DNA of 64,000 nt from Bacillus sp. SM2101 (lineage in GTDB: Bacteria > Bacillota > Bacilli > Bacillales > SM2101), in assembly GCF_018588585.1 (NCBI RefSeq), contig NZ_JAEUFG010000017.1, positions 1-64,000 on the forward strand, given 5' to 3'. Shown one piece after another: positions 1 to 64,000 of this stretch. A program made the position numbers and the translations under genes. A model generated the notes under the pieces. That model was given only the letters and a program-made list of their open reading frames with translations. It ran no database searches and had not been told where the DNA came from. Each line of letters opens with the position of its first letter. Position 1 is the stretch's first letter.

Positions 1-77
1 ATGAGTCCGGTTCAATACCGAATGCATGCCTTAGAAGCTGCCTAAATATATATGTCTAACTTTATGGGTTCAGTTCA
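1..77 (+). mobile_element. IS3-family transposase C-terminal tail and IS right end (partial)
   Basis: The window opens inside an open frame ending at 45 whose last residues read MSPVQYRMHALEAA, the typical C-terminus of IS3/IS150-type OrfB transposases (T/S-P-V-Q-Y-R motif). The following bases up to about 77 (TGTCTAAC then GGGTTCAGTTCA) resemble the terminal repeat that follows the stop in such elements. Everything upstream lies outside the window, so whether the element is intact cannot be said. A second, decayed relative lies at 59463-59780. Confidence 0.7.
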
Positions 78-154
78 GAATGGCAGCCTATTCTTAAGAA
101 TTTTAATTATTGTTGAATGAAGGTTTTGAGTGTATGAACTTCTCTTCACCTCCA

Positions 155-1045
155 TTACTGAAGTTTAAAATTACCAGATGTTATATCTACAATTATTTCA
201 TGATCGCCAGACCCAATGGTTCCGATAATTCGATCATTAGATTTTTCCTCATAGTTAACGCCATCTAATTTAACTTTACCATTACCTGAAGTAGCTTTAA
301 AATTTATATAAAGTGATGATGGGGCTTTTTCGTATTCAATTTTTACATTACCACTTAAAGCATTTGCCGAAATATTACCAGAAGATTCCTCATTGTGTAA
401 AGTAATGTTTCCAGATGAACTATGTGCAGTTACATTACCTACTACATTTGTTAAATACATGTTACCAGATGCTACTTCAAAGGATGAAGTAATTGCTTGC
501 TGTTGATCTACTGTTATATTCCCCGATGCTGTTGATGTGTAAACTTTATCGGCTTGCATGTCTTTCATTTTAATATTTCCTGATGCTGCTGACACGTTCA
601 ATTGATTTGTGTTTAATTGTTCAGCTTCAATATTTCCTGACGCTGTATTTATTGTTACTGATTCATATACCTTTGTAGGTAAGTAAACTGAAACAGTAGT
701 ATCCACGATAGATACGCCAATATTAAAAAACGTGTTAGGATCTTGAAATTCTACCTTTAACAAATCACCTCGTTCTTCTACATTAAGTTTAAATTTATCC
801 TTCAGTTTTTCACTAACTCTACCATTCACCTCAATGATAAAGGAATCATCGTCAGAAGGCTGAACCTCAATATCAGTTGATGGGAAGTCAATGTCTATTT
901 TTTTGATCTCTTCATTCTTTACTTCTTTTTTTTCAAGTAAATCTACAGTATTAAAGGATAAGCCTCCTGTGGCATTTATTGAAACAACTGAACCGATTAT
1001 TCCAATAAATAATACAACAAATAATCCTACTAACAGCTTTTTCAT
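155..1045 (-). CDS. DUF4097 beta-strand repeat protein, membrane-anchored
   Basis: The 296-residue product has one N-terminal membrane segment (about residues 4-26) and an otherwise extracytoplasmic body. The body carries at least nine SGN motifs (mostly ASGNI or SSGNI) spaced about 15-20 residues apart, the signature of DUF4097 right-handed beta-helix-like proteins such as LiaG. Such proteins are often encoded near envelope-stress regulators, but no regulator is adjacent here. The function is unknown; a cell-surface structural or sensory role is an inference. A GGAGGG ribosome binding site lies just upstream of the ATG. The gene stands alone, with about 280 bp separating it from the next minus-strand gene. 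Confidence 0.8.
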   Translation of the reverse strand: MKKLLVGLFVVLFIGIIGSVVSINATGGLSFNTVDLLEKKEVKNEEIKKIDIDFPSTDIEVQPSDDDSFIIEVNGRVSEKLKDKFKLNVEERGDLLKVEFQDPNTFFNIGVSIVDTTVSVYLPTKVYESVTINTASGNIEAEQLNTNQLNVSAASGNIKMKDMQADKVYTSTASGNITVDQQQAITSSFEVASGNMYLTNVVGNVTAHSSSGNITLHNEESSGNISANALSGNVKIEYEKAPSSLYINFKATSGNGKVKLDGVNYEEKSNDRIIGTIGSGDHEIIVDITSGNFKLQ

Positions 1046-1324
1046 GCTGTTTTCCCTCCTTATATAATATGAGTATTAAATGTACACACAACTTACGTGA
1101 TTAAAATACACCTGATGGAATAGCAATAACTTCTAATTTATTTCTATAAGCAAATATTTGTTTTGTTCGTCACTGTTACTTCTGGTTTAAAAGTATCGTC
1201 AGAGTGTATGGTATTCAAACTTCTCCTGTTACTATGAAATCTCTGTTACGAATTGAATGAGTTTCTTATAACTTGATTATAAAATCTCTATGTTTTCTAT
1301 ACCTATACTTAATTATTTTTATCA

Positions 1325-2539
1325 TCAATCACCATTAACAATGTTAGTTAAGGTGTTTGTAATACTACGCATTTTATCCCTATCTAAGGATTCATTATTA
1401 CTTAAAATAATAATGACAAGTTCAGTATTAAGCTCACGATAAAAATTTGCTATAAATCCTGGTAAGTCTCCAGCGTGTTCAACTTTTTTTTCTTGGGTAA
1501 ACCAACCATATCCATAGTCATATTCAGATCCATATTCGAAGTTAGAAGGGATGTTAGTATAAGGAGCATACATCTTAGCTATAGTCTCTTTTTTTAGTAA
1601 TTTTGCAGAATATAATGCTCTATCCCATGTTACTAAATCATTCATAGTTGTATACAAACCACTGGAGGAATGGGTTATATAATAGTCGTATTGAATAGGA
1701 TAAAAATCATTTTCGGTATTGATTTTTTCATACCCTTGAGCTTTATTTTCTAGCACTTCCCAGTTAACACTGTAACCTGTATTTAACATCGCTAAAGGTT
1801 CAAAAATGTTCTTTTCTAAAAATTTATCGTATGATTCTTCTGTGGTACGTTCTATGATCAATCCTAAAATTAAATAATTTGAATTGCTATATTCAAACTT
1901 TTCACCAGGATTAAAGTTAAGAGGAATGTCTTTATATATTGCAATTGCTTCTTCTTCGGTTATCGAATAAGGAATATTAGACCCGAATTTTTTTTCTAAA
2001 CTCTCAGCAAAATACGGATGATCTGTACTTACTATTCCAGATGACATCGATAAAAGGTGATGAATCGTAACCCCTTCCCATTTAGAAAGATCAGGTAAAT
2101 AATCTGTAATTTGATGTTCTAGTTCAAGTAATCCTCTTTCCTTTAGTAATAATATCGCTGCGGCTGTAAATTGTTTAGTCAAAGAACCTATGATGAATTT
2201 CGTATCTAATGTATTTGCGATATTTTGATCAATGTCAGCCTTACCAAACGTATTAGAGTATATTTCTTCACCTCCCATACCTACATATACAGCCCCTGAA
2301 AAATTATAGTATTTTTCAAAGTGAGTCATCACATTATCCAATTTGGTATATACATCTAAGTCATTTGAATCTTGACTTACTTCTTGTACTTGAGCTGATG
2401 TAATGTTTTCTTCTGTTGACTTCTCAATAAGGTCTGTGTTTTCTGTAGTTTGACTTACTTTTTTGGTAGGATTTTCAGCAGAACACGCACTTATAACAAG
2501 TAAAAGACTAATGAACACAATAAAAGAGCTTTTTTTCAT
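1325..2539 (-). CDS. Serine hydrolase lipoprotein, class C beta-lactamase/PBP-like
   Basis: The 404-residue product begins with a lipoprotein signal peptide (lipobox ending ISAC, Cys19), so it is probably anchored on the outer face of the membrane. The three active-site signatures of the beta-lactamase-related (Pfam Beta-lactamase) family are present: SLTK with Ser119 and Lys122, YSN at 217-219, and HAG at 355-357 replacing KTG. This set is usual for D-alanyl esterases, peptidases and FmtA-like proteins rather than true beta-lactamases. A Ser/Thr/Glu-rich spacer (residues 20-62) links the lipid anchor to the domain. Substrate is unknown; cell-wall or teichoic-acid D-Ala esterase activity is plausible. 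Monocistronic. Confidence 0.85.
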   Translation of the reverse strand: MKKSSFIVFISLLLVISACSAENPTKKVSQTTENTDLIEKSTEENITSAQVQEVSQDSNDLDVYTKLDNVMTHFEKYYNFSGAVYVGMGGEEIYSNTFGKADIDQNIANTLDTKFIIGSLTKQFTAAAILLLKERGLLELEHQITDYLPDLSKWEGVTIHHLLSMSSGIVSTDHPYFAESLEKKFGSNIPYSITEEEAIAIYKDIPLNFNPGEKFEYSNSNYLILGLIIERTTEESYDKFLEKNIFEPLAMLNTGYSVNWEVLENKAQGYEKINTENDFYPIQYDYYITHSSSGLYTTMNDLVTWDRALYSAKLLKKETIAKMYAPYTNIPSNFEYGSEYDYGYGWFTQEKKVEHAGDLPGFIANFYRELNTELVIIILSNNESLDRDKMRSITNTLTNIVNGD

Positions 2540-3252
2540 AGAATCTCCCCTTGTGATTTGTTATCCACGTGAATAGATTAAATTTTTTCTAAGAAGTTAT
2601 TATTTTAAATACGGATTTGTATCGTAGAGGTTTCAATTTATTTCTTGGACATATAGTTGAATAAAGGATTGGAAGGATTGTTTGGTGATGGAATTAATGT
2701 AACTGTGTATAGAAAAATTAAAGGGTAATCAAGTATGAGGTACCAATATTGTTTGTTATCTTACCTATTAACAATGATTAACAATTACCTATTCCTACAC
2801 CTCCATTTTATATAATACGTTTTAAATGTATTATTGTTATAGTGTTCTGTGTTAATGGTACACTAAGTTAATTTTATTGTCAATTTATTACTCTGTTTAC
2901 TTTTTAATACAAAGTTGATAAAAAAGAGCTGTAAGTATAGGTAGGCAAGATGATACATTTTATCATACTTAATCAGTAATAAATTTGGGAGATGCGCCAT
3001 TTTTTATTGCTTAGGAAGATTGTGGAGCAACGAAAAAACAATAATATGCTAAAATCAGGATTAGATCGTGAAAAAGAGAGCATGGGGGGGGGATATGTGA
3101 CTGTTGCTATTCATTAGAAGTAATGCGAGTGCCGGAAATACGTAATAAGAAGAACAAGTATTAACAATTTTCACCATTAATTTGTATGCTACTTGGTATT
3201 TCCGACTATCTTAAGATATACTACCTTATGTTAACAGGCCATATAGGAAAAG
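2540..3252. other. Intergenic stretch, no convincing gene
   Basis: About 710 bases between the ends of two minus-strand genes. It is AT-rich and holds a run of nine G at about 3084-3092 and a short open stretch at 2618-2728 that looks vaguely protein-like but has an in-frame stop and no start. No RNA gene, strong hairpin or mobile-element end was recognised. Confidence 0.5.
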
Positions 3253-4410
3253 CTAGTTCGTTTTATGCTCCAATTTCCGATAAGCAAACGAGAGCAAGAT
3301 GGCTGGTATGGTACAAAGTAGCATTCCAACAAATGCGTATGTTGATTCTATTTCGTATAAGTAACCTCCTAAAATTGTAAACACTGCAGTTCCCCAGCTA
3401 AGTGCGAATCCCGAGTAAATACCTTGCGCGATTGGAATCTGTTCATAAGGAATATTTTTATTTAAAAATTTCATAAAGGCATAATGCGCCATCGCGAACG
3501 AGAATGCATGTAATATTTGTGAAATACTAAAAATAATGACATTAGGAAAAGTAAATACTATGATCCAGCGTATCGATGAACCAAGTGCTGCTAGTGTAAG
3601 TAAAGTAGCTACTGATATTTTGTAAAATCTTCTATCTGCAATTGCAAAGAAAATAATTTCAGCGATTACCGCAATGTTAATAATAAAACCGATTAAATAG
3701 TTTGGTGCATGTATTTCTTGTAAAAAAATATACCCGTAATTGTAATACGAAGCATGTGATGCTTGCAGTAATATCACTATGGCGAGTACTACAACAAAGT
3801 GGCTGTTCCGAAATAACTTTAGCATACCTCCTTTTATTGTTTGATCACGGTGTGATTTTTTTGATAAAACGTTGGGTGTTTGCATAAAGCCGAGGATCAT
3901 GAAAACAATTACACCTAATAACATTGCCCATAAAATCACGTTATCCCCCATAAGATCGATAAAGATAGCTACGATTATACCAGCCAATACAAACCCAACA
4001 GATCCCCATAATCTACTTTTTCCGTAATTTTTCAATTCATTATTTTTCATAAGGACGCCAGCTGCACTGTCTAATGCAGGCATCAAAGTTGGATAAAAAA
4101 CATGTAAGAGTATTGATACCACTAATAAGCTAGTAAAAGAACTAGCTGGAATACAGAAGAAAAGAACAATTAGTGTACCGATTGAAGCACCATTTAATAT
4201 TGTTTTACTACTAAATTTTCCTGATAATAATGGGAAAACAATTAACGATGAAATACCTCTTGCAATCAAACTTAAGCTCATTATTAAGCCAGTTTGAGAA
4301 ATCGTCATTCCTTTTATATGAATCAGCCACCCTGTCCAGTAAGGGAGGAAAACACCCCATGTCACAAAAAAACTAAAGAATTGTCTGCTCATCCACCGTT
4401 GAGTATTCAT
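3253..4410 (-). CDS. MFS transporter, HcaT/YwbF-like (MFS_1_like)
   Basis: The 385-residue protein is almost wholly hydrophobic with about 12 membrane segments. Its N-terminus (QFFSFFVTWGVFLPYW) is typical of the MFS_1_like group that includes nucleoside/sugar and phenylpropionate permeases. The ATG follows AAAGGAGAG. It is divergently transcribed from a Crp/Fnr-type regulator with only 78 bp between start codons, and a perfect 20-bp palindrome sits between them, so it is likely the regulated target of that protein. The substrate cannot be read from the sequence. Confidence 0.8.
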   Translation of the reverse strand: MNTQRWMSRQFFSFFVTWGVFLPYWTGWLIHIKGMTISQTGLIMSLSLIARGISSLIVFPLLSGKFSSKTILNGASIGTLIVLFFCIPASSFTSLLVVSILLHVFYPTLMPALDSAAGVLMKNNELKNYGKSRLWGSVGFVLAGIIVAIFIDLMGDNVILWAMLLGVIVFMILGFMQTPNVLSKKSHRDQTIKGGMLKLFRNSHFVVVLAIVILLQASHASYYNYGYIFLQEIHAPNYLIGFIINIAVIAEIIFFAIADRRFYKISVATLLTLAALGSSIRWIIVFTFPNVIIFSISQILHAFSFAMAHYAFMKFLNKNIPYEQIPIAQGIYSGFALSWGTAVFTILGGYLYEIESTYAFVGMLLCTIPAILLSFAYRKLEHKTN

Positions 4411-4456
4411 TTATATCTCTCCTTTGTTTGAATGATATAATGAATATGAATGTAAT

Positions 4457-4476
4457 AATATGAGATATCTCATATT
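4457..4476. promoter_or_regulatory. Perfect 20-bp palindrome, candidate operator of the YeiL-type regulator
   Basis: AATATGAGATATCTCATATT is an exact inverted repeat centred between two divergent genes, 13 bp before the regulator ATG and 47 bp before the permease ATG. Crp/Fnr dimers bind two-fold symmetric sites with TGAGA/TGTGA-like half sites, and the core TGAGA..TCTCA fits. Position would allow autoregulation. Binding is inferred. Confidence 0.55.
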
Positions 4477-4488
4477 TTGAGGTGGATA

Positions 4489-5160
4489 ATGAGAATTTAT
4501 AATGATGAGAAAAGACAACATTATTTAAAAGAAAGCTCTATTGAGGCTTTGTTTTCTTTTCCGCTTGACGAATTTATCGAGGTTCATGAATATAAAAGGG
4601 ATGAATGGATTATTCAAGAAGGCAGCGTGCCGAATTTTTTATTTTATCTCATCGAAGGAAAAGCAAAAATTTATGTAACCCATCAAAACGGAAAAGTCTC
4701 TTTGTTAAATTTTGTTAGTCCTAAGGAATATATTGGAGAAATGGAATTATTAAATGAGGTTTATTATACAAAAGGAATACAAGCATCTACCAAGACTATT
4801 TGTCTTGCACTACCTCTTCATCGATATCGTAAACAATTACTAGAAGATGTGGTATTTCTACGTGAACTAAGCAAATTATTAAGTTTGAAATCAACAATAA
4901 TGGCTGCAAAATATTCTCAAAGTTTATCATTCCCGCTTGAAAACCGTCTTGCGGAATTTATCTTAAATACCTCTGATGATGGCATCTATATGGAGAAGCA
5001 CGTAACTGTTTGTGAATTTTTAGGTGTTTCCTATCGACACTTAATGCATGTACTTGCACAATTTTGCGATAAGGGGTTATTAATGAAAGAAGGACGTCGA
5101 TATCGTATAAAACAGCATAACTCACTATATAATCTTGCTGAAATGTTGTGGAATAAATAA
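4489..5160 (+). CDS. Crp/Fnr-family transcriptional regulator, YeiL-type
   Basis: Cyclic-nucleotide-binding-like beta-roll (residues about 15-125; pattern RDEWIIQEG..P..LFYLIEGKAKIY) followed by a long helix and a winged helix-turn-helix near the C-terminus (VCEFLGVSYRHLMHVLAQFCDKGLL). This layout matches the YeiL group of Crp/Fnr regulators. The ATG at 4489 is preferred because GAGGTG overlaps the more upstream TTG at 4477. The product is then 223 residues. No Fnr-like N-terminal cysteine cluster is visible, so oxygen sensing by a classic 4Fe-4S cluster is unlikely. The ligand is unknown. It is divergent from an MFS permease and probably controls it and itself through the palindrome at 4457-4476. 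Confidence 0.85.
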   Translation: MRIYNDEKRQHYLKESSIEALFSFPLDEFIEVHEYKRDEWIIQEGSVPNFLFYLIEGKAKIYVTHQNGKVSLLNFVSPKEYIGEMELLNEVYYTKGIQASTKTICLALPLHRYRKQLLEDVVFLRELSKLLSLKSTIMAAKYSQSLSFPLENRLAEFILNTSDDGIYMEKHVTVCEFLGVSYRHLMHVLAQFCDKGLLMKEGRRYRIKQHNSLYNLAEMLWNK

Positions 5161-5466
5161 GGGTCTCAATTTTTATTTTCATCACGATATGATGTAATAA
5201 AGATAATAGCATATTGAATGCTAGTATTTATATGTATGTTGCTACCCAAACAAATTAATGGAGTGTAGGTTTTACATAATTAATCTCTTAGATGTATATG
5301 TATTAATATTTTCGTATGAAAAGCAACAATGAGAAAACAAATGTTTGACATAAGAATCCTTATTATGACTTTCCGTTAGCATAAAGGTTGTTGATTTATT
5401 GTAAGTGTAGGATAATATATGGTAGTTTATTCGTTTAATGTAAATAATTTCATAAGAGGTGAAAGG
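5161..5466. other. Intergenic stretch
   Basis: About 300 bases between co-directional genes. No terminator, RNA gene or repeat is evident apart from AT-rich promoter-like sequence before the MFS gene at 5467. Confidence 0.4.
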
Positions 5467-6690
5467 ATGGTTACATGGAAAAACCCTATCCTTTTATTAT
5501 CAGGGATAGGAATATCTTATTTAGGGAATTGGATATACTTAATTGCACTTAATATTTCTATATTAGATTTAACAGGATCAGCAGCAGCAGTTGCTGGTTT
5601 ATATGTTATTCGACCTATCGCGATGTTGATAACTAATACTTGGGCGGGGAGTGTTATTGATAGAATAAACAAAAGAAGGCTGATGATTTTCATTGATATA
5701 GTGAGAGGTGCTTTAGTATTCTTAATTCCTTTTATTGAATCACTTTGGGTTATTTATTTTATCCTATTGTTAATTAATATGGTTGGTGCATTTTTTGGTC
5801 CAAGCTCAGCTGTATACATAACTAAATTGGTTCCACCTGAAAATAGAAAAAGATTTAACTCGTTGATGAGTATGACAAGCTCAGGTGCATTTTTGTTAGG
5901 CCCAGCAATTGCAGGATTACTTATCATGTACGTAGGTACAGATTTATGTATTTTCATAAACTCGATTACCTTTATCATTTGTTCGTTATTCATTTATCTT
6001 CTTCCTAATGTAGATGAGGACTTATCAAAAATTCGGGAACCGATTCGATTGAAAACACTAGTGAGTGATTGGAAGGAAGTTAGAGAGTTTGTTATAACAG
6101 CGAAGTTTGTTTTTATTGTTTATTTGTTGTTTCAAATTGCAATGTTAATAGGGTTTGCTTTGGATTCTCAAGAAGTTACATTTATTAAACAAAACTTAAT
6201 GTTATCAGATCGAGATTACGGATTAATTGTAAGTATTACAGGTATTGGTGTATTAGCAGGATCGTTAATAGCTGCAATTGTAACTAAAAAGGTACAACTA
6301 AAATTTTATTTAGGGGGAGGAATACTGCTAACGTCTATAGGGTACCTGTTGTTTTATTCATCCGATAATTTTATAACTGCAACAGCTGCATTCGTCTTTT
6401 TAGGATTTTTTATGGCATTTGCAAATGCAGGATACGCAACCTTTTTTCAAAATAGCATTCCAGTTCATATAATGGGGAGATTTGGAAGCATAGCGGAAAT
6501 GGTACAAGGAATAATTCAAATTGGTTTTACACTTATATTAGGGGCTCTTGCAGAATGGTTTTCGCTACAATTGGTTAGTGTTTTATTTTCAATAGCTGCC
6601 ATATTATTTGCTGTCACTCTTTTGATTATCGTATCAATGCCATCCAAATCTACTTATTTCAAAGATAACATGAATGAAATAGCGGGTTAA
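5467..6690 (+). CDS. MFS transporter, MFS_3/MefA-like exporter
   Basis: The product has 407 residues from the ATG at 5467, which follows AGAGGTGAAAGG at good spacing; an upstream ATG at 5419 lacks such a site. About 12 membrane segments are seen. The loop after segment 2 carries the MFS motif-A-like GSVIDRINKRRL, and the N-terminal domain ends in a P-E-N-R-K-R-F-N-S element typical of the MFS_3 (enterobactin/macrolide exporter) group. It is probably a drug or metabolite exporter; substrate unknown. It stands alone, followed by 414 bp of repeat-bearing intergenic DNA. Confidence 0.8.
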   Translation: MVTWKNPILLLSGIGISYLGNWIYLIALNISILDLTGSAAAVAGLYVIRPIAMLITNTWAGSVIDRINKRRLMIFIDIVRGALVFLIPFIESLWVIYFILLLINMVGAFFGPSSAVYITKLVPPENRKRFNSLMSMTSSGAFLLGPAIAGLLIMYVGTDLCIFINSITFIICSLFIYLLPNVDEDLSKIREPIRLKTLVSDWKEVREFVITAKFVFIVYLLFQIAMLIGFALDSQEVTFIKQNLMLSDRDYGLIVSITGIGVLAGSLIAAIVTKKVQLKFYLGGGILLTSIGYLLFYSSDNFITATAAFVFLGFFMAFANAGYATFFQNSIPVHIMGRFGSIAEMVQGIIQIGFTLILGALAEWFSLQLVSVLFSIAAILFAVTLLIIVSMPSKSTYFKDNMNEIAG

Positions 6691-6905
6691 CTATTCGATC
6701 ATATGCATGTGAAAAGATCTTAAAGTAGAAATAGTGAAGGGGGATTTGTTGTTATCACTTGATAGGGGATAGTAAATATTATCATGAGTACCCAGCTAGT
6801 ACAATAGTCTAATTGTTAATTCATTTCCATTCTTAAGTGGAACGTATAAAAGTATGATTTGATAATTTGTCGCGAATATTGATTAATCGTGAACATATTA
6901 TATAA

Positions 6906-7070
6906 GGGCTGTTTTCCTATTGGGTGCTACTTTTCGTTCTTACATATAGGCACGTATACATCTAGCGCTGGTGGCAACTTTTCTTCTCTAAAGACTATAA
7001 CAATCATTTGCTACGCATCAACGACTTAAGTGTAAGTAGAAAATAGCAACAAAGTTTACGAAAAGAGCCT
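6906..7070 (+). repeat. MITE-like dispersed element, copy A
   Basis: About 165 bp with left end GGGCTGTTTTCC and right end TTTACGAAAAGAGCC, an imperfect terminal inverted repeat. It shares the internal GGCA.CTTTTCTTC motif with copies at 21606, 21836 and 55352. TATAA flanks both ends and may be a target-site duplication. It fills most of the gap 6691-7104; the first 215 bp of that gap show nothing else. Confidence 0.65.
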
Positions 7071-7107
7071 ATAAAATATACTGAGAAATATAGAGGAGGA
7101 ACATTTG

Positions 7108-7626
7108 GTGGATGAGAGATACCCTATTGGACATTTTGAATTTAATGGTGAAATTAATGCTGATGTGACTAATGATTGGATAAATGACATTGAAAAGCTA
7201 CCTCAATTATTACGAGATTCTGTAAAGGATCTAGATAATCAACAACTTGATACACCTTATCGAACAGGTGGATGGACCGTTAGGCAAGTAGTCCACCACC
7301 TTGCTGATAGCCATATGAATGCTTATATACGTTTTAAATTGGCTCTTACGGAAGATACTCCAGAAATCAGGCCATATGAGGAAGGGAAATGGGCGGAGCT
7401 CCCTGATTCCAAAATGCCGATAGATATATCATTATTACTGCTCGATGCATTACATGTACGCTGGACTAAACTACTTCGTAGTCTACATGCTGCTGATATG
7501 GAAAAGACATTTATCCACCCGGATTCAGGGGAAGTTACCATCGGTAAGAATATAGGCATCTACGCTTGGCACGGTCGACATCATCTAGCACACATCACTT
7601 CGATATCTAGTCACAAAGGTTCATGA
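7108..7626 (+). CDS. bstA: DinB/YfiT-like putative bacillithiol transferase
   Basis: A protein of about 172 residues with the DinB_2 four-helix fold signature: [16 protein letters not shown] near residues 55-70 and WHGRHHLAH near 155-163. These supply the metal-binding histidine triad known from YfiT. YfiT/BstA-type enzymes transfer bacillithiol to electrophiles, or act as metal-dependent hydrolases. The start is either TTG at 7105 or GTG at 7108, both placed 5-8 bases after GAGGAGG; GTG has the better spacing. It is single-gene, immediately downstream of repeat copy A, whose end lies about 40 bp before the start codon, so its promoter may lie in or near the element. Confidence 0.85.
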
Positions 7627-7820
7627 AAATTTATGAGCGAATACTTTTGAGAATGTATGGTAAGGTGATGTAGCTATTTATATGCTCTCATCGTCATAAT
7701 AGGTGCAAATAATTTTATGATGTTGGAGAGATAAAGAATATTAAATTACCTGAGAAATAGAAGCAGTGTTGTTTATATTTCAGTAAGAATAACAATAATT
7801 AATGTGAAATAAGTCAAATA

Positions 7821-7866
7821 AAAAGGAGTAACAAATAATTAAGTTATTTGTTACTCCTTTTTTTTA
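7821..7866. terminator. Bidirectional terminator
   Basis: AAAAGGAGTAACAAATAA pairs with TTATTTGTTACTCCTTTT around a 5-base loop, followed by T on the plus strand and preceded by A. It serves the convergent DinB gene and the SulP gene. Confidence 0.85.
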
Positions 7867-7874
7867 TCATTTAT

Positions 7875-9326
7875 TTAATGCCCAGAGGAAGAAGATAATC
7901 CTACTTGATTCACAATTGTTTGGCTATCTTCATTTAGACCTGTAATTATTACTTTTTTGTTTATGTTTTCATATTTTTGCTTTACTTTTGATATGGCAGT
8001 AACAGCTGAATGATCCCACACATGTGATGAACTAAAATCAATGACAATTTCATCAGGGTCAGCATGATAATCAAATAAATCTACGAAGTGAGCCATTGTA
8101 CCAAAAAACATTTGTCCTTTAATATGGTATGTTTTTATACCGTCTTTAACGACTTCGTTTGATTTGATTTTTGCCATCTTCCAACCAAAGAATAAGGCAC
8201 TTAATAATACGCCTGAAAATACACCCATTGCAAGGTCATGAGTCGTAACAACGATCGCGACAGTTGCTATTAAGACAACAGCATCAGGACGAGGGATTTT
8301 GGCAATCTCACGTAATGATGTCCAATCAAATGTACCGATAGAAACCATGATCATAACACCTACAAGTGCACCCATTGGAATTTGTGTTACGATGTCGCCT
8401 AACACAATAATTAAAAATAGTAAAAACACACCTGCAACTAAAGAGGATAAGCGTCCACGACCACCTGAACGAACGTTAATGACCGATTGCCCTATCATAG
8501 CACAGCCTGCCATTCCTCCAAAAAAGCCAGTTACAAAGTTGGCAAATCCCTGACCTTTTACTTCTCTATTTTTATCACTTTTTGTTTCTGTCATCTCATC
8601 GACAATTGTTGCCGTTAATAATGATTCAATGATACCAACAAATGCTAATGGTAAAGAATAAGGTAAGATAATTAATAATGTTTCAAGTGTTAATGGGATA
8701 TTTGGTAAATGGAACATAGGTAAAGATCTCGTAATTGCCCCCATATCACCAACAGTACGAACATCAAGGCTCAACGTAATTGCCAAAATCGTCATGACGA
8801 AAATCGCAACAAGTGGGGATGGGATTGCTTTTGTAAACCTCGGTAATATATAAATAATTGCTAAAGATCCAGCAACCATCGCATACATCATCCACGTTTC
8901 TCCAACGAAGTGGGGTAGCTGAGCCATAAATATTAATATCGCTAATGCATTAACAAAGCCAATGATAACGGCTTGCGGAATAAATGTGATAAACCTGCCT
9001 ATTTTTAAAATACCTAATATGAACTGTATAATTCCTGTTAATATCGTTGCAGCTAGTAAATATTCTAGGCCATGATCTTTAACTAAATCAACCATCAATA
9101 AAGCCATTGCTCCTGTTGCAGCTGATATCATTCCTGGTCGGCCACCAAAAATAGAAATAAGTACAGCGATACAGAAAGAGGCATATAAACCAACCATTGG
9201 ATCAACACCAGCTATAATGGCAAAAGCAATCGCTTCAGGGATGAGGGCTAATGCTACTGTGATTCCAGCTAATATGTCACCTCTTACATTTGAAAACCAT
9301 TGATTCTTTAAAGTTTCCGTATACAA
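7875..9326 (-). CDS. SulP-family anion transporter with truncated STAS domain (YbaR-like)
   Basis: A 483-residue product from the TTG at 9326, preceded by AGAGGTGATT; an upstream ATG in the same frame has no ribosome binding site and adds a non-homologous tail. The Sulfate_transp core has about 10-12 membrane segments, with the family motif [22 protein letters not shown] near the N-terminus. It is followed by a short STAS-like region (about residues 400-480) containing [20 protein letters not shown]. SulP proteins move sulfate, bicarbonate or other anions at the cytoplasmic membrane. Which anion is used here is not decidable from sequence. Monocistronic. Confidence 0.88.
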
Positions 9327-9635
9327 ATAATCACCTCTTTGTTTATATGAAATGGTTCGAAAAATCTGGCAAAAATGACTTATGAAACAACTTAATAAAA
9401 TGTTCAAACCCCATCCTTACCATTGAAATTACTTGTTTTAGTAAGATGATTTTATACATGTATGGACAAGTGTCATTTCGTACGTCAACTGTTTGCAGAG
9501 AATTTAGTCCCCGAAACAATGCAGCAAAGATGTTTTTCAATAGGAGCTTCGCTATGATGCTACATTTCGGAGGCATGTCCTTATTGTTGAACTATTTATA
9601 ATAAAAAAATTGAGTAATAATGAGTTCTATTTTAT

Positions 9636-9763
9636 AGGCCCTTTTCAAAAATTCATCGTGAAAATTTACTGTAAGATGAGTTTTTCCGAGCCCCATAAGA
9701 TGAAAATAGCAAAATGCTAGTTGGATTCGTGGTTGTATTGCTTAAATAACAATCAAACAGTTT
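9636..9763 (-). repeat. MITE-like dispersed element, degenerate copy
   Basis: It starts GGCCCTTTTCAAAAATTC and ends AATAACAATCAAACAG, matching the reverse orientation of the family (compare 28366-28493, including the internal CTAGTTG..GTG segment). The rest of the 9327-10148 gap (about 820 bp) shows no gene. Confidence 0.45.
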
Positions 9764-10095
9764 AATAAAAACAATTAATTATGTTTACACTATGAATTTG
9801 ACATTAATACACAAATAAACATTATACACATATTTATCAAAAACTCCAATATAGTTTTTATGTAGTGAAAACGCCTACATTAAATGATTGCTCTTAAATG
9901 CTTAGCTATATGTAGAAAATCACCAAATTACATAGCTTTAAACAATGTGCTCCTTTCATTACTTTTCTGACTAAGACTTAAACACCTCACGACTACGGCT
10001 TTTGACATGTATTCACCTTAAAATAATCAGTTAGCTTTGTAGTGTTGATGAAATGGAAATAATAATTTATAGATGTCTACCAAAAAACAACAAAT

Positions 10096-10120
10096 AGGTC
10101 CCAAGATTATCTTGAGACCT
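10096..10120 (-). terminator. Terminator of the SASP gene
   Basis: AGGTCCCAAGA..TCTTGAGACCT stem; read on the minus strand it is followed by TTTGTTGTTTTTTGG. Confidence 0.7.
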
Positions 10121-10148
10121 TAGCCATGTTATTTAGTTTTGTTTACTA

Positions 10149-10370
10149 TTACGGTTGTTGGTGGCCACCAAGTTGTGATTCAGCCATAGAAACTAATCTC
10201 TTGGTAATTTCTCCTCCAACTGATCCATTTGCTCTAGAAGTAGTGTCAGGACCTAAGTTTACACCGAATTCATTTGCAATTTCATATTTCATTTGATCTA
10301 TTGCTTGTTGAGCACCGGCTACGACAAGTTGGTTTGACGACGAATTGTTTGCTTGTGGTTGATTTTGCAT
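10149..10370 (-). CDS. Alpha/beta-type small acid-soluble spore protein
   Basis: A 73-residue protein carrying both SASP signatures: [10 protein letters not shown], the GPR protease cleavage region where the cut falls within E-I-A, and [18 protein letters not shown], a DNA-binding motif. These proteins saturate spore DNA, switch it to an A-like form and protect it from UV and heat, then serve as amino-acid reserve in germination. The ATG at 10370 is chosen because GAGGAG directly abuts the upstream ATG at 10382, leaving no spacing for that start. Expression in the forespore under sigma-G is expected from the family; no promoter was assigned. Confidence 0.93.
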
Positions 10371-10672
10371 GATTTGTTTCATCTCCTCATCATTATTCTA
10401 ATTTTGGTTGGGTAGGCTGGATTTGCACCAGCTGTATGGTTTTTAATCATATTCAGCATCTATTGCTGAACATCATACATCCACATGCCTAACTTGGCTT
10501 TACCCAATAATCAAATGTTTATTAAGTATTATGACGTATTTGAAAGATGATATTCATGAATTAGATTGGTAATGGTTGTTAGTAAACAATCATTACTTTT
10601 TCATTAAATGATACATTTATCCACCTCGTTATTAACAAACTAATTTTATGCGTATGTAAATGAGGTGGTTTA
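10371..10672. other. Divergent intergenic region
   Basis: About 300 bases separating the SASP gene from a zinc-ribbon gene. It holds their divergent promoters by position and the inverted repeat described at 10621-10668; nothing else is seen. Confidence 0.4.
10621..10668 (+). promoter_or_regulatory. Inverted repeat that could sequester the SD of the next gene
   Basis: CCACCTC at 10621-10627 is complementary to GAGGTGG at 10662-10668, the ribosome binding site of the gene starting at 10673. If transcription starts upstream of 10620 the SD could be masked. The loop is 34 bases. Confidence 0.35.
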
Positions 10673-10933
10673 ATGTTTATGTGTCCGCTTTGTAATGGGC
10701 TAGGAAATTTCTCGGTTAATTGTCCTGTATGTGGAGAAGGGTCTGAAGATAGGGGAAGGGTAATGGACTGTTATGATGATTACAGTCCTTATATGGAAAT
10801 TGACGATTTAAAGAGAAATGATGGATATGGCACTACGTTAAGTAACCATGAATGTCCACACATATTATTTTGTGCAACTTGTCAACATGAGTTTGTGAGC
10901 TTAATTAAAGAACAAGAAAATAATATCATTTGA
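10673..10933 (+). CDS. Small conserved zinc-ribbon-like protein
   Basis: An 86-residue protein with CPLC near residues 4-7, CPVC near 17-20, HECPH near 62-66 and CATC near 71-74, enough Cys/His pairs for two zinc knuckles. The middle DDYSPYMEIDD segment is acidic. I recognise it as a conserved Bacillus-type small protein but know no function. The ATG follows GAGGTGG. It lies between the SASP and msmX genes without forming an operon with either. Confidence 0.7.
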   Translation: MFMCPLCNGLGNFSVNCPVCGEGSEDRGRVMDCYDDYSPYMEIDDLKRNDGYGTTLSNHECPHILFCATCQHEFVSLIKEQENNII

Positions 10934-10999
10934 ACATAATAAGCTGCTACCTGTAACGGTAGGTTAAAGCAACTAGGAATGCTATTGAAACGTGTTTAG

Positions 11000-11045
11000 G
11001 TGTTAGTTCGAAAAATACTACTTTTACGAAAACAGCCATATAAAA
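11000..11045 (+). repeat. Fragment of the MITE-like family
   Basis: GTTCGAAAAATACTACTTTTACGAAAACAGCC resembles one end of the dispersed element; the remainder is missing or too diverged. Confidence 0.3.
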
Positions 11046-11047
11046 AG

Positions 11048-11084
11048 AGCCTAACACTACAGTCATTTATGTAGTGCTAGACCC
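11048..11084 (-). terminator. msmX terminator
   Basis: CTAACACTACA pairs with TGTAGTGCTAG; on the minus strand the stem is followed by CTCTTTTTATATGG. Confidence 0.75.
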
Positions 11085-11101
11085 TTTTCTATTGTAAGTA
11101 C

Positions 11102-12202
11102 TTATCGAATACGTTCTTCTGTTTCATTGTCAAAGAAATGAGATTTGTTCATATCGAACGCAAATTCCACTACATCTCCGTGAGAGATTTTTGAGCGAGC
11201 ATCAACACGTGCGATAAAGCTTTGGTTACCAAGCTGTGAATAGAGCATTGTTTCTGCACCCATAAGCTCAGCTACCTCGATTGTAGCTCTGAATTTTGTA
11301 TCCGGTGATGATTCAAGGAATACGGGCTCATCATGAATATTTTCAGGACGAACACCTAAAGTTAACTCCTTATTTACATACTTTTTATCACGCAATGTTT
11401 TCATCTTTCCTTCAGGTACTGAGATAGTAATGTTACCAATTTTGAAGTTACCATCTTCCTGTAATGTACCTTTAAAGAAGTTCATAGCAGGAGAACCGAT
11501 GAATCCACCGACAAACATATTTTCAGGGTTTTCATATACCTCTGTAGGAGTACCAATTTGTTGAATAATACCATCTTTCATAACAACTAAGCGTGTAGCC
11601 ATTGTCATTGCTTCTGTTTGGTCATGTGTTACGTAAACAGTTGTTGTTTGTAAGCGTTGGTGTAATTTTGTAATTTCTGAACGCATAGCAACACGTAGCT
11701 TAGCATCTAAGTTTGAAAGTGGTTCGTCCATTAAGAAAACTTTTGCGTCTCGGACAATTGCACGTCCAAGTGCAACACGCTGACGTTGACCCCCAGATAA
11801 CGCTTTTGGTTTACGTTTTAAATATTCTTCTAATCCTAAAATTTTTGCAGCATCATTAACACGCTTTTCGATTTCAGCCTTTGGTGTTTTTCTAAGCTTA
11901 AGTCCAAATGCCATGTTATCATAGACGTTCATATGCGGGTATAATGCATAGTTTTGGAACACCATCGCAATGTCTCGGTCTTTTGGTGCTACATCATTCA
12001 TTTTTTTATCACCAATATAAAAGTCACCAGAAGAGATTTCTTCAAGTCCAGCAATCATACGTAGTGTAGTCGACTTACCACATCCTGATGGTCCTACAAA
12101 TACGATAAACTCTTTGTCCTTAATATGAAGGTTAAAGTCTTTAACTGCTGTTACTTCATTATCGTATTTTTTATAGATATGCTCTAATTTTAATTCAGCC
12201 AT
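11102..12202 (-). CDS. msmX: MsmX multi-sugar ABC transporter ATPase
   Basis: The 366-residue product is nearly collinear with B. subtilis MsmX. Walker A GPSGCGKS lies at 37-44, the signature LSGGQRQR near 135-142, Walker B VFLMDEP near 156-162 and the H-loop YVTHDQTEA near 190-198. A C-terminal TOBE/MalK regulatory domain (about 240-366) follows. MsmX is the shared ATPase that energises several oligosaccharide importers (maltodextrin, arabino-oligosaccharide, galactan and others), whose permeases are encoded elsewhere. The ATG follows GGAGG. A cre-like site at 12227-12241 suggests CcpA control. A PucR-type regulator lies upstream, as next to msmX in B. subtilis (YxkF), but a terminator separates the two. 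Confidence 0.95.
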   Translation of the reverse strand: MAELKLEHIYKKYDNEVTAVKDFNLHIKDKEFIVFVGPSGCGKSTTLRMIAGLEEISSGDFYIGDKKMNDVAPKDRDIAMVFQNYALYPHMNVYDNMAFGLKLRKTPKAEIEKRVNDAAKILGLEEYLKRKPKALSGGQRQRVALGRAIVRDAKVFLMDEPLSNLDAKLRVAMRSEITKLHQRLQTTTVYVTHDQTEAMTMATRLVVMKDGIIQQIGTPTEVYENPENMFVGGFIGSPAMNFFKGTLQEDGNFKIGNITISVPEGKMKTLRDKKYVNKELTLGVRPENIHDEPVFLESSPDTKFRATIEVAELMGAETMLYSQLGNQSFIARVDARSKISHGDVVEFAFDMNKSHFFDNETEERIR

Positions 12203-12226
12203 TGTTGTTGCCTCCTAGTAGGATTA

Positions 12227-12241
12227 TTGTGAACGCTTTCT
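12227..12241 (-). promoter_or_regulatory. cre-like CcpA site in the msmX leader
   Basis: TTGTGAACGCTTTCT matches the relaxed cre consensus WTGNNARCGNWWWCA at 14 of 15 positions and lies 25-39 bp before the msmX start. Carbon catabolite control of a shared sugar ATPase would be sensible; binding is inferred. Confidence 0.55.
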
Positions 12242-12522
12242 TAATATAGTAATAGTCTACAAAATAATATATCTGATAGTAAATGTAAGGGTTGCACAAA
12301 AAAAGTTAGTACGATTGTGCATGTTTCACAAAATGGTATATAAAACACTAAAAACCTATGCTATCTTCACTTTATTGTAACAAGTTTCTAACGGTATTCT
12401 GTAAAATGGTTAAGAGTTTGAATTGATTTACCTATAATAGAGGATATAAGAAATTTTAAAAATAAAAACATAACAGAGCTCAATAGCTTAAGAACAAACA
12501 AGGAACAAGATTATATTTTAAA

Positions 12523-12560
12523 GGGGACAGTAAGTTGTAAAGCCAACTTATATCGTCCCC
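12523..12560 (-). terminator. Terminator after the PucR-type gene
   Basis: GGGGAC and AAGTTG arms pair with CAACTT and GTCCCC; the minus strand continues CTTTAAAATATAATC. It separates the regulator from msmX. The rest of 12203-12582 is an AT-rich promoter region for msmX. Confidence 0.65.
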
Positions 12561-12582
12561 ATTAAACATTAGGATTATTACT

Positions 12583-13479
12583 TTAAAAGTTAACATGTTT
12601 ATAAACAATTGCTACGTACGTCGTAAAAGCACCTTTGAAGCTTTTAATATCAATCCCTGTTTTTTCTATAAAGCGATCAATTCTATATTGTAAGCTATTG
12701 CGATGTATGAACAGCTTTTTTGATGCGAGGGAAATATTTAAGTTACATTCAATAAACAATTTTATTGTTTGAAGTAATTCATCATCTTTTCCAATATTTG
12801 AAAATAAATTTTCTGCTACATGAGGCAAAATATTCTTTGATGGTTCATGTAAAAAGAGGATTGGAAAAACGTCTTCAAGCTTATATAACTTTTCATGTGA
12901 AAGCTTAGCTTTAGCCTGTTGAAAAAATACTTTTTCCTCGTGAAAATACTGTTTGACCTTCTCGGAGAATAGATGTACATGCCCTACAAATAATTGGATG
13001 TTTATAAACAGATCACTAGCAATAATTTCAATAAATTCATGAAACTGAATTTTATCTTGCTTCGGTTCATAATATTCAATGATCGTACCCATTTGATTGC
13101 TTTCCCAAAGAATGAAAATATTAGAGTAAAAAAGCTCTTTCATAGTATCTAGAAAGTCATTTTTATCGTATAAAGCTGTAGGTATGTAAAAGTGAATAAA
13201 TCGTATTTGTGAAGGCTGAATGTTCGATTCATTATTTACCTTATCGTTAAACAGTATATTTCTCCAAAATAATTCTTCCTTTGATAAGGCTTCTTTATAG
13301 TTATGCACAGGTGTTAGCAGGAGTGCTAGTAGTTCTTTCTCTTTCTCTGTAACTGCGTTCTTAGCTATATAGATTTCTGTACCGTCTTTCGTTTCAAAAC
13401 AATCATAATTATTTATGTTTGATGTTGGTTTTTCTAGCATGACTGCTTCACCATATAATTGTTGCAATTTTTCAATCAT
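12583..13479 (-). CDS. PucR/CdaR-type helix-turn-helix regulator (YxkF-like)
   Basis: A 298-residue protein with a poorly conserved N-terminal region and a C-terminal PucR-type HTH (about 235-292): an ECNLNISLASKKLFIHRNSL-like core followed by QYRIDRFIEKTGIDI, the hallmark of the HTH_30 domain. Proteins of this family act as sugar-diacid, purine or amino-acid-responsive activators. Because a similar gene adjoins msmX in B. subtilis, a role in carbohydrate use is possible but not shown. Start ATG at 13479. Transcription is toward msmX with a terminator between them. Confidence 0.8.
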   Translation of the reverse strand: MIEKLQQLYGEAVMLEKPTSNINNYDCFETKDGTEIYIAKNAVTEKEKELLALLLTPVHNYKEALSKEELFWRNILFNDKVNNESNIQPSQIRFIHFYIPTALYDKNDFLDTMKELFYSNIFILWESNQMGTIIEYYEPKQDKIQFHEFIEIIASDLFINIQLFVGHVHLFSEKVKQYFHEEKVFFQQAKAKLSHEKLYKLEDVFPILFLHEPSKNILPHVAENLFSNIGKDDELLQTIKLFIECNLNISLASKKLFIHRNSLQYRIDRFIEKTGIDIKSFKGAFTTYVAIVYKHVNF

Positions 13480-13569
13480 CGTAACTCACCTTAATATGTA
13501 TTTTTAGTTCAACATGATTTAGTAAAGTATATCACGCTAATGCATATCACCTATCATTATAACAGTAAA

Positions 13570-13594
13570 CGACAGGTACGCTATGTACCTGTCG
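13570..13594. terminator. Hairpin, probable terminator
   Basis: CGACAGGTAC pairs exactly with GTACCTGTCG around GCTAT. The T-rich tail AGCTTCTTTTT is on the plus strand; on the minus strand, where the adjacent gene reads, the tail GTTTACTGTTAT is weak. Confidence 0.5.
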
Positions 13595-13625
13595 AGCTTC
13601 TTTTTAGAGGTTTATTCAGTGACAA

Positions 13626-13811
13626 TTATGTTATTTCATGTGGAGGTTCCTCTTCAATAACATCTCTGGCTTCTTCAATATTAGTACAATTGTAGCATGA
13701 ATGAACTGAACCACCAGCCATTCCTTCGTTAATCATCCGATCAATATCGAAGTAAGCTTTGTCTCGCCCTTCATTTAGAAGGTCTTTTTTGTCAGTTCTT
13801 TCATCAGTCAT
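13626..13811 (-). CDS. Small conserved hypothetical protein with a CxxC pair
   Basis: A 61-residue acidic, hydrophilic protein with one C-Y-N-C pair and the segment DIDRMINEGMAGG. It looks like a short conserved Bacillaceae protein; function unknown. GGAGGTG precedes both TTG (13814) and ATG (13811); ATG has the better spacing. It lies downstream of and in the opposite reading order to the YheD-like pair (transcribed the same way), 70 bp after their stop in the direction of transcription. Confidence 0.6.
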   Translation of the reverse strand: MTDERTDKKDLLNEGRDKAYFDIDRMINEGMAGGSVHSCYNCTNIEEARDVIEEEPPHEIT

Positions 13812-13887
13812 CAATGAACACCTCCTATAGAAGTTACATTCATAGTTTGTGTAGAATTTAAAAAATTATTTTTAAGGGACAAATATT

Positions 13888-15084
13888 TCATGATGGTGTT
13901 TTAAAGGCGGTGACTTCTTGAAATAGTTGGACGAGGTTGTTTATTCCATTTTTTTGTATAGCCTTTTCGTCAAATACCATCGGTTTTGAATTGATTTCAT
14001 AAATATACAACATACCTTCTTTCGATCTACCTATATCAATTGAAAATTCTCCAATAAACCCCATCTTTTTATTTAAAGCTTGCCCACATTCATCAACTAA
14101 AGTATATAGTTCATTTTTATTTATACGGTCTTGGATAGTTTCAAATGGAAGGAGCTTCCCCCCGTTTGGTACGTGGGTAGTAACATCTTGTGTAATAGAC
14201 TGTCTAACACCGATACCGCTAATAATAAATTGTTTTGCTTGCTTATGGGCAAAAATACGCAAATCATACCGCTTTTGATCTATCTCATCTGAATCAATTG
14301 CTTGCTGAATAAGATAACTGCCGTTGAAAAGTATAGGGTATGCATGTAAAAACGTATCAATGCTCGAAAACTGTTCTGTTGTTTTTACATCTTCTACTTG
14401 AACTGTATCATTGTGCATTATCGTAACTCTTTTAATACCTTCCCCTTTACAGCCACGATTAGGCTTTATATAAACAACACCGTAAGTGTATAACATGTCT
14501 AAGCATTGCCGGGGATTTTGTAGCTGTGAAGTTTCAGGTAAATATTTTTTAGTTATGTTATTTTCAGCTAGCGAGGAAAATACATCTTGTTTTAAGAAAA
14601 AGGAAGGATTTACGATAGGTATTTTACGATCCTGAAAAAATTTTATTGCTTTAACATTTGCTCCTAATTGTTCATCCTCTTGAGAAGGTATACGGTTATA
14701 TATGATATGTGGCAGTGGAGCATGAATTTGTAACCACCCTTTTTTCTCCTTATAATATACGTAGCCAGTTATGCCATTACTACGTATTCCTTCATAAGAA
14801 AAAACTACACATACTCCTCCGAGTGACTGCAACGCTTCTTGAATTTGTCGAAAGATATGGTGATTGCCAGAAAAAGCTTTTCCTTTTTTTGATGCACTGG
14901 TCATAATACCAATTAAGGGCCCAATCATTGACCCATTACATAGCACGGGGAAATGGATAAGAGAAGATGATTTTGTTTCTACATAAGTAGTGAGCTGTTT
15001 GTTCTGGCCGAAAAAAAAGGGGGTATCCTTTGCAAAAGATTGATGCCATTCTTGAGAGTGTGGATCATAATATAACTGTTTCAT
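13888..15084 (-). CDS. YheC/YheD-family ATP-grasp spore-coat-associated protein, second gene of pair 1
   Basis: A 398-residue member of the YheC/D family. The N-terminal part carries the GPLIGI motif, then comes the PLPHIIYNRIPS motif, and then an ATP-grasp domain (about 180-385): VVYIKPNRGCKGEGIKRV nucleotide loop, YDLRIFA, and the metal-site segment YIYEINSKPMVFD. YheC and YheD are known as endospore coat-associated proteins; their ligase substrate is undefined. The start codon overlaps the stop of the upstream gene by ATGA (15081-15084), so the two are translationally coupled. Confidence 0.88.
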   Translation of the reverse strand: MKQLYYDPHSQEWHQSFAKDTPFFFGQNKQLTTYVETKSSSLIHFPVLCNGSMIGPLIGIMTSASKKGKAFSGNHHIFRQIQEALQSLGGVCVVFSYEGIRSNGITGYVYYKEKKGWLQIHAPLPHIIYNRIPSQEDEQLGANVKAIKFFQDRKIPIVNPSFFLKQDVFSSLAENNITKKYLPETSQLQNPRQCLDMLYTYGVVYIKPNRGCKGEGIKRVTIMHNDTVQVEDVKTTEQFSSIDTFLHAYPILFNGSYLIQQAIDSDEIDQKRYDLRIFAHKQAKQFIISGIGVRQSITQDVTTHVPNGGKLLPFETIQDRINKNELYTLVDECGQALNKKMGFIGEFSIDIGRSKEGMLYIYEINSKPMVFDEKAIQKNGINNLVQLFQEVTAFKTPS

Positions 15085-16436
15085 TGAAAGATAACCTCGG
15101 GCTCTAATATTGATTTTTCTGTTAAATAGATGGCAAATAACATGGATAACTTCCTGCTTAATAAATCGTATTCATGTAGTTTAGGATGATTAAAAATTGC
15201 TCTTCCTGGCTTAGAGTTCGCTTCAAATAACCAGATATTTAGCTCTTTATCAATGCCAATATCAAATCCAATTTCTCCAATTAAGCCTACTGTTCGAATT
15301 TCAATACTTTTACTAAGTGAGATAACAGCATCTGTTAAGCGGTCTACTATATCAGCTCTTTGTTCTTCATTTGGAAAGACTTCCTCGATTGTTTTGACCA
15401 TTCCTCCATTTTTTAAATGAGTAGTAGCGCTTCCTTTCCCAGCAATTTTAGCAGCGATAACACTGACTTGCCAATTGCCCTCTCGATTTTTATTCGTATG
15501 AATACGAAAATCAACAGTTCTACCGTCAATTCTTAACAATGATATACCTTGTTGAACAATATATTGTTGAAGCTGGTTTTGTTTAAATAAGTGATTAATC
15601 ATTGATTCGAGATTTGGAAATTTTTGAAGCCGATTTTTCGTAAATTTGTCTCTATATCGACAATAGTAGCACTTCTCATCTTCAACATAAAAAAGTTGAA
15701 AGACACCATATCCAAGACTGCCATTAATAGGCTTTAAATAAACATGTCGATATTTTTTTAGCAAATCATTTAATTGTGATAAGTCAGCATATTGTTCTGT
15801 TTCAGGAAGAAAATGTGAAATGGAATGATCAGTAATTAACTGTTCGTGAATACTCCATTTATTAAAAAATCCTGGATTATACCAAGGAATAGAATATTCT
15901 CTTTGTAGTCGTTCTTTAATATGTTTAAAGTAATGTTGATTTTCTGTTTTCCTATTTGGTAAACGATCGTATACCACGTTTGGGAGAGGAACCTCCATTT
16001 GCTTCCATCCAGCATCTGTATAAAAATGTCCTGTTACCAATCCTTTCTCCCAGCATATATGATGAGCACCAAATACATAAGCGTAAGCTCCGATTGCTTC
16101 TTCTACAGCTAATAGCTTTGCAAAAAACAATGATCTATTCCCTATCGGGCGCAAATTTGACTCTGTAAAACCAGCTGTAAATATACCTATAAGCGGACCT
16201 ACATATACTCTTTCCTCATCTGTGAAAAGGTGAACTTTACTACATCGAGGTATATGCAAACGTTCATAGACATCTTTAGACATAATAACCTCATGATCAT
16301 TGTATGAATGTGATTGTATCGAGCATGCGCATGATATCGTTCCGAAGAAAATTTGTTCCATTGTAGGTTTGTATATTTCTTTAGGAATATAGACAGTTTG
16401 ACTGTGTTCATTTGTAACTATTAAGGAATACTTCAT
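15081..16436 (-). CDS. YheD-like ATP-grasp spore-coat protein, first gene of pair 1
   Basis: A 451-residue protein with an N-terminal YheD-specific region (about 1-110), the VGPLIGIFTAG motif, PLPNVVYDRLPNRK, and an ATP-grasp domain with VYLKPINGSLGYGVF, VDFRIHTNKN and LWLFEANSKPGRAIF-type C-terminal motif (the protein reads NIWLFEANSKPGR). YheD assembles as rings around the B. subtilis forespore; the chemistry is unknown. AGGAG precedes the ATG. The partner gene overlaps by 4 bp. This is a second copy in addition to the canonical pair at 17241-19701, from which it is divided by the 168-bp tandem repeat array. Confidence 0.88.
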   Translation of the reverse strand: MKYSLIVTNEHSQTVYIPKEIYKPTMEQIFFGTISCACSIQSHSYNDHEVIMSKDVYERLHIPRCSKVHLFTDEERVYVGPLIGIFTAGFTESNLRPIGNRSLFFAKLLAVEEAIGAYAYVFGAHHICWEKGLVTGHFYTDAGWKQMEVPLPNVVYDRLPNRKTENQHYFKHIKERLQREYSIPWYNPGFFNKWSIHEQLITDHSISHFLPETEQYADLSQLNDLLKKYRHVYLKPINGSLGYGVFQLFYVEDEKCYYCRYRDKFTKNRLQKFPNLESMINHLFKQNQLQQYIVQQGISLLRIDGRTVDFRIHTNKNREGNWQVSVIAAKIAGKGSATTHLKNGGMVKTIEEVFPNEEQRADIVDRLTDAVISLSKSIEIRTVGLIGEIGFDIGIDKELNIWLFEANSKPGRAIFNHPKLHEYDLLSRKLSMLFAIYLTEKSILEPEVIFQ

Positions 16437-16480
16437 GCTTATTCAGCTCCTACTAAATCGTCTTAATGATTGGTTCTTTT

Positions 16481-17085
16481 TGCAAGGCTCTTTTCAAAAA
16501 CTATGTTTTTTATCTACTTATATTTGAGAATCTGATGAGTATGAAATATTTGTTACAGTATTTAGAGTAGAAAAGATGCCCAGAACGTTAGTAAACATTG
16601 TGTTAAGCTTTTTTTATGAAAAGGAACAATAATGCGAAAGCAATTTTTTGCAAGGCTCTTTTCGTAAACTATGTCTTTTATTTACTTATATTTGAGAATC
16701 TGATGAGTATGAAATATTTGTTACAGTATTTAGAGAAGAAAAGATGCCCAGACGTTAGTAAACATCGTGTTAAGCTTTTATTATGGTAAGGAACAATGAA
16801 TGCGAAAGCAATTTTTTGCAAGGCTCTTTTCAAAAACTATGTTTTTTATCTACTTATATTTGAGAATCTGATTGGTATGAAATGGTTGTTATCGTATTTA
16901 GAGAAGAAAAGATGCCCAGAACGTTAGTAAACATTGTGTTAAGCTTTTTTTACGAAAAGGAACAATAAATGCGAAAGCAATTTTTTGCAAGGCTCTTTTC
17001 GTAAACTATGTTTTTTTTACTTATATTTGAGAATCTGGTGTGTATGAAATGGTTGTTATCGTTTTTAGAGAAGAAAAGATGTCAG
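16481..17085. repeat. 168-bp tandem repeat array, about 3.6 copies, derived from the MITE-like family
   Basis: The marker TGCAAGGCTCTTTTC recurs at 16481, 16649, 16817 and 16986, a period of 168, 168 and 169 bp. Each unit runs through TATTTGAGAATCTG, AGAAAAGATG.CC.GAACG, AACAAT.AATGCGAAAGCA; the last copy stops after the AAAAGATG segment. The units are near-identical. Unit ends and internal motifs match the dispersed single copies. It occupies most of the 16437-17240 gap; 17086-17240 holds nothing recognised. Confidence 0.9.
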
Positions 17086-17240
17086 GAAACTGTATTGACT
17101 ATACGTGTTTATGTTTTAAATCTGCAAAGGCCTAATAGTTAGATGTAGGTGAAACACGTAAATCATTTCTTTATATATTAGTATTCAAGTAACTAACACG
17201 TCATGTAATTATTATCAAAGGGCTTCCTGACTCTTTTCTT

Positions 17241-18314
17241 TTATGAAGTGGTCAGATTCTTGGTAAGGTGTTGACAATATAGGAGGGGGGCGGTAAAGAG
17301 CTCCGACTCTTTATTCGAATTAAGTTGAAAAATAACGCTCCTCCCAGGTTTAGAGTTCGTGTCAATTAGCCAAATTTTATTATCTTGATCAAGTCCAATA
17401 TCAATACCAAGCTCAAATAGTTCAGAAAATTGCCTTTCTAATATTTGTGGTACCCGATCGATGATCGTTTCTAATTCATCTTTAATAATGTTATTTGTAT
17501 TCGTAGAGAGTGCATCCAACCAATTTTTAAATGGAATATACATACCCCCACCATGGATATTTGAAATTAAATCGTTTTGTTGCCCCCTACGAATACCACG
17601 TCCTCTTTCAACCCAATGACCTTGTTCATTTTTTTGTAGGAGAATACGAATATCAAATGGTCTGTGCTTTTCATCGTGAAGTGATAACAGTGGTTGCATA
17701 AGGTAGGATTGGACTGTTAACAGCTTTGTTAACCATGATATAAATTCTGACTTATGTTGAAATTGTTTTGTAATAACTTTTTCTTTACGATGAGTTTTTG
17801 CTTCAATATATTGATCTTTAACTGAAAGGCTTATAACACCTCTTCCTTGTGAACCACTTTCAGGTTTTAGTAGTACTTGTTTTGTTTTTCTAAGGTATTG
17901 GATCACTTTGTGCCGAGATGTAACCTTTTCAGTTTTTGGAATATAGTGAGAAAGAATTGGGTCATTGTTTAGAATTTTATAAATTTCCCATTTATTTGGT
18001 AAACCATAGCCGAGAAAAATTGTGTCTGGCCTTGTCTTTAGCCAATTAACGATAGGTTTACTTCTCGTTGAAATTTCATTTTGACTGTAAAAGCAACGGT
18101 CGTAAAGGACAGTCGGAATAGGAAATGTATCCTGCACCCAAGTATTTGTTGTCAGATCAAATTTTTCTCCATGTACTAATTCAGTGTTCGGATCAATTGA
18201 TAGTGGTGTAAGTCGATAAACTGTGATATTAAATGCTTCAGCATGCTTTGCAATTTCGGTTGCATAACCTCGCTCTTGATTTGGAAGAAGGGTTAAAAAA
18301 CCAAATTGTTTCAT
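17241..18314 (-). CDS. yheC: YheC-like ATP-grasp spore-coat protein, second gene of pair 2
   Basis: A 357-residue protein, the usual YheC length. It begins FGFLTLLPNQERGYATEIAKHA, typical of YheC, then FPIPTVLYDRCFYS, then ATP-grasp motifs VLLKPESGSQGRGVISL, FDIRILLQKN, and IWLIDTNSKPGRSV. It lacks the longer N-terminal domain of YheD. GGAGTG lies inside the upstream gene end, and only one base separates that stop codon from this ATG, so the pair is a single transcription unit. Spore coat association is known for the family; enzymatic role is inferred from the ATP-grasp fold. Confidence 0.92.
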   Translation of the reverse strand: MKQFGFLTLLPNQERGYATEIAKHAEAFNITVYRLTPLSIDPNTELVHGEKFDLTTNTWVQDTFPIPTVLYDRCFYSQNEISTRSKPIVNWLKTRPDTIFLGYGLPNKWEIYKILNNDPILSHYIPKTEKVTSRHKVIQYLRKTKQVLLKPESGSQGRGVISLSVKDQYIEAKTHRKEKVITKQFQHKSEFISWLTKLLTVQSYLMQPLLSLHDEKHRPFDIRILLQKNEQGHWVERGRGIRRGQQNDLISNIHGGGMYIPFKNWLDALSTNTNNIIKDELETIIDRVPQILERQFSELFELGIDIGLDQDNKIWLIDTNSKPGRSVIFQLNSNKESELFTAPLLYCQHLTKNLTTS

Positions 18315-18315
18315 G

Positions 18316-19701
18316 TTAATTCACTCCTTCGTTAAAAAAATTGGCTAAATTAAGACAATGATTGACAATTGCCTTCGCTGATGGTCTAATTGTATCTTGT
18401 TTTCGTTTCGGGTCATGATTTTTTGAAGGCTTAGTATTTATTTCGATAATCCATGGATGCCCCATGTTGTCTACTGCTAAATCAATACCTAATTCACCGT
18501 ACAGGCCATCTGTTGCTTTACTTATGACAGAAGCGATTTCAATTGCTAGTTCTTTCAGTAATTTATGAATATGTTTTGCAGTTGTTTGATCAAAGCTCTG
18601 TTGTAAACAGTCTGTAACACGTATGAATTCTCCTCCTTGATAGATGTTCGATACGAATTGACCAACAGCAGAAACGCGTGCTACTGCGGAAGTGATAGTC
18701 CATTCTGTATGGTTTCTACAGTGACATAGAATGCGGAAATCAACTGGACGATTGTCAACAGTTATTAAATTTAACCCTTGTTGACCGACATATGCTTCTT
18801 TGATTAGCCGTGGTCTAAGTGATTTAAATAATGTAACAAATGAATCATATTTATGTTCTATTTCAGCAGTAAAGGTTGTGTAATCAAGTATAAATTCATG
18901 ATCTTTTCTTTTTATTTGAAAAATTCTTTTGCCTTGACTGCCATGAATAGGTTTTATGAAAACTGTATCAAATTTTGTTGTTAAGTCTTGGATGTCTTGT
19001 TTATTGTACAATAATAGTGTCTCTGGAAGGTATGGTTGTAGATAATCTTCATTCGAAAGTATATTATAAGCATCCCACTTATTAATATATCGGTCGTTAA
19101 AAAATGGTATATTTAATTCATAAAGTGCCTCTTTTACGCTTGAAAAAAGTGTTGATTGCTCGCTTTTTCTTGAATGTATACGGTTGTGCACAACATGTGG
19201 CAGAGGTACAGGTGATTCAACCCAGTTGTTGTCTAAATTGTTATATATCAAACCTTTTATTTGTTGTTTACGGAAGGTTTTGGGTGACAAAGTATAGAAT
19301 AGTACACCTACTTTATGACAATATAGAGCAATCTCTTCACAATATAACTGGAGTGAACCAAAAGTAAATTGATCATCATTCTTTTTAATTTCAGTTAATA
19401 TTGCTATGAAGGGGCCAATCTCTAATTCATTCGATTGATGTATATGTTTTATTGAAGCAGTAAAAGGAATTGTAGGTAAATTAAGCTTATTTAGCAATTG
19501 TGTGCTAAAATATAAATTTAGGTCTTTTTCCTCAATACGAACGATTTCTGTGTTATTGGTAAGCTTGTGACAAGTTATATTCATTGTCTCTTGACATTTT
19601 AATAGAGCAAAAATTCTTTTAGGCATTTGAATAGTATCTGATTCTGTAGGTGTTTCAGTAACTATTGGAGAAATTTGAATTCTTAATGGCATTGTCATCA
19701 T
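18316..19701 (-). CDS. yheD: YheD-like ATP-grasp spore-coat protein, first gene of pair 2
   Basis: About 461 residues with the YheD N-terminal domain, IGPFIAILTEI, PLPHVVHNRIHSRKSEQ, and ATP-grasp motifs VFIKPIHGSQGKRIFQI, VDFRILCHC, and WIIEINTKPSKNHD. The start is uncertain: ATG at 19713 has no SD, whereas ATG at 19701 or 19698 follows GGGG; I use 19701. The 95-bp region to divergent yheB carries a sequence fitting a sigma-K promoter on this strand, which suits late mother-cell expression of a coat-associated protein. Gene order yheC-yheD-yheB-yheA matches B. subtilis. Confidence 0.92.
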   Translation of the reverse strand: MMTMPLRIQISPIVTETPTESDTIQMPKRIFALLKCQETMNITCHKLTNNTEIVRIEEKDLNLYFSTQLLNKLNLPTIPFTASIKHIHQSNELEIGPFIAILTEIKKNDDQFTFGSLQLYCEEIALYCHKVGVLFYTLSPKTFRKQQIKGLIYNNLDNNWVESPVPLPHVVHNRIHSRKSEQSTLFSSVKEALYELNIPFFNDRYINKWDAYNILSNEDYLQPYLPETLLLYNKQDIQDLTTKFDTVFIKPIHGSQGKRIFQIKRKDHEFILDYTTFTAEIEHKYDSFVTLFKSLRPRLIKEAYVGQQGLNLITVDNRPVDFRILCHCRNHTEWTITSAVARVSAVGQFVSNIYQGGEFIRVTDCLQQSFDQTTAKHIHKLLKELAIEIASVISKATDGLYGELGIDLAVDNMGHPWIIEINTKPSKNHDPKRKQDTIRPSAKAIVNHCLNLANFFNEGVN

Positions 19702-19749
19702 AAGAAACCCCATTATTTCATTATTTTATATAGGCATACGCTGATATCG

Positions 19750-19777
19750 TATCGTATGATAATGTTATATATTTTGT
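19750..19777 (-). promoter_or_regulatory. Sigma-K-like promoter for yheD-yheC
   Basis: On the minus strand AC, 17 bases, then CATACGATA fits the mother-cell sigma-K pattern (AC, N16-17, CATANNNTA). It lies about 50 bp before the yheD start. Assignment is by consensus only. Confidence 0.5.
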
Positions 19778-19796
19778 GACGATGAAAGGTTGATGG

Positions 19797-20939
19797 ATGT
19801 TGGAAACTGTTTTAGTAATATTTACTATGATTTTGATCGGAGCGGCTATTGGTGGAATAACGAACTCCTTAGCAATTAGAATGTTATTTCGTCCTTATCA
19901 TCCGGTGTATCTATTTGGAAAGCAGTTACCGTTTACTCCAGGCTTAATCCCAAAGCGAAGGGAAGAATTAGCAAACCAGCTTGGAAGAATGGTAGTTGAT
20001 CATCTGCTTACTCCAGAAAGCTTACGAAGGAAGTTATTAGATAACAACTTTCAAGAAGATGCAGTGAAGTGGGTTAAGGAAGAAGGAGACCGTTTATTTT
20101 CCTCAACTATAACAATAGAAGAATTAATTACAAAAATGGGTGTGGAAAACCCTTCATTAGTTGTTGAACATAAATTGTCTATGCTTGTAGAGAATAAATA
20201 TATACAAATGATGAATGACAACGGAGAAAAGTCTATTCGAGAAGTCATACCGGCTGACTTACTAGCCAAGGCAAATGATAAGCTTCCTTTATTGACAGAA
20301 TATATTATTTCGAAGGGTGTTGTTTTTTTCGAAAGCAGTGAAGGTAAAGACAGACTATCACATATGATTGATGATTTTTTGGCTAGTCGAAGTGGTATGC
20401 TAGGAGGCATGCTACAGATGTTTCTTGGTAACGCAAGCTTAGTAGACAAGGTTCAACCAGAAATAATAAAATTTTTAAAGAATGACGGCACAACACAATT
20501 AGTTGTCAATATGTTAGAAAATGAATGGCTTAAGCTTCAAGAACGAAAAATAGGAGAGCTAGAAAAAGATATTCCTCGAGAAAAAATAATATCATTCTTA
20601 AAGCAAACTATTCATAAGCGCATAGCTGTGAACGTGTATATGGAGAAAGAGATCAATGAAGTATTAATGCCGTACAAAGATCGGATCCTCAATGACATGG
20701 TTCCAAAAATAGTTGAACTAGCTACCGGTTTTATAGCGAATCGAACAGAGAGAATGATGGAGCGATTGCATTTAGCAGATATAGTACGTACACAAGTAGA
20801 ATCATTTCCTGTAGAGCGGTTAGAAGAAATGGTATTATCCATTTCACGAAGAGAATTTAAAATGATCACGTATTTAGGGGCATTACTTGGTGGTATGATT
20901 GGTTTAATTCAAGCTTTTATTGTATTATTTATTAAGTAA
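19797..20939 (+). CDS. yheB: DUF445 membrane protein YheB
   Basis: A 380-residue protein with a hydrophobic N-terminal segment, the DUF445 signature [21 protein letters not shown] and [16 protein letters not shown], a long helical middle, and a C-terminal membrane segment (about 355-378). The layout matches YheB of Bacillus. Function is unknown; proteins of this family are integral membrane proteins sometimes linked to envelope or sporulation. AAAGG lies 8 bases before the ATG. It is divergent from yheD and co-directional with yheA, 183 bp upstream of it, an arrangement conserved in Bacillus. Confidence 0.93.
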
Positions 20940-21122
20940 TTATACAAAATGGATATAAAGAATACTTAATTCAAGTTTATATTGGATAATTGCAAGCACT
21001 GATGCATAACATCTAGTATGGATTTTGCATATTCATAGTTAAGAAGGAATGTGTTCATCATACTTTGAATGTTTGTTATAGTGTAAGAATTCGCATCGTA
21101 AAAAAAACTAGGAGGCTATTTA

Positions 21123-21476
21123 ATGTCAAATAATTTATATGATGTTGCTTACGAATTAGAGAAAGCAATTCGCAATAGTGAGGATTTTAAGCAATTACAA
21201 CAGCTCTATAATGAAGTAAACAATGATGCTTCAGCTAAGCGTATGTTTGATAACTTCCGTGAAGTTCAGCTAATGCTACAACAAAAGCAAATGATGGGTG
21301 AAGATATTTCTGACGAAGAGGTAGAGAAGGCTCAACAGTCAGCTGCTTTAATCCAACAACATACGACCATCTCAAAGCTCATGGAAGCTGAACAAAGAAT
21401 GAGCATGGTTATTAGCGAGCTTTCCAAAATAATGATGAACCCACTAGAAGAGTTATACGGTAATATGGAACAATAA
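21123..21476 (+). CDS. yheA: YlbF/YmcA-family protein YheA
   Basis: A 117-residue all-helical, Glu/Gln-rich protein of the Com_YlbF family: NLYDVAYELEKAIRNSEDFKQL at the N-terminus and the conserved E-Q-R-M at the C-terminal helix. YlbF and YmcA relatives form the RicAFT complex in B. subtilis; YheA is a related member of unknown specific role. AGGAGG precedes the ATG. A strong terminator follows. Confidence 0.93.
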   Translation: MSNNLYDVAYELEKAIRNSEDFKQLQQLYNEVNNDASAKRMFDNFREVQLMLQQKQMMGEDISDEEVEKAQQSAALIQQHTTISKLMEAEQRMSMVISELSKIMMNPLEELYGNMEQ

Positions 21477-21492
21477 AATCATTAACAGTGAA

Positions 21493-21523
21493 ACAGGGAT
21501 GCATAAGCTGCATCTCTGTTTTT
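21493..21523 (+). terminator. yheA terminator
   Basis: ACAGGGATGCA pairs with TGCATCTCTGT around TAAGC, followed by TTTTTGATTG. Confidence 0.85.
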
Positions 21524-21605
21524 GATTGTTATAAAATGGAGTGTCGTTACGGTATGGGGACTTGCTAATTTATATATTTAGTTACAATTCAATTCCTAAA
21601 AAAAA

Positions 21606-21764
21606 GCTGTTTTCGCATTGATTGTTGTTTAGTATTCAGAATTAAACACGTACACAAATAGAGTTCGAGGCATCTTTTCTTCTGTACAATAATGACTAAC
21701 AAAATAAAACCATTTTTTATAGTACTAATTTGATAACAATAGTAACTATGTTTACGAAAAGAGC
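21606..21764 (+). repeat. MITE-like dispersed element, copy B
   Basis: 159 bp, left end GCTGTTTTCGCATTGATTGT, internal GAGGCATCTTTTCTTC, right end TATGTTTACGAAAAGAGC. Same orientation as copies A and C. Confidence 0.7.
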
Positions 21765-21835
21765 AATAAAAAACAGCCCACATTAGGCTGTTTACGTAAT
21801 AATTGTTATTCAATGAGATAAACTCGGTATAACTA

Positions 21836-21972
21836 AAGGTTCATGGCATTTTCTTTACACTACTAGAACGCGTGGCATCTTTCATTCTGTAAACCGATGA
21901 CAAACGTATAAAACCACGTTTTACTCTCCTAATTTGATACAAATATTAACAAAGTTTTCGGTAAAAGATTTT
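21836..21972 (+). repeat. MITE-like dispersed element, degenerate copy next to B
   Basis: GTGGCATCTTTCATTCTG, then GATGACAAACGTATAAAACCA, then AACAAAGTTTTCGGTAAAAGA follow the same order as in copy B, in direct orientation 70 bp further on. The ends are eroded. Confidence 0.5.
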
Positions 21973-21983
21973 GAACAACTTTA

Positions 21984-22121
21984 TTAAATAATCAAATAAC
22001 GTTTAGGGGAAGCACTATCCTTCATCAACACTTCTTGCTTTCTTTCTTCAATTTTCTTATATATATCTATATTCACTTTATTTTTTCGTTGGCGTCTAAC
22101 GATTCCTTTTAACACTGTCAT
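21984..22121 (-). CDS. Small basic protein candidate, 45 residues
   Basis: An ATG preceded by AAAGGGTG opens 45 codons rich in Lys and Arg: it starts MTVLKGIVRRQRKNK and ends SPKRYLII. The composition is protein-like and the ORF is bounded by intergenic repeat DNA. I do not recognise a family. It could be a genuine small basic protein or a gene remnant. Confidence 0.4.
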   Translation of the reverse strand: MTVLKGIVRRQRKNKVNIDIYKKIEERKQEVLMKDSASPKRYLII

Positions 22122-22435
22122 CACCCTTTACTTTTGATACTTTAAGTATAAGCCGATGCGATATTTTTTAAACCGACCGTTAGATTGTTTTTCTCTCATC
22201 CTTAAGACTGAAGGATCATCATCCCAATGCTCCATGAGTATAAGTTATTTTATGTATCAGAACTGTTGATAAACACAAACAAATTAAGTCTATACACACA
22301 ATCATAGAAATGAAATCATGCTGAAAATATTTTATTGAAGCTATCCTTTATTAGAGGTCGGTAAACATGAGTAGTACTTTAAGAAGGTGAGTCCATGTTG
22401 TACGGATATACAACTACAGTAAAAGATGAGAATTT

Positions 22436-22641
22436 GTATAGTTTGTGACTGCCCGGTTGTTACTGATACATTTTAACGCGAAGGTGGTATAGCGGCGGGG
22501 CAAACATGTGTTATTAATAGTGGATAAAGCATTGGGTTCACTGAAGCTGTCAATGTAGTAAGTGAGAGTATTGGAATCAAAGAAAATTTCTATTTTAAGC
22601 AATGGAGTACAATAGATCAATTAAGGCTCTACAACAATTAA
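22436..22641 (+). pseudogene. Remnant of an unidentified protein gene
   Basis: One frame reads a coherent protein-like string interrupted by two TAA stops: GGIAAGQTCVINSG, stop, SIGFTEAVNVVSESIGI, KENFYFKQWSTIDQLRLYNN, stop. The composition looks like a secreted-protein C-terminus rather than random AT-rich DNA. No start or SD for the piece is seen and I cannot name the family. Confidence 0.4.
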
Positions 22642-22664
22642 CGACTAGACTAACTCCAAAAATG

Positions 22665-22687
22665 AGAGGTGCATAAATGTGCACCTC
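22665..22687. terminator. Hairpin, possible terminator
   Basis: GAGGTGCA pairs with TGCACCTC. Tails on both sides are only weakly T-rich. Confidence 0.35.
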
Positions 22688-22746
22688 GCTGTTTACTTAT
22701 TTTACATAGATACCATGTGTTGATAGGTAATGAAAAATTATATTGT

Positions 22747-23181
22747 TTAGTGATTCGTTTCCTTTTGAAGAATATCATTAACAACATCTTCGATCGTTAC
22801 ACCTCCTAAAGCTTTTTCTAAAGCTAATTGGGCAACTGAAAAAAGGGGAGCAATAGTATCCTGAATGTTTCTACCCACTAGACAAGCTGGATTTGGATTT
22901 TCATGAACACTAAATAATTCCTTTTCTTGAACGACATTAACGGCTTTATAAACGTCTAGTAAAGTAATATGAGATAAATCTCTAGCAAGGTCAGCTCCTG
23001 CTATCCCTGGTTGAACTTTGACCAAACCTGCTTTTTTTAGCATCCCCATAATCTTTCGGATGACTGCAGGGTTAGTGTTTACACTTCCTGCTATATATTC
23101 TGAAGTGCTAACACCGTCTTTGTTTATTTCGATGAGAGCTAGTATATGAATTCCTACAGCAAAACGACTGCTTATGGACAT
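22747..23181 (-). CDS. Rrf2-family transcriptional repressor (YwnA-like)
   Basis: A 144-residue Rrf2 protein. Winged HTH at about 2-65 (SSRFAVGIHILALIEI, SVNTNPAVIRKIMGMLKKAGLV). It has a single mid-protein cysteine in NPACLVG rather than the three-cysteine Fe-S cluster of IscR/NsrR, so it resembles YwnA-like thiol-type members. The ATG at 23181 is chosen because GGAAGGTG precedes it by 6 bases and overlaps the upstream ATG codon's reading. It is divergent from the SnoaL-like gene with inverted repeats between them, so it probably represses that gene, the following oxidoreductase and itself, with release by an electrophile or oxidant. The inducer is inferred. Confidence 0.85.
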   Translation of the reverse strand: MSISSRFAVGIHILALIEINKDGVSTSEYIAGSVNTNPAVIRKIMGMLKKAGLVKVQPGIAGADLARDLSHITLLDVYKAVNVVQEKELFSVHENPNPACLVGRNIQDTIAPLFSVAQLALEKALGGVTIEDVVNDILQKETNH

Positions 23182-23221
23182 TGTAGTCACCTTCCTCATA
23201 AATATATTATTTCAAGAATAA

Positions 23222-23246
23222 ACTTGTAACTTATTATATTACAAGT
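23222..23246. promoter_or_regulatory. Inverted repeat ACTTGTAA-N9-TTACAAGT, candidate Rrf2 operator
   Basis: Exact 8-bp arms lie about 40 bp upstream of the Rrf2 start and 108 bp upstream of the divergent gene. A related TTACATGTAA palindrome at 23308-23317 lies just downstream of that gene's promoter. Confidence 0.5.
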
Positions 23247-23276
23247 ATTTATTATAACTGAAAAATTTAAAAAGTG

Positions 23277-23317
23277 TTGACAAACATATTAATTGTAATT
23301 AATATAGTTACATGTAA
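23277..23317 (+). promoter_or_regulatory. Sigma-A promoter overlapped by a TTACATGTAA palindrome
   Basis: TTGACA at 23277-23282, 17 bases, TAATAT at 23300-23305, then the perfect palindrome TTACATGTAA at 23308-23317 over the expected transcription start. The arrangement fits repression by the divergent Rrf2 protein. Confidence 0.7.
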
Positions 23318-23353
23318 TCAAGTTAGTTACAAATAACTTTAGGAGGCTTTATC

Positions 23354-24118
23354 ATGACAACGAATAAAGAAAAAGTAATTCAAGTATTAACTAGCCTTGA
23401 AAATGGAGATTCAACTGCTATTCAAGAATTTATAAATCCACATAAATACATTCAACATAATTTAACTTTTCCAAATGGAAGAGAGGTCATGTTAGGGGCA
23501 TTAAATGACCTTAAAGCAGCTGGCACAAAAGTTAATATACAAAGAGTCCTTGTGGACGGTGACTTTGTTGTTACTCACACAGATTATGACTTCTTCGGAC
23601 CGAAAGTAGGATTTGACATTTTCCGTTTTGAAAACGGTCAGATCGTTGAACATTGGGATAACTTACAGCAAAAAGTAGATAAAACACCTAGTGGACATAC
23701 AATGCTAGATGGTTCTATTGACATTCAGGATGAGGATAAAACAGCAGAAAACAAAGAGTTTGTTAAAAACTTTGTTTCGGATATATTAATGGGTCATAAT
23801 CCGGAAAAACTGACCTCCTATTTTGAGGGTGATCACTATATTCAACATAATCCAGCAATTGCCGATGGTCTTTCCGGTTTAGGCATTGCGCTAGAGGGGA
23901 TGGCAAAACAAGGTATTGAGATGATCTATGATAAAATTCATATGGTTATTGGACAAGGTAATTTTGTATTAACAGTTAGCGAAGGAACTTTTGCAGGTGC
24001 TCACACCTCATTCTATGATTTATTCAGAGTAGAAAATGGTAAGATTGCTGAGCATTGGGATGTAATGGAGACAATTATCCCTGAAGAAGAGCGTAAAAAC
24101 AATAACGATAAGTTCTAA
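23354..24118 (+). CDS. Tandem SnoaL/NTF2-like domain protein
   Basis: A 254-residue protein made of two similar NTF2-like (SnoaL) halves. Both contain the pattern KYIQHN or HYIQHNP and end in a G-x-I-V-E-H-W-D element (QIVEHWDN near 96-103, KIAEHWDV near 235-242). Such proteins bind or isomerise small hydrophobic molecules; many lie in Rrf2- or MarR-controlled detoxification loci. AGGAGG precedes the ATG. It is the first gene after a strong promoter with an overlapping palindrome and is followed 190 bp later by a quinone-reductase-like gene. Confidence 0.82.
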   Translation: MTTNKEKVIQVLTSLENGDSTAIQEFINPHKYIQHNLTFPNGREVMLGALNDLKAAGTKVNIQRVLVDGDFVVTHTDYDFFGPKVGFDIFRFENGQIVEHWDNLQQKVDKTPSGHTMLDGSIDIQDEDKTAENKEFVKNFVSDILMGHNPEKLTSYFEGDHYIQHNPAIADGLSGLGIALEGMAKQGIEMIYDKIHMVIGQGNFVLTVSEGTFAGAHTSFYDLFRVENGKIAEHWDVMETIIPEEERKNNNDKF

Positions 24119-24307
24119 ATGAACAGGCACCCCCAGTTCATAAATTGTTATTTATAACTATTCACTTTACTAGACAAAAGGTAAAGGATTCTGTTGGATA
24201 ACCAATGGAAATGAATATATATAAATATCTATTTATTGTTTAACCATTCATCAGTTTGGGCAACAATATAAATCGAATACGAAGCAATTATAAAAGGAGA
24301 GATTTTT

Positions 24308-24895
24308 TTGAAGCATTTAGTTATATACGCACACCCAAATCCACAAAGCTTTAATCATGCCATACTCGAAACAGTGGTAAGTAGACTAGAAGATCAAGGA
24401 AATGAAGTCGTTGTTCGTGATTTATATGCTTTAAATTTTGAACCAGTGTTAAGTGGGAATGATTTTGCCGCTTTCCAATCTGGTAAAACACCAAATGATA
24501 TTCAGACTGAGCAGGAACATGTAAAGTGGGCAGATGTTATTACATTGATTTACCCAATTTGGTGGACTGGACTTCCAGCTATTTTAAAAGGGTATATAGA
24601 TCGGGTTTTTGCTTACGGTTTCGCTTATGCTGTGAATGAACAAGGTGGGTACGAAAAACTGCTAGCAGGGAAAAAAGCAGTAATATTAAATACGATTGGT
24701 CATCCAGAGGATTATTATGAACAAATCGGTATGATTGGAGCCATGAAACAAACAACGGATAATGGTATTTTTGATTTTGTTGGTATTGAAACACTTGAGC
24801 ATAAGTTTTTTGGTTCTGTTCCATCAGTTGATGATAATACTAGAAAGCAAATGCTTGTAGATGTAGAGCACATTATTGCGAGATTATTCGGGTAA
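24308..24895 (+). CDS. NAD(P)H oxidoreductase, flavodoxin-2 family (YwrO/MdaB-like)
   Basis: A 195-residue flavodoxin-like-fold protein: HLVIYAHPNPQSFNHAILE phosphate loop at the N-terminus, DLYALNFEPVLS, the WADVITLIYPIWWTGLPAILKGYIDRVF core, and NTIGHPEDYY. These are hallmarks of NQO1-type FMN/FAD quinone reductases. Two-electron reduction of quinones or other electrophiles in the cytoplasm is the usual role. It follows the SnoaL-like gene in the same direction under the putative Rrf2 control; AGGAGAG lies before the TTG at 24308. Confidence 0.88.
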   Translation: MKHLVIYAHPNPQSFNHAILETVVSRLEDQGNEVVVRDLYALNFEPVLSGNDFAAFQSGKTPNDIQTEQEHVKWADVITLIYPIWWTGLPAILKGYIDRVFAYGFAYAVNEQGGYEKLLAGKKAVILNTIGHPEDYYEQIGMIGAMKQTTDNGIFDFVGIETLEHKFFGSVPSVDDNTRKQMLVDVEHIIARLFG

Positions 24896-24914
24896 AATAC
24901 GATTTAAAAAAATG

Positions 24915-24957
24915 GTCTTACTTTAGATATAAAATTAATCTATCGTAAGACTTTTTT
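24915..24957 (+). terminator. Terminator after the oxidoreductase
   Basis: GTCTTAC pairs with GTAAGAC, with an inner TAGAT/TCTA helix, followed by TTTTTTG. The remainder of 24896-25223 shows nothing else. Confidence 0.75.
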
Positions 24958-25223
24958 GTTTGACATTTTCCAATCAGAAGACCACGAACATCGTGAGGTC
25001 AGATATGTTGTGGATAGTTCAATTCTTAAGTCAGGATAGTGCTATTATGGAAATTTAAGCACTAAACTTTTCAATGCTATGAATCATATGTGACGAAATA
25101 TGAAGGTCGTGCAAGCTAAGCTTATTTGCTGCTAATTTAGGTCGAATTTTTATACTTTACTGGATAATATGTCCCTTAATATGGAAAGGATAACGATAGT
25201 AAGGGATGTGAGGTGAGTAAATT

Positions 25224-25946
25224 GTGGAAGTTTGGGAGGATTCTTTAAAAGTAATTATACGTATTATTACGATTCTTCCTTTAATGCTTGCTCTAGGACT
25301 TTTTATGGGGAAGCGATCAATAGGTGAGTTGCCAGTGTTTGATTTTCTTGTAGTTATCGTTTTTGGAGCTGTTGTTGGGGCAGATATTGCAGATCCAAAG
25401 ATTGATCATATCCATACTGTGGTAGCGATGATCACAATCGCGATTCTTCAAAAAGCCATTGTGCTTTTTAAATTGAAAAATAGAAAGATTGGTAAGCTGT
25501 TGACCTTTGAGCCGACTATCGTTATATACAATGGCGAATTTCTCATGAAAAATATGAAAAAGATCCAATACTCAATCGATAACATATTACAAATGCTACG
25601 TGGAAAAGATGTATTTCATGTTGAAGATGTTGAAATTGCTATTGTTGAAGCAGATGGCAATTTATCTGTTAAAAAGGTCCCGATGAAGGAGCTAATTACG
25701 AACGAGGATTTCGGTATACATAAAGATGGGCATAATTATGAAATACCCGTTATTTTAGACGGTGAAATTCAATTAGATTTATTAAAATGGCTAAATAAAG
25801 ATGAAGCATGGTTAAGAACAAAATTATTAGCTGAGAATATTACAGATCTAAATACTGTATTTTACTGTTCATTATCTCAAAATGATAAGCTCCAATTTTC
25901 TCTTAAAGTAGATGAACAAACAAATATCCCTCCAATTGACCATTAA
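25224..25946 (+). CDS. DUF421 (YetF-like) membrane protein
   Basis: A 240-residue protein with three N-terminal membrane segments (about 10-30, 36-56, 63-80), the DUF421 motif LGLFMGKRSIGELPVFDFLV, and a soluble C-terminal pair of alpha/beta repeats with TFEPTIVIYNGEFLMKNM. YetF-family proteins sit in the membrane of spore formers and YetF has been linked to spore assembly; biochemistry is unknown. The GTG start at 25224 follows GAGGTGAG by 8 bases. It is not visibly in an operon. Confidence 0.85.
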   Translation: MEVWEDSLKVIIRIITILPLMLALGLFMGKRSIGELPVFDFLVVIVFGAVVGADIADPKIDHIHTVVAMITIAILQKAIVLFKLKNRKIGKLLTFEPTIVIYNGEFLMKNMKKIQYSIDNILQMLRGKDVFHVEDVEIAIVEADGNLSVKKVPMKELITNEDFGIHKDGHNYEIPVILDGEIQLDLLKWLNKDEAWLRTKLLAENITDLNTVFYCSLSQNDKLQFSLKVDEQTNIPPIDH

Positions 25947-26050
25947 TAAAAGTTAACCTTTACTTCTTATTATAGAAAAACGAAGGATTACATGTTATAA
26001 AAATGATATGAATACTTAATGTGGTCAAATATGAGAGGAGTTACATAGCA

Positions 26051-26656
26051 TTGTCTAATCAAAAGCAACTAGTTCTTGATATTGGAGGGGTTCTTGCTAC
26101 AAATTTATCACCGTTTTTTTGGGAAGAACTATCTACAACATCAAAGATTCATTATGACAAACTAATAGAGTATAAAAATAGTGTGCGCACTGAGCTTTGG
26201 GCTGGGAAAATAACAGAGGATCAATTTTGGTCAGGTCTGTCCAAGAAACACCCTTCAATTGAAAAAGGAGTAGCCAAGCCTATGCTGTTATCTCATTTAA
26301 AATTACTCCCTGCTATACACCATGTTGCTAAATGGAGTCAGTTTGCTGACATTCATATACTAAGCAACCATCGTATGGAGTGGATTGAGCCAATTTTAAA
26401 GGAGATAGAAAATGATGTTAAGAGCGTTACAGTATCTAGTGAAGTCGGTTATTGTAAGCCTCATAAAGACATATATACAACCATTCAAGCTAAGCTAGAC
26501 AGTGAAAAAGAAACATTGTTTGTAGACGATCAAGAGCAAAACTTTGTAGAGGCTCGTACACTTGGATGGAAAACTTTACTTGCAGACGAACAAGGAAGTT
26601 GGATAAATCAAATAATGCCACTATTATTGTCAGCAAAATTTAGTTTAGGGATGTAA
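26051..26656 (+). CDS. HAD-superfamily hydrolase, YihX-like
   Basis: About 201 residues from the TTG at 26051 (GAGAGGAG upstream). HAD motifs are in order: motif I LVLDIGGVL (nucleophile Asp near 9, second Asp replaced by Gly, as in the YihX group), motif II ILSNHR, motif III Lys in CKPHKDIY, motif IV FVDDQEQN. A helical cap lies between motifs I and II. YihX-type enzymes dephosphorylate sugar phosphates such as alpha-D-glucose 1-phosphate; the substrate here is unknown. Confidence 0.78.
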   Translation: MSNQKQLVLDIGGVLATNLSPFFWEELSTTSKIHYDKLIEYKNSVRTELWAGKITEDQFWSGLSKKHPSIEKGVAKPMLLSHLKLLPAIHHVAKWSQFADIHILSNHRMEWIEPILKEIENDVKSVTVSSEVGYCKPHKDIYTTIQAKLDSEKETLFVDDQEQNFVEARTLGWKTLLADEQGSWINQIMPLLLSAKFSLGM

Positions 26657-26707
26657 TGATATAGTAATTTTTAATGAATTATTACCAATTATCTAGCCTA
26701 CATATTA

Positions 26708-26757
26708 GCTCCATCATCTTATCTTGCAATTACTTTAATTTGATGGAGCAGTTTTTT
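26708..26757 (+). terminator. Terminator after the HAD gene
   Basis: GCTCCATCA pairs with TGATGGAGC, followed by AGTTTTTTG. The rest of the 314-bp gap to 26970 is featureless. Confidence 0.75.
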
Positions 26758-26970
26758 GAAAATCTCTTAGTATATTTCCTCAATTTTAGCTCACTTAACA
26801 GTCATTCAAAAGTTGTAGTGACATATCATTCTTCCTCCCCATGATACATTGTAGAACCCTTTTGTACAATGAAATTAAGCTAAATGAATGAGCAGTTAAT
26901 CCTGAACATAGTATTATTGAGCCAGTCAGAGTCACTTAGTATGCAAAAATGAAATTAGGAGCTGTTATGA

Positions 26971-27831
26971 ATGAATCAACAACAACTACCAAACTGGGCA
27001 TATAGATATTTGGAACGATTAAATTTGACACCACCTAGCACAGCTTCATATGAATTTTTAGAGCTGTTTTCAAAAAGGCATCTTTCTATTTTACCTTTTG
27101 AAAATGTTAGTAAATTAATTTATTCTACTAGGAACAACTCAAATGGTTACTACATTCCTTCTGTTGAAGAATATGTTGATAATCTATTTAAATATGATTT
27201 TGGTGGTACGTGTTTTGTACTCAATCCGTACGCTTTACAGCTGTTAACACTATTAGGATATGACTGTTATCATGTAAGGTTAGGAGAGAGTCATATAGCG
27301 ATATTAGTACAATTACCTGACTTTCCTGACGAAAGACTATATTTAGATTTTGGATCAGCAGCACCTATTATGAAGCCAGTCCGATTTGAAAACATGCAAA
27401 ATTCTTCATCGTTTGGTGCAGATGACATTCAACTCATACCAGATGATGAACAACAAGGTTTTTACCGATTTACACGTTTTCGTCATGGGAAATTTGTCAA
27501 TAATCACTGGTCATTTAATCCTAACATTCGTAGTAAAGTAGGAGATTTTGATGAAGCGATTCACAAATCATATTCCAAAGATGCTGTTTTTATGACTCGG
27601 CTTCGAGTAAATCTGTTTCAATTTGACAAAGGACGTACACTTTCATTAATCAACAATAAATTAACAATTACAACGCTGGATGATAAAGAAATAGTACGTA
27701 AGCTAAAGGATATTGAGGAAGTTGAGAGCATAATTTCTGAAGAGTTTATGTTACCAAAATTGCCAGTTAGGAAGGCTATCAATTTATTAAGAGATTTAGG
27801 TACAGATATATTTCACGTAGAAAACAGTTAA
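26971..27831 (+). CDS. Arylamine N-acetyltransferase family protein
   Basis: A 286-residue protein with the NAT Cys-His-Asp triad in order: Cys81 in FGGTCFVLN (canonical RGGxCFE is modified, Arg replaced by Phe), His108 in ESHIAILV and Asp126 in YLDFGSAAP. The N-terminal LPFENVSKL is also a NAT signature. These cytoplasmic enzymes transfer acetyl or acyl groups from CoA to arylamines, hydrazines or amide-forming intermediates. The replaced Arg and Glu around the nucleophile suggest a divergent acceptor. TAGGAG precedes the ATG. Confidence 0.82.
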   Translation: MNQQQLPNWAYRYLERLNLTPPSTASYEFLELFSKRHLSILPFENVSKLIYSTRNNSNGYYIPSVEEYVDNLFKYDFGGTCFVLNPYALQLLTLLGYDCYHVRLGESHIAILVQLPDFPDERLYLDFGSAAPIMKPVRFENMQNSSSFGADDIQLIPDDEQQGFYRFTRFRHGKFVNNHWSFNPNIRSKVGDFDEAIHKSYSKDAVFMTRLRVNLFQFDKGRTLSLINNKLTITTLDDKEIVRKLKDIEEVESIISEEFMLPKLPVRKAINLLRDLGTDIFHVENS

Positions 27832-27916
27832 TAGCTACTAAAAGATTTTTCAAGTAGCTAGATTTTTATTTTATTTACTGTTCGTTGAGATGCCAAGATT
27901 GATATTTAAATAATCA

Positions 27917-28080
27917 GTTTGGACAGTAAACCGTGTAAATTGGCAAGTAAATGCGGGATTTTGGACAGTAAACCGTGTAAATTGGTAAGTAAATGTGGGA
28001 GTTTGGACAGTAAACCGTGTGGTTTGGCAAATAAATGTAGGAGTTTGGACAGAAACCGTGTAAATCAGTCAGTAAAAACC
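27917..28080. repeat. 42-bp tandem repeat, four units, with internal 21-bp half-repeats
   Basis: TTGGACAGTAAACCGTG recurs at 27919, 27961, 28003 and (with one base lost later) 28045, exactly 42 bp apart. Each unit splits into TTGGACAGTAAACCGTGTAA and TTGGCAAGTAAATGCGGGA halves that are related to each other with 21-bp period. No unique spacers, so not CRISPR. One frame stays open through it but has no start. Confidence 0.9.
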
Positions 28081-28264
28081 TAAGAGTTAGATATATTAAT
28101 AGTAAGTTGCTTTTGGATATATTTAGATATGAATGATTATATAAACAAGGATGAAAACAGATTTATATAAAAAATTTTAACCTGTTCAATATCCAAGAGT
28201 TGACAAACTCTATTACAATCCTTAGGAAATCAACATTAATTGATCTTTAAATATAATTTATTTA

Positions 28265-28301
28265 AAATAGTTCGCTTAACATAAAGCGTACTATTTTTTT
28301 T
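28265..28301 (+). terminator. Orphan terminator
   Basis: AATAGT-CGCTT pairs with AAGCG-ACTATT, followed by eight T. It is 430 bp after the nearest upstream gene stop, so it may end a transcript initiated in 27900-28250; a TTGACA hexamer lies at about 28199 but no good -10 was found. Confidence 0.6.
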
Positions 28302-28365
28302 GTAAGGTAATGGAAAAATTGTGATAATATTATAATGAGGATTTTTAGTGATAGTTTTAAGTATA

Positions 28366-28493
28366 GGCGCTTTTCGTAAACTCTGTTGCTACAGTTCCTA
28401 GCTATCGTTTTATGAGCAAAGATGCTATCAAATCTAGTTGTATATGTGCTTATACCTTAGTACGAAAAACAACACTCAATGCGTAAACAGCCT
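28366..28493 (-). repeat. MITE-like dispersed element, copy D
   Basis: 128 bp, GGCGCTTTTCGTAAACTCTG at the left, GCAAAGATGC in the middle, ACAACACTCAATGCGTAAACAGCC at the right. Flanks TAAGTATA and TAAGTAAA may be a degenerate target-site duplication. It ends 34 bp before the next start codon. Confidence 0.7.
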
Positions 28494-28527
28494 AAGTAAA
28501 AGTTTGATTATGTGAAGAAGTGAAAAA

Positions 28528-28800
28528 ATGACTAATTTAAGTCGCTGGGTAATTGCAGGTGTTTTACTTTTATTTGGAGTTTTATTGTTTACTGAAGGAT
28601 TAAATTTATTGTCACTTGGGACAGATGTTGATGGAGACGGAGTTGGAGTATTTTTTTTAGGATTTGAAATAAATGATAGAGTAGCAGAAGATCGTATCCT
28701 CTCATTCGCAATTGGATTTTTTATATCGAGTTTAGTTGCTATCATCGTTGCTGTTGCATTTATTCTAACCAATTTGAAATATAGAAATAAAGCAAGTTAG
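28528..28800 (+). CDS. Small membrane protein with two transmembrane segments
   Basis: A 90-residue protein with hydrophobic segments at about 7-27 and 59-82, separated by an Asp/Gly-rich loop (TDVDGDGVG). The loop lies on one side of the membrane and could bind cations by its acidic residues, which is speculation. No family recognised. The SD is weak (GTGAAGAAGTG). Repeat copy D lies directly upstream, so its promoter must lie within or beyond the element. Confidence 0.6.
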   Translation: MTNLSRWVIAGVLLLFGVLLFTEGLNLLSLGTDVDGDGVGVFFLGFEINDRVAEDRILSFAIGFFISSLVAIIVAVAFILTNLKYRNKAS

Positions 28801-29048
28801 AAATTAAAAGTATATAATCAAGATGGTGAATACTGAGAAAATACAAGCTTTTTAACTGCTTCTTTTATGGTATCTTATTTGAATTCAGCATTTCAACTCA
28901 ACTCCTCTATTACTCTACTGTAAATTGGCTACTTTGATAGTTTACCTTTTGAACTTTCTGTATTACCAAATTAGAAGTCTAGAATTGCTACTTTTAATTT
29001 TATTATTGTATGATGGATCTATATTCCAATTTTTAAAGGTGTGATTGA

Positions 29049-29690
29049 ATGAGTAAAAAATATCAAGAGATTATTTCTACAAGAGAAGAATTCGAATCTT
29101 TTCAACAGTTTATTGGCAAGCCAAGCCCAAGAGCTGCTAATAAAGTTATTTCATTTATCGACAGCCATTGTAGAGACTTTATTGATAAATCCCCATTTTT
29201 ATCAATGGCAACTTCTAATTCAGAAGGACAATGTGACGTTTCACCAAGAGGAGATTCCCCAGGTTTTGTATCTGTTCTGGATGATCATCACTTGTTTATT
29301 CCTGAACGACCAGGAAATCGAAGAATGGACTCTGCTAATAATATAATCACAAATCCAAATATAGGACTCTTATTTTTTATACCTGGATTAGGGGAGACGT
29401 TAAGAATAAACGGAAAAGCGTATATTTGTCGTGATCCTGAACTATTAGAAAATAGTAAAGTAAATGGTCGTGCTCCGTTATTTGGAATTTTAGTAGAAGT
29501 GCAGGAATGCTATGCGCATTGTGCCAAAGCCTTTATTCGATCAAGTTTATGGAATCCCGAATCATGGTATGCTAAAGAGACACTTCCATCGGTTCCACAA
29601 ATGTTGGTAGCTCACTCGAAGATACCAAATGCAACTTCTGAACAAGTAGCAAAAGAATTACAAGAAGGCTATAAAAATAGGCTCTATTGA
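29049..29690 (+). CDS. PPOX-class FMN-dependent flavoprotein (MSMEG_1061/DR2398 type)
   Basis: A 213-residue split-barrel flavoprotein. Features of the pyridoxamine-5-phosphate-oxidase-like family with this subfamily's pattern are PFLSMATSNSEGQCDVSPRGD, LFIPERPGNRRMDSANNI, IGLLFFIPGLGETLRINGKA and the C-terminal HCAKAFIRSSLW. Members bind FMN or F420-like flavins and may act as small-molecule oxidoreductases; the physiological substrate is unknown. AAAGGTGTG precedes the ATG. Monocistronic. Confidence 0.85.
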   Translation: MSKKYQEIISTREEFESFQQFIGKPSPRAANKVISFIDSHCRDFIDKSPFLSMATSNSEGQCDVSPRGDSPGFVSVLDDHHLFIPERPGNRRMDSANNIITNPNIGLLFFIPGLGETLRINGKAYICRDPELLENSKVNGRAPLFGILVEVQECYAHCAKAFIRSSLWNPESWYAKETLPSVPQMLVAHSKIPNATSEQVAKELQEGYKNRLY

Positions 29691-29767
29691 ATATTTCTTG
29701 CTAAATAAACAATAAAGCATATTTCTCAGATAAAAAGGTTGGGAGATAAGTAAGGTGATTAAATATT

Positions 29768-30643
29768 TTGATTAGTAACAGTTTGAAATGTCATTTAGAA
29801 GAAAAATACGGTGCATTTACACCTGTTCCTTTAACTGGTGGCTATACGAATGAAGTCTTGTTATTAAAAGGTTCTAACCCTCCCATAGTTATTAAAATAG
29901 GTAAGATATTCAATAAAGATATTTTTAATGAAGTGAAGTGTTTGGAATTAACTAGAGAAACAGATTTAACTCCAAGGCTATATGAATTAATGGAAACAGA
30001 TGAAACGACATTTACAGTAATGGAATATCGACAAGGTGACAATGCTCAATCAATTTTCGATCAAAGTAATGTAACGATTTCTGAGAATATTTATATTGAA
30101 TTAGGTAAAACACTCGCTAAACATATACATTCCTTTAAATACGATTTTAATTCTTATGGAATAAAAGAAAGTCATGCCAATGATATTAATCTAAATCTAG
30201 CATTTGTACCTGAGGGTCTTATTAACAAATCTAAGGAACTATTAAAGAACAAGAATGACTCAAAGGATGAGTGGGTATTGACTCATGGAGATTATGGAAT
30301 ACATAACGTATTATACAATTCAGACAGAGTACATACTGTATTAGATTGGGAGTGGTCAGAATGGGGAAATCCATTATCTGACTTAGCATGGGTATGTTGG
30401 TTCACTAAGTTACATTATCCTGAGCATGCAAATGTATTAAACAATCATTTTATTAATGAATATTTAAAATTTAATCCTATTCATTTACCCTCTAACACAT
30501 TAAAAAGCTATTGTGTTAATAAAGTATGGAAAGTCCTTAATAGGATACATCATGCACCATTAGTAGTCCAACAAGAGTGGTGTAAACGTCTAGCATGGAC
30601 CTTGGATACAGATATTTTTGATTTTATGGACGGCATAAAATAA
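29768..30643 (+). CDS. Aminoglycoside-phosphotransferase-like kinase (APH family)
   Basis: A 291-residue protein with the APH/choline-kinase fold: nucleotide-binding LTGGYTNEVLLL and IVIKIGK near the N-terminus, hinge TVMEYRQGDN, catalytic HGDYGIHNVL near 178-187 and metal-binding LDWEWSEWGNPLSDLAW near 196-212. Members phosphorylate hydroxyls of aminoglycosides, macrolides, homoserine, choline or sugars. Nothing in the context assigns a substrate, and resistance should not be assumed. The TTG start at 29768 follows AAGGTGATT. Confidence 0.82.
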   Translation: MISNSLKCHLEEKYGAFTPVPLTGGYTNEVLLLKGSNPPIVIKIGKIFNKDIFNEVKCLELTRETDLTPRLYELMETDETTFTVMEYRQGDNAQSIFDQSNVTISENIYIELGKTLAKHIHSFKYDFNSYGIKESHANDINLNLAFVPEGLINKSKELLKNKNDSKDEWVLTHGDYGIHNVLYNSDRVHTVLDWEWSEWGNPLSDLAWVCWFTKLHYPEHANVLNNHFINEYLKFNPIHLPSNTLKSYCVNKVWKVLNRIHHAPLVVQQEWCKRLAWTLDTDIFDFMDGIK

Positions 30644-30925
30644 TGCACATTAATCTATATTATGAAAATGAGTTGATCTCATACTTTATAGTAAATGAAA
30701 AAAGAGAATTGAAGTTCAGTTGAATAGTATGATATACAATTGAATTAATAACAGTAGGAAATGAATTGAAATATACTTATTCATTTTGCGGTTCTAAAGA
30801 CTTAAGATGAAGATCCCCCGTAACATTTGAGGTTTCCAGGGTTTACTGTGAAAAAGGTAATTATTTTCAATATCTTATGCCTGATCTCGAAGGGGGATCA
30901 AAAAAATAATAATTAATTAAATAAG
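30644..30925. other. Intergenic stretch
   Basis: AT-rich, with a spaced inverted repeat GATCCCCC..GGGGGATC (about 30813 and 30891) around a 70-base loop. No gene found. Confidence 0.3.
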
Positions 30926-31352
30926 TTATTTTTGAATTTTAGTGAAAATTTGAAATGTAACACTAAATTGATCCGTTACAACTCCGTAACAAGGACTAAA
31001 AGTGATTTTTTGCAATCGCATGTGAACAGTGCCACTTTCTTTTAATTAATCAAATATTTGCTTGGACTCTTCCACATCTGTTGTTGTAATACATATTCTA
31101 AAATGATTTCCCCTTTGATAAGGCTGACTTGGATCTGTATCTAAAAGCATTAGGATTTAGTCTCCGATTTTTAAGGTAGCGTATCCAACCAAGCCTTTAT
31201 CTTCATGTGACATAGCAAAATGGGTGTTTTCAAGCATTTCTCCTAAAAATTGGAGAGAAAGGATTTCAGCATTCAGTGCTTGTTGATTAAATTGTATGAC
31301 TTCATTCCCATTTCCCTTCACCCTCAAAATAAGGGCATACGTGTATTGACAT
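30926..31352 (-). pseudogene. Decayed PhnB-like VOC-family gene
   Basis: Reading the minus strand gives a nearly complete PhnB/glyoxalase-like protein: MSIHVCPYF, a frameshift near 31320, RVKGNGNEVIQF..ALNAEIL, GEMLENTHFAMSHEDKG, YATLKIGD, TAA stop, DTDPSQPYQRGN, ITTTDVEESKQIF, TAA stop, LKESGTVHMRLQKITFSPCYG, VVTDQFSVTFQIFTK. Two in-frame stops and one frameshift make it non-functional. Order and spacing match intact family members of about 140 residues. Confidence 0.8.
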
Positions 31353-31636
31353 ACACCTCTCAATTCCTTATGTAACTTTATTACTCTATTTATACTAATA
31401 GATAAGTCATGTTATAACATTTATTTCCATTTAGGATCACTGTTAAGTTGCTTTCGTATTTATTGAGTACACAGTGTAATGAAAGGGACTGCCTCGTTAT
31501 ATCCTAGTTACTTTAATATAGATTAACGATAAAGTAATTGTTTGACGAAAATATGAATGGTCAAGACGATATGTATTTAGCATGTGAAAATGTTAGAATT
31601 GGATAATACAACTTATTGCATATAGGAGTGAGTTCT

Positions 31637-32338
31637 TTGGAAAAAACTGTTCTTGTCATCGATGACGATAAAGATATCGTAAGGCTTATTGTAGAAACAT
31701 TAAAATATGAGCGGTTCAATACAGTTTTTGCTTACTCTGGAATAGAAGCAATGAAAATGATTGATAAAGAAAAAATTGACTTTGTTATTTTAGACATAAT
31801 GATGCCGGAAATGGATGGTATTGAAGTATGTAAAAAAATACGCGATCAACATAACATGCCCATCTTATTACTTAGTGCAAAAGATCGTGATATTGATAAG
31901 ATTGTTGGTCTTGAAGTAGGAGCAGATGATTATTTAACAAAACCTTTCAATGTACATGAGCTAACAGCGCGGGTAAAGGCACACTTTCGGAAAATTGGAA
32001 GATTAAAACAAGAGTTATCAGAAAGTAATCCTACACACTCAATAGCTAAGACTCCACTTATGTTAAATGAAAATTCGTATGAAGGATTTCTAGAAGGAAA
32101 GAAACTACAATTATCTTCAAAGGAATTTCAAATTTTATTATTCTTCACTCAACATCCAAACCAAGTGTTTAGTCGGGAACAGATTTATCAGCGTGTTTGG
32201 GGAGATGATTTTGGTGATTTAAACAATGTGACTGTACATATTAAAAATATTCGAAAAAAGCTTGGGAAAAATCATGACTATATAAAGACGATATGGGGCG
32301 TTGGCTATAAATATACTTTAGATGGTGTGAAGCTATGA
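31637..32338 (+). CDS. OmpR-family response regulator
   Basis: A 233-residue product from the TTG at 31637, preceded by TAGGAGTGAG. The receiver domain has the acidic pocket Asp9-11, phospho-acceptor Asp53 (LDIMMPEMDG), the conserved Thr/Ser in LLLSAKD and Lys in DYLTKPF. The C-terminal OmpR winged helix (about 130-230) includes LSSKEFQILLFF and VTVHIKNIRKKLG. Its last four bases overlap the histidine kinase start (ATGA), so they are coupled. The MMPL transporter gene follows the kinase in the same direction and is the likeliest target. Confidence 0.93.
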   Translation: MEKTVLVIDDDKDIVRLIVETLKYERFNTVFAYSGIEAMKMIDKEKIDFVILDIMMPEMDGIEVCKKIRDQHNMPILLLSAKDRDIDKIVGLEVGADDYLTKPFNVHELTARVKAHFRKIGRLKQELSESNPTHSIAKTPLMLNENSYEGFLEGKKLQLSSKEFQILLFFTQHPNQVFSREQIYQRVWGDDFGDLNNVTVHIKNIRKKLGKNHDYIKTIWGVGYKYTLDGVKL

Positions 32339-33681
32339 AACTAAAATATCACATTCCATTATTGTTTTTAATATTTGGTATTGTATTCTTTTTTATCGTT
32401 TTATTGTACATAGAGCTCGATGTTAGAGATTCAATTACAAGTGATTTATCTACAAATAATGAACGCTTTATAGAAAAACATGAAGACATTGCCGAAGAAG
32501 TAGGAAAATTATATCCTGATCAACAAAAAATGACGACATATTTAAAGAATTTAGGAGAGAGAGAGCAATTAACGATAAAACTGACAAACCCAGCATTTGA
32601 GCAAATATTATTTGAGTATGACGCCATAGAAAAAGAAATTTCTACAGGTGATAGGTGGTTACCTGTTAAAACACCAGATACGAATGAGGTCGTATTATTT
32701 TTGTCGTTAGAACGTAAGCTAGACGAAATAAATGAAGCAATTTTCCAAGTAGCCATCGATATTTTTATATTTGTTGTTCTTACACATCTTACCCTTTTCA
32801 TATTATTAACACTGTATTTTCACGAGACAATTACAAACCCAATAACCAATTTAATAAACCGTTTTAAAATGGTTAGTTTACATAAACAGCTTCCAGCGGT
32901 ACATCCTACTCGAAAAGATGAAATAGGAGAGCTCTATCATCGCTTTTATGAATTAGAAGCAAGACTTCATCGTGCATATCGAGAGCAAATTGATATGGTG
33001 TCGTCGATAGCACATGATTTAAAAACTCCATTAACATCAATTAATGGGTTTCTCCAGCTAGCTGTATCGCCATTACATCAAACAGCAAGCCAAAAAGAGG
33101 AATACATTAAATTAGCTCAAAAAAAAGCGTTGTATATGACAGAGTTAGTACAAGAATTCTCAATCTTTTCTACTAATGAAATTGCTCTACAGGAAATGGA
33201 CCGCTTTGACGTTCTAATTGGTAAGTTTTTTGAGTCAATAGGAGAAGAGTACGAAGCTGAGTTAGCTGGTTTAGATTATTCCTTTCATTGGGATCATGAT
33301 TTTCACACCGACACATATTTTCTAGGAAATGAAAAGTTTCTTCGCAGATTGTTTGCAAATATTGTAAGTAATTCAATTAAACATGCTTATAATAATGATC
33401 TAAAAATTACTATGAAAGGCACAATAGAAGAGTCATTAATTGTAATTAATATAGAAGATAATGGGGTAGGTGTTGCTGAAGGTGACATACCATACTTGTT
33501 TCAAAAATTCTACACAGTTGAAAAATCGAGACTACGTGAAAAGGGAGGCACAGGGTTAGGACTAGCGATTGCTAAGTCAATCGTAGAAAATCATGACGGT
33601 TTCATTTCAGCCTATCGCTCAAAAGGACTAGGTGGGTTAGGTATTAAAATACAAATACCTATCTCTCGTTTTCAACAATAA
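32335..33681 (+). CDS. Sensor histidine kinase
   Basis: A 448-residue kinase with membrane segments at about 6-28 and 141-163 enclosing a roughly 110-residue extracytoplasmic sensor region rich in Glu and Lys. Then follow a HAMP-like linker, a HisKA dimerisation domain with phospho-acceptor His227 in SSIAHDLKTPLTS, and a HATPase_c domain with N-box NIVSNSIKHAY, G1 DNGVG and G2 GTGLGLAI. It pairs with the response regulator upstream. The signal is unknown; envelope or membrane-active compounds would fit the neighbouring MMPL transporter. Confidence 0.92.
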   Translation: MKLKYHIPLLFLIFGIVFFFIVLLYIELDVRDSITSDLSTNNERFIEKHEDIAEEVGKLYPDQQKMTTYLKNLGEREQLTIKLTNPAFEQILFEYDAIEKEISTGDRWLPVKTPDTNEVVLFLSLERKLDEINEAIFQVAIDIFIFVVLTHLTLFILLTLYFHETITNPITNLINRFKMVSLHKQLPAVHPTRKDEIGELYHRFYELEARLHRAYREQIDMVSSIAHDLKTPLTSINGFLQLAVSPLHQTASQKEEYIKLAQKKALYMTELVQEFSIFSTNEIALQEMDRFDVLIGKFFESIGEEYEAELAGLDYSFHWDHDFHTDTYFLGNEKFLRRLFANIVSNSIKHAYNNDLKITMKGTIEESLIVINIEDNGVGVAEGDIPYLFQKFYTVEKSRLREKGGTGLGLAIAKSIVENHDGFISAYRSKGLGGLGIKIQIPISRFQQ

Positions 33682-33715
33682 ACGTTTTGTAATTAAAACG
33701 TTTATTTTTTTTTAT
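33679..33715 (+). terminator. Terminator between kinase and MMPL genes
   Basis: AAACGTTTT pairs with AAAACGTTT around GTAATT, followed by ATTTTTTTTTATTTTTATTT. It is strong, so the MMPL gene needs readthrough or its own start; the 75-bp gap is too T-rich to place a promoter. Confidence 0.85.
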
Positions 33716-33784
33716 TTTTATTTCATTTTATTTTTATTTTTCAATGCTAAATTAAGGACGAATGGATAATAAAGGAGGATTTCG

Positions 33785-36700
33785 ATGAAGACAATTATAA
33801 AATTTCGTTGGGCAATGATTATTTTTTGGTTAATTGTATCTGCTTTATTAATAACAACAATGCCTAATTTAGATGATTTAGTTAGGGAAAAGGGGCAGCC
33901 CAAAATACCAGATGAATATTCATCAGTTGTGTCTAATCAATTACTAGATGACTTGAAGGGTACAACTACAAGTAAAGAAAATATAGACGTCGTCGCCGTC
34001 TTTCATGAAGATGAACCTCTTACACCTGCTCAGCTAAATAACATTGAGCAGGAAATAGCCAATTTACAGAACAAACAAGAGGAACTAGCGATCACTCATA
34101 TCGCTACACATTTTAAAAACGAAGAATTATTAAATCAATTTGTTTCTGAAGATGGTACAACAGTAATGGCAGTTATCAGTGTAGACAAAGCTGGGAAAAA
34201 AGTGAGTGAAGTACGTGAAGAACTAAAAAAGGAATTAAATGGTAGTGAGGTGAAGACTTATTTAACAGGTAACGAATTTATTAATGAAGATCAAATTCAG
34301 AATACAGGAGAAGGTGTTAAAAAAACCGAACTTTTTACAGTTATTTTTATTATCCTTGTATTAATTGTCGTATTTCGTTCTCCAATCACACCGATCATTT
34401 CATTATTAATCGTTGCTCTCACTTATATTTGCTCATTAAGTATTGTAGCGCATTTAGTTGATGCATTTGATTTCCCATTTTCAACAACTACACAGACATT
34501 TTTAATCTTAGTTTTATTCGGTATTGGTACGGACTATAATATTTTACTATTAAGCAGGTTTAAGGAAGAGCTAAGTAATAATCAAGAAATAACTGAAGCG
34601 ATAGTCACCACATACAGAACAGCTGGTAAAACAGTTGCATATAGTGGTTTAGCTGTGTTTATTGGTTTTAGTATATTAGGTTTTGCTCAGTTTTCTGTTT
34701 TTCAATCCTCTGTCGCTGTAGCTGTGTCAGTTGCCACGTTATTAGTTGTGTTATACACAATGATGCCCTTTTTTATGAGTGTAATTGGTAAATTTATGTT
34801 CTGGCCAGTGCAAAAGCAGAAAGGGCATGGTGAAAGCAGACTGTGGTCTATATTAGGAAAGTTTTCAATGGCTCGTCCAATTATTTCAATTATTATTGTA
34901 GTTATGATTACAATCCCATTTTTACTATTGTCTAAAGGAGAGTTATCGTATAACAGTATAGATGAAGTAAGTGATACGTATGAATCAGTACAAGGCTTTA
35001 ACATTCTTGCTGAAAAATTTTCACCTGGTAAAGCATTACCTACTACGGTTGTTATTGCTGCTGATGAAAGCTTAGATTCTAATGAAAAGTTAGCTCTCAT
35101 CGATGATTTAACTGCATCCCTTATGAATATAGAGGGAGTGGAAACTGTATACGGACCAACAAGACCACAAGGAGAGAAAATAGCAGAGTTATATATTGAA
35201 GATCAAGTAGGTGAAGTGAACGAAGGTTTATCAACAGCTAACGATGGACTAATAGAAATTGCAGATGGATTATCAGGTACGAATGAGAATTTCTCATCAC
35301 CAAAAGATTTTGCTGATTTAGATAGGCTCATAGATGGCACTGAAGAAGTTGCAAATAATATGAAGCAGCTAACAAATGCATTACAGCAAGTTAATAATGG
35401 CTCAGAAATTGGTGTACAAGGATCAAGAGAACTAGCTAATGCTGTAGCAACTTTAGAAAATAACTTAACAAAGCTAGATACATCATTGGCAGGGTTACTT
35501 GCAAACTATGAACAGCTTCAAAGTGGGTATGGTTCATTTGCATATGAATACGGTAATTTGGAAAAGCAATTAGCATTCATTCAGTCAACAACAATTGAAA
35601 TGCAAAGCTTAGTTACTCAAATAGAAAGTGCATACCCAGAAGTGGCATCTGACCCAAATATGTTGGCATTGAATACAGCCATTGATACATTAGCAGTACA
35701 GTCTACAGCTTTAACAGATGGTTTGATAGAGCTAAACAATCGATTTTCTTCGACTAATGATGTGTTTGTTCAAGCAAATGAAGGGCTTGAGCAAATCATA
35801 GCAGGACATAATCAATTAGTGACTGCTTCGAAAGAATTGACTCAAGCAGCTTCAGAGCTTGCTGATGGCTTAGAGATAGGCAGTCTAGGACAATCAGAAA
35901 TTCTATTTAATATGGAAGGGATAGAAAATGGAATTTTAATGATCAATGATGGCCAGCAACAACTGAAGAATGAACTAGAGGAATTATCTTCTGGAATGAA
36001 TGAATTAGAAAAAGGTCTCTCTAAAAGCTCAGAAGGGTTAAACGAAATTTCAGTAGGACTTCACGATGCAACCAACTATTTAGATAAGGTAACACAATCT
36101 GAGGGAACTTCTTCGTTCTTTGTTCCTGAAGAATTACTTGAAGGAGACTATCAGGATGTCCTAAATACGTATATGTCTGATGAAAGAAGTACGTTCAAAT
36201 TGACAGTTGAGTTATCTGTAGATCCGTATTCAACAGAAGCAATTTCAGTCATTAATCAACTAAACTCTGTCATTGAAAGTGAACTTGTATCTTCCAATAT
36301 AATGGGTACAACGTATGCAATAGGTGGGATTTCTTCAATAAATAACGATTTAAATATGATGGCAAACGATGACTTTTCTCGCACAATTATTTTAATGTTA
36401 GTAGGAATTTTTGTCGTACTCGTCTTAATTATGAGGGCCTTTTGGATACCAATATTTATTATTGCATCTCTTATATTAAGTTATTATACAGCTCTATCAA
36501 TGACTGATTTACTTTTTGTTCATGTTTTTGGATACAGTGGATTGTCTTGGACCATTCCATTCTTTTCATTCATTATGATCATTGCACTTGGAGTCGATTA
36601 TAGTATTTTCCTAATGATGAGATTTAAAGAAAATATTGAACTTTCAACAATTGAAGCATTAGTAATTGCTAAAAAACAAATGGGTAAAGTCGTTATTTCA

Positions 36701-36910
36701 GCTGCTACAATTTTATGTGGAACGTTTGCAGCAATGTATCCAGCAGGTGTGCTGTCGTTAACTCAAATGGCTACTGTAGTAATCATTGGTTTAACACTCC
36801 TGACTGTCATTATGCTACCTGTTTTTATACCAGCACTTATTTCTTTGCAAACGAAAATGAATAGAAATCATTTCACCAAAACTAATAGGTCTAAAAGTTT
36901 AACAGATTAA
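33785..36910 (+). CDS. MMPL-family RND transporter with YhgE-like coiled-coil insert (YdgH-like)
   Basis: A 1041-residue membrane protein. MMPL half 1 (about 1-370) has one N-terminal segment, a periplasm-equivalent loop and five segments with the family GTDYNILLLSRF motif. A large extracellular insert (about 430-790) is full of heptad repeats with GL..I..GL and EL..ASELADGLE patterns, as in YhgE/Pip and YdgH proteins. MMPL half 2 (about 860-1020) has ALGVDYSIFLMMRF. It is predicted to export lipids or lipophilic compounds across a single membrane, with the long insert spanning the wall. AAGGAGG precedes the ATG. It lies directly downstream of a two-component system. Confidence 0.9.
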   Translation: MKTIIKFRWAMIIFWLIVSALLITTMPNLDDLVREKGQPKIPDEYSSVVSNQLLDDLKGTTTSKENIDVVAVFHEDEPLTPAQLNNIEQEIANLQNKQEELAITHIATHFKNEELLNQFVSEDGTTVMAVISVDKAGKKVSEVREELKKELNGSEVKTYLTGNEFINEDQIQNTGEGVKKTELFTVIFIILVLIVVFRSPITPIISLLIVALTYICSLSIVAHLVDAFDFPFSTTTQTFLILVLFGIGTDYNILLLSRFKEELSNNQEITEAIVTTYRTAGKTVAYSGLAVFIGFSILGFAQFSVFQSSVAVAVSVATLLVVLYTMMPFFMSVIGKFMFWPVQKQKGHGESRLWSILGKFSMARPIISIIIVVMITIPFLLLSKGELSYNSIDEVSDTYESVQGFNILAEKFSPGKALPTTVVIAADESLDSNEKLALIDDLTASLMNIEGVETVYGPTRPQGEKIAELYIEDQVGEVNEGLSTANDGLIEIADGLSGTNENFSSPKDFADLDRLIDGTEEVANNMKQLTNALQQVNNGSEIGVQGSRELANAVATLENNLTKLDTSLAGLLANYEQLQSGYGSFAYEYGNLEKQLAFIQSTTIEMQSLVTQIESAYPEVASDPNMLALNTAIDTLAVQSTALTDGLIELNNRFSSTNDVFVQANEGLEQIIAGHNQLVTASKELTQAASELADGLEIGSLGQSEILFNMEGIENGILMINDGQQQLKNELEELSSGMNELEKGLSKSSEGLNEISVGLHDATNYLDKVTQSEGTSSFFVPEELLEGDYQDVLNTYMSDERSTFKLTVELSVDPYSTEAISVINQLNSVIESELVSSNIMGTTYAIGGISSINNDLNMMANDDFSRTIILMLVGIFVVLVLIMRAFWIPIFIIASLILSYYTALSMTDLLFVHVFGYSGLSWTIPFFSFIMIIALGVDYSIFLMMRFKENIELSTIEALVIAKKQMGKVVISAATILCGTFAAMYPAGVLSLTQMATVVIIGLTLLTVIMLPVFIPALISLQTKMNRNHFTKTNRSKSLTD

Positions 36911-36991
36911 TAACTATTTACATGACATTTTTGTGAAAATACAATTAGGTTAAATAAGTAACTAGAATCATACATTTAACGAAGATGCAAG

Positions 36992-37046
36992 AGGACATTC
37001 ATCCTTTTAAAGAATACTGCAATTCATTAAAAGGATAGAATGTCCT
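36992..37046. terminator. Bidirectional terminator between convergent genes
   Basis: AGGACATTC-ATCCTTTTAA pairs with TTAAAAGGAT-GAATGTCCT around about 17 bases. It separates the MMPL gene from the S41 protease gene. Confidence 0.85.
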
Positions 37047-37099
37047 TATACTTAACGACATATAGGTTAGTTATAAAAAAGTTAGATAGCTATTAATCT

Positions 37100-37987
37100 T
37101 CATTCACTTTGTTGTAAATGTGCTATAGCTTTGTCTAAGGCATCTTCAGGAGCACATTTGATATTTGGAATGACACCTTCGCCCTCCCAGTTAGAACCGG
37201 TTATTTCAACAATAGGTTCCCCAGTTGAAATAGATAGTCTTATTCCATCAGTTAATGGATAATACGTATTTCTATTTGCAGCTCCTGCTGAAGGTTCACC
37301 TACAATAATTGCTTTCTCATGAGCTAGGAGTACATAAGTAAAGTACTCAGCTGCTGATCCAGTTTTACAGTTAATTAATATGTAAAGTGGATGATTTAGT
37401 TTGCGTTTGCCAACAACAAAAGGATGGGTGAAAGTTTGGAAATCTTTTATATTCATATCATGAGTAGTAGATAGTAGTATAGGTTCATCATCAAAAAAGT
37501 AGCTAAGTATGTATTCTCCTAGCTCTCCATATCCCCCACGATTGTGACGTAAATCAATAATTGTTGCATCCGTATTTTCTAACATTTTCATCGCTGCAAT
37601 GGCTGTATCTATACCTCTATCAGGATTCATAAACTGTGTTATTTTCATGTAACCGATATTATTTGGCATAACCTTTACTTCGGTAAACCCAAAGTTGTTT
37701 GTTCTTTCTGATTCCAGTTCTTTTTTTAGCCAATCCTCCTCTAGAAAGTTACCATCTTCTTGATCAGTGAATAAATCAATGTATAAATGCTTGTCTCCAC
37801 TAAGCTGCATCAACATCTCTGTTACAAATGTAGCAAATTCGCTTAGGGATTTAATATTTTTAAAATCGTCAGAATTCTTTTCCCGTAAGCCACTTAGTAA
37901 TTTTTCTTTTTTAGATGCAACAACGTAATGCTGCTCTAACAGTTCTATCACTTTTGAAAAGTGATTAAATAAAATTTCTTTGTCCAT
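37100..37987 (-). CDS. S41-family (IRBP-like) peptidase homologue
   Basis: A 295-residue cytoplasmic protein (no signal peptide) with a helical N-terminal domain (IRBP/C-terminal-processing-like) and an S41 core: GYMKITQFM, TDATIIDLRHNRGG and the nucleophile region CKTGSAAEYFTYVLL with Ser in GSAAE, then VGEPSAGAAN. The lysine that follows in CtpA-type proteases is absent at GEPSAG, as in the IRBP-like subgroup, so peptidase activity is uncertain. There is no PDZ domain. Monocistronic, convergent with the MMPL gene. Confidence 0.82.
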   Translation of the reverse strand: MDKEILFNHFSKVIELLEQHYVVASKKEKLLSGLREKNSDDFKNIKSLSEFATFVTEMLMQLSGDKHLYIDLFTDQEDGNFLEEDWLKKELESERTNNFGFTEVKVMPNNIGYMKITQFMNPDRGIDTAIAAMKMLENTDATIIDLRHNRGGYGELGEYILSYFFDDEPILLSTTHDMNIKDFQTFTHPFVVGKRKLNHPLYILINCKTGSAAEYFTYVLLAHEKAIIVGEPSAGAANRNTYYPLTDGIRLSISTGEPIVEITGSNWEGEGVIPNIKCAPEDALDKAIAHLQQSE

Positions 37988-38187
37988 CGAATAACCTCCA
38001 TCTTTTATGATTGTTTTCGCATGTGTGCCAAGTTGAACAAGGCTTTACTTTTGATTTTAACATCAACATATCATAAAAAACTAATTATTTACAAAATTAT
38101 AAATAAAGAGAAAGTTATTTTGTTATGATAAACTTATTTATATAAATTACAAAATATTCCTGTTGTTTAGTAAAGGGGGTATACACA

Positions 38188-38670
38188 ATTAAAAAGCTAG
38201 TACTTTTTTTATGCTGTTTTTTACTAGTTGCTTGTAACCAATTCAAAGAGCCAAGCTTTCATATTAGAGTGAACGTAGCAAATTTAACTGAAGAAGAATA
38301 TCAATATGTAGGAACAGGAGATTTAGTCAATCCAACAATAAATGATTTTAGAAAATTGATATTTCACTTTGAAATAGACTCTAAGCATAACGTTATAGAC
38401 TTAAATATTGATACCCCAGAATATGGAGAATGGAAAAATGCAATTAATGCTATTGACGAGCAGAGGTATTGGTACGGTAAAGGTAGTTCTCAAACTAACG
38501 CAACCTATAAATATGATTTTGTCTTTTATGCGAAGGGCTTAACAGAGAATGATATTACAAAAGCTTTTGATGAAATGATCATTTCAGTTACTTGGAAGAA
38601 GGATCATGGAGTTGAACAAATAAGAGAATTTTTCATTAGTAACCTAATAGTGTTTGATGGTGAAAGCTAA
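38188..38670 (+). CDS. Lipoprotein of unknown function, apparent ATT start codon
   Basis: The frame contains a clear lipoprotein signal peptide (KKLVLFLCCFLLVAC, lipobox Cys16) followed by a 144-residue mature part. No ATG, GTG or TTG precedes the signal back to the in-frame stop. ATT at 38188 sits 8 bases after GGGGG and immediately before the Lys-Lys of the signal, exactly where a start belongs. The first canonical codon, GTG at 38269, would delete the signal. Either translation starts at ATT, as known for infC, or an ATG/TTG mutated. The mature domain is not recognised; it is hydrophilic, with aromatic-rich beta-like segments. Confidence 0.6.
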   Translation: MKKLVLFLCCFLLVACNQFKEPSFHIRVNVANLTEEEYQYVGTGDLVNPTINDFRKLIFHFEIDSKHNVIDLNIDTPEYGEWKNAINAIDEQRYWYGKGSSQTNATYKYDFVFYAKGLTENDITKAFDEMIISVTWKKDHGVEQIREFFISNLIVFDGES

Positions 38671-38738
38671 GCTAGTAAAAGCTGGTTACTATAGAAATAC
38701 AGCTTGAACTAGAGTCTTCAGGATAGGAGGAACTTAAA

Positions 38739-39183
38739 TTGAAAATCATTGAAAATAAAAACGGTTTACAGTTTCTTGATTTTATTAATTGCAACGAAGA
38801 TGAAGAAATATGAACCGCGTAGCGGTTCTTTTGCGGTAATCATATGTGGAGAGCGTATTCTTTTATGCTATAACGTATGGAGAAATCAATGGGAGATACC
38901 AGCAGGTAGAAGAGAAGAAGGTGAAACCCCGAAGCAGTGTGCTATAAGAGAGTTGTTTGAGGAAACAGGACAAGAAGTAAATGATTTATCATTTAAAGGT
39001 TTACTTAAGGTGAAAAATAAACATAGTGGTGAAGTAAAGTATAATCCTGTTTATTACTCAACAGTAGATAAATTGCAACCTTTCAGAGATAACGATGAAA
39101 CTTCAGAAATTATGCTATGGAATTATAAGGATAATATTAGGAATGTTGATCTCGTAGATATACAAATTCTAGATTTTATCTAA
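38739..39183 (+). pseudogene. NUDIX hydrolase gene with a +1 frameshift
   Basis: TTG at 38739, 8 bases after GGAGG, opens MKIIENKNGLQFLDFINCNE DEE-type sequence, then hits TGA at 38811. The next frame continues KYEPRSGSFAVI and a complete NUDIX domain: the box reads GRREEGETPKQCAIRELFEE TGQE with all catalytic Glu present. A single inserted base near 38803-38808 (GATGAAGAAATATG) explains the break. An internal ATG at 38800 could restart the domain but has no SD. It is most likely an inactivated or start-shortened gene, unless it is a sequencing error. Family members hydrolyse nucleoside-diphosphate-linked compounds. Confidence 0.72.
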
Positions 39184-39192
39184 TTTTTTTGC

Positions 39193-39350
39193 ATATACGT
39201 TGCTGCTATTTACTTAATTGACAATCCCCATGATGATGTTTTACTAAGCAACAATAAATGCGAAAACACCTTCAACTAATAGGAGTGTTATGTCATTTCG
39301 TATCGTATCGTAAAAATAAGAAAAGGTGTAACGATTATTAGTTGTAGACG
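39193..39350 (-). repeat. MITE-like dispersed element, rearranged copy
   Basis: GCAACAATAAATGCGAAAACACC (39251-39273) is the family's right end, and AGAAAAGGTGTAACGATTATTAGTTG after 39325 is its internal segment, out of usual order. The rest of the 330-bp gap is featureless. Confidence 0.4.
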
Positions 39351-39513
39351 TCTAATATTTCATAGTACATACACGAAGTAGGATATTTCCATTCTAAAAA
39401 GATATTATTTTAGTAAATTATGGGTAGAAAACAATAAATAACAATGCTAAAATCATAATTAAAAATACAAAAATTCCCTTTGTAGGTGCCATGAATTTGG
39501 GAGGAATTTAGGG

Positions 39514-41400
39514 ATGAATAAATCATCATTGTTAAAGATGTCATTCGTATTCGCCGCCACAACTTTATTATGGCTGAAGACATATATTGTCTATAAAACT
39601 AGCTTTGATTTAAAGGTTGAATCTTGGAAGCAAGAATTTATCCTATTTATAAATCCGCTAAGCTTTTTACTTATTATTTTTGGAATTGCACTGTTTATTA
39701 ATATCAAGAAACGTAATCGTTATTTAATTGTTACAAGCTTCATAGTTTCATTCGTGTTGTATGCAAATGTGTTGTATTATAGGGAATTTTCAGATTTTAT
39801 TACAATGCCATTACTTTTCCAAACTAGCAATATAAAGGATCTACATAATAGTATTTTTGAGCTATTGCATGTGACTGATATTTTTATGTTTGTCGATGTG
39901 CTTGTGTTATATTGCATTATGCGTCACAGGAATAAGGGATCTAATGAAATCATTTATACGAAGAAAGATAAACGAGCCTATTTCATATTAGTTACAAGCA
40001 TTGCTTTAGTTAATTTAGTACTTGCGGAAACGGAAAGACCGCAGCTGTTAACGCGTACATTTGACAGAGAAATAATAGTGAAGAACATCGGGTCATACAA
40101 TTACCACATTTACGATCTTTTGTTAACATCTAAAACAAAAGCACAAAGAGCATTTGCAGATAGTAGTGAGTTTGTTGAAATAGAAAATTATATAAAAGCA
40201 AATTACAAAGAACCAAATCAAGACTTTTTTGATATCGCAAAAGGTCGTAATGTGATTATCGTTTCAATGGAATCTTTGCAAAATTTTGTGATAAATGAAA
40301 CAATTAATGGGGAAGAAATTACGCCTTTTTTAAATGAATTTGTGAAAGAAAGCTATTATTTTGATAATTTTTATCATCAAACGGGTCAGGGAAAAACTTC
40401 TGATAGTGAGTTTTTAGTTGAGAATTCATTATACCCTTTAGGTAGGGGGGCAGTATTTTTTACTCATTCAGAAAATGAATATCGTGCGACACCAGAAATC
40501 TTGAAAGAAGAAAATTATTATTCAGCGGTATTCCATGCGAATAAAAAAAGCTTTTGGAATAGAGATGTAATGTACCCTAACCTAGGCTATGATCGTTATT
40601 TCTCATTAATTGATTTTGATGTTAATGAGAACAATTCAATTGGTTGGGGGTTAAAGGATGCAGAGTTCTTTTCCCAATCTGTAGATATATTAAAGACACT
40701 ACCGCAGCCGTTTTATACAAAGTTTATTACGTTAACAAATCATTTTCCGTTTGTACTTGAAGAAGAGGATAAGATGGTAGATGAGTTTACGTCTAATAGC
40801 CGGACAGTTAATCGATATTTTCCAACTGTGCGATATATGGATGAGGCTCTTAAAGATTTCGTTGAATTACTAAAGCAAGAAGGCATATATGAAAATTCGA
40901 TTCTCGTATTCTATGGCGATCACTATGGAATTTCCGAAAATCATAAAAAAGCTATGGGAGAGTTTTTAGGAAAAGAAATGACACCATTTGATGTAGTGAA
41001 TTTACAAAAAGTCCCTTTAATAATTCATATACCGGGAATTACAGATGAAAATCCACTTGTAGTTTCGAAAGTATCAGGACAAATAGATGTGAAGCCGACA
41101 CTTTTGCACTTATTGGGGATTGAAACAAAAAATGACGTTCATTTTGGTGCTGATATCTTCTCGACAAAAAAGAGTGACCTTACTGTCTTGAGAGATGGAA
41201 GCTTTATAACGGAGGATTATATATATACAAAATCTATATGTTTTGACAAACGTACTGGAGCAAAAACGACTAGTTCTAGCTGTGAACCATATGAAGAAAA
41301 AGTAAAACATGAGCTAGAATACTCAGATAACATTGTTTATGGAGACTTATTAAGGTTCTATGATGGGACATCATATAATGAGGCTTTAACTGGTCAATGA
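39514..41400 (+). CDS. Lipoteichoic acid synthase-type sulfatase (LtaS family)
   Basis: A 628-residue protein with five N-terminal membrane segments (to about residue 180), a linker and an extracellular sulfatase-fold domain. Family active-site residues are visible: metal ligand Glu253 in VSMESLQ, nucleophile Thr295 in [11 protein letters not shown], and Asp469-His470 in FYGDHYG. LtaS-type enzymes transfer glycerol phosphate from phosphatidylglycerol to build or prime lipoteichoic acid outside the membrane. Bacilli carry several paralogues (LtaS, YfnI, YqgS, YvgJ), and I cannot decide which this is. GGGAGG precedes the ATG by about 9 bases; the gene is monocistronic. Confidence 0.9.
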
Positions 41401-41487
41401 TGAAGCTTCTAGAAAAGTTAAGGTATTTGATCAAAGCTTTCAATATGACACCTAGTAAGTAGTAGGTAGCACAAAGAATTTAACTAT

Positions 41488-41537
41488 AAATAAGTCATGC
41501 ATATTAGCTAAAAGCTACATGCATGACTTATTTATTT
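41488..41537 (+). terminator. Terminator of the LtaS-type gene
   Basis: AAATAAGTCATGCAT pairs with ATGCATGACTTATTT, followed by ATTTTGG. Confidence 0.8.
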
Positions 41538-41553
41538 TGGTTGTTTTTGTATT

Positions 41554-41690
41554 AGCCGCTTTTTGTAAAAGTTACTATGATGAGGTTTGAACCTTACCAC
41601 AAAAGGATTATAAAAAAAAGGTGACCAGATTTAGTTGTATACGTGTAGATATCTTAGTAAGACTCCGTAAACTAAAGTATCTTTTCTTCG
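41554..41690 (-). repeat. MITE-like dispersed element, degenerate copy
   Basis: GCCGCTTTTTGTAAAAGTTACTATGATG at the left, GGTGACCAGATTTAGTTG in the middle and TTAGTAAGACTCCGTAAAC near the right follow copy D in order. The right boundary is unclear. Confidence 0.45.
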
Positions 41691-41796
41691 AAAAACAATA
41701 ACATTACCACTAAATTTCATTTTGTTATTCATTAAGAGACTTGTTGTTAATACCTATGCTAAAGCTACTCTTTTTAACTGAAAGATATATGGGTGT

Positions 41797-42723
41797 TTAG
41801 TCATGAATGACAGTTGATTTCTGCGTCATTTGTTTAGGTATATTTATGCCCTTTATATTTGCTCCGACAACACCTATGATAATCATAATAGTGCCAATCA
41901 AGTGATAAGTGTAAAATGTTTCATGCAGAATGAAAACACCTGCAAGTATACTTACAATTGTTGAAAGGTTCATAAATACAACAGATTGTGAAGCTTTCAT
42001 TCTAGATACCATGTAATTGCTTAAGAAAGATGTAACTACAGAAGATAAAATCGCTAAGTATAACATCGGTAAAATAAAATTGGCTTTTAATAAGACTGTA
42101 AAATCAGCTTTTTCAGGTGAGACAAAAAGTACTAAATTAAACATGATCATGCCCATGCCCATCATTGCATACGTTAATTCAATTGGTGAAAATTGTTTAG
42201 AAAACTTTCTTGCCAATACAGTATAAAAAGCCATTGATACAACAGATAAAAAGATGAGTATAATACCAAGCATATTTGCTTCACCGTCAACGCCTTTCAT
42301 AACAGTAATGTAACTTACACCACCCACGGAAAGCAGAATAGAAGCTTTCTGTATTGTTGTCGTGCTCTCTTTTAACAAGATAGTTGCGAATAACATGACA
42401 AAAATGGGGACTAAGGCTGTAATAATACCAGCTTCACTGGAAGAAGCATATTTCATTCCATAAGTTTGAAATGAAAAAGAAAGTACAGGTTGAACGATTG
42501 AGAATAATATAAGTGGGAGTACGGGTTTATGTCGAAAATCTACGCGTATTACTTTTAATAAAATAAATGCTGTCATGACAATAAATGCAATAGTAAAACG
42601 GTAGGATAATATAGCTAAAGGTGAAGTTTCACTTACAATATTTTTTAAAAATAAAAAGCTGAAACCGACTATGCCAGCACTTAATATACCTGCCACTATA
42701 GGTAATAGATTATATTGTTTCAT
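41797..42723 (-). CDS. DMT-family transporter (EamA)
   Basis: A 308-residue protein with ten hydrophobic segments in two EamA repeats; the first repeat contains SPLAILSYRFTIAF and the second SPIELTYAMMGMGMI. EamA proteins export amino acids or other metabolites or import unknown solutes. TAGGAGG precedes the ATG. It is monocistronic and divergent from the two-component system, with 836 bp between them that holds two repeat copies. Confidence 0.85.
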   Translation of the reverse strand: MKQYNLLPIVAGILSAGIVGFSFLFLKNIVSETSPLAILSYRFTIAFIVMTAFILLKVIRVDFRHKPVLPLILFSIVQPVLSFSFQTYGMKYASSSEAGIITALVPIFVMLFATILLKESTTTIQKASILLSVGGVSYITVMKGVDGEANMLGIILIFLSVVSMAFYTVLARKFSKQFSPIELTYAMMGMGMIMFNLVLFVSPEKADFTVLLKANFILPMLYLAILSSVVTSFLSNYMVSRMKASQSVVFMNLSTIVSILAGVFILHETFYTYHLIGTIMIIIGVVGANIKGINIPKQMTQKSTVIHD

Positions 42724-42886
42724 CTTTCATTCCTCCTAGTTGCTATCTCTTATGTATAGCATACTTAAAGGGAGCTTATCGTACATCAATGAATAGGATG
42801 AACATGGTCTACTACTTTAGCCTGAGGTACTCATCTAGTTGATATTTACATAAAAACTACCGTTGCGACTGATCTTCATATGCTTA

Positions 42887-43025
42887 CGTTTTTTCGAGCT
42901 TTGTGCCATCCTTCCTTAAATTAGTATTTTTATCTAGATGTTGTTGTTTTTAAATGAAAAGATGCCAAGAATACTAGCTGTTTACGTGTTTATTCTTAGT
43001 ACGATAAACACGTAAACAGCTTTTA
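42887..43025 (-). repeat. MITE-like element copy ending in an 18-bp perfect hairpin
   Basis: AAAAGATGCC internal motif at about 42957, then AGCTGTTTACGTGTTTAT (42976-42993) exactly complementary to ATAAACACGTAAACAGCT (43004-43021), followed by TTTTACTT. The right end matches the family end; the left end is eroded. The hairpin may act as a terminator. Confidence 0.5.
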
Positions 43026-43182
43026 CTTATGTGTTATTATCTTGACATCATTAGTTAATGTTTAAGGTTACTTATTCTGAACTAAGCTAAAAAAGGTAAT
43101 AAAACATATAACACTACAAATAATATATTGATATAATTAATATGAAATACCATTTTATAACATTATATTTTCTTATATTACA

Positions 43183-43350
43183 AACACCTTTAGCAATTTC
43201 TTTGTTGCTTTTTTATTTTAATTTGAGTTATTGATGTGTATATATAAATGATTTTTACAGTCATTAAAAAAGAAAAGGTGTCCCGAACGATAGTTGTTTT
43301 CATGTTTAGCTGTTATTACGATAAACAACAATGACTGCGAAAACAGTGCT
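43183..43350 (-). repeat. MITE-like element copy, 168 bp
   Basis: Segments AATTTGAGTTATTGATGTGTAT, TTTTTACAG, AGAAAAGGTGTCCCGAACGA and ACGATAAACAACAATGACTG then CGAAAACAG align in order with one unit of the 16481-17085 array and with copy D. The remaining DNA in 42724-43559 is AT-rich promoter sequence. Confidence 0.6.
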
Positions 43351-43559
43351 ATGTTAAAGAGTTAAACACAAATTTAGTAAGCATTGCAGAATATTATGGT
43401 GTATTCCTATAGAAGTTATAAAACAAAGCTTATGAAAGAACATTTACAAAGCTTAAGGTGATTGTATACTTTCCTTAAGAAATTCTTCATATTTTTCTAA
43501 TCCAAATGTTAAGAAATGACAAGTATAATAATGAGCAAATGAGTAGGAGATGAGGTGTA

Positions 43560-44255
43560 ATGATGAACGAATATACAATTCTAGTTACCGATGACGACAA
43601 AGAGATAAGAGATGGCATTGAGATTTACCTTAGTAATGAGGGATATAAGGTCATAAAAGCAGCAAATGGAATTGAAACACTCCAACAGCTTGAAAATAAT
43701 GAAGTGCATTTAATTATAATGGACATCATGATGCCACAGATGGATGGAATTGCGGCAACATTTAAAATACGAGATAAGTACAATATTCCTATCATTATGC
43801 TCAGTGCAAAAGCTGAGGATACAGATAAAATTCATGGACTTTCAGTAGGAGCTGACGACTATATTACGAAGCCATTTCATCCGATGGAGCTCATTGCGCG
43901 TGTAAAATCACAAATGCGCAGGTATGTACAGCTAGGCACATATCATGAGCAACAAACAATCACTGAAGTAAATGGCTTAGTTCTTGATCAGGAAGCAAAG
44001 GAAGTGAAGCTAGACGGCAACTCAATTAAGCTTACACCGATTGAGTATAAGATCACAGAGCTATTATTACTGAATGCAGGGCGTGTGTTTTCCATTAATG
44101 AAATTTATGAACGAGTATGGAATGAGCCAGCATATAACGCCGAGAATATCGTAGCAGTGCATATTCGAAAAATACGAGAAAAAATAGAAGAAAATCCAAA
44201 AAATCCTCGTTATGTTAAGGTTGTTTGGGGGATTGGTTATAAGATTGAGAAGTAA
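43560..44255 (+). CDS. VanR/OmpR-family response regulator
   Basis: A 231-residue response regulator: acidic residues Asp11-13, phospho-acceptor Asp55 (MDIMMPQMDG), Ser in MLSAKA, Lys in DYITKPF, and an OmpR winged helix (about 130-231) with LTPIEYKITELLLLN and VAVHIRKIREKIEENP. Two adjacent ATGs (43560, 43563) follow GAGGTG; either may serve. It forms a two-gene system with the kinase 91 bp downstream. The VanR-like sequence does not by itself imply glycopeptide resistance; no van-type targets are nearby. Confidence 0.92.
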   Translation: MMNEYTILVTDDDKEIRDGIEIYLSNEGYKVIKAANGIETLQQLENNEVHLIIMDIMMPQMDGIAATFKIRDKYNIPIIMLSAKAEDTDKIHGLSVGADDYITKPFHPMELIARVKSQMRRYVQLGTYHEQQTITEVNGLVLDQEAKEVKLDGNSIKLTPIEYKITELLLLNAGRVFSINEIYERVWNEPAYNAENIVAVHIRKIREKIEENPKNPRYVKVVWGIGYKIEK

Positions 44256-44346
44256 CCTTCTTTAAAGAAAGTTCGCAAACATATAGATAAACAACGTTTT
44301 AATGGATTTTTTATAGCTTAGTGAGTGTAAGAAGGGGGTTTGTAAA

Positions 44347-46569
44347 ATGAAGAAGAATTTCTATAAAACAATTGGTTGGAGTTTATTAGTTAGTATAATT
44401 CTAATTGCCGTAACTTCAACTCTAGAAAATGCTCATCGATTTATCGGTAATCAAGATTATTTTCAAACCGATGAATTTCAATCAGAATACCATAACTATA
44501 TAAGGGAATTAAGTTCAATTGTGTTAAATAATCCTGATAAGGAGCAGTTGAAGGAAACAGTTTCTGTTTCTCAACAAGAAATAGATCAGTATAGGTTTTA
44601 CTACGGTGACTTAACTTCGCAAATTCAAAATATACAAGGGCAATATCAATCACGTATTTTAGAAGCGGAGGCTTCAGGTAATACCTCTGTGAAAGATGCC
44701 CTTACGAAAGAACGAGACGCCAAAATAGCTGACGTACAAAAAAACTTTGAAGATGATGAATATGTCGAAAAAAAGATAAAAGCAGTTATTAACACAAATA
44801 TTGATTCGTATATAGCGGAACTAAATGCGAAAAAACAAGACTTCGTGTCCGATTTCACATATTTCTCATATGAGTTGAAAAATATTGAGACAGGCGAAAC
44901 CTTCTCATCTGGAGATGTATCAGAAAAAGCTGCGTTTACTATGGAGTTCAGTAAAAAGAATGGATATTTAAAGGCATCACAATATTTAGATAGTGCATCA
45001 TATTATATCGGTGGAGAGTACAACGAAGAAACTGGAATCGATGTCAATAATAAAATAACCACATTATTAAAAGCTTCTCCATCAACATTTGAAGGAAAAA
45101 TAACTATACCCGTTGCAAACATGAATCAAGTAGAAAGGGCACAATATTTTATTTATCAAAAAAATCTGTCATTAATCATGCTGGCAATAGCTGTTGTTGC
45201 TTTATTAATTATATTATTAATATTTAAATTTCGTAAATCTTGGTACGTAGATAGTTCTGTAAGACGACAATATGAAAATTGGCCATTAGACATAAGGCTT
45301 GTCCTAATTTTGATCAATGGCTGGATTGTCATGATATTTACTTTCATGCTTAAGCAAGATTATTATTCATTATTTTCTTATTACAATTATCAGAGTGTTG
45401 AAGGGCTATTATTTAATCATTTCATTCATTTATTTGCAATATGGTTTGGCATATACCAAGTTGTATGGACGTATGATGAGCTAAAGCAAGGATTGGGCTT
45501 TATCGAAACACTTAAAAACGGTATTGTTGTTAAAAATATAAAGTTAGTAAGGGATGCTTTTTTAAAAACCGCTATCGGGAAGCAAATGTTGGCGATATTA
45601 ATCGTTATCTTTTTTTGGGGGATTGGAACTGCAATTGCCTTTGCTAATTCTTACGATGATGGTTTAATCATGTTTTATCTTATTTGTGTCTTCTTCATCG
45701 GTATACCGTCAATTTTGTTTCTGATGAAAAGGATTCGTTATTTAAATCGTGTATTTAGAGCAACCGAGCAAATGGCAAGTGGCACCTTACTTGAACCAGT
45801 TCCTGAAAAAGGAAAGTCAGTTATAGCTAAGCATGCGAAACATCTTAATAAACTAAGAGCTGGAATTAAGACGTCACTAACAGAGCAAGCAAAAAGTGAA
45901 CGATTAAAAACCGAGCTTATAACAAATGTAAGTCATGATTTAAGAACACCTCTGACCTCAATCATCACATATACCGATTTGTTAAAAAATCAGCAGCTGA
46001 CAGAGGAAGAGAGAAATGAGTATGTAAATATATTAGAAAGAAAATCCAATCGCTTAAAAATACTCATTGAGGACTTGTTTGAAGTATCAAAAATGGCGAG
46101 CGGGAATTTAGAGCTTCATAAGCAACAGGTAGATTTAACACAATTAATACATCAAGTACTTGGTGAACACCAAGAGGATATTGAAAAATCCGGTCTTGAT
46201 TTTCGGATAACAATTCCAGATACCTCAGTGATGAGCTACGTAGACGGACAAAGATGGTGGCGTGTGTTAGACAATTTAATCGTTAATGCACTGAAGTATT
46301 CACTTACAGGTACAAGAGTATATGTTAGTCTAAAGCATGAAAATAACCAAGCAGAATTTGTTGTTAAGAACATTACTAAATATGAGCTTGGTGAGAATAT
46401 TAACGAACTACTTGAAAGATTTAAACGAGCAGATACATCACGAGCTACAGAGGGATCTGGCTTAGGGCTTGCGATTGCTCAATCGATCGTTGATTTACAT
46501 GGCGGTACATTACAAATAGATCTAGATGGCGATCTATTTAAAGTAATTGTTAAAATACCAACATCTTAG
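44347..46569 (+). CDS. Sensor histidine kinase with large extracellular and polytopic region
   Basis: A 740-residue kinase. Membrane segment 1 (about 10-28), a coiled-coil-like extracytoplasmic region (about 30-272), then five hydrophobic segments between 273 and 460, a HAMP-like linker, HisKA with His530 in NVSHDLRTPLTSI, and HATPase_c with N-box NLIVNALKYS and GSGLGLAIAQS. The G1 motif DxGxG appears lost: the region reads VVKNITKYELGENI. Such altered ATPase boxes occur in VanS-like kinases of Bacillus. GAAGGGGG lies before the ATG. The signal is unknown. Confidence 0.88.
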   Translation: MKKNFYKTIGWSLLVSIILIAVTSTLENAHRFIGNQDYFQTDEFQSEYHNYIRELSSIVLNNPDKEQLKETVSVSQQEIDQYRFYYGDLTSQIQNIQGQYQSRILEAEASGNTSVKDALTKERDAKIADVQKNFEDDEYVEKKIKAVINTNIDSYIAELNAKKQDFVSDFTYFSYELKNIETGETFSSGDVSEKAAFTMEFSKKNGYLKASQYLDSASYYIGGEYNEETGIDVNNKITTLLKASPSTFEGKITIPVANMNQVERAQYFIYQKNLSLIMLAIAVVALLIILLIFKFRKSWYVDSSVRRQYENWPLDIRLVLILINGWIVMIFTFMLKQDYYSLFSYYNYQSVEGLLFNHFIHLFAIWFGIYQVVWTYDELKQGLGFIETLKNGIVVKNIKLVRDAFLKTAIGKQMLAILIVIFFWGIGTAIAFANSYDDGLIMFYLICVFFIGIPSILFLMKRIRYLNRVFRATEQMASGTLLEPVPEKGKSVIAKHAKHLNKLRAGIKTSLTEQAKSERLKTELITNVSHDLRTPLTSIITYTDLLKNQQLTEEERNEYVNILERKSNRLKILIEDLFEVSKMASGNLELHKQQVDLTQLIHQVLGEHQEDIEKSGLDFRITIPDTSVMSYVDGQRWWRVLDNLIVNALKYSLTGTRVYVSLKHENNQAEFVVKNITKYELGENINELLERFKRADTSRATEGSGLGLAIAQSIVDLHGGTLQIDLDGDLFKVIVKIPTS

Positions 46570-46623
46570 AGTTGGAATTAGAATAAATTTACATTTATGT
46601 CAGGGAATTATTTATAATAATAA

Positions 46624-46684
46624 GGACACTTCTTCGTAGAATGATAGGCACATTTATCATATGAGAGAAGTGTTCTCTTTTTTT
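46624..46684 (+). terminator. Terminator after the kinase gene
   Basis: GGACACTTCT pairs with AGAAGTGTTCT around a loop containing a second small ATGATA/TATCAT helix, followed by CTTTTTTT. Confidence 0.75.
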
Positions 46685-46845
46685 ATCTTAGCTTTTTTTG
46701 CATATCCAAATTAAGAAATGATACACGCCCTCTACTACATTTTTCATTGTAATTTCTTCCGTTGTGATTTTAGTGAGAATTGTAACAATATTTAAGAACA
46801 GAGCCTTAACTGGAATCTTAATCATATGAAAGGGAGAGAGCAGGA

Positions 46846-47973
46846 ATGAAAAAGATATTATTTTTGCCATTGTTAAGTATGCCTTCCGGACATCATCAAG
46901 TAGCAGAGGCTTTAATTCATTCAATTAATAGGACTACCAATGGGATAACAACGAATAAGGTTGACCTACTTAGTTACTCTCATCCAGTTTTAGAAAAATT
47001 AATTACAGCATTTTATCTTAAATGGATAAAAGTATCACCTAAAACGTATAAGTGGGCATATAATAATTTCGGTTATTCAAAATCAACAACCTACTCATTA
47101 CAATGGTATGAAAGGTTGTTTTTAAAAAACATGGAGCAACTTATTCAACGTGAACAACCTGATGTTATCGTAGCAACACATGGCTTTCCATCGTTTTTAG
47201 TTAGCCGCTTAAAGCAAAAGAGAATGATTGATGTTCCGTTAATGAATGTTTATACAGATTTTTTTATTAACAATGTCTGGGGAAGAGATGGTGTTGATTA
47301 TCATTTTGTACCAAGTGAGCACATACGTACTTCCTTAATAGAGGATAGCGGGGTAACTGCAGAAAAGATAGTTGTGACAGGTATTCCTATTAATGGCAAG
47401 TTTAATCGGGTGAGCCGACAGTTCGAACAAAAACAAATCCATCATATTTTGTTAGCTGGTGGAAGTTGTGGCTTAGGAAATATGGTAGACCTTCTAAGGC
47501 AAATAGATCATTCAGCAAAGCATTTTCATTTTTCCGTATTATGTGGAAATAACGTGAGGATGTACGAAGAGTTAACAAACTGTAAAAAACCATATATTAC
47601 GCCGTTGCAGTATCTTTCTTCGCGAGATGAAATGAATGATTTGTATGAAAATGTTGATGCTATTGTAACGAAGCCTGGCGGTGTAACTGTTAGTGAGGCT
47701 TTGCATAAAAAGTTACCAATCTTTGCAATAGCTGGTTTACCAGGACAGGAAGAAATTAATTTATCTTATCTCCAAAGTGAAAGCTTAGTGTATAAACTTG
47801 ATTTGAATATGTCTATCTCATCACAGATCATTGAGAAACTAACGAATAAGCAGGAATGGAATGAGCACCAACAAAGAATTGAGGGTTATCTGCAGACGTG
47901 CCAGTTTGCTTCTGAGAAATTATTAACAGTCATAAAAGCTATTAACAACAAAAAGGTAGATAAGGTTGGGTAG
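46846..47973 (+). CDS. MGDG/UgtP-like glycolipid glycosyltransferase
   Basis: A 375-residue GT-B glycosyltransferase. The N-terminal MGDG_synth domain has LPLLSMPSGHHQVAEAL, and QPDVIVATHGFPS. The C-terminal donor-binding half has LLAGGSCGLGN and the nucleotide-sugar motif DAIVTKPGGVTVSEAL then PGQEEIN. UgtP/MurG-like enzymes add sugars to diacylglycerol to make glycolipid anchors; donor and acceptor here are inferred. It heads a lipid-related cluster with DedA and patatin genes. AGGGAGAG lies before the ATG. Confidence 0.85.
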   Translation: MKKILFLPLLSMPSGHHQVAEALIHSINRTTNGITTNKVDLLSYSHPVLEKLITAFYLKWIKVSPKTYKWAYNNFGYSKSTTYSLQWYERLFLKNMEQLIQREQPDVIVATHGFPSFLVSRLKQKRMIDVPLMNVYTDFFINNVWGRDGVDYHFVPSEHIRTSLIEDSGVTAEKIVVTGIPINGKFNRVSRQFEQKQIHHILLAGGSCGLGNMVDLLRQIDHSAKHFHFSVLCGNNVRMYEELTNCKKPYITPLQYLSSRDEMNDLYENVDAIVTKPGGVTVSEALHKKLPIFAIAGLPGQEEINLSYLQSESLVYKLDLNMSISSQIIEKLTNKQEWNEHQQRIEGYLQTCQFASEKLLTVIKAINNKKVDKVG

Positions 47974-48073
47974 TTTATGTCAAAGGAGAAATGGTTAACA
48001 GATTAATAGGATAATCTGTGATTATTGAAGTCTCTAAACCAGCATCTTATATAGGAAAAAGGGTGAAAGATAG

Positions 48074-48703
48074 ATGAATATGCTAGAACTTATACAAAAT
48101 CTAGGTACGATTGGTTTATTTATATCCATGTTTTTAGAAGGCTCATCTATACCATTCCCGGGAATTGTGGTCGTTTTATCGTACGGTCTGTTGCTAAATC
48201 CTAGTCATATGGAGATTGTACTCACCTCGCTTGGTATGGCAAGTATGTATACGGTAGCGAGCCTCATTCCTTATGTACTCGGTGCAAAAATGACCTTCTT
48301 ATTCCCAAAGAGATTTTGGATAAGTATGGAGAAAGCTAGATGTTGGTTTAGAAGGTATGGAGTTTGGAGTATCTCTTTATCAAGACCATTCGGTATAGGA
48401 AATTATATTTCTTATGTAGCTGGTATAAGTAATGTAAAGTTACGTATTTATCTTGTTCATACTTTTTTGGGAATCCTGCCATGGTCAGTTGCCGTTCTCA
48501 TGATTGGCAAACTTGGAAATGTAACGAAAGTAAAGCAATTGTTTCAGGAATATGATGTATATATTTATCTCTTAGGCGCATTAATTCTCATTAGTTATCT
48601 CATTTTATTGTGGATAAAGTTAAAAAATAATGCTGGAACTTATATGAAGGAGGAAATCGAGAACAGCAAACAACAACAAGATAGTGTAGCTTTGAACAAG
48701 TGA
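48074..48703 (+). CDS. DedA-family membrane protein
   Basis: A 209-residue protein with the DedA/SNARE-associated pattern: GTIGLFISMFLEGSSIPFPG at the N-terminus and FRRYGVWSISLSRPFGIGNY then YVAGISNVKLRIYL in the middle, with four to five hydrophobic segments. DedA proteins act in lipid flipping; in Bacillus UptA-type members recycle undecaprenyl phosphate and PetA-type members move phosphatidylethanolamine. The Glu after LFISMFL and Arg in SRPFG are the conserved polar residues. ATG 48074 follows GGGTGAAAG. The stop lies 86 bp before the patatin gene start. Confidence 0.87.
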   Translation: MNMLELIQNLGTIGLFISMFLEGSSIPFPGIVVVLSYGLLLNPSHMEIVLTSLGMASMYTVASLIPYVLGAKMTFLFPKRFWISMEKARCWFRRYGVWSISLSRPFGIGNYISYVAGISNVKLRIYLVHTFLGILPWSVAVLMIGKLGNVTKVKQLFQEYDVYIYLLGALILISYLILLWIKLKNNAGTYMKEEIENSKQQQDSVALNK

Positions 48704-48789
48704 ACTACAGTATAAGGACATCATCATGTGTTAACTCTGAAAGCTGTTACCAACCTCTAATCAAAATATTGGGCTGGGAGGTAAGTGGA

Positions 48790-49602
48790 ATGATCAGAAC
48801 AGGCTTATCGTTGAGTGGTGGCTCCATAAGAGGTGCTGCTCATATTGGCGTACTTAACGAATTGAAGAAACAAAATATGGAAATTACACATATTGCTGGA
48901 ACGAGCGCAGGAGCTGTCATTGCCGGCTTATACGCTTGTGCTATGAAACCAGAAACAATGAAAAAGGAATTAGATGAACTTTCATTAAGAAAATTAATAG
49001 ATATAAGATTGGGTAAAAAAGGATTTGTTAAAGGGAAAAGAATTTATGACAAGCTACTACAGCTCACAGACGGCAAGTATTTTACTGATCTAGAGATCCC
49101 ACTTGCAATAGTTAGTTTAGATCTGTTATCTGGCAAACTAGTTGTCATTCGTTCAGGTGAAGTGGCCAAAGCTATTCATGCAAGTGTAGCCATTCCTGGC
49201 ATATTTGCACCTGTTAATTATGGCAATCAGCTATTAGTTGATGGATATATATTAAATAATAATCCTGTCGATATCGTAAAAGAAATGGGTGCTAAGCATA
49301 TTACTGCTGTTTGCCTACGAGGATCAAAAGATCAACAGCCAAAAAATATACTACATCAGCTTTCAAGATACATAGGCGTAGCAAGTAAATATCATACAAA
49401 CCAGCTTGTAGAAAAATATGCAGATGTAATTATAGAAATTGATTTACAAGGTGTAGGTGGATTTCAGAAAAAATCCTTAGGTAAATTTGTAGAATTAGGA
49501 AGAGAGCAGGCATGTGATGCTTTTTCCATTAGTGAGCTCAACCAACATACGAACAATTGCATGTATCCTCAAGAATTCAGCGAGAAAAGGTTAACTGTCT
49601 AA
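48790..49602 (+). CDS. Patatin-like phospholipase
   Basis: A 270-residue product from the ATG at 48790, preceded by GGGAGGT; an open frame upstream to 48700 lacks an SD and would overlap dedA. The patatin oxyanion loop reads LSGGSIRGAAHIG, the nucleophile is Ser39 in AGTSAG, and the catalytic Asp is Asp151 in VDGYILNN. These are cytosolic or membrane-associated acyl hydrolases acting on phospholipids or lysophospholipids. It is the last gene of the glycosyltransferase-DedA-patatin cluster and likely works in membrane lipid turnover. Confidence 0.88.
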   Translation: MIRTGLSLSGGSIRGAAHIGVLNELKKQNMEITHIAGTSAGAVIAGLYACAMKPETMKKELDELSLRKLIDIRLGKKGFVKGKRIYDKLLQLTDGKYFTDLEIPLAIVSLDLLSGKLVVIRSGEVAKAIHASVAIPGIFAPVNYGNQLLVDGYILNNNPVDIVKEMGAKHITAVCLRGSKDQQPKNILHQLSRYIGVASKYHTNQLVEKYADVIIEIDLQGVGGFQKKSLGKFVELGREQACDAFSISELNQHTNNCMYPQEFSEKRLTV

Positions 49603-49661
49603 AGTTAGTAAAATGAATGAAGAAAACGTACGAAAATTATTTTTACAACTAACAGTGAAAA

Positions 49662-49699
49662 ATCTAGATAGATTCATTTATCGATGAATCTATCTAGAT
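49662..49699. terminator. Bidirectional terminator-like perfect hairpin
   Basis: ATCTAGATAGATTCAT pairs perfectly with ATGAATCTATCTAGAT around TTATCG, between convergent genes. Confidence 0.75.
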
Positions 49700-49716
49700 G
49701 ATGGTACGCCAATTCG

Positions 49717-51039
49717 CTATTGCAATGTATATGATGGTGGACTTACTTTATCTATCAATATAAGGCCATCGTATTGCTCACTCGGTATAAATAGAATATC
49801 ACTTCTACCATCGTGTTTTCCTATTGCTTCCGAATTCCACCAATAACTATTTGCTTTATCATCTTTTATATTGATATTTAAAAAGGTCACTGGATATCCT
49901 GATTGATTAAGCCGATGTTCTATTGAGTTAGTTTTGTGGTTCGTATTAACATCCACAATTTCTTTAATGTCAAGGGATTTATGTTTACCACTATACATAT
50001 ATAATCCGATAACATATGCTTCATTTTTTATAGACTCTGGTAAATATTCTACCATACTAACGTACCAACCATTGCTAGTGGCTGAATTGTTTTTCATAAT
50101 GTGACCGTTATGTCCCCATACAACGAATTTTTCATCAGGATATAATTCATTAAGCAACCATACTAAATTTTCTGACATGATTTTATCTCTTAAGTTCATA
50201 TAATTTATTTCTTCACTACTGTTGTATATGTTAGTAAGTAAATATAATCTTTGTTTGAATATTTTATCAAACAATTGTTGGATATTCTCGTTTAAAGATC
50301 GAGCTAGATTAGAATTTTCTTCGTTCAAACTACTTAATAAATTCTTATATTGATCGATTAACTTTTTATTTCTTTCATCTGGAATAGGATTGCCTAGTTG
50401 TGTTAAAGAATAAAACTCTTTTTCTGCTATTTCAATAGCTTTTGCATACTCTAAATTTATATCCTCAAAAAAATCGTATAGCAATCCCTCCCTTGTACCC
50501 ATTGAATTCATATCAAATCCAACAAGGTTGATAGGTTGACTTGTAGATTTCTGTTCTCGTATATATTTAAATAAATATGTATTATTGTTCGTATGCCAAA
50601 TATTATAAAGAGATTTCTTCATGCCAGTAATTGAATCTAGCTCAAGCAACAGTTCATTTGTCAGATTAACCTCTGTCATGCCGCTTTCGAAAGCTACTAC
50701 ATTGTAATCTAACTCTTCATGTAAAAATTTAATGAGCCTGCCTTTCATTTGATTATATTCTGCAACCCCATGAGAGCTTTCACCGAGCATGACAATTCTT
50801 TTATCTGCTAATATATCTTTCAGAAACATTAAGTCACTAAAGTCATTACCTTTCAAATCTATGCTTTTAAAATCGAAGTTAGCTTTGTTAGAACTACTTA
50901 TTTGACCGATATGATCTGCTTTCAGTGAGATAACTTTTTCACTATTATGTGATGATGTTTGGATTTCACATCCTGATAAATATAGAAAAGTGAATAAAGT
51001 ATAGATGAATAATGATAAAGTTTTCCGAAATAATCTCAT
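49717..51039 (-). CDS. Erythromycin-esterase-family lipoprotein
   Basis: A 440-residue protein with lipoprotein signal (lipobox LSGC near residue 24) and an Ere-like domain. The family motifs are MLGESSHGVAEYNQMKGRLI (catalytic Glu/His region), VVAFESGM, and WGHNGHIMKN. EreA/EreB open the macrolide lactone ring; most chromosomal homologues, especially lipid-anchored ones, have no shown macrolide activity. AAGAAGGT precedes the ATG. It is monocistronic, so a resistance role is not implied. Confidence 0.82.
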   Translation of the reverse strand: MRLFRKTLSLFIYTLFTFLYLSGCEIQTSSHNSEKVISLKADHIGQISSSNKANFDFKSIDLKGNDFSDLMFLKDILADKRIVMLGESSHGVAEYNQMKGRLIKFLHEELDYNVVAFESGMTEVNLTNELLLELDSITGMKKSLYNIWHTNNNTYLFKYIREQKSTSQPINLVGFDMNSMGTREGLLYDFFEDINLEYAKAIEIAEKEFYSLTQLGNPIPDERNKKLIDQYKNLLSSLNEENSNLARSLNENIQQLFDKIFKQRLYLLTNIYNSSEEINYMNLRDKIMSENLVWLLNELYPDEKFVVWGHNGHIMKNNSATSNGWYVSMVEYLPESIKNEAYVIGLYMYSGKHKSLDIKEIVDVNTNHKTNSIEHRLNQSGYPVTFLNINIKDDKANSYWWNSEAIGKHDGRSDILFIPSEQYDGLILIDKVSPPSYTLQ

Positions 51040-51564
51040 ATTTTACCTTCTTTTTTTAATATTTTTCTTATAAATCCATCAACAATTCTTGTGAATATGG
51101 AATGTGTTTTTTGCTTTTTTAAAACGATTTTGCGTAATACTGAGATAACTTAAGAGCTAATAAAGTGTTCACACCCTTTTCAGTATATTTAGAAAATTTA
51201 ATAATCATTTACCTTTTTTTTGCTTAGCGCTTGGGATTTTCTTATTAACGCTTTTATTGTGATTTCTTTCTGTTTTTAATTATTAATGTCACTTGAAAAA
51301 TAAGTAAACCTAATCTACCATATGGAGTAAAGTAAATGAGTATTGCTGTTTATACCAAAACAATAAAAAAAGATTATTTCATTATTGGACCTCAAGCAGG
51401 TAATGATTATCCATATTTTACTATATGGTGAAATGATTATCAATATAGTTAAATTTAGTTAAACTTTGAATTGTTAAGTTTATCTGATAAAGACTATTTT
51501 AGTAATTTGAAATTATTTCTATATAGTTTGCGTTATATCCAGTGATTTCAGAAGGGGGAGGGAA
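51040..51564. other. Divergent intergenic region
   Basis: About 525 AT-rich bases. A 31-codon ORF (51335-51430) with a GGAG nearby is too short to support. No repeat copy or RNA structure was recognised. Confidence 0.4.
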
Positions 51565-52098
51565 ATGTTAGGTTTGAACAAAGGTGAAGTTAAGCTAGTA
51601 GAAAATAAATATTCAGAATGGAATAGCCTGTTTTTAGAAGAGAAAGAGACTTTGGATTTATTAATTGGTAACTATGTAAAAGATATTCAACATATAGGTA
51701 GTGCAGCTATTCGGAGTATATTGGCAAAGCCCATACTTGACATATTAGTTGGTGTTGAATCTTTAAGTGATATACAACAGTTTGATACAAACGTTCTGAA
51801 AGAAGAAGGCTATTATCATTTATCTAAAGTTGAAATAGAAGGTAAAGAAGTGTTTGCGAAATTTTCAAATTTAAATACCATGACAAAATCTCATATTCTT
51901 CATATCGTTGAATATAAGGGTGATTGGTGGCAACAACACACGTTTTTCAGAGATTATTTAAATAATAACCCTCAAATGGCTAAAGAATATGAAGCACTTA
52001 AAAAGACCCTAGCTATTAAATATCCCAATAATGTATCTGCCTATTCCGAAGAAAAAAATAGTTTTGTAGCTAAGGTTCTAAGTCAAAGACAAAATTGA
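51565..52098 (+). CDS. GrpB-family (UPF0157) nucleotidyltransferase-like protein
   Basis: A 177-residue protein with the GrpB/UPF0157 pattern: VENKYSEWNSLFLEEKETL at the N-terminus, DIQHIGSAAIRSILAKPILD ILV with the nucleotidyltransferase GSxA and Asp, and HILHIVEYKGDWWQQHTFFRDYL. The typical GSTSVPG is changed to GSAAIRS, so the active site is a divergent version. Function of the family is poorly known, possibly nucleotidyl transfer to a protein or RNA. GGGGGAGGG precedes the ATG. Monocistronic. Confidence 0.85.
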   Translation: MLGLNKGEVKLVENKYSEWNSLFLEEKETLDLLIGNYVKDIQHIGSAAIRSILAKPILDILVGVESLSDIQQFDTNVLKEEGYYHLSKVEIEGKEVFAKFSNLNTMTKSHILHIVEYKGDWWQQHTFFRDYLNNNPQMAKEYEALKKTLAIKYPNNVSAYSEEKNSFVAKVLSQRQN

Positions 52099-52349
52099 CA
52101 TCAATTTTGGAGTAGGTTAATGAATTAAAGTTTGTTGCATTTATGAGAAAATTAGAGTACTAAATTTATCATCTACACCTTAAGGGCAGTATAAATGATC
52201 GGGATAAGCTTCGACTAAAATATTTTATTAAAATTTCATTGGGTTCCAATAATATATTTAAGGACTATAATGAATTTAATAGCTTGATAAGCAAATACAA
52301 ACAGCTTTATTTCTTCCAATTAATGTATAATAAGTTGGAGGAGTGATAA

Positions 52350-52895
52350 ATGTTGATAGTTAAGATGACAAGAAAGGAATTTGACACGTTAGCTCATGAG
52401 GAGCTTTGTAAAGTATGCTTTGAACCTTTGATCATAGCCTATAAAAATAGTATGGTTGAGCAAACTTTACAAAGCATGTCCGCTTTTAAAGAGCAATTTT
52501 ATGAACAGCTAACTACTGGGCAACAAGCTTTATTCGTATTTCATATGTTTTATGATCATGCAAGAAAATCCGTAGTAGAGTTGTATTGGTGGAGTTCATA
52601 TTTTTATGCCCAACCGAAAAATTGGTCATCAATAAAAGCTAGTGTTCATCACTTTCAGGATATCGATATGTTCAAGTTACTTGAAGAGATCGAAAGCGTT
52701 TTGCTACAACATCAATACCCTAGTAGTTTAGAAGATTATCATATTACACGAGAAGACTTAGCTAATAATAAAGAACTTATTACTAGGTTTAATCGTTTTC
52801 ATCTTCAGTTTATCGAGAACACTTCTAAGACGATTAAGCTTATAAGTAAGGGTATTCGAGGATGTCCAACTGAGTTTGTATTCATTGAGGAATAA
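52350..52895 (+). CDS. Hypothetical protein, 181 residues
   Basis: A soluble, mostly helical protein rich in aromatic residues (VVELYWWSSYFYAQPKNWSS near 75-95) with the ends EDYHITREDL and FIENTSKTIKLISKGIR. I do not recognise a domain. GGAGGAGTG precedes the ATG well and a terminator follows, so it is a real single-gene unit. Confidence 0.7.
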   Translation: MLIVKMTRKEFDTLAHEELCKVCFEPLIIAYKNSMVEQTLQSMSAFKEQFYEQLTTGQQALFVFHMFYDHARKSVVELYWWSSYFYAQPKNWSSIKASVHHFQDIDMFKLLEEIESVLLQHQYPSSLEDYHITREDLANNKELITRFNRFHLQFIENTSKTIKLISKGIRGCPTEFVFIEE

Positions 52896-52910
52896 GGTTA
52901 TTAATTACCC

Positions 52911-52946
52911 ATAAACCAGCTTCCTTTAAGGGAGCTGGTTTTTAAT
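52911..52946 (+). terminator. Terminator after the hypothetical gene
   Basis: AAACCAGCT pairs with AGCTGGTTT (inner CC/GG), followed by TTAATAG. Confidence 0.8.
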
Positions 52947-53020
52947 AGTAAAACACAAACTTATTTGAAAAGGTATGATATATTAATTAGGATGGAAGTT
53001 AATGTAGGAGGTAAAGCTAA

Positions 53021-53380
53021 ATGAAAGTTCGATTAAGTAAATATCGTATTAAAGAAGGTAAAACGAAACGTGTGGATGAATGGATGGACATGTTAAATCA
53101 AAACATGGATAAGGTACTTATTATATTGAAAAATGAAAATTTGTATGTAGAAACAATGTTTCGTGAAAAAAATGCTGATGGTGAATTTCTTTATTGGTAT
53201 GCAATACAAGGTGATAATGAAATGAATGTAGAACTTACGGAAGATGAAATAAACAATAAGAATGAAATAATTAAGAAGCATATGGAGTATTGGGAAGAAT
53301 GTATTGATCAAGAGGAACAAACACCAATAACTACAGAAGTTGTTATGGTACCTGATAAAATTAGCAAACATATCATTTAA
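53021..53380 (+). CDS. DUF6176-like small protein
   Basis: A 119-residue charged protein resembling the DUF6176 family: RLSKYRIKEGKTKRVDEWMD at the start, VLIILKNENLYVETMF in the middle, and GEFLYWYAIQGDN. The fold is likely a ferredoxin-like dimeric barrel as for antibiotic-monooxygenase-type domains, which is an inference. Function unknown. AGGAGG precedes the ATG. Monocistronic with its own terminator. Confidence 0.7.
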   Translation: MKVRLSKYRIKEGKTKRVDEWMDMLNQNMDKVLIILKNENLYVETMFREKNADGEFLYWYAIQGDNEMNVELTEDEINNKNEIIKKHMEYWEECIDQEEQTPITTEVVMVPDKISKHII

Positions 53381-53453
53381 TTCTAACAAATTTTTTTCTA
53401 GGCAAAAGATACATACGTGAATAAAAATTCGGATTTAATCTAGTCGATTTTAA

Positions 53454-53485
53454 CCCCCACTTTTACATTTAGTGGGGTTTTTGGT
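53454..53485 (+). terminator. Terminator after the DUF6176-like gene
   Basis: CCCCACT pairs with AGTGGGG around TTTACATTT, followed by TTTTTGG. Confidence 0.85.
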
Positions 53486-53517
53486 TTTATAGGTGGAGTA
53501 GAACCCCACCTATAAAA
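53485..53517. terminator. Second hairpin between convergent genes
   Basis: TTTTATAGGTGG pairs exactly with CCACCTATAAAA around nine bases; it probably terminates the minus-strand LysR gene. Confidence 0.7.
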
Positions 53518-53547
53518 TTAGATCAAAGTCTACTAAAGGTAAACATA

Positions 53548-54477
53548 TTAATTTAAATTATTTAATTCAGCAAAAACATTCATGAGTGCTCTAGAAGGTG
53601 AGCTTAAGTAACGTTCGTGATGATAAGCAAAGACAAGTGTCCTTGTTGGATTTGAATCTATTTTAAAGTAAGTAAGTTGTTTATTAACATTTTGATGTAC
53701 GACCATATTCGGTACAACCGTCACGCCGAGGCCATTTTTTACTAGTGACTGCGCTGTTTCAATACTACTTGTTTCAAACTCTATCTGAGGTTGAAACCCA
53801 CTCTTTGCACATAACTCTAATACCGAATTTCGAAACCCAAAACCTTGCTTTAGCAGGATAAATGGACATTGGGACAAGCTTTCTAATGAAAGAGTACGGG
53901 CGTGCTGTATCTGTGATGGTGTTAATAGACTTTGAATATGGCTCGGCATCCAAGAGGTTATTTTTGTCGGTAGAACGATGTGAAGTGGCTCGGTAAACAT
54001 TGTTTTTGTAGTTAAGTATGTATTTTCTATTGGGAGAGCTACTATAGCAATGTCGATTTCCCCTTTAGCAGTTAAGGAAGTAAGCTGTTTTGTTGATTCT
54101 TCAACTAGCTTAATTTGAACATTGGGGTATCTTTGTTTGTATTCTTGAAGAAGTGGAGGTAATACATGACCACCTGTGACTGCTGTTGAACCGATGATTA
54201 ACTCCCCGCTTGTTCCTTGATTAACTTCTTTCATTTCACGAATTAAGTCGTTCCGCATAAGGACAATCTTTTCCGCTTTTTTTAAGAATCTCACTCCAGC
54301 AGGAGTTGGAGTAATGTTGCCATGCTTACGAATAAATAATTGTACCCCTAATTCATTCTCTAATTTAGAAATTTGCTTACTTAATGATGGTTGTGCAATG
54401 TGGAGGCTCTCTGCTGCTTTAGTAAAATTTCGGCTCTTGGATATAGCGAGTGCGTATTCTAATAATCTTATTTCCAA
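53548..54477 (-). CDS. LysR-family transcriptional regulator
   Basis: A 309-residue product from the TTG at 54477 (MEIRLLEYALAISKSRNFTK), eight bases after GGAGG. The N-terminal LysR winged HTH (about 3-62) includes NFTKAAESLHIAQPSLSKQI SKLE, and a two-lobed effector-binding domain (about 90-300) follows. CynR/YwbI-like by general character; the effector is unknown. It is divergent from a methyltransferase gene (start 54596) with 118 bp between the starts, so that gene is its likely target. Confidence 0.9.
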   Translation of the reverse strand: MEIRLLEYALAISKSRNFTKAAESLHIAQPSLSKQISKLENELGVQLFIRKHGNITPTPAGVRFLKKAEKIVLMRNDLIREMKEVNQGTSGELIIGSTAVTGGHVLPPLLQEYKQRYPNVQIKLVEESTKQLTSLTAKGEIDIAIVALPIENTYLTTKTMFTEPLHIVLPTKITSWMPSHIQSLLTPSQIQHARTLSLESLSQCPFILLKQGFGFRNSVLELCAKSGFQPQIEFETSSIETAQSLVKNGLGVTVVPNMVVHQNVNKQLTYFKIDSNPTRTLVFAYHHERYLSSPSRALMNVFAELNNLN

Positions 54478-54595
54478 CAATATAACCTCCATAGCTAAAA
54501 GCTATTAATATAATAGATTATATATCTTAGACGAATACTTTTCCATTGGCTATGATGAAACTACCTTTAATTAATGCTAGAGGAGGGGTAAGCCA

Positions 54596-55351
54596 TTGAA
54601 TAGCTGGAATGCAAACTTGTACGATGACAAGCAACATTTTGTTTCAAATTTTGGCAAAGAACTAATAGAACTGCTTAATCCACAAGAAGGAGAAGAAATT
54701 CTTGACTTAGGTTGTGGAACAGGTGACCTTGCAAATGAGATATTTCAATTTGGATCAGTGATAGTTGGAATTGACTCGTCTGAAGAAATGATTCAACAAG
54801 CACGAAGCAAGTATCCGTCCATTTCATTTCTTATCCAAGATGGTGAAACCTTTCTAACTCACGATAAATATGATGCTGTATTTTCCAATGCGGCTATTCA
54901 CTGGATGAAGCAGACGTCAAAAGTTGTTGAAAATATTTCACATGCGTTAAAGCCGGGTGGAAGGTTTGTAGCTGAGTTTGGTGGGAAATACAATGTAGAA
55001 ACAATTATTAAAGCTATATCAAGTGTACTATATAGTGAGTTTGGGATAGATGCTTCAGTAAGAAACCCTTGGTATTTTCCAAGTGTAGGAGAATACACTA
55101 CTTTACTTGAAGAGCATGGTTTTACAGTTCATTACGCTCAATATTTTGATCGACCGACATTACTGGCCGACCAAGAAGAAGGGTTGAATCATTGGTTAGA
55201 TAGTTTTGCTAGCGATTTTTTTGTTGGGTTTAGTGAAGAACAGCAGCTTCATTTATACAGATTAGTTAATGAGAAAATAAAACCTCAATTGTTTCATCAA
55301 GGATCTTGGGTTGCGGATTATAAAAGGATTCGTATTATAGCTGTAAAATAA
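54596..55351 (+). CDS. Class I SAM-dependent methyltransferase (Tam-like)
   Basis: A 251-residue methyltransferase: motif I EILDLGCGTGDLAN, Asp of IVGIDSSEEMI binding SAM ribose, motif DAVFSNAAIHWM, and LKPGGRFVAEFGG. The AAIHWM signature resembles trans-aconitate 2-methyltransferase-type enzymes. It is cytosolic; substrate unknown. The TTG start at 54596 follows AGAGGAGGGG. It is divergent from a LysR regulator, and repeat copy C begins at its stop codon. Confidence 0.85.
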   Translation: MNSWNANLYDDKQHFVSNFGKELIELLNPQEGEEILDLGCGTGDLANEIFQFGSVIVGIDSSEEMIQQARSKYPSISFLIQDGETFLTHDKYDAVFSNAAIHWMKQTSKVVENISHALKPGGRFVAEFGGKYNVETIIKAISSVLYSEFGIDASVRNPWYFPSVGEYTTLLEEHGFTVHYAQYFDRPTLLADQEEGLNHWLDSFASDFFVGFSEEQQLHLYRLVNEKIKPQLFHQGSWVADYKRIRIIAVK

Positions 55352-55515
55352 GTTCGCTGTATGCGTATAGAATGAATTTTTCGTACGAAAAAATAAACAC
55401 GTATACTACTAGGTTTAGGGGCATCTTTTCTTCAATAAAACGATGACTGTTGAGTAAAACGACTTTCTAATCTTCAATTTAAGGAACTATAGCAACAAAG
55501 TTTACGAAAAGAGTC
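55352..55515 (+). repeat. MITE-like dispersed element, copy C
   Basis: CGCTGTATGCGTATAGAATG at the left, GGGGCATCTTTTCTTC in the middle, and AGCAACAAAGTTTACGAAAAGAG at the right; same orientation as copies A and B. It starts directly after the methyltransferase stop codon. Confidence 0.65.
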
Positions 55516-55571
55516 AATAATTTAGATATATATGATTTATTTGTTATAAAAATCATATTATTATGAATATA

Positions 55572-55600
55572 TTGAATGCTAAATTTTAATCTTCTATACT
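55572..55600 (+). promoter_or_regulatory. Sigma-A promoter for the leader-MFS transcript
   Basis: TTGAAT at 55572-55577, 17 bases, TATACT at 55595-55600; the expected start near 55607 gives a 190-nt leader. Confidence 0.65.
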
Positions 55601-55650
55601 ATATGTTAGCATCGGGAAGTGTTTAAAGCTATATAGAAAGGATGACGTCA

Positions 55651-55677
55651 ATGGGGTATGAATTTATTTTTATATGA
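55651..55677 (+). CDS. Eight-codon leader peptide candidate
   Basis: ATG at 55651 opens MGYEFIFI and stops at TGA (55675-55677). AGAAAGGATG lies 6 bases upstream as an SD. The hydrophobic F-I-F-I end recalls the stalling segment of ErmC-type leaders (I-F-V-I), though this likeness in eight residues is weak. It precedes a hairpin that masks the SD of the MFS gene, which is the context expected for ribosome-stalling control. Confidence 0.5.
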   Translation: MGYEFIFI

Positions 55678-55688
55678 ATTAAATGAGT

Positions 55689-55785
55689 TTGAACATCTGC
55701 TCGTAACTTATTAATTGGTTGCTACCCAAGAGCTCCTTCAATTTTTGCTTGACGAAAGTATAAGTTTGCAAAAAAGTTGAAGGAG
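55689..55785 (+). promoter_or_regulatory. SD-sequestering attenuator-like RNA structure
   Basis: CTCCTTCAATTTTTGC (55733-55748) pairs with GCAAAAA and TTGAAGGAG (ending 55785), separated by a two-base bulge, burying the ribosome binding site of the exporter. TTGAACATCTGCTC (55689-55702) can instead pair with GAGCTCCTTCAA, which would free that site. Mutually exclusive pairings after a leader ORF are the hallmark of translational attenuators. Folding energies were not computed. Confidence 0.6.
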
Positions 55786-55796
55786 TGTTAACTGAA

Positions 55797-56927
55797 ATGA
55801 AAGAAAAGAATTTCCGCATCCTATTATATTCATTTGTTTTATCAAGTGTAGCGGTCGCTATGTATCAGGGAGTTTATAAAAATTACTTATTAGATCATTT
55901 GTCCTTTTCTCCGACTCAATATGGTTGGGTTGATGGAATGAAGGAGCTGCCTGGATTATTTGCAGTTGGAATTGTCCTTATTGCATCACGGTTTACCCCA
56001 AAAGCTGTGTGGATTTGCTCTCTAATTGTGATTGCAGCAGGGTTAGTTTTATATACTGTCTCTGACAATTTGTTATTCATTATTATTTTCACTTTAATTT
56101 ATAGTACTGGGACACATTTAAGGGGGATACAAGGAGATTATTTAGTAACTGATTTTTCTACAGAACGGGATCGTTCCTATAAATTTGGACTAATTGCAAG
56201 TTATAATGCAGTAGCAAGTTTATTAGGAATGGGTTTAGTGTGGGGAATTAGTACGGTATCTTCATTTGAAACAATCTTTATTATAAGCAGTATTTTCGCA
56301 TTGATTAGCACAATTGCAGGGGTGAAGATCGTGCGAGCTAAAAGTTACTCTTCTCCCACAGTGAAATTAGTTTTTAAAAGGGCGTATACTCCTTATTATT
56401 TGTTGACTATCTTGTCTGCGACAAGGGAAATGTTTTTTATTACTTTTGGGACATTACTCTTGGTTGAAACATTTAATACTTCTGTACAATTAATGGCACT
56501 ACTTATGGCTGCTCACAGTATATGCGCCATTATTACGCGTCCATTAGTTGGTAAGGCAATACAGCGATGGGGTGAAGGAAGAGCACTTGCGGTTAATTAT
56601 ATCCTAGTTACGTTTGTATTCGTAGGGTATGCTTTGTTCGATTATGTCTATCTTATTTATTTTCTTTTTATCATTGATGATGTGTTAGTTGGTTTTGACG
56701 ATATCGGTATTTCATCTTTCGTAGGACGTCTTGTTCCCAGAGATGAATTAAGTGCGACGTTAGCAATGGGTAGTACAATAGCGCACGTTGTCGCAGTTTG
56801 TATCCCAATTCTAGGGGCAGTAGTTTGGACAATGTTTGGATCTATGATTATTTTTCTGATTGGTGCGATTGTAACGATTATAGCAGCGCTGTTTTCATTC
56901 AAGTTGACAAACTTTAAACCAATTTAA
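55797..56927 (+). CDS. MFS exporter under attenuator-like leader
   Basis: A 376-residue protein with about 12 membrane segments from the ATG at 55797, whose AAGGAGTG ribosome binding site lies within a stem. The N-terminus (NFRILLYSFVLSSVAVAMYQGVYK) and the mid-loop RDRSYKFGLIASYNAVAS fit drug/metabolite MFS exporters; no sub-family is certain. The leader ORF at 55651 and SD-masking hairpin suggest inducible expression, possibly by a ribosome-targeting compound that the pump exports. That link is an inference. Confidence 0.82.
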   Translation: MKEKNFRILLYSFVLSSVAVAMYQGVYKNYLLDHLSFSPTQYGWVDGMKELPGLFAVGIVLIASRFTPKAVWICSLIVIAAGLVLYTVSDNLLFIIIFTLIYSTGTHLRGIQGDYLVTDFSTERDRSYKFGLIASYNAVASLLGMGLVWGISTVSSFETIFIISSIFALISTIAGVKIVRAKSYSSPTVKLVFKRAYTPYYLLTILSATREMFFITFGTLLLVETFNTSVQLMALLMAAHSICAIITRPLVGKAIQRWGEGRALAVNYILVTFVFVGYALFDYVYLIYFLFIIDDVLVGFDDIGISSFVGRLVPRDELSATLAMGSTIAHVVAVCIPILGAVVWTMFGSMIIFLIGAIVTIIAALFSFKLTNFKPI

Positions 56928-56954
56928 CATTGTTTAGTTGTTATAAAAAAATGA

Positions 56955-56985
56955 GGCTATTTGAAAAGATCAATTTCAAATAGCC
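56955..56985. terminator. Bidirectional terminator
   Basis: GGCTATTTGAAA pairs exactly with TTTCAAATAGCC around seven bases; the minus strand then reads TCATTTTTTTATAAC. It lies between convergent genes. Confidence 0.85.
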
Positions 56986-57039
56986 CTCCTTATGTTCTAA
57001 TAAAAGCATGCTATATTATTATCTTAGTTTTACAAGTTG

Positions 57040-57948
57040 TTAAAATGTAGCTTGAGCAAAATAAAAATGCTCAAAAGCGCTTAATAGATCGTGTCTGTTG
57101 TTGAAATATCGCTTGTCAATATCCTCAGGAGAAAGGTGTTCGTAAAGTAGCATATCTATTTGCTGAAGTGATAAGTCCATCGTATTTGGGTCTAAGCCAG
57201 TTTTTAGAGGTTCTTGCGCTTGTTTAGCTATTTCTTGCATTTGTAATATACGTTTTGATGCTCTGTCTGGGTCAAATGCAGTATCATCTAAATAGTCAAA
57301 TACAATTGAACTTCCAGTGGGTATAATTCTTTTTAATGCTTGTAATGTTTCAAATATCGTGTCTATCGTTAAATAATACGTTACACCTAACCAGCTGATA
57401 AACGTCAATTTCTTAGGTGAGAATGAAGATTTAATAAGCACATTAGTAATGTTTTCTTCTGTGAAGTCTATAGGGATGAATTGCACGTTGTTAGGTATTT
57501 CCCACTTGAGTTCAGCCATTCGCTTTATTTTGAGAGTCTGAGTTGCAGGATGATCAAGTTCAAAAACTTGTAAATGGTTTATTAATTCCGTTTTGCGATA
57601 CGCAAATGTGTCAAAGCCTGCTCCCAATATAATATATTGTTCAACCCCTCTAGTAATAGCATTTTCTAAACAATCCTCCACATATTTTGCTCGGCTCACA
57701 GTTTGAGGAATACATTGGGTGCTCATAACCCAATTTAATGCATCTGTTATATTGCTATATTTTGATGCGTTTTCTGGATTGAAAAATGATATGGCCTTAG
57801 CCCAATTATGTCCAATCATGGCACTTTCTTCGTCTGATATTAGCTCTTGTGCAAGGAAATCATCAAAGATGATGGGGGAATGGTGTTGTGAATGATAGGA
57901 TCTAGCAAAGGCACTAACAATTGCGGTTAGGCTTGCTTTGTTATTCAC
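57040..57948 (-). CDS. Leucine carboxyl methyltransferase-like SAM methyltransferase (Ppm1 family)
   Basis: A 302-residue protein of the LCM/TIGR00027 type: ARSYHSQHHSPIIFDDFLAQ ELI at the N-terminus, the Arg-x-x-Tyr segment VSRAKYVEDCL, EQYIILGAGFDTFAYR for SAM binding, VFELDHPATQTLK, and FISWLGVTYYLTIDTI. O-methylation of a carboxylate or phosphate on a small molecule is typical for secondary-metabolite homologues. GTG start at 57948 after AAGGAGATG. Monocistronic. Confidence 0.85.
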   Translation of the reverse strand: MNNKASLTAIVSAFARSYHSQHHSPIIFDDFLAQELISDEESAMIGHNWAKAISFFNPENASKYSNITDALNWVMSTQCIPQTVSRAKYVEDCLENAITRGVEQYIILGAGFDTFAYRKTELINHLQVFELDHPATQTLKIKRMAELKWEIPNNVQFIPIDFTEENITNVLIKSSFSPKKLTFISWLGVTYYLTIDTIFETLQALKRIIPTGSSIVFDYLDDTAFDPDRASKRILQMQEIAKQAQEPLKTGLDPNTMDLSLQQIDMLLYEHLSPEDIDKRYFNNRHDLLSAFEHFYFAQATF

Positions 57949-58160
57949 TTAAACATCTCCTTAACATATTTAAGTAGTTAACTACTTAGTTCAATCAGCG
58001 CTAATCATATTCTAACACAGAAATGGCAGAAATAGAAATAAATATTTAATTATAACATATAATTAAATATTCGTCAATATATTTTTATAGTTCTATTTCT
58101 TTTTATTAATACATAAGTATTATAGATAAACATAGTTACAGCTAGAAGGGAGAGGTAGTA

Positions 58161-59033
58161 ATGTATTACCGCTTACTCGCTATCAATATTGATGGAACTC
58201 TACTACGGTCAAATGGTCGGTTACAAAAAGGTGTAAAGGAAGCAATTCAGTTTGTTCAAAATAAAGATGTGTATGTAACACTAATTACAGGCAGAAACTT
58301 TTTGTCAGCTCAAAAAGTAGCGAAGGCTATAAAAATAGATTCCTTACTTGTAACTCTTAATGGGGCTTTTATTGCTAGTTCTATAGATCGTCCAATCTAT
58401 GTAAATGGTTTATCAGAGGAGAGAACTTTTAATATTGTGCAAGTGTTAGAAAATTATGATTGCAATATAAGATTAATTCATGAAAAATTCTCTTTAGGCA
58501 ATAGAAAAAGAGCAACAGAAAATATAGTTGCAAAAGCAGTTTTAAATAGTGGTGATCCTTTGTTTTATCCATTGCAATTTGTTGATTCATTAGGTGACCA
58601 TTTACGCGATAATCCAGTCTCAGCTCTAAAAATAGAAGTGTATTTTTCCAATAAAGATGAGAAGGAAAAAGTAGAGGAAACGATTAGCAAAGCTTTCCCA
58701 ACGCTCTCTATACTTGCACATATTGAAAATAAAATTGAAATTATTCCAGAAGGGGTGTCAAAGCTTAACGGATTGAAGAGATTAGGTGAGCATATTGGTA
58801 TTCAATTGAATGAAATGGTTGCAATTGGTTATGCGATAGATGATTTACCTATAGTTAAAAAAGTAGGCTTAGGTGTAGCGATGTGGGATTCACCTAATGA
58901 GGTGAAAAAGGCAGCAGATTGGATTACACGTACGAGTAATCAACAAGGTGTAACATATATGATTAAAGAACATTTTCGTAAGCAACAACGAAAAGAATTT
59001 CTCCGTGAAGTAAGTCGTTCAGGTGATAACTAA
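58161..59033 (+). CDS. yhaX: Cof-type HAD-like protein YhaX, catalytic residues replaced
   Basis: A 290-residue Cof/HAD-IIB-fold protein resembling Bacillus YhaX. Motif I reads LAINIDGTLL, so the nucleophile Asp is Asn9. Motif IV reads VAIGYAIDDLP, with Tyr224 instead of the Asp of GDxxND. Motif II Thr (LITGR) and motif III Lys (VSKLNG) remain. The loss of the nucleophile suggests a pseudo-phosphatase. YhaX is a sporulation-associated protein in B. subtilis as I recall it. GGGAGAGG precedes the ATG. Confidence 0.75.
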   Translation: MYYRLLAINIDGTLLRSNGRLQKGVKEAIQFVQNKDVYVTLITGRNFLSAQKVAKAIKIDSLLVTLNGAFIASSIDRPIYVNGLSEERTFNIVQVLENYDCNIRLIHEKFSLGNRKRATENIVAKAVLNSGDPLFYPLQFVDSLGDHLRDNPVSALKIEVYFSNKDEKEKVEETISKAFPTLSILAHIENKIEIIPEGVSKLNGLKRLGEHIGIQLNEMVAIGYAIDDLPIVKKVGLGVAMWDSPNEVKKAADWITRTSNQQGVTYMIKEHFRKQQRKEFLREVSRSGDN

Positions 59034-59125
59034 ATAGAATCTTGTCCGTCACGTTAATAGTTGCGGTTGAGAGTCTCATCGGGTATACCTCACTTTACAA
59101 ATTAATTTAACAACCTATCCGATAA

Positions 59126-59157
59126 GTGATTTTAATTTAATCACGAGACTTTTTAAT
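59126..59157 (+). terminator. yhaX terminator
   Basis: GTGATT pairs with AATCAC, extended by an outer GAGTCTC/GAGACT pairing from 59068, followed by TTTTTAATA. Confidence 0.65.
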
Positions 59158-59318
59158 ATCAAATATTTATTGAAAAGCTTTAAGTTAAAAAAGTAATAGT
59201 TTTTTAGAAAACACCTATTATGGTCAAAACACATTTTGATGTAGATTTGAAAGAAAGATGAGATGTGTTGTGTTGGATAAAGTCACGATGTTCACAAAAA
59301 AATGCGTTGGTATTCCCC

Positions 59319-59352
59319 TTTGGATATGGTATCTAAAGGGGTGTTTTTATAG
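59319..59352 (+). terminator. Orphan terminator
   Basis: CCCCTTT pairs with AAAGGGG, followed by TGTTTTTATAG. No gene lies directly upstream; a 39-codon ORF (59259-59378) runs through it and is not credible. Confidence 0.55.
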
Positions 59353-59462
59353 TGAAAAGAAAATAATATCTGAATAAATAGCTGTTAATTGACATAAAGC
59401 TGTTCCATTAGATTTATTACTAAACATGAAATAAAGTAGTGCTGTGATACAACATAAAGCAA

Positions 59463-59780
59463 TTAAAGTTTGCAGAAGGTACCTTTCTTCACTTTAATCA
59501 AGAAGTACACTATACTAGCCCAACCTTTCAGTAATATGTGAAAAAACTGGGATTTAAACAATGAATGTCAAGGTGAAGAATCTGTTAGGATAACACTCCA
59601 ATAGAGTCCTTCTTTGGGTACTTTAAAGGTGAATTCTATATAAAACCGTGTAGCACTTTGGAGGGACTGAAAAGAGAAGTAAGAAGTAATATGATGTACT
59701 ACAACAATTTTAGATATCAATGGAACTTAAAGAAGATGACTCCTGTTCAATACAGAAATTATCTTCTCCATGTGACATGA
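59463..59780 (+). pseudogene. Decayed IS3/IS150-type transposase C-terminus
   Basis: One frame reads HFNQEVHYTSPTFQ, stop, YVKKLGFKQ, stop, MSR, stop, RIC, stop, DNTPIESFFGYFKGEFYI, then REVRSNMMYYNNFRYQWNLK, then MTPVQYRNYLLHVT and the natural stop. This is the catalytic end of an OrfB transposase (the DNxPIESFFG element holds the DDE Glu). Four internal stops show it is inactive. The rest of the element is gone. It shares its C-terminus type with the partial copy at 1-45. Confidence 0.88.
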
Positions 59781-60042
59781 TCTTTTAGTTTTGTCCTGTA
59801 TTTTATAAACTGGTTAACCTTGTTTATTTTAGGGTCAAATTGTTTAGGAAAATTCTTATATTACGTAGCAGACTTTAAACTGCGATAAAACACGAACACC
59901 AAAATGGTTCCTAATGTTTAGCGTTAGTAAAAAGTAATTTTACACCAAGCCAAGTTACTTTTTCAATCGTGTTTTGAACCTTTGTAGAAACTAGCCATTG
60001 CTTAACATAATCTACTAGAAATACAATTACAGTAAATCATAA
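59781..60042. other. Intergenic DNA downstream of the IS remnant
   Basis: AT-rich, with GTTTTGTCC soon after the transposase stop, possibly the eroded element end, and a spaced AAGTAA repeat pair near 59932-59968. No gene found. Confidence 0.3.
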
Positions 60043-60207
60043 TATAATCATAAGTTTGATTTTGTTACTAAAAATGCATTCTCAAAAGCTGATACTAAGA
60101 ACCCAATTAATATAGTAGGTTTAGATATGCAACCACAACCGTACATAATAAAGGGATATTTTAAGGTAGAAATAAAGAACAGTAAACTTACAAGCTTAAA
60201 CTCTTGA
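60043..60207 (+). pseudogene. Possible C-terminal remnant of an unidentified protein
   Basis: From after a TAA at about 60040 to TGA at 60207 one frame reads a protein-like string: FDFVTKNAFSKADTKNPINI then VGLDMQPQPYIIKGYFKVEI then KNSKLTSLNS. No start codon with SD is present and upstream the same frame has stops. The family is not recognised. Confidence 0.3.
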
Positions 60208-60352
60208 AGTATTACTAGGTTATTAAATGATTTGTTTTTTTAAGCCCCCCTTTAAGAGACAAGGTGAACGAAATATATATGTGGAAGGAGGCGGAGTAAA
60301 TTTCAAAATAATAATTTCTAAAAATTTCAAACTATCTGTACGGGGGGACGAA

Positions 60353-62758
<2,406 letters not shown>

Positions 62759-62820
62759 TACTTTTACATAATTTATGCAAATACTCAACTAAGTTTAGTT
62801 TTATAATCTAGTAAAATAAA

Positions 62821-62861
62821 AAACTAATGATCCTTATAAAGTTAGACAAGTTCATTAGTTT
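62821..62861. terminator. Hairpin terminator
   Basis: AAACTAATGA pairs with TCATTAGTTT; the minus strand then reads TTTATTTTAC, so it serves minus-strand transcripts best, but also follows the CAP gene on the plus strand. Confidence 0.6.
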
Positions 62862-62863
62862 GC

Positions 62864-63115
62864 TTACAGGGTCTGATTCCGGTTTAGAGGTGGATTCAGG
62901 CCTTTAGTTTTGTCCTTAGTATGTCCATTGAGTCGATTAAGAATTAATTGTATATTTTTAGGATAGACGTATAAACCTGATGTAATGTTTGGAGAGTTAA
63001 CAACTAATCTAATCACTAGATCTTTCATACTAAATGGTATTGGTGGACTAATATTCGGATACTTATTTTGAAAGAAAGGTTTTGAATATGCAATTTTAGC
63101 ACACACGTTTCCCAA
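62864..63115 (-). CDS. Uncertain 83-codon ORF
   Basis: An open frame ending three bases before a hairpin whose T-tail is on the same strand. The product has mid-part SMKDLVIRLVVNSPNITSGL YVYP, is otherwise rich in Asn, Lys and Pro, and matches nothing I know. No clear SD precedes the ATG at 63115. It may be a gene remnant or chance ORF; only the terminator position supports it. Confidence 0.22.
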   Translation of the reverse strand: MGNVCAKIAYSKPFFQNKYPNISPPIPFSMKDLVIRLVVNSPNITSGLYVYPKNIQLILNRLNGHTKDKTKGLNPPLNRNQTL

Positions 63116-63195
63116 TGTTTTTTTACAATTTATATTTATTCCACTCTTTTATTAGTTCTGATGAAACAACCAATTAGATTACAAAAGATCTTTTC

Positions 63196-63228
63196 TAACC
63201 CCGTCTCAAAAAAATTAGGACGGGGTTA
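63196..63228. terminator. Hairpin between genes
   Basis: TAACCCCGTC pairs exactly with GACGGGGTTA around 13 bases. Tails are not strongly T-rich; it lies beyond the stop of the TetR gene on the minus strand. Confidence 0.5.
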
Positions 63229-63312
63229 AATGAATTTGAAGGCTGAGAAGTAAACAAATTTATTAATTGTAGATTCCAGTCTCTTTTAGAATTTACTTAT
63301 AGAATAACATTT

Positions 63313-63921
63313 TTATCTAATCTCAACTCCCGCTGCATTCGTGTGTCCTCTCAAAATAATTTGAGATATCATAACGGACATTTCTTCTGGAGATTTATGA
63401 TTTTCCTCTCTTAACCACCAATCTATTATTCCGACAAAAGCTGAGCTAGAAAAATGAAGAAGTACTTCTTTTGGAATTTTAAAATCAGCATCTGTCATTC
63501 CTAGATTTTTAAAATTTTCTTCGAATTTACCAATCATGACTTCCTCTAAGTTTTTTCTAAATTCATAAACTCCATGTTTTCCGAACATTACTTGGTAAAA
63601 GAAACGATGTTTTTCAACACTTTCATAAACTCTCTGAATGGTCATTTGATGGTTTGTTATTTTAAACTGTTGCTCTTCGATATGTTTATTAGAATCACCA
63701 TAAGATGTGATGAGTTCTTTTAATACTACATCCATCATTTGCTCTAATAAATCATACTTGTCTTGATAATGTAAATAAAATGTCGCGCGGTTTATCATCG
63801 CTTCATCTGCAATGTTTTGGATTGTAATGCTATCAAAACCTTTTTGTTGGAGTAATTTTAAGAAGGCTTCTCCAATTAGTTTTCTCGTACGAGTGATTCG
63901 TAAATCTTCTTTATTTGCCAT
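63313..63921 (-). CDS. TetR/AcrR-family regulator
   Basis: A 202-residue product from the ATG at 63921 (GGATGG 7 bases upstream; the in-frame TTG at 63936 overlaps that site). N-terminal TetR HTH (about 8-55): RKLIGEAFLKLLQQKGFDSI TIQNIADEAMINRATFYLHY Q. The C-terminal ligand domain resembles TetR_C_33/DhaS-like members with YQVMFGKHGVYEFRKNLE. The ligand and targets are unknown; its neighbour beyond the window edge is not visible. Confidence 0.88.
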   Translation of the reverse strand: MANKEDLRITRTRKLIGEAFLKLLQQKGFDSITIQNIADEAMINRATFYLHYQDKYDLLEQMMDVVLKELITSYGDSNKHIEEQQFKITNHQMTIQRVYESVEKHRFFYQVMFGKHGVYEFRKNLEEVMIGKFEENFKNLGMTDADFKIPKEVLLHFSSSAFVGIIDWWLREENHKSPEEMSVMISQIILRGHTNAAGVEIR

Positions 63922-64000
63922 AATGTACCCATCCAATCATTTTTTTTATTATTTTAAACAACAATTCATTTTACGATGTCGTGTATTAAACAAATGAAGA

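Follow-up and report, generated by a model that had tools for sequence, protein, structure and literature searches.

The locus raises the question of how translation of an exporter gene is released when its Shine-Dalgarno (SD) sequence is buried in a strong hairpin, and whether the leader that carries this hairpin is an attenuator operated by ribosomes on a short upstream ORF.

A rare exporter gene and its leader ORF

The gene (55797–56927, plus strand) lies in a 64-kb stretch of DNA, the whole of which is referred to here as the window, and encodes an MFS-family membrane exporter of 376 aa. The protein belongs to the MFS according to Pfam MFS_1 (PF07690; E=3.5e-26, 92.4 bits with a cut-off of 33.4), while all NCBIfam subfamily models gave scores below their cut-offs and only general MFS models were matched; no solved structures related to it by sequence were found. 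The start position is common to the homologues with 97% and 55% identity. Of the 397 genomes of the order, two carried the gene, namely its own and that of one congener, and no homologue was found in 216 genomes of a 5–7 Mb family of the class. A scan of genome contigs for homologues yielded nothing further than Paenactinomyces, and the plasmid-borne homologues are distant only (23–26% identity). Such a sporadic distribution is frequent among acquired resistance genes.

The preliminary description had placed a sigma-A promoter, a tiny SD-preceded ORF and a stem burying the exporter SD upstream of this gene, and all three were recovered. The sigma-A-like promoter TTGAAT-17-TATACT (55572–55600, plus strand; 9 of 12 matches) is weak by itself, since the scanned stretch contains 12 promoter-like matches including this one and shuffles contain 7.4; at the same site of the sister species the −10 element is the TATAAT consensus. 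The leader ORF (55651–55677, plus strand, from ATG to TGA, stop included) encodes in 8 codons the peptide MGYEFIFI and is preceded, with a spacer of 8 nt, by the Shine-Dalgarno AAAGGA (55637–55642, plus strand), which is identical in the sister. When a strict short leader ORF was defined by an ATG, an SD of at least 5 nt and a length of 4–20 codons, such ORFs were found in the own-genome sample upstream of 14 of the 217 genes preceded by a gap of at least 130 nt, and these 14 include the exporter gene, whose SD is masked most strongly.

Among 377 genomes of the order MGYEFIFI was found in the own genome and the sister only. It had also been stated earlier that no described leader with this peptide is known, and the literature search agrees, as neither MGYEFIFI nor MELSFH, the leader peptide of a Paenactinomyces homologue, was found in it. 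Two short matches to the leader in the own genome, one of them within trpE, were put down to chance and rejected as leader copies. The small ORFs nearer to the hairpin, MSLNICS, MNLFLYELNEFEHLLVTY and the TTG-started LVATQELLQFLLDESISLQKS, were likewise rejected as the leader, a good SD being absent in all of them; only LVATQELLQFLLDESISLQKS would extend to the hairpin arm.

The masking hairpin in the window and in relatives

The exporter SD AAGGAG (55780–55785) is located 11 nt upstream of the ATG at 55797 and is buried in the stem that was found on folding. The 5' arm of the hairpin, CTCCTTCAATTTTTGC (55733–55748, plus strand), begins 55 nt after the leader ORF end and pairs with the 3' arm (55769–55785, plus strand), which holds the SD: CTCCTTCAA (55733–55741) is paired with TTGAAGGAG (55777–55785), and the stem is continued by TTTTTGC (55742–55748) with GCAAAAA (55769–55775), resulting in a stem energy of −20.4 kcal/mol. 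The SD-opening energy, i.e., the free energy needed to unpair the SD within the 140 nt surrounding a start codon, was then compared with an own-genome background of 464 kb (20 stretches of 20 kb and the window), the hairpin backgrounds being samples of roughly 350–460 kb per genome and not whole genomes. With 12.7 kcal/mol the exporter ranks first among 314 SD-bearing genes (mean 2.7, sd 2.0, next 9.8 kcal/mol), and with the SD defined slightly differently it is first among 320 (next 11.2 kcal/mol). The exporter hairpin is beyond chance.

The seventh of the 314 genes in this ranking also lies in the window (52350–52895, plus strand; 7.9 kcal/mol, stem TTCTTCCAATT/AGTTGGAGGAG). The mini-ORF MNLIA, with an SD before it, is found 80 nt upstream of the start of this gene (52270–52349), the 181-aa product of which had no match in Pfam.

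The earlier proposal to compare the leader in relatives gave a divided result, as the ORF and stem are kept in the sister species and the layout in Paenactinomyces, but the peptide and the stem sequence differ in the latter. In the sister, a congener with 97% protein identity (L004), the leader ORF is unchanged and the stem is kept, with an SD-opening energy of 12.3 kcal/mol. Two of the changes in its hairpin fall in the upper part of the 5' arm and one in the loop, an A is inserted, and a G-to-A change in the 3' arm turns a U-G contact into U-A. Substitutions between the two species amount to 6 of 192 positions in the leader, 4 of 150 in the upstream intergenic DNA and 16 of 172 at fourfold sites; since the proteins are 97% identical and the leader diverges like intergenic DNA, this pair is too close for proof of constraint on the peptide. 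In the stretch from the methyltransferase gene to the exporter promoter, about 50–60 bp (55365–55425) could not be aligned with the sister, which has a shorter, different stretch at this site, while the version in the window carries the palindrome TTTTTCGTACGAAAAA.

The homologue of Paenactinomyces guangxiensis (L005/L007) has 55–56% protein identity, and its leader (L005) is not alignable by eye with that of the window. It contains the SD-preceded 6-codon ORF MELSFH (AAAAGGGTGATAAA-ATG GAA CTC TCT TTT CAT TGA), separated by about 43 nt from an 11-bp perfect stem, CTCCTCCTCA/TGAGGAGGAG, under which the exporter SD lies and which is unrelated in sequence to the stem in the window. The peptides MGYEFIFI and MELSFH are also unrelated, and no sequence common to both leaders was found apart from the SD and anti-SD. 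In the same 140-nt context the SD-opening energy is 18.5 kcal/mol, rank 1 of 305 in 400 kb of that genome, where the next in rank, an antisense ORF, lies on the same inverted repeat. As both hairpins rank first and their stems are unrelated in sequence, the masking hairpin is most likely a real, evolutionarily maintained trait in the closest members of the exporter family. A homologue with 37% identity (L006) ranks 12 of 328 in its genome and a clostridial one (L011) 14 of 264; in most other distant homologues a strong SD hairpin is absent and the leaders are ordinary. Upstream of the match in the clostridial sequence (minus strand) an SD, GGGGGAG, faces an upstream CTTCCCCC.

Ribosomes on the leader and opening of the hairpin

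A ribosome was simulated at each leader codon by leaving positions −15 to +16 of the P-site unpaired and recomputing the SD-opening cost, with equilibrium folding only. In the ermC control (L039, ermCL annotated) the cost dropped from 6.0 to 1.5 kcal/mol at codons 8–16, which include Ile9, the known stall codon of ErmCL, and in cat of pKH13 (L047) it dropped from 15.6 to 1.8 kcal/mol with the P-site at the later codons of the 6-codon leader. The third control, cmlA1 (L048), showed no drop, so that the simulation misses some known attenuators. With the ribosome at each codon of the leader ORF the cost stayed at about 11–13 kcal/mol in the window and the sister and at 14–16 kcal/mol in Paenactinomyces; opening of the hairpin in the window requires a P-site at about 55717–55753, downstream of the leader ORF.

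In ermC an SD-preceded short ORF is followed by a segment that can pair with the 5' arm and then by the masked gene start, and the same order had been reported for the window, where TTGAA..GCTC (55689–55702, plus strand) was proposed as antistem to GAGC..TTCAA (55730–55741). A ribosome stalled in MGYEFIFI would free the former segment for pairing with the latter and thereby release the SD. The elements do occur in this order and the two segments are complementary, and MGYEFIFI superficially resembles ErmCL, MGIFSIFVI, but the antistem duplex has −8.6 kcal/mol, a value that 30% of the shuffled upstream segments reach or surpass, against −20.4 kcal/mol of the masking stem. The respective values are −9.0 and −19.8 kcal/mol in the sister and −4.7 and −20.4 kcal/mol in Paenactinomyces, whereas in ermC the two pairings are balanced (−14.7 and −13.5 kcal/mol) and stalling opens the SD, which in the window stays closed. 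With the antistem at shuffle level and no codon lowering the cost, while the ermC control responds, such a switch was rejected as an equilibrium mechanism, and as an explanation of the leader it is quite unlikely. Of the claimed attenuator order, the short ORF, the masking hairpin and the MFS gene stand, with the layout repeated in Paenactinomyces, but the ermC-type switch is unsupported; having promoter, short ORF, complementary segment and masked SD in the correct order is thus insufficient, as the alternative helix here is no better than chance.

The staphylococcal cat leaders (pC194 type) are similar to the leader in the window in their very strong perfect SD stem, with an opening energy of 15.6 kcal/mol as compared with 12.7 kcal/mol. 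The cat leader ORF enters the 5' arm and the ribosome opens it, whereas MGYEFIFI ends 55 nt short and opens nothing. Since this distance is too large for a direct lift of the cat type, and the cat control responds, this mechanism was also rejected.

The lack of predicted ribosome coupling, together with the strength of the hairpin, would fit a non-ribosomal trigger, i.e., a small-molecule ligand, an RNA-binding protein or an sRNA which opens the hairpin. On the other hand, Rfam 15 families at the gathering threshold gave no match in the whole window, and the leaders of the window and Paenactinomyces share only SD and anti-SD, so neither an aptamer nor a protein site common to both is apparent; a trigger of this kind is considered unlikely.

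In both leaders the +1 frame relative to the short ORF is open through the hairpin save one TAA, which is directly followed by TTG in the window (55658–55780) and by GTG in Paenactinomyces (minus strand, about 2570–2692). This pattern is probably due to chance. Ribosomes leaving the short ORF could reach the 5' arm along this frame, and drug-caused frameshift, read-through or reinitiation could carry them there, so that the leader would act as a sensor of translation errors. Such a role is very improbable; if true, it would mean an exporter family whose hairpin is opened by ribosomes leaving the ORF and not by stalling.

Regulation of the exporter and known attenuators

The MFS efflux genes fexA and cmlA carry translation attenuators (PMC5418344, Table 1), and therefore SD-masking translational leaders of exporter genes are already known as a kind. 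In fexA and cmlA, as is predicted here, an MFS exporter stands behind a short leader ORF and control is exerted at exporter translation (PMC5418344). The exporter in the window differs from them in matching general MFS models only, the cmlA leader peptide MSTSKNADK is different from MGYEFIFI, and the leader ORF of the window is 55 nt away from the hairpin. No description of this exporter, of either leader peptide or of the spacing was found in the literature searched.

According to these data the region is probably a leader that represses translation of a rare exporter encoded on the chromosome, and probably an attenuator. Transcription from the promoter at 55572 would give an mRNA with a 5' leader, the terminal hairpin of which sequesters the SD of the MFS gene and would keep exporter translation low. 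The putative short ORF is probably translated from its own SD and probably serves as the sensor, so that the hairpin would open and the pump be made when a drug disturbs ribosomes on the leader, which would be translational attenuation in the broad sense. The opening would involve neither simple ermC-type 2:3 pairing nor a cat-type lift from MGYEFIFI, and would require a ribosome with its P-site in the interval named above, or a kinetic or trans-acting step. The broad reading, in which the leader restrains exporter translation and ribosomal events probably release it, has about an even chance of being correct.

The attenuator reading is favoured by the first rank of SD opening in the own genome and in Paenactinomyces and by the ranks of the 37% and clostridial homologues, as well as by the stem and ORF kept in the sister, the fexA/cmlA precedent and the sporadic occurrence of the gene. 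It is weakened by the fact that no leader codon opens the SD although the ermC and cat controls respond, by the antistem at chance level, by the unrelated peptides, by leader divergence like that of intergenic DNA, and by the lack of a strong SD hairpin in most distant homologues. The leader is attenuator-like in layout, while stall-coupled release, a defining feature of the classical systems, was not found in silico.

The same absence of predicted coupling between hairpin and leader ORF, the unrelated peptides and the exceptional hairpin in two genomes are also consistent with a static brake, where the hairpin holds the exporter constantly low or blocks translation of read-through transcripts and the short ORF is incidental, SD-preceded short ORFs being present upstream of 6–7% of long-leader genes by the criterion used here. 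Nevertheless, both relatives with the strong hairpin have an SD-preceded ATG ORF of 6–8 codons at a similar distance, for which the joint chance estimated from these 6–7% rates is about 0.5%, and the promoter with its own leader suggests regulated expression; a static brake is possible but rather doubtful.

Should the leader be an attenuator, an environmental Bacillales lineage and Paenactinomyces would have an uncharacterised exporter that probably acts on a ribosome-targeting compound, and the leader would offer a ready handle for finding the inducer.

Downstream of the exporter gene, a long terminator-like hairpin with a T-rich flank on the minus strand (56954–56986) separates the exporter gene from an LCM-type methyltransferase gene that is convergent with it, and may serve both of them.
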